This document shows, piece by piece, positions 1-11,254 of a DNA stretch of 11,254 bases. The stretch's first letter is position 1. Each line of letters opens with the position of its first letter. The stretch is from Oscillospiraceae bacterium (lineage in GTDB: Bacteria; Bacillota; Clostridia; Oscillospirales; Acutalibacteraceae), in contig CADBOL010000055.1 in assembly GCA_902796295.1 (NCBI GenBank), positions 1 to 11,254 of the forward strand. Reading direction: 5' to 3'. The notes under the pieces are model-generated. The model was not told the origin of the DNA, searched no databases, and was given only the letters and a program-made list of their open reading frames with translations. Position numbers and translations under genes: made by a program.

Positions 1-1
1 C

Positions 2-283
2 TCTCTTTCCGATACCGAAAAAGCCGAATTTGCCGCCGCTGTCGCGGAGCTTGAGGCTCAGCTTGACAATACTGTTGTCAACACCGAGGAATTCAACGCC
101 GCGAAAGATAAAGTTGAAAAATACGTCGATAAGATTAACGGCGTTAATCCGGATAAAGATCTGGGCGAAAAGATAAGCGACAGCATGAATAAATCCCTTG
201 CCGAATCCATGGAAAGACTTTCTGTATTTCTGTACAAGTGGTTGGGCGGAAAAGGCTTTTCAGATATATTCAGGGTTTTCTGA
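2..283 (+). CDS. C-terminal end of an unrecognised protein (5' truncated)
   Basis: An open frame runs in from the left edge and ends at TGA 281-283, leaving 93 residues of the C terminus. I do not recognise the family. The visible part is charged and probably helical: a stretch rich in Ala, Glu and Asp (about residues 1-45) that could form a coiled coil or a linker repeat, then a short hydrophobic and aromatic end containing FLYKWLGG and ending FSDIFRVF. Such an amphipathic or aromatic tail is often seen at the end of secreted or surface proteins of gut Clostridia, but that is only an impression. The gene is followed by a hairpin terminator at 329-353, consistent with a true gene end. The frame is better supported than the antisense frame at 58-336, because it ends just before the terminator and has a natural protein composition. 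Confidence 0.6.
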   Translation, partial: SLSDTEKAEFAAAVAELEAQLDNTVVNTEEFNAAKDKVEKYVDKINGVNPDKDLGEKISDSMNKSLAESMERLSVFLYKWLGGKGFSDIFRVF

Positions 284-328
284 TTTTTCAAAATTTCAGA
301 ATATTTAATTGAAGCATTATAAAAAATT

Positions 329-353
329 AAGCTCACGGTGATTCCGTGAGCTT
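329..353. terminator. Bidirectional intrinsic terminator between convergent genes
   Basis: The stem is AAGCTCACGG (329-338) paired with CCGTGAGCTT (344-353) around a 5-base TGATT loop, giving a perfect 10-bp stem. On the plus strand it is followed by a short T run (352-355, then GTT). On the minus strand the flank 321-328 reads AATTTTTT, a better U-tract. It lies 46 bases past the upstream plus-strand stop and about 40 bases past the minus-strand dehydrogenase stop, so it can serve both genes, and more convincingly the minus-strand one. Confidence 0.85.
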
Positions 354-392
354 TTGTTATATGTGATTTTATTTGAATAAATACGATAATGC

Positions 393-1169
393 TTACATGC
401 AGGTATAACCGCCGTCAACAGCTATATTCTGACCGTTGACATAGCTTGATGCGGGAGAAGCAAGGAATATGGCTGCTGTATCAAGTTCGCCTTCGTTTCC
501 GTAACGGGAGAGGGGAATCATGGTTTTGGCGTAATTGCGGAAAAACTCAGAGTTAAGTGTTTCTTCTGTAAGCGGCGTGTAAAAATATCCGGGGCAGATG
601 CAGTTGACATTAATTCCTTTTTCGCCCCATTCGGCGGCGAGAGCTCTCGTAAGGTTAATGACACCGCCTTTTGCTGCGTGATAGCAGGCTGTCGGAGCAA
701 TCTTGTTGCCGACAAGTCCGTACATCGAAGCTATGTTGATTATTCTGCCGTATTTCGCCGGAAGCATTGCTTTTTTGGCGACAGCGCGCGATACTTTGAA
801 AGTACCGAAAAGATCGATATTCATTTCATTCTCAAATGTTGAATCCGGCATATCCTCAGCGGGAGTAACACCGCCTGTGCCGGCGTTGTTTATTAAAATA
901 TCGATTCTTCCGAATTCAGCGAGAGCCGCGTCAACGGCAGAGTCAACACTCTCTGTATCGGTGATATCGCAGCGGATTCCGACTGCCTTCACGCCGTATT
1001 CCTTCGCGATTTCAGCAGCGACATCATCGATGAGATTCTGCCTTCTTGCCATAGCGACAATGTTACAGCCCTGATTGGCAAGGGCCTTTGCCATCTGTAC
1101 TCCGAGACCGGTTGAAGCGCCGGTAACAACGGCTGTCTGACCTGTCAGATCAAAATAGTTTTTAATCAT
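393..1169 (-). CDS. Short-chain dehydrogenase/reductase, gluconate 5-dehydrogenase / KduD-like
   Basis: A 258-residue classical SDR, a normal length for the family. The Rossmann glycine motif TGASTGLG lies at residues 16-23, a conserved Asp (CDIT) at 68, and NNAG at 94-97. The catalytic set is Ser148, Tyr163 and Lys167 (YHAAK), with PG at 193-194 and a C-terminal VDGGY. It is predicted to be a soluble cytoplasmic NAD(P)-dependent oxidoreductase acting on a sugar acid, polyol or similar alcohol. ARR at 41-43, where NAD-specific enzymes usually have an Asp, suggests NADP(H) preference (inference). The overall look is closest to gluconate 5-dehydrogenase and 2-deoxy-D-gluconate 3-dehydrogenase, but no kdu, idn or other sugar-acid genes lie beside it, so the substrate is open. 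The start is supported by AGGAG about 7 bases upstream and a promoter at 1196-1224. It is monocistronic, ending at the 329-353 terminator. Confidence 0.9.
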   Translation of the reverse strand: MIKNYFDLTGQTAVVTGASTGLGVQMAKALANQGCNIVAMARRQNLIDDVAAEIAKEYGVKAVGIRCDITDTESVDSAVDAALAEFGRIDILINNAGTGGVTPAEDMPDSTFENEMNIDLFGTFKVSRAVAKKAMLPAKYGRIINIASMYGLVGNKIAPTACYHAAKGGVINLTRALAAEWGEKGINVNCICPGYFYTPLTEETLNSEFFRNYAKTMIPLSRYGNEGELDTAAIFLASPASSYVNGQNIAVDGGYTCM

Positions 1170-1195
1170 ATTATTTCTCCTGTGTTTTTTTCTTC

Positions 1196-1224
1196 AGTAT
1201 ATCAACTGATGATTATTATGTCAA
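1196..1224 (-). promoter_or_regulatory. Sigma-70-type promoter for the dehydrogenase gene
   Basis: Read on the minus strand, there is a perfect -35 TTGACA (1224-1219), a 17-base spacer and a -10 TATACT (1201-1196) preceded by TGA, an extended -10. The expected start of transcription is near 1189, giving a leader of about 20 bases that carries only the ribosome binding site AGGAG, so no riboswitch or attenuator fits there. Confidence 0.85.
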
Positions 1225-1251
1225 CTTTCTTTATTATTATAATATAAATAA

Positions 1252-1280
1252 TTGACCTGTAAAAATTAATATGATATAAT
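1252..1280 (+). promoter_or_regulatory. Sigma-70-type promoter for rpe and the downstream gene run
   Basis: A -35 TTGACC (1252-1257), a 17-base spacer and a perfect -10 TATAAT (1275-1280) with an upstream TGA (extended -10). The expected transcription start is near 1287, giving a leader of about 25 bases with GGAG at 1300-1303 and ATG at 1312. It is divergent from the dehydrogenase promoter; the two -35 boxes are separated by 27 AT-rich bases (1225-1251), which could act as a shared UP-element or regulator site. Confidence 0.85.
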
Positions 1281-1311
1281 ACACTGTAAATATTATCATG
1301 GAGAATCATAT

Positions 1312-1968
1312 ATGATTAAGATATCACCTTCTGTTCTCGCTAGTGATTTTTCACGACTCGGAGAAGAATCAATTCTCATGAAAAACAGCGGAGCTGACTG
1401 GCTTCATCTTGATGTTATGGACGGACATTTCGTTCCGAATATCAGTTTCGGCGCTCCTGTCATAAAATCAATCAGAGGTCTTACTGATCTGGTTTTTGAT
1501 GTTCACCTGATGATTTCGGATCCTTTTAAATACGCTGAAGATTTTGCATCAGCCGGGGCGGATATAATAACTTTTCATTATGAGAGCAATTCCGATGTTT
1601 CCGATACTCTTGACAAGATTCACTCTCTCGGCTGCAAAGCCGGATTGAGCATAAAGCCGGGAACACCCGTCGAATCTGTTTTTCCTTTTCTTGATAAAAC
1701 CGATATGGTTCTTGTTATGACAGTTGAGCCCGGATTCGGCGGTCAGTCATTTATGTTTGATATGATGGATAAAGTTAAAATACTTAAGAGTGAAATTGCC
1801 GGCCGTTTTCTTGATGTTGATATTCAGGTTGACGGCGGTATCAACGAAGAAACTGTCAGAATAGCTGCCCGGGCCGGAGCGAATGTTTTTGTTGCCGGCA
1901 GCGCGGTTTTCAAATCCGATAACCCGGCGGCAATCATTGAAAGATTAAGAAATAACGCTTTGGAATAA
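1312..1968 (+). CDS. rpe: Ribulose-phosphate 3-epimerase
   Basis: This 218-residue protein interconverts D-ribulose 5-phosphate and D-xylulose 5-phosphate in the pentose phosphate pathway, as a cytoplasmic metal-dependent TIM barrel. Its length matches the family. The family signatures are all present: SPSVLASDF at residues 6-13 with substrate-contacting Ser7, LHLDVMDGHFVPN at 31-43, VHLM at 64-67, VMTVEPGFGGQ at 135-145, and QVDGGI at 172-177. The metal ligands His32, Asp34, His65 and Asp174 are intact, and Asp34/Asp174 are the acid-base pair. The start is backed by GGAG 8 bases upstream and the promoter at 1252-1280. It is the first gene of a long plus-strand run; in many Firmicutes rpe instead follows rsgA and the PASTA kinase gene, so its position ahead of Rnf-like genes is atypical. 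Confidence 0.97.
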   Translation: MIKISPSVLASDFSRLGEESILMKNSGADWLHLDVMDGHFVPNISFGAPVIKSIRGLTDLVFDVHLMISDPFKYAEDFASAGADIITFHYESNSDVSDTLDKIHSLGCKAGLSIKPGTPVESVFPFLDKTDMVLVMTVEPGFGGQSFMFDMMDKVKILKSEIAGRFLDVDIQVDGGINEETVRIAARAGANVFVAGSAVFKSDNPAAIIERLRNNALE

Positions 1969-1987
1969 TTAATTATACAGTTTCCGC

Positions 1988-1992
1988 GGAGG
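1988..1992 (+). promoter_or_regulatory. Ribosome binding site that points to a TTG start for the RnfD-like gene
   Basis: GGAGG at 1988-1992 lies only 1 base before the ATG at 1994, too close to work with it. It lies 7 bases before the in-frame TTG at 2000-2002, an ideal distance. The likely translation start is therefore TTG at 2000; using ATG 1994 would add only two residues. Confidence 0.65.
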
Positions 1993-1999
1993 AATGGTT

Positions 2000-2962
2000 T
2001 TGGCATCTGATTCTAAAAATGTAAGTAAAAAATCAATATATGTCTTCGGCGACTATTTGCTTATGCTGATATTTCCCTGTGCTATATCGGTATGGTGTTA
2101 CGGTGCCGATGCGCTCAGAACACTCGGCGTTTCTGTTGTTACGGGTTTTGTGTTTGATTTTATTCTGAGTCTTATCATTTACAAAAAATATTTTGCCGCG
2201 GACCTCAGTACTCTGTGTTCGAGTATAATGATAGCGCTTATGATGCCCTCGGATATACCGGCATATATACCCGCATTTGCCTGCGGCTTTGCCGTTGCGG
2301 TAATCAAGATTCCGTTCGGCGGAGGTATGAAGGCGCCTTTTGTTCCGGCGGCTTCGGGCTTTGCGTTTGTTTCCGTTTGTTTTAAGGATGCGGTATTTAA
2401 CTATACATCCGGGCGGGAATCAATGTATCCCGTATCACTCGCTTCTCTGCTTGCTCAGGGCAGGTCTATGAAGATGACAACGGGAAATTTCCTTGACATT
2501 ATAATCGGAAATGTCAGAGGTCCCATGGGTACAGGCTGCATACTTGTTTTGATTGCATGTATGGTGTTTCTGCTGATAAGAAGAAGGGAATCTTTGATTT
2601 CTTCAGCCGGTTTTCTTGCCGCCTGTCTTGCTTTTTCCATTGTATTTCCGCGCTCGGAAGGGTCTCTTCTTTCATCGGCTGTTCTTGAATTGTCAGCAGG
2701 CTCACTGTTCTTTGCAAGTGTATTTCTTCTTACCGATTTTGCCACATTGCCGAAATACAGGAGAGACAAGCTTGCTTACGGTATTTTCTGCGGCATAATC
2801 TGTATGGTTATGAGACGATTGGCTGCTTTTGAAGAGCCGGTTTGCTTTGCAGTGCTTCTCGCAAACGCATTCAGTCCTCTGCTCGACATATTTACTAACA
2901 GGATTATGCGTTTCTTTTCGTTAAATTCCCGCAGGAAGGAGGTCTTTACCGATGCCGGATAA
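2000..2962 (+). CDS. RnfD/NqrB-like membrane protein, divergent
   Basis: About 320 residues with eight to ten hydrophobic segments, the size and shape of RnfD, the sodium/proton-pumping flavin subunit of the Rnf ferredoxin:NAD oxidoreductase. Family landmarks in order (TTG-start numbering): a DLST stretch near 68, FGGGMKAPFVPA at 106-117 (usual form G-x-N-P-F-N-P-A), GNVRGPMG at 170-177, FLLTD ending at Asp246 (usual ATDP), and a C-terminal E-x-V-x-F-A-x-L-L-x-N segment ending PLLD near 296. The FMN attachment motif S-G-A-T of true RnfD/NqrB is not present; by hand alignment SLAS at 146-149 falls there, so Ser replaces the flavin-carrying Thr and the Gly is lost. RnfE- and RnfA-like genes follow at once, but no rnfC, rnfG or rnfB is adjacent. 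Family membership is fairly secure; a conventional electron-transfer role is doubtful. Confidence 0.8.
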   Translation: MASDSKNVSKKSIYVFGDYLLMLIFPCAISVWCYGADALRTLGVSVVTGFVFDFILSLIIYKKYFAADLSTLCSSIMIALMMPSDIPAYIPAFACGFAVAVIKIPFGGGMKAPFVPAASGFAFVSVCFKDAVFNYTSGRESMYPVSLASLLAQGRSMKMTTGNFLDIIIGNVRGPMGTGCILVLIACMVFLLIRRRESLISSAGFLAACLAFSIVFPRSEGSLLSSAVLELSAGSLFFASVFLLTDFATLPKYRRDKLAYGIFCGIICMVMRRLAAFEEPVCFAVLLANAFSPLLDIFTNRIMRFFSLNSRRKEVFTDAG

Positions 2963-3749
2963 ACCTTCTTTCAGTAAAAAGTTTCTTGTTACCGCAATCA
3001 GGAACAATCCCGTTCTGTTTCAGTGTGCAGGTCTCTGCCCGGTAATTGCCGGCACTTCCACTCTGAAAGACTCTCTTTTTATTGCTGCGGTTTTATCAAT
3101 TGATCTTGTATTATCGGCGATTGTTGCCAGCGCTCTTTTGAAGAAAATACCGAGGTATATAAGAATAGCTGTTTACCTTGTTCTCGGTCTTGCAATCGTT
3201 TACCCGATATTATGGTTTATTGAAAACCGGACTCTTGTTGAGATTACTCTCGGAATCAGGATTATAATCCCGATTATTGCGGTTAATTCGCTGACTGCCA
3301 TGCACTGTGAAACTTACTCGGTCAAACATCCTGCAGGCGATTCTTTTATTACTTCTCTGTGTGCCGCTCTCGGTGCATCCGGTGTGATTGTTATTTGCGG
3401 TTTATTGCGTGAGATTATCGGCAAAGGGTCAATCGGCGGTTATTCACTTGAAATGAATACCACTCTTGAAACCATGTCAATGCCGTTTGGCTGTCTTATA
3501 GTTTTGGGATTTCTTGCAGCTCTTCTTAAGAGTTTCAGGAGAACGCCTGTAAGATATGCTTCCGATAACACAGATAATCCGCTTCAGCCTGAAGAAATAG
3601 CTCTTGATATTGAGCATGAGGAGCCTCCCGAATCGGTTGATCTTGTAATTGCCGATTATGAGGAAATTGATTCGATCCTTTCATCAACAGATGAATTCCT
3701 GAAATCTCTTACAAGCTCCTCAGATGAATGGGGAGGTGATCGGGAATGA
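2952..3749 (+). CDS. RnfE/NqrD-like membrane protein with an acidic C-terminal tail
   Basis: A 265-residue protein whose first ~195 residues match the six-helix RnfE/NqrD fold: RNNPVLFQCAGLCP at 17-30, LGIRIIIPIIAVNS at 100-113, LLREIIGKGSIGG at 151-163, and PFGCLIVLGFLAALL at 178-192. In RnfE, one Cys of the GLCP motif and one of a VNC motif bind the intramembrane [2Fe-2S] cluster shared with RnfA. Here Cys29 (GLCP) is kept but VNC reads VNS, Ser113; Cys119 is nearby but out of register. Residues ~200-265 form an acidic, probably cytoplasmic extension rich in Asp, Glu and Ser that I do not expect in RnfE. The start has AGGAGG 9 bases upstream and overlaps the RnfD-like gene by 11 bases, implying translational coupling. 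The function is inferred to be part of a membrane complex with the neighbouring D- and A-like proteins. Confidence 0.82.
   Translation: MPDKPSFSKKFLVTAIRNNPVLFQCAGLCPVIAGTSTLKDSLFIAAVLSIDLVLSAIVASALLKKIPRYIRIAVYLVLGLAIVYPILWFIENRTLVEITLGIRIIIPIIAVNSLTAMHCETYSVKHPAGDSFITSLCAALGASGVIVICGLLREIIGKGSIGGYSLEMNTTLETMSMPFGCLIVLGFLAALLKSFRRTPVRYASDNTDNPLQPEEIALDIEHEEPPESVDLVIADYEEIDSILSSTDEFLKSLTSSSDEWGGDRE
3732..3740 (+). promoter_or_regulatory. Near-perfect Shine-Dalgarno inside the end of the RnfE-like gene
   Basis: GGAGGTGAT at 3732-3740 matches the 16S rRNA anti-Shine-Dalgarno over nine bases and lies 5 bases before the ATG at 3746. It encodes the last residues of the RnfE-like tail. With the 4-base ATGA overlap of stop and start, it predicts strong, coupled translation of the RnfA-like subunit. 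Confidence 0.8.
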
Positions 3750-4330
3750 AAATTCTGACTCAGCTTCTCATTACCGCTCTGTATACAATATTTGTTCAGA
3801 ATATTGTTATGACTTCGGGACTCGGCATGAGTGAAGTTATGAGAATATCACCCCGTCCGCGTACTTTTGCCAAATTCGCTGTTATGATTTCGGGCTTTTC
3901 CGTTGTTACAAGTGTACTGTGTTATTTTATAACATCCAAGTCGTCGTCTATTGACTCTTATGCCGCCAAGGCTGTAGTTTACGGCGCTGTTCTCGGCTCG
4001 GTATATCTTATTGCTGCATTTTTCACCAATCTTATTGTAAAAGATAAGGAAAATGTAGCTGTTCTCGGCATTGCGGCTCTGAATACGCTCGTTTTTGCCG
4101 TTCCTTATATCAATGATTCAGCTGCCTATTCCCTGATTGACTGTTTAGCTTCTGGTTTCGGAGCGGGATTTGCTTTTGTCCTTGCGGCTGCTTTAATCGG
4201 AAGCGGAGCGAGACTGATTGAGAAGAATAAGCATATTCCTGCGGTATTTAAAGGTACTCCTGCAATGTTTTTCTATGTTGCAATGATTTCTCTTGGATTT
4301 ATCGGTTTTACCGGCACTCAATTATTCTGA
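3746..4330 (+). CDS. RnfA/NqrE-like membrane protein lacking both cluster cysteines
   Basis: At 194 residues with about six membrane segments, this has the length of RnfA (about 190). The C-terminal signature is clear: IPAVFKGTPAMF at 164-175 and ISLGFIGFTG at 181-190, matching the usual V-P-x-x-F-K-G and M-S-L-A-F-x-G-F. The N-terminal segment FVQNIVMTSGLG corresponds to the usual L-V-N-N-x-V-L-x-x-x-L-G, but the following L-C-P is replaced by M-S-E, so Ser29 stands where the cluster Cys should be. The second Cys site (usual T-N-C after LGI) is also gone: after LGIAALNT there is no Cys. The only cysteines, 59 and 133, are elsewhere. It cannot hold its half of the [2Fe-2S] cluster in the known way. 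The gene overlaps the RnfE-like stop by 4 bases, so the two are probably made together as a heterodimer, as in Rnf and Na+-NQR. Confidence 0.8.
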   Translation: MKILTQLLITALYTIFVQNIVMTSGLGMSEVMRISPRPRTFAKFAVMISGFSVVTSVLCYFITSKSSSIDSYAAKAVVYGAVLGSVYLIAAFFTNLIVKDKENVAVLGIAALNTLVFAVPYINDSAAYSLIDCLASGFGAGFAFVLAAALIGSGARLIEKNKHIPAVFKGTPAMFFYVAMISLGFIGFTGTQLF

Positions 4331-4338
4331 GGTTTAAT

Positions 4339-4617
4339 ATGAAAAAAAGTAATGTCAAACGTCCATTGAAGCCGTCGCAAAGGGAAAGTATTACTGAGTT
4401 TACTTCCGGTTTCGGTAACGAGAGCTCCTACAGCAGCAGGATACTCGCAAGAAAGATTATTCGTATTATACTGATTGCTGTTTCCGTTCTTTTGATTGTT
4501 TTTTGCGGGTATTTCTTTACCGAGCTTCTGATTTCAATTTCAGAGCTTCCCGCCGTTATCCGTATAATTCCGGAGGATTCATTAAAATGGATTTTATTCC
4601 CTTCAATTCAAGGCTGA
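4339..4617 (+). CDS. Small single-pass membrane protein, function unknown
   Basis: I do not recognise this 92-residue protein. It has a basic, Ser-rich N terminus of about 38 residues (KKSNVKRPLKPSQRES at the start), one strong hydrophobic segment at roughly 41-68, and a short C-terminal part of about 24 residues. By the positive-inside rule the N terminus should be cytoplasmic. GAGG 6 bases before the ATG supports the start. It begins 8 bases after the RnfA-like stop and overlaps the start of the GH13 gene by 31 bases, so it sits in the same transcript. It occupies a place where a fourth small membrane subunit of the Rnf-like set could be, but it has no flavin or metal motif. It could equally belong to the membrane-anchored genes further on. 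The frame is supported by its ribosome site and membrane-protein composition. Confidence 0.65.
   Translation: MKKSNVKRPLKPSQRESITEFTSGFGNESSYSSRILARKIIRIILIAVSVLLIVFCGYFFTELLISISELPAVIRIIPEDSLKWILFPSIQG
4572..4576 (+). promoter_or_regulatory. Ribosome binding site fixing the GH13 start
   Basis: GGAGG at 4572-4576, 10 bases before ATG 4587. It supports starting the GH13 enzyme there rather than at the upstream in-frame TTG 4503, which has no Shine-Dalgarno and would add 28 non-conserved residues inside the preceding gene. Confidence 0.75.
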
Positions 4618-6437
4618 CTTATCATAAATATCCTTTCGGTGCTGTCAGAGTCAATACCGAGGTTATATTCCGTTTTATTTTACCTGCAGGATTCTGGTGC
4701 AAAGGCGCGTCTCTCATAACAGTACACGATGACAAGACCGAATCGGCGCCCTTTTATTTCGAGCACAATCAGCAAAACGGAGAAGCCTGGTGGAGATGTT
4801 CATACACACCCAAAGAATCCGGATTATATTTTTATAAAATTAAACTTGATACCGGCTTCGGCGATGTTTTTATTACCAAAGCTGATTTATCACTGGGGAC
4901 TTTTTCGCCTGACGGTGACTTGTTTCAGCTTACAGTTTATTCGGATGATTTCAAGACACCCGATAAAATCAAGGGATCGGTTATTTACCAGATTTTTCCC
5001 GATCGGTTTTGTTATTCTGGTAAAAAGAAGGAATCACCGGGAAATGACAGAATAATACGTGATGACTGGGGCTCTGAACCGTTATGGGAGCCCGATGAAG
5101 ACGGCAGAATAACAAAATATGATTTCTTTTGCGGAGATTTTTCCGGAATCGAAAGCAGACTCGATTATATAAAATCTCTAGGTGTAGGATATATCTATCT
5201 CAACCCGATCTTTTCCGCTGCTTCAAATCACAGATATGATACAGCCGATTATGAAAACCCCGATTATCTTTTGGGCACAAAAGAAGATTTTGCTCATCTG
5301 TGCAAATCGGCCGCAGGAAAAGGAATTGATATTATTCTTGACGGCGTATTCAGCCATACCGGTTCTGACAGTAAGTATTTCAATAAAGAAGGAAACTACG
5401 GTACCGGCGGTGCTTATAATGATAAAGAATCACCGTATTTCAGCTGGTATAAATTCAAAAAATGGCCGGATGAATATGAGAGCTGGTGGGGAGTTGATAT
5501 CCTTCCCGAAATCGATGAAACCAATGACAGTTATATTAAATATATTGAAACCGTTCTTGAGGAATGGCAGAATCTCGGCGCCGGCGGATGGAGACTTGAT
5601 GTTGCAGATGAGCTGCCGGATAAATTCCTTGACGCATTGAGAATCAAGGTCAAATCTGTTGATAAAGATGCCGTGATTATCGGAGAAGTGTGGGAGGATG
5701 CCTCCAATAAAATAAGCTACGGTGAACGCAGAAGATATCTCGAAGGCAGACAGCTTGATTCTGTAATGAATTATCCTTTTGCAAACGCCATGCTTGATTT
5801 TGCGATAACAGGCATAGCAGAAGGCTTCAATGATAAGATAGCCGAAATATGCGAAAACTACCCGAAATGTGTTGTTGACTGCCTGATGAATCATATCGGT
5901 ACTCACGACACATGCAGAGTTTTAAACAGACTGGGCACTCTGGATAATTACGAGAGCAGCAATCTTGAAAGATATAAAGGCGGTCTTGATAAAAATCAGC
6001 GTGAATCTGCTGTCAGACTGCTTAAAATGCTTTCTTCGGTTCAGTTTACTCTTCCCGGTGTTCCTTCCGTATATTACGGAGATGAAGCCGGAGCCGACGG
6101 GGGAGTTGATCCTTATAACAGAGGTTGCTATCCTTACGGAAAAGAAGATGAGGGTCTTTTGGCTCACTATCGTCTTCTCGGTAAAATCAGACATGATCAT
6201 CCCGCTTTTATTGACGGGGATTTTATTCCTGTTTCTTCTGTAATGGGCTGTGTATGTTTTATGAGAGAAGGCAGGGGAGAAAGAATTATCACTGTTGCCA
6301 ACAATAATTCCCACCCTATTGATTATGTTTTGCCTTATGATGGTTTCTTATCATTGACCGGCAATGATCCCGAGGGCAAAACGCTTTTTGTCGACAGGGA
6401 AAAAGCTGAAATACTATGGATGAAATGTGATTTATAA
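4587..6437 (+). CDS. GH13 alpha-glucanase, neopullulanase/cyclomaltodextrinase type
   Basis: This 616-residue enzyme should hydrolyse alpha-1,4 (and perhaps alpha-1,6) links in maltodextrins, cyclodextrins or pullulan. There is no signal peptide, so it is cytoplasmic. Residues 1-~120 form a beta-rich N-terminal domain in the place of the CBM34-type domain of this group. The GH13 barrel starts with YQIFPDRF at 134-141. Conserved regions follow: region I with Asp252 and His257 (DGVFSHTG); a W-G-x-x-x-L-P-E-I-D region near 301-310; region II GWRLDVADE with nucleophile Asp338; region III GEVW with acid/base Glu367; and region IV THDT with Asp441. GVPSVYYGDEAG lies near 491-502, and a beta-sandwich end domain occupies about 550-616. 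All catalytic residues are present. The combination of YQIFPDRF and the LPEID-type region suggests subfamily GH13_20 or a close relative. It probably serves maltodextrin or internal glucan breakdown, though no transporter genes are beside it. Confidence 0.93.
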   Translation: MDFIPFNSRLTYHKYPFGAVRVNTEVIFRFILPAGFWCKGASLITVHDDKTESAPFYFEHNQQNGEAWWRCSYTPKESGLYFYKIKLDTGFGDVFITKADLSLGTFSPDGDLFQLTVYSDDFKTPDKIKGSVIYQIFPDRFCYSGKKKESPGNDRIIRDDWGSEPLWEPDEDGRITKYDFFCGDFSGIESRLDYIKSLGVGYIYLNPIFSAASNHRYDTADYENPDYLLGTKEDFAHLCKSAAGKGIDIILDGVFSHTGSDSKYFNKEGNYGTGGAYNDKESPYFSWYKFKKWPDEYESWWGVDILPEIDETNDSYIKYIETVLEEWQNLGAGGWRLDVADELPDKFLDALRIKVKSVDKDAVIIGEVWEDASNKISYGERRRYLEGRQLDSVMNYPFANAMLDFAITGIAEGFNDKIAEICENYPKCVVDCLMNHIGTHDTCRVLNRLGTLDNYESSNLERYKGGLDKNQRESAVRLLKMLSSVQFTLPGVPSVYYGDEAGADGGVDPYNRGCYPYGKEDEGLLAHYRLLGKIRHDHPAFIDGDFIPVSSVMGCVCFMREGRGERIITVANNNSHPIDYVLPYDGFLSLTGNDPEGKTLFVDREKAEILWMKCDL

Positions 6438-7291
6438 TGAGTAAGAATGTAAGGTTCAGGACCGATTCAAAATCAAAGAATTACGGGCAGTACAGATTAT
6501 GGGCTCTGATAGCTCTCGTATTGGTGTTTGCTGTCATTGTTTCAAGCTATCTGATATTGAAAAACAATGATTTTGATTTCAGGGCTGCGCTCGGCGGAGA
6601 TCCCGAAGCTACGGCGCAGGAAGATGAAGTCAATACTTTAAGCGCTGAAAAATCCGACAGATACTTTTTATTCTGGTGTAATGATTCCGTCAGCGGCGAC
6701 CTTCAGTTTTTCTGGATTACAAAAATATCTCAGCCGAAAGGTAAATATACAATTCTTTCTCCTTCGCTTGACGAGAATATGGATTATAAAGGAACATATA
6801 TGACTTTCGGCAAAATATTTTCATTATACGGTGACGAGGGGCTCTGTGAGGCAGCCGAAAAGTATTGCAATATTAAAATAGACCATCGCATAGGCTCCGA
6901 TACCGAGCAGTTCAAACAGACTGTCAATTATTTCGGCAGTGTTACTGTAGATCTTTCCGAGTCTATAGAGTACAGAGGCAGATTTAATCTTATTCTTATG
7001 AAGGGCAGCAATACTCTTAAAGGAGATACACTTTATAAGTATCTCGTTTATACCAATTTCATTGAGGGTAACTCGCAGAAAATCCGCTGCTCGGTTCTTG
7101 AGCAGATTCTAATAAATGTTATCAACCCGGAAAACGCCGTTAGTCTTGATAAGATATATTCACGCCTTGCAAATACAATTAAGACTGATGTTACTATAGT
7201 AGGTTTTTCGGCGATGAAGGGATATCTTACTCAGGTATTCAACACGGGTATAAACGAAACTGTTTATGCGGAGAAACCGTCACAATTATAA
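6437..7291 (+). CDS. Membrane-anchored LytR-CpsA-Psr-like protein, active-site arginines apparently lost
   Basis: A 284-residue protein with a basic cytoplasmic N terminus, one membrane anchor at about 20-42 and an extracytoplasmic domain from about 75. The domain order resembles LCP glycopolymer transferases: TFGKIFSLYGDEGLCEA at 123-139 (the usual K-I-N-x-A-x-x-x-G-G region), CNIKIDHRIGSDTEQFK at 144-160, VNYFGSVTVDL at 163-173 (usual V-D-x-x-G-G-V-x-V-D-V), and LMKGSNTLKGDTLYKYL at 187-203 (usual x-G-x-x-x-L-x-G-x-x-A-L-x-Y). True LCP enzymes carry arginines in P-R-D and Y-V-R-x-R motifs that bind the lipid pyrophosphate. Here the second motif aligns to Y-L-V-Y-T (202-206) and the first to S-P-S-L-D (108-112), so those arginines are missing. 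The start overlaps the GH13 stop by one base with no strong Shine-Dalgarno, implying translational coupling. The family call is moderate; a non-catalytic binding or scaffold role is inference. Confidence 0.6.
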   Translation: MSKNVRFRTDSKSKNYGQYRLWALIALVLVFAVIVSSYLILKNNDFDFRAALGGDPEATAQEDEVNTLSAEKSDRYFLFWCNDSVSGDLQFFWITKISQPKGKYTILSPSLDENMDYKGTYMTFGKIFSLYGDEGLCEAAEKYCNIKIDHRIGSDTEQFKQTVNYFGSVTVDLSESIEYRGRFNLILMKGSNTLKGDTLYKYLVYTNFIEGNSQKIRCSVLEQILINVINPENAVSLDKIYSRLANTIKTDVTIVGFSAMKGYLTQVFNTGINETVYAEKPSQL

Positions 7292-7309
7292 TCTTTTGGG
7301 GATATCTAA

Positions 7310-8479
7310 ATGAAAAAAGGCACTCGGCTGTTTCTTTTATTCTTATCAATATTGCTTGTTGCAGCTGCATTCTTTCAGATAAGATCCAGTTTTCCCGATA
7401 TAAGACTGCCGCTTATCAGCAGATATATAGGCAATGTGAAAGAATCGCCAAACGGAAGCAGATATAAAACTTATTTTTTCCAGCTTGCTCCTGTTGAGAA
7501 GCAGGCGTATAATTTAATACTTGATGAGATTTATGATATGCCCGAAAGGATACTTGTTCCCGATTTGTCTGAAAACCAGCTCGACAGAGTATTCAAATCT
7601 CTTCTGAATGATAATCCTGATCTTATTTTCCTCGGCAGAAAGTGCCGCCTTAACAGTGAGCTCTGGAATACATTTATTTCTTTTGATTATATAATGACAA
7701 AAGAAGAATATGATAAGGCCCGCAGCGAAATGAGTTTAAAAAGAGATCTGATTATCGAGTCTCTTTCCGATCTGACCGATGAATTCAAAACAGAGCTTGA
7801 AATCCATGATTATATAATCGGGCATTGCGCTTATGAACTTGAGGAGGATGTCTATTCCTATTCGTCTGCATACGGCGCTCTGGTTGACGGCAAGGCCGCT
7901 TGCGAAGGGTATTCAAAAGCCGCTAAATATGTTTTTGATAAAGTCGGAATCGAAAGCATCCTTGTCAGCGGCAAAGCGAGCGGTGACGGACGCGGTGACG
8001 GAGATCATATGTGGAATATTGTAAAAATCAACGGCAATTATTACCATCTTGATTTAACCTGGGATGACCCGGTAAGCAGCAATTCATCCTCTTCCATGAG
8101 TGTGCATACTTATTTCAATCTTACAGATGATGCCATAGGAATTAACCACAGCGATTTTTCCTATTCTCCGGGATGTACGGCAACTGATGAAAACTACAGC
8201 ATTAAAAACGGACTCAGATTTGATAATTATTCGGAAAAGGATAATGACAAACTCCGTTCGCTGATGCTTAAGGAGTATAATTCCGGTGAAAGAAATATTC
8301 AGATAAGTTTTGTTAATAAAGAGTCATACGATAAAGCATTCAAGGCGCTGATTACAAATAAAAAGATTTATAATGTTCTGGGGAATGTCAAATCCAACAG
8401 AGGCAACACTTTTTCGGAGGCAGTTTCCGGATACTATGCGGATGACAGTTTCTTTACTTTGACATTTATATTCAGGTGA
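7310..8479 (+). CDS. Membrane-anchored or secreted transglutaminase-like cysteine protein
   Basis: A 389-residue protein with a basic start and a hydrophobic segment at about 7-24 that serves as signal anchor or signal peptide; no lipobox Cys is seen. The transglutaminase-like core occupies about 160-280 and shows an intact triad: Cys198 in GKAACEGYS, His233 in [10 protein letters not shown], and Asp248 in HLDLTWDDP. In bacteria such domains are usually found in extracellular proteins and act as proteases or peptide-bond remodelling enzymes, less often as crosslinkers. Residues ~50-155 form a helical region before the core, and ~290-389 an unrecognised C-terminal part ending in a beta-like [14 protein letters not shown] lies about 7 bases before the ATG, 18 bases after the LCP-like stop. 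Together with that LCP-like protein it suggests a cell-envelope pair. The substrate cannot be told from sequence. Confidence 0.85.
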
Positions 8480-8484
8480 TAATT

Positions 8485-9048
8485 ATGGACAGAGAAAAAA
8501 TAGAAAAAGCGGTCAGAGATATTCTTTCCGCTGTAGGAGAAGATCCTAACAGACCCGGTCTTGTTGAGACTCCCGCGAGAGTCGCAAGAATGTATGAAGA
8601 AATATTTTCCGGTCTTGACGATAATCCGGAAAGACATCTGAAATTGTTTGATGAAGGCAGCGAAGAGATGGTTATAGTCAGGGATATTCCTCTCTATTCA
8701 ATGTGTGAGCATCATCTTCTTCCGTTTATCGGAAAAGCCCATATCGCTTATATTCCTTCTGACGGAAAAGTTATAGGTCTTTCCAAGCTTGCGAGAATTG
8801 TTGATTCTTTCGCTAAAAGACCTCAGCTGCAGGAACGTCTTACAATGCAGATTGCAGATTTCCTTGATGAAAGTCTGCATCCGATGGGAGTGGCTGTTGT
8901 AATTGAAGCCGAACATCTCTGTATGACTATGAGAGGGGCAAGGGCTTCGGGCTCTCAGACCAGGACTTCCGCTCTCAGAGGAATAATGAGAAATGATTCC
9001 AAGACAAGGGGAGAGGCGCTTTCTCTTCTTACCGGAGGCAGAAACTGA
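8485..9048 (+). CDS. folE: GTP cyclohydrolase I
   Basis: The first enzyme of pterin/folate synthesis, converting GTP to 7,8-dihydroneopterin triphosphate plus formate. From ATG 8485 it has 187 residues, the usual length for bacterial type I enzymes. Zinc ligands are Cys74 and His77 in [10 protein letters not shown] and Cys146 in [11 protein letters not shown], with His144 also conserved. [10 protein letters not shown] (98-107), [10 protein letters not shown] (111-120) and the [16 protein letters not shown] segment are typical. An earlier in-frame GTG at 8476 lies inside the upstream stop region without a ribosome site. AGGTGAT at 8474-8480 is well placed for 8485 instead and spans the TGA of the preceding gene, so translation may be coupled. 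It opens a four-gene folate block. The short gap before it contains no riboswitch. Confidence 0.97.
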
Positions 9049-9824
9049 TGTATCCGCAGATAATGGGAATATTGAATTACACACCTGATTCTTTTTCCGA
9101 CGGCGGCAAATATTTTGATCCCGCTCTTGCTGCGGAACATGCCGCGGATATGGTGAATCAGGGCGCTGATATTATTGATATCGGCTGTAATTCGACAGGA
9201 CCGGGTATAAGTATAATTTCATATGATGAAGAGCTAAAAAGGCTTGAAAGTGTGTTGCCTGCTGTTATTGACAGCGTTGAGGTTCCCGTCTCGGTTGACA
9301 CTTTTTATGCGGAATGCGCAGAGTATTCACTTAAAAACGGGGCAAAAATCATCAACGATGTCAGCGGTATTTTCAATACACGGATAGCCGGACTTGTAAT
9401 GCAATATGATGCCGATTATATTGTAATGCATAATTGCGGCGGTGCGGATAAAACAGGAAACTATCCCGAAGGTGTTGTGAGTGCCGTCAATTCATTTTTT
9501 GATTACTGTATCGGCGAAAGTATAAAAATCGGTATGCCTTCTGAAAGGCTGATACTTGATCCCGGATTCGGATTCGGTAAATCACATGAGGATAATTATA
9601 TCCTTCTTAAAAATATCGGTGAAATAAAACATAAAGGATTCAGACTGCTTGCGGGTATTTCTAGAAAGAGATTTATAAGAGAAGGATCTCCCGAAAATGC
9701 TGATTTTGCTACCTGCGCAGCCGATACATATGCAGTGCTGTCCGGAGCGGATATTATCAGAGTACATAATGTTTTCGCTGCCAGTGAATTGAGAAGAGTA
9801 ATAAACGGTATACGGGGAAAATAA
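9048..9824 (+). CDS. folP: Dihydropteroate synthase with an altered pyrophosphate-site motif
   Basis: Joins 6-hydroxymethyl-dihydropterin pyrophosphate to p-aminobenzoate, giving dihydropteroate; it is the target of sulfonamides. The 258 residues form the expected TIM barrel: MGILNYTPDSFSDGG at 6-20, SVDT at 82-85, IINDVSG at 101-107, MH at 127-128, DPGFGFGK at 171-178, GISRKRF at 203-209 and RVHN at 238-241. Oddities: the usual loop motif D-I-G-G-E-S-T-R-P-G reads DIGCNSTGPG (44-53), replacing G-E with C-N and the pyrophosphate-contacting Arg with Gly51; the pABA-side M-H-M-Q-G reads MHNCGG; and R-V-H-D-V reads RVHNV. Genome context (folE before, folB and folK after) supports a true FolP. 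Its start overlaps the folE stop by one base, with GGAGG 9 bases upstream. Confidence 0.93.
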   Translation: MYPQIMGILNYTPDSFSDGGKYFDPALAAEHAADMVNQGADIIDIGCNSTGPGISIISYDEELKRLESVLPAVIDSVEVPVSVDTFYAECAEYSLKNGAKIINDVSGIFNTRIAGLVMQYDADYIVMHNCGGADKTGNYPEGVVSAVNSFFDYCIGESIKIGMPSERLILDPGFGFGKSHEDNYILLKNIGEIKHKGFRLLAGISRKRFIREGSPENADFATCAADTYAVLSGADIIRVHNVFAASELRRVINGIRGK

Positions 9825-9825
9825 G

Positions 9826-10185
9826 ATGGATAAAATAATTGTAAAAGGTCTTAAAGTGTTTGCCTATCACGGTGTAAATCCCGAGGAAAAAATCAACGGG
9901 CAGAATTTTATTCTTGATATAACTGCTTATATTGACCTGACTAAGCCTTGTATCACGGATAAACTTTCCGATACAGTCAGCTATGCCAAAATAATAAAAT
10001 CCGCCAAAATGATTTTTACCGAGCAAAAGGATGATCTGATAGAAAGAGCCGCAATGCGCGTTGCCGACGGTCTTTTCAAGGAGTTTCAGAAACTGCGATC
10101 GGTTACGGTTTGCGTAAAAAAACCAGAAGCGCCGATAGATGCCGATTTTGAATATACGGCTGTAGAAATCACTGTTGGAAAATAA
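9826..10185 (+). CDS. folB: Dihydroneopterin aldolase
   Basis: Cleaves 7,8-dihydroneopterin to 6-hydroxymethyl-7,8-dihydropterin and glycolaldehyde; the enzyme is a small tunnelling-fold octamer in the cytoplasm. Its 119 residues are typical. Recognisable parts are VFAYHGVNPEE at 11-21 with the pterin-pocket Glu21, DTVSYAKI at 49-56 with Tyr53, LIERAA at 71-76 with the pterin-anchoring Glu73, and VKKPEAPIDADF at 97-108 with the catalytic Lys (Lys99). It starts one base after the folP stop and uses a GGGGA site within the end of folP. It sits between folP and folK, as in many Firmicute folate operons. Confidence 0.96.
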   Translation: MDKIIVKGLKVFAYHGVNPEEKINGQNFILDITAYIDLTKPCITDKLSDTVSYAKIIKSAKMIFTEQKDDLIERAAMRVADGLFKEFQKLRSVTVCVKKPEAPIDADFEYTAVEITVGK

Positions 10186-10197
10186 TCGGAGGATATT

Positions 10198-10716
10198 ATG
10201 AATAAAGCGGTTATTGCGTTGGGTACAAATATGGGTGACAGAATAGGCAACCTCAATCTTGCTCTTCGAGCCATTTCAAGACTGCCTAACGTCAGAATAG
10301 TTGCCGGATCCAAAGTATATGAAACCGATCCCGTCGGGATTACCGATCAGAATAAGTTTTACAATGCGGTTGTTCTTGTTGAAACCGGGGTATCACCTCT
10401 GAATCTGTTGGGCAGCTGTCTCGGAATAGAGGCGGCAATGGGGAGGATCAGAACTGTTAAAAACGGAGCGAGAATTATAGATCTTGACCTGCTTCTCTAC
10501 GAGAATTTCAAATGTGAAACTTCTGAACTGACGCTTCCTCATCCGCGTATGCTTGAAAGAGCTTTTGTTCTCAGACCTCTTTCGGATATTTTCCCCGGTG
10601 ACAGAGCGCTCGGATTGCTTTATTCTCCGTATCTCAAAGAGCTTGACGACGCGGGGATACAGATTACCGATTATGAATTGATTATTCCCGAGCAGGAGAA
10701 TTATTATGATATGTGA
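10198..10716 (+). CDS. folK: 6-Hydroxymethyl-7,8-dihydropterin pyrophosphokinase
   Basis: Transfers pyrophosphate from ATP to 6-hydroxymethyl-dihydropterin, making the FolP substrate. At 172 residues it is slightly longer than the ~160 of the E. coli enzyme. The motifs are complete: ALGTNMGDR at 7-15, SKVYETDPVG at 38-47, FYNAVV at 54-59, MGRIRTVKNGARIIDLDLLLY at 81-101 with Mg-binding Asp95 and Asp97, and LPHPRMLERAFVLRPL at 113-128. GGAGG at 10188-10192, 5 bases before the ATG, supports the start. It lies 12 bases after folB. Its last 11 bases overlap the start of the small Cys-rich gene downstream. Confidence 0.96.
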   Translation: MNKAVIALGTNMGDRIGNLNLALRAISRLPNVRIVAGSKVYETDPVGITDQNKFYNAVVLVETGVSPLNLLGSCLGIEAAMGRIRTVKNGARIIDLDLLLYENFKCETSELTLPHPRMLERAFVLRPLSDIFPGDRALGLLYSPYLKELDDAGIQITDYELIIPEQENYYDM

Positions 10717-10876
10717 CAGTTGTTCTTATTATGATTACGATGAGGACAGTGAGAGTTACGTATGCCTTGTTGATTTGGATGAAGATGAACTTTTCAGATT
10801 TATGCAGGGCAGCAGTTTCGAATGTCCTTATTATAATCCTTATGATGAATATAAAATTGTAAATAAACAAAATTAA
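10706..10876 (+). CDS. 56-residue Cys-rich acidic protein, DUF6472-like
   Basis: A small gene: ATG 10706, TAA 10874-10876, with AGGAG at 10694-10698 seven bases upstream, overlapping the end of folK by 11 bases. The protein has four cysteines, in C-x-x-C (3, 6), Cys20 and Cys40 (CPYY), and a strongly acidic, Tyr-rich composition, with LDEDE at 24-28 and a C-terminal DEYKIVNKQ. From memory this matches the short Clostridia family DUF6472 (usual form C-x-x-C-x-x-Y-x-Y-D-E ... D-L-D-E-D-E ... C-P-Y-Y ... D-E-Y-x-I-V-x-K-Q). The Cys spacing suggests a zinc or other metal site (inference). Its function is unknown to me. The strong family likeness and ribosome site make it a real gene rather than a chance frame. 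Confidence 0.82.
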   Translation: MICDSCSYYDYDEDSESYVCLVDLDEDELFRFMQGSSFECPYYNPYDEYKIVNKQN

Positions 10877-10890
10877 GGAAGGGCTGAATT

Positions 10891-11254
10891 ATGGAAATTA
10901 TCAGAAAAGAGTACTCCGTTCATTCTCTTTCGGGGCTTGCGGATATTTTTGTACGCTGCTGGTATCCCGATGACGGTGTCAAGGCGATTTTTCAGATGAC
11001 TCACGGAATGGCTGAACACGGCGAAAGATATGAAGAGTTCGCTTCCCGTCTTTGCGCTAAAGGGTTTGCGGTCTGCGTTCATGACCATGAGGGACACGGT
11101 AAATCTGTCAGAAATGATTCTGAACTGGGATACTTCGGCGATTCAAGCGGCTGGAATGTTCTTGTTGAAGATACAAGAACGGTAACAAAGCTTATTGAAG
11201 ACGAGTTTCCCGATGTTCCTCTTATTTATTACGGTCACAGTATGGGTTCATTTA
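10891..11254 (+). CDS. Alpha/beta hydrolase, monoacylglycerol lipase / S33-type (3' truncated)
   Basis: The first 121 residues of a protein cut by the right edge. HGMAEHGERYEEFA (38-51) is the oxyanion-loop signature of the monoacylglycerol lipase and lysophospholipase (PldB) group. HDHEGHGKS (64-72) follows, then the nucleophile elbow GHSMGS with Ser117. The Asp and His of the triad lie beyond the window. It is predicted to be a cytoplasmic esterase or lipase acting on monoacylglycerols or lysophospholipids; the exact substrate is not predictable. GGAAGGG about 8 bases before the ATG supports the start, 14 bases after the DUF6472-like stop, so it appears to be in the same transcript. Confidence 0.92.
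   Translation, partial: MEIIRKEYSVHSLSGLADIFVRCWYPDDGVKAIFQMTHGMAEHGERYEEFASRLCAKGFAVCVHDHEGHGKSVRNDSELGYFGDSSGWNVLVEDTRTVTKLIEDEFPDVPLIYYGHSMGSF

Follow-up and report, generated by a model that had tools for sequence, protein, structure and literature searches.

A divergent RnfD-, RnfE- and RnfA-like membrane trio beside rpe lacks three of the four cluster cysteines of the Rnf complex and may form a redox-independent conduit

The closest described systems to the locus analyzed here are the Rnf complex and the related Na+-NQR. The subunits RnfA and RnfE have been described as an alternating-access Na+ path that switches with the redox state of the [2Fe-2S] cluster held between them (PMC11889175; PMC12174285), whereby the placement of the ion path in RnfA/E is contrary to earlier proposals and is treated as a debated point (PMC11889175). 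In the Rnf complex of A. woodii, a Na+ was resolved near the pair R67-E115, the residue E88 of RnfA is described as part of the network of this ion pair, and mutations of the cluster cysteines abolish activity (PMC11889175). Among the A. woodii mutants reported in the same study, R67A, T110G and E115K showed no growth and E115Q was impaired, while E115A grew like the wild type (PMC11889175); hence, a retained glutamate at this position is weaker evidence than a retained R67.

The window, i.e. the whole analyzed stretch of 11,254 nucleotides from an Oscillospiraceae bacterium, carries on the + strand between 1312 and 6437 the genes rpe, D-like, E-like, A-like, a gene for a 92-aa protein and a GH13 gene, in this order. 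The rpe gene (1312..1968; ribulose-phosphate 3-epimerase, PF00834, 1.1e-73) is the syntenic anchor of the clade described below, and its product is probably not a subunit of the complex. The D-like subunit of 322 aa (1994..2962; PF03116, E 1.9e-53) is followed by the E-like subunit of 265 aa (2952..3749; PF02508, 7.2e-25) and the A-like subunit of 194 aa (3746..4330; PF02508, 3e-15), with gene overlaps of 11 bases (D/E) and 4 bases (E/A). The gene of the 92-aa membrane protein (4339..4617) begins 9 bases past the end of A and is overlapped by that of an alpha-amylase-like GH13 enzyme (4587..6437; PF00128, 9.9e-48), for which the ATG at 4587 was picked from the starts in relatives. This enzyme is regarded as a neighbour. 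The overlapping, co-directional arrangement between 1994 and 4330 bears out the original prediction of three tightly coupled genes in the order D, E, A, and Pfam and the open reading frames agree with the neighbours named there, rpe upstream and a small membrane protein plus a GH13 enzyme downstream. RnfB, RnfC and RnfG, which had been said to be absent locally, were likewise not found by HMMs among the window ORFs of at least 60 aa.

Pfam, NCBIfam, PDB profiles and, for D and E, Foldseek agree that the three subunits are homologous to RnfD, RnfE and RnfA. Their Pfam matches to the Rnf/Nqr families are well over the cut-off, and their PDB profile matches (E up to 0.001) are Rnf and NQR subunits only. 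The NCBIfam scores are far below the respective cut-offs (113 vs 207 bits for rnfD, 74 vs 213 for rnfE and 43 vs 229 for rnfA); hence, the trio represents divergent relatives of the canonical subunits.

The genome of the window (G000; 2.04 Mb in 344 contigs, a bin 79% complete) contains a canonical rnfC-D-G-E-A-B operon with its own D, E and A on another contig (C5), and its four PF02508 and two PF03116 places correspond to the trio plus this operon. The proposal of a paralogous complex that uses the Rnf scaffold and is separate from any full Rnf is thereby upheld, and the suggested search for a second operon returned a complete set rather than B, C and G genes without further D, E and A copies. 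An ApbE-like gene, named by eye only, is located upstream of the canonical operon. Elsewhere in this 79% complete genome there may be an RnfC-like gene that lacks the RnfC_N domain. A split or misassembled canonical operon was ruled out as the source of the trio, because the full operon is found elsewhere and the neighbours of the trio are the same in relatives. Of 41 genomes selected because they matched the divergent type strongly, 38 contain four PF02508 copies, and the divergent copy is usually accompanied by a normal Rnf in its carriers. Genome G048 has three copies, its divergent locus lying at a contig end, and the genomes G051 and G103 have two, both divergent.

For the distribution of the divergent type, a profile built from 18 divergent A proteins was used. 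In the family of the window, 53 of 150 genomes, about one third of the sample, gave a match of at least 123 bits, and the lowest divergent score (123.4 bits) is separated by a gap from the next one (111.9 bits), the inspected lower matches being canonical RnfA. RnfA Cys25 is missing in all of the 49 out of these 53 family loci that were inspected, the window included. The order sample of 245 genomes yielded 15 genomes outside the family with at least 124 bits, belonging to three other families; nine of these 15 loci and that of G310 at 115 bits were inspected, and all ten are divergent. Nothing outside the order exceeded 114 bits in the class (291 genomes) and phylum (249 genomes) samples. All four cluster cysteines are kept in the 23 lower-scoring loci inspected, 21 of them from outside the order, and weakly matching divergent forms elsewhere may be overlooked by the profile search. 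The score gap is a clean marker of the divergent type inside the family, but it was rejected as a general one because it fails outside, where a canonical protein (G171) reaches 121.4 bits and a divergent one (G310) 115.1 bits.

Phylogenetic analysis places the trio outside canonical Rnf. In a tree of joined E and A sequences without long branches (68 rows, 17 of them canonical; 11 long-branch or doubtful divergent rows excluded) the divergent and canonical sets are split at 100/100, contrary to what is expected of ordinary Rnf subunits. The same split was obtained in a quickly built 86-row tree, which included 24 of the 71 canonical and 62 of the 64 divergent loci, and with D alone (94 rows, 100 SH-aLRT), NQR sequences being part of none of the trees. 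The trio adjoins rpe, groups with the divergent sets and lacks RnfA Cys25, and thus belongs to the rpe-linked clade; within it, the window falls into a group of 25 rows without an RnfC-like gene (99 SH-aLRT in the 86-row tree). No report of an rpe-linked or cysteine-less Rnf was found in a literature search of open-licence full texts.

The surroundings were compared at 64 divergent loci, some of them truncated, and at 71 canonical loci including E. coli K-12; two divergent loci, one at a contig end (L085) and L194, have an A-like gene without E or D and are left out of the counts for these subunits. The rpe gene is present at 55 of the 64 divergent loci. At 39 loci a mecA gene of opposite orientation separates it from the rnf-like genes, and either rpe or mecA is directly upstream of D at all 25 loci of the window's group. 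This linkage may be plain vertical synteny and was therefore set aside as evidence of function. In two genomes a gene for a CAP-domain protein is inserted between D and E. RnfG and RnfB are encoded at none of the 64 divergent loci according to HMMs that recovered G in 66 and B in 64 of the 71 canonical stretches. An RnfC-like gene, however, occurs at 26 of the divergent loci and is absent from 38, none of those with it belonging to the window's group, although its absence is uncertain at three loci (L036, L094, L192) whose contigs end just upstream of D. At one locus (L107), the 7.6 kb upstream contain no rpe and no RnfC-like gene. Hence, the expectation that the trio is conserved in relatives without B, C and G holds for B and G, but not for C. 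The presence of the RnfC-like gene switches at least three times on the 68-row tree, one switch possibly resting on the truncated contig L094. RnfC was probably ancestral in the divergent clade and lost more than once; loss is the natural reading because canonical Rnf has RnfC, while the counts cannot separate gain from loss.

The key feature of the trio, which the original prediction did not mention, is the loss of the cluster cysteines. All four cysteines of the [2Fe-2S] cluster are present in 71 of 71 canonical loci. In the divergent set, RnfA Cys25 is found at 0 of 64 loci, RnfA Cys113 at 9 of 64, RnfE Cys108 at 0 of 62 and RnfE Cys25 at 31 of 62, with Ser or Thr as the usual replacement at the first three sites; since the label canonical or divergent was assigned from the state of the two RnfA cysteines, the RnfA counts partly define the groups, while this label had no influence on the RnfE sites, the rpe linkage or the trees. 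RnfA Cys25 alone is kept at no locus. The window has C, S, S and T at the four sites and thus an incomplete [2Fe-2S] ligand set: the cluster cysteines of the A-like subunit are replaced by Ser29 and Thr114, with Asn113 kept, and the E-like subunit keeps Cys29, Arg71 and Glu120, has Ser113 in place of its second cluster cysteine and a new Cys119. Parts of the ion path are conserved in the window's group, namely RnfE R67 (25/25), E115 (23/25 plus two Asp), N107 (22/25) and the V106 column with Val, Ile or Leu (25/25), as well as RnfA N112 (25/25).

The canonical electron path is very probably lost in the trio, judging from these replacements. Because the electron path is gone while the scaffold is kept together with part of the ion path, a redox-independent conduit is favoured, and we give an even chance to the reading that the trio is the redox-stripped core of a duplicated Rnf, probably acting as an alternating-access path for ions or solutes. 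Transport by the trio is thereby predicted from sequence, and the transporter, channel or membrane organiser of the original prediction is likewise putative. According to this proposal, an Rnf complex would have been duplicated, and the membrane core of one copy would have lost canonical electron transfer and been retained for another job. The A-like and E-like subunits would form an inverted pair as RnfA and RnfE do, which in Rnf provides a rocker-switch, alternating-access Na+ path. Simple hydropathy and loop charges are in line with this arrangement, with E predicted as N-in/C-in and A as N-out/C-out, which suggests inverted topology. The central site would be polar in the absence of the cluster, lined by two residues each of E (Cys, Ser) and A (Ser, Thr), and the Arg-Glu pair that is Na+-adjacent in A. 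woodii Rnf would be retained beside it. Such a conduit might pass a cation or small solute and be gated or driven by the ion gradient or by a protein that binds the E tail in the cytoplasm, an anchored partner with a DUF4015 domain (found at 24 of 64 loci) might tie it to the cell surface, and the D-like subunit would remain as a structural partner. It should be mentioned that two other residues of this region speak against a conduit, as RnfA E88 is conserved in 0 of 25 loci of the window's group and T110 is Ala in 24 of 25. Somewhat short of an even chance, we can also imagine that the clade represents the first non-redox branch of the Rnf/NQR superfamily, in which a cluster-free RnfA/E rocker switch works as a redox-independent ion or solute carrier together with a tail-bound partner and a surface glycan-active protein.

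The structure models of the D-like and E-like proteins agree with the folds of RnfD and RnfE. The D-like protein has 10 predicted TM segments (model pLDDT 86.8; best PDB match in Foldseek RnfD, 9eri_D, TM 0.79) and the A-like protein six. The E-like model (pLDDT 75) shows six TM helices, of which helices 1 and 4 are broken, and matches best the A. woodii RnfE (9eri_E, TM 0.86 by target length). It is extended by a tail (3537..3746), modelled at low confidence as an acidic linker (residues 201-240, block pLDDT 42-52) and a predicted helix at 236-257 (52-71); the tail has a net charge of -17 and, E being predicted as C-in, would be cytoplasmic. In this regard, the statement that only the membrane core is left was correct for D-E-A without B, C and G, but has to be extended by the E tail and by the 92-aa protein, which looks like a further subunit. 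The latter matches an HMM of the DUF4015 proteins of relatives (21 bits, 3.7e-5), has an N-terminal motif noticed by eye and resembles only their cytoplasmic and TM part, as if the anchor had been kept and the outer domain lost.

These additional parts would fit a scaffold or signalling platform in the membrane that transports nothing, in which the trio joins the E tail, a cytoplasmic partner and an anchored DUF4015 envelope protein. The E-like proteins of the window's group range from 258 to 697 aa, so that the tails are very unequal in length, and 20 of the 25 have a net negative charge past residue 200. A short hydrophobic-acidic motif occurs in 14 of 25 tails vs 0.46 expected after shuffling, a pattern that is post hoc, being written after the tails were inspected, and that has no match in the window's tail. 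DUF4015-type proteins of at least 300 aa follow A at 24 of 64 divergent loci, with the domain confirmed by Pfam in 7 of 7 long proteins scanned, and shorter forms occur at 8 further loci, one cut by a contig end; the CAP-domain gene mentioned above, seen in two genomes, also fits such a platform. However, the retention of Arg, Glu/Asp and Asn of the former ion path in the window's group goes beyond any evident need of a scaffold, and we consider this explanation unlikely.

The trio might also still be a redox complex that borrows RnfB, RnfC and RnfG from the canonical set or transfers electrons by flavins or thiols, with RnfC-like partners where present. Such borrowing would be permitted by the second E/A pair in 38 of the 41 chosen genomes. 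All 13 RnfC-like proteins examined have both CxxCxxCxxxC motifs; they are without the glycine-rich GxGGxxFPTxxK segment, which is present in the two canonical RnfC of the alignment and presumably serves FMN/NADH. The riboflavin ligands of RnfD are largely kept at RnfC-bearing loci (N123 in 20 and D249 in 22 of 26), whereas the window's group has an incomplete set with N123 in 0 and D249 in 18 of 25; in the window itself the Asn is replaced by Val117 and Asp248 is kept, and nine RnfC-less loci outside this group retain the Asn. Conversely, Glu at E115 is mostly lost at RnfC-bearing loci (retained in 3 of 26). Given this opposite retention of E115 and the riboflavin Asn, the clade need not share one function and may comprise two functional types. 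As E retains one cluster cysteine, Cys29, together with the new Cys119, which is conserved in 24 of 36 RnfC-less vs 0 of 71 canonical loci, thiol or metal chemistry appears possible. At the FMN-acceptor column, the D-like subunit of the window has Ser148 within V-S-L instead of the canonical A-(T/S)-P, the flanks being gone. Ser is found there in 52 of 62 divergent and also in 11 of 32 canonical loci; loss of FMN is therefore not proven, and the missing acceptor was dropped as proof of redox loss. Against electron transfer stand the absence of a full set of four cluster cysteines from the divergent loci (retained in 0 of 62 having both E and A), the inactivity of the A. woodii cluster-cysteine mutants (PMC11889175), and the loss in the window's group of the riboflavin Asn and of the RnfB-contact residues of RnfA (K32 in 2 and R154 in 0 of 25, compared to 64 and 71 of 71 canonical loci). 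Moreover, G103 and G051 carry the divergent set without canonical E/A, RnfG gave no match in searches of both genomes, and their best matches to the RnfB model (41 and 43 bits) cover the ferredoxin half only, although the model also scored the RnfB of G364, a genome with a canonical set, below its cut-off (63 bits); an RnfC-like gene is present in both G103 and G051. Taken together, a redox complex is in our view distinctly improbable.

Finally, the idea that the locus is the decaying remnant of an rnf operon duplication, for which the missing B and G throughout and the missing C at 38 of 64 loci could be quoted, is hardly credible given the open frames, a gene order kept in relatives down to about 25% identity and pN far below pS. 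The latter values (pN 0.09-0.29, pS 0.66-0.76 for D, E and A of the window compared with four relatives) indicate that the three genes are under purifying selection, which is unlike a relic; dN/dS was not used because synonymous sites are near saturation. The four relatives are metagenome bins, one of them from sheep omasum.

The divergent clade therewith offers a ready-made natural system for telling the parts of RnfA/E needed for electrons from those needed for ions. Furthermore, an Rnf annotation in such genomes may concern genes unrelated to energy conservation and would then mislead metabolic models.

Compared with the Rnf complex, the trio shares the D, E and A homologues in the order D-(G)-E-A, the same folds of D and E and, as suggested by its charge pattern, the inverted A/E topology. 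It differs by a locus without B, G and, in the window, C, by the lost cluster cysteines, and by the E tail, the anchored partner and the place beside rpe. The Na+-NQR is also an rnf paralogue, described as stemming from an rnf duplication with loss of rnfB, and its NqrA as having lost the RnfC cofactors (PMC4014512); unlike the trio, NQR retains the cluster and flavins and remains a redox pump (PMC12174285). Moreover, each of the three trio proteins scores higher with the rnf than with the nqr models, and a Pfam scan of nine window proteins gave no NqrF-like domain. Urea and ammonium transporters have a fold related to RnfD, and in Foldseek the D-like model matches urea transporters (TM 0.38-0.52) directly after Rnf and NQR; however, the D-like fold is clearly nearer to RnfD.

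An RnfC-like gene precedes the D-E-A genes at 26 of the divergent loci, that is, the mostly rpe-linked Rnf-derived sets lacking RnfA Cys25 (n=64), and RnfB and RnfG are absent there (L090-L093, L095-L102, L105, L185-L191, L193, L195, L196, L202-L204). Among the 13 of these 26 loci that were aligned, the RnfC-like proteins retained both 4Fe-4S motifs, while the RnfC glycine motif is gone; the RnfC-bearing loci possibly represent a second type that is still redox-active. In genomes G103 (locus L095) and G051 (locus L092), the divergent C-D-E-A set is the sole one, with neither canonical E or A subunits nor a match to RnfG found in either genome.

The gene mecA lies between rpe and the rnf-like genes on the opposite strand at 39/64 divergent loci, including L069, L071, L072 and L074-L078; it was not found at L009-L012, the closest relatives of the window. 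A gene for a CAP-domain protein separates the D-like and E-like genes at L078 (5418-6191) and L081 (11109-11891). Further downstream in the window, one gene of the LCP family and one resembling transglutaminases are followed by a folate cluster, which we take by eye to comprise folE, folP, folB and folK, all in one direction (6437-10716).

The E-like gene of L201 (genome G171) encodes only 134 aa within the stretch taken, and the PF02508 search reported one in-frame TGA in it. Cys119 of the E-like subunit (window codon 3306-3308) could form a thiol pair with Cys29. Cys119 is kept in 24/36 RnfC-less loci, whereas all 71 canonical Rnf loci carry Ala at this position.
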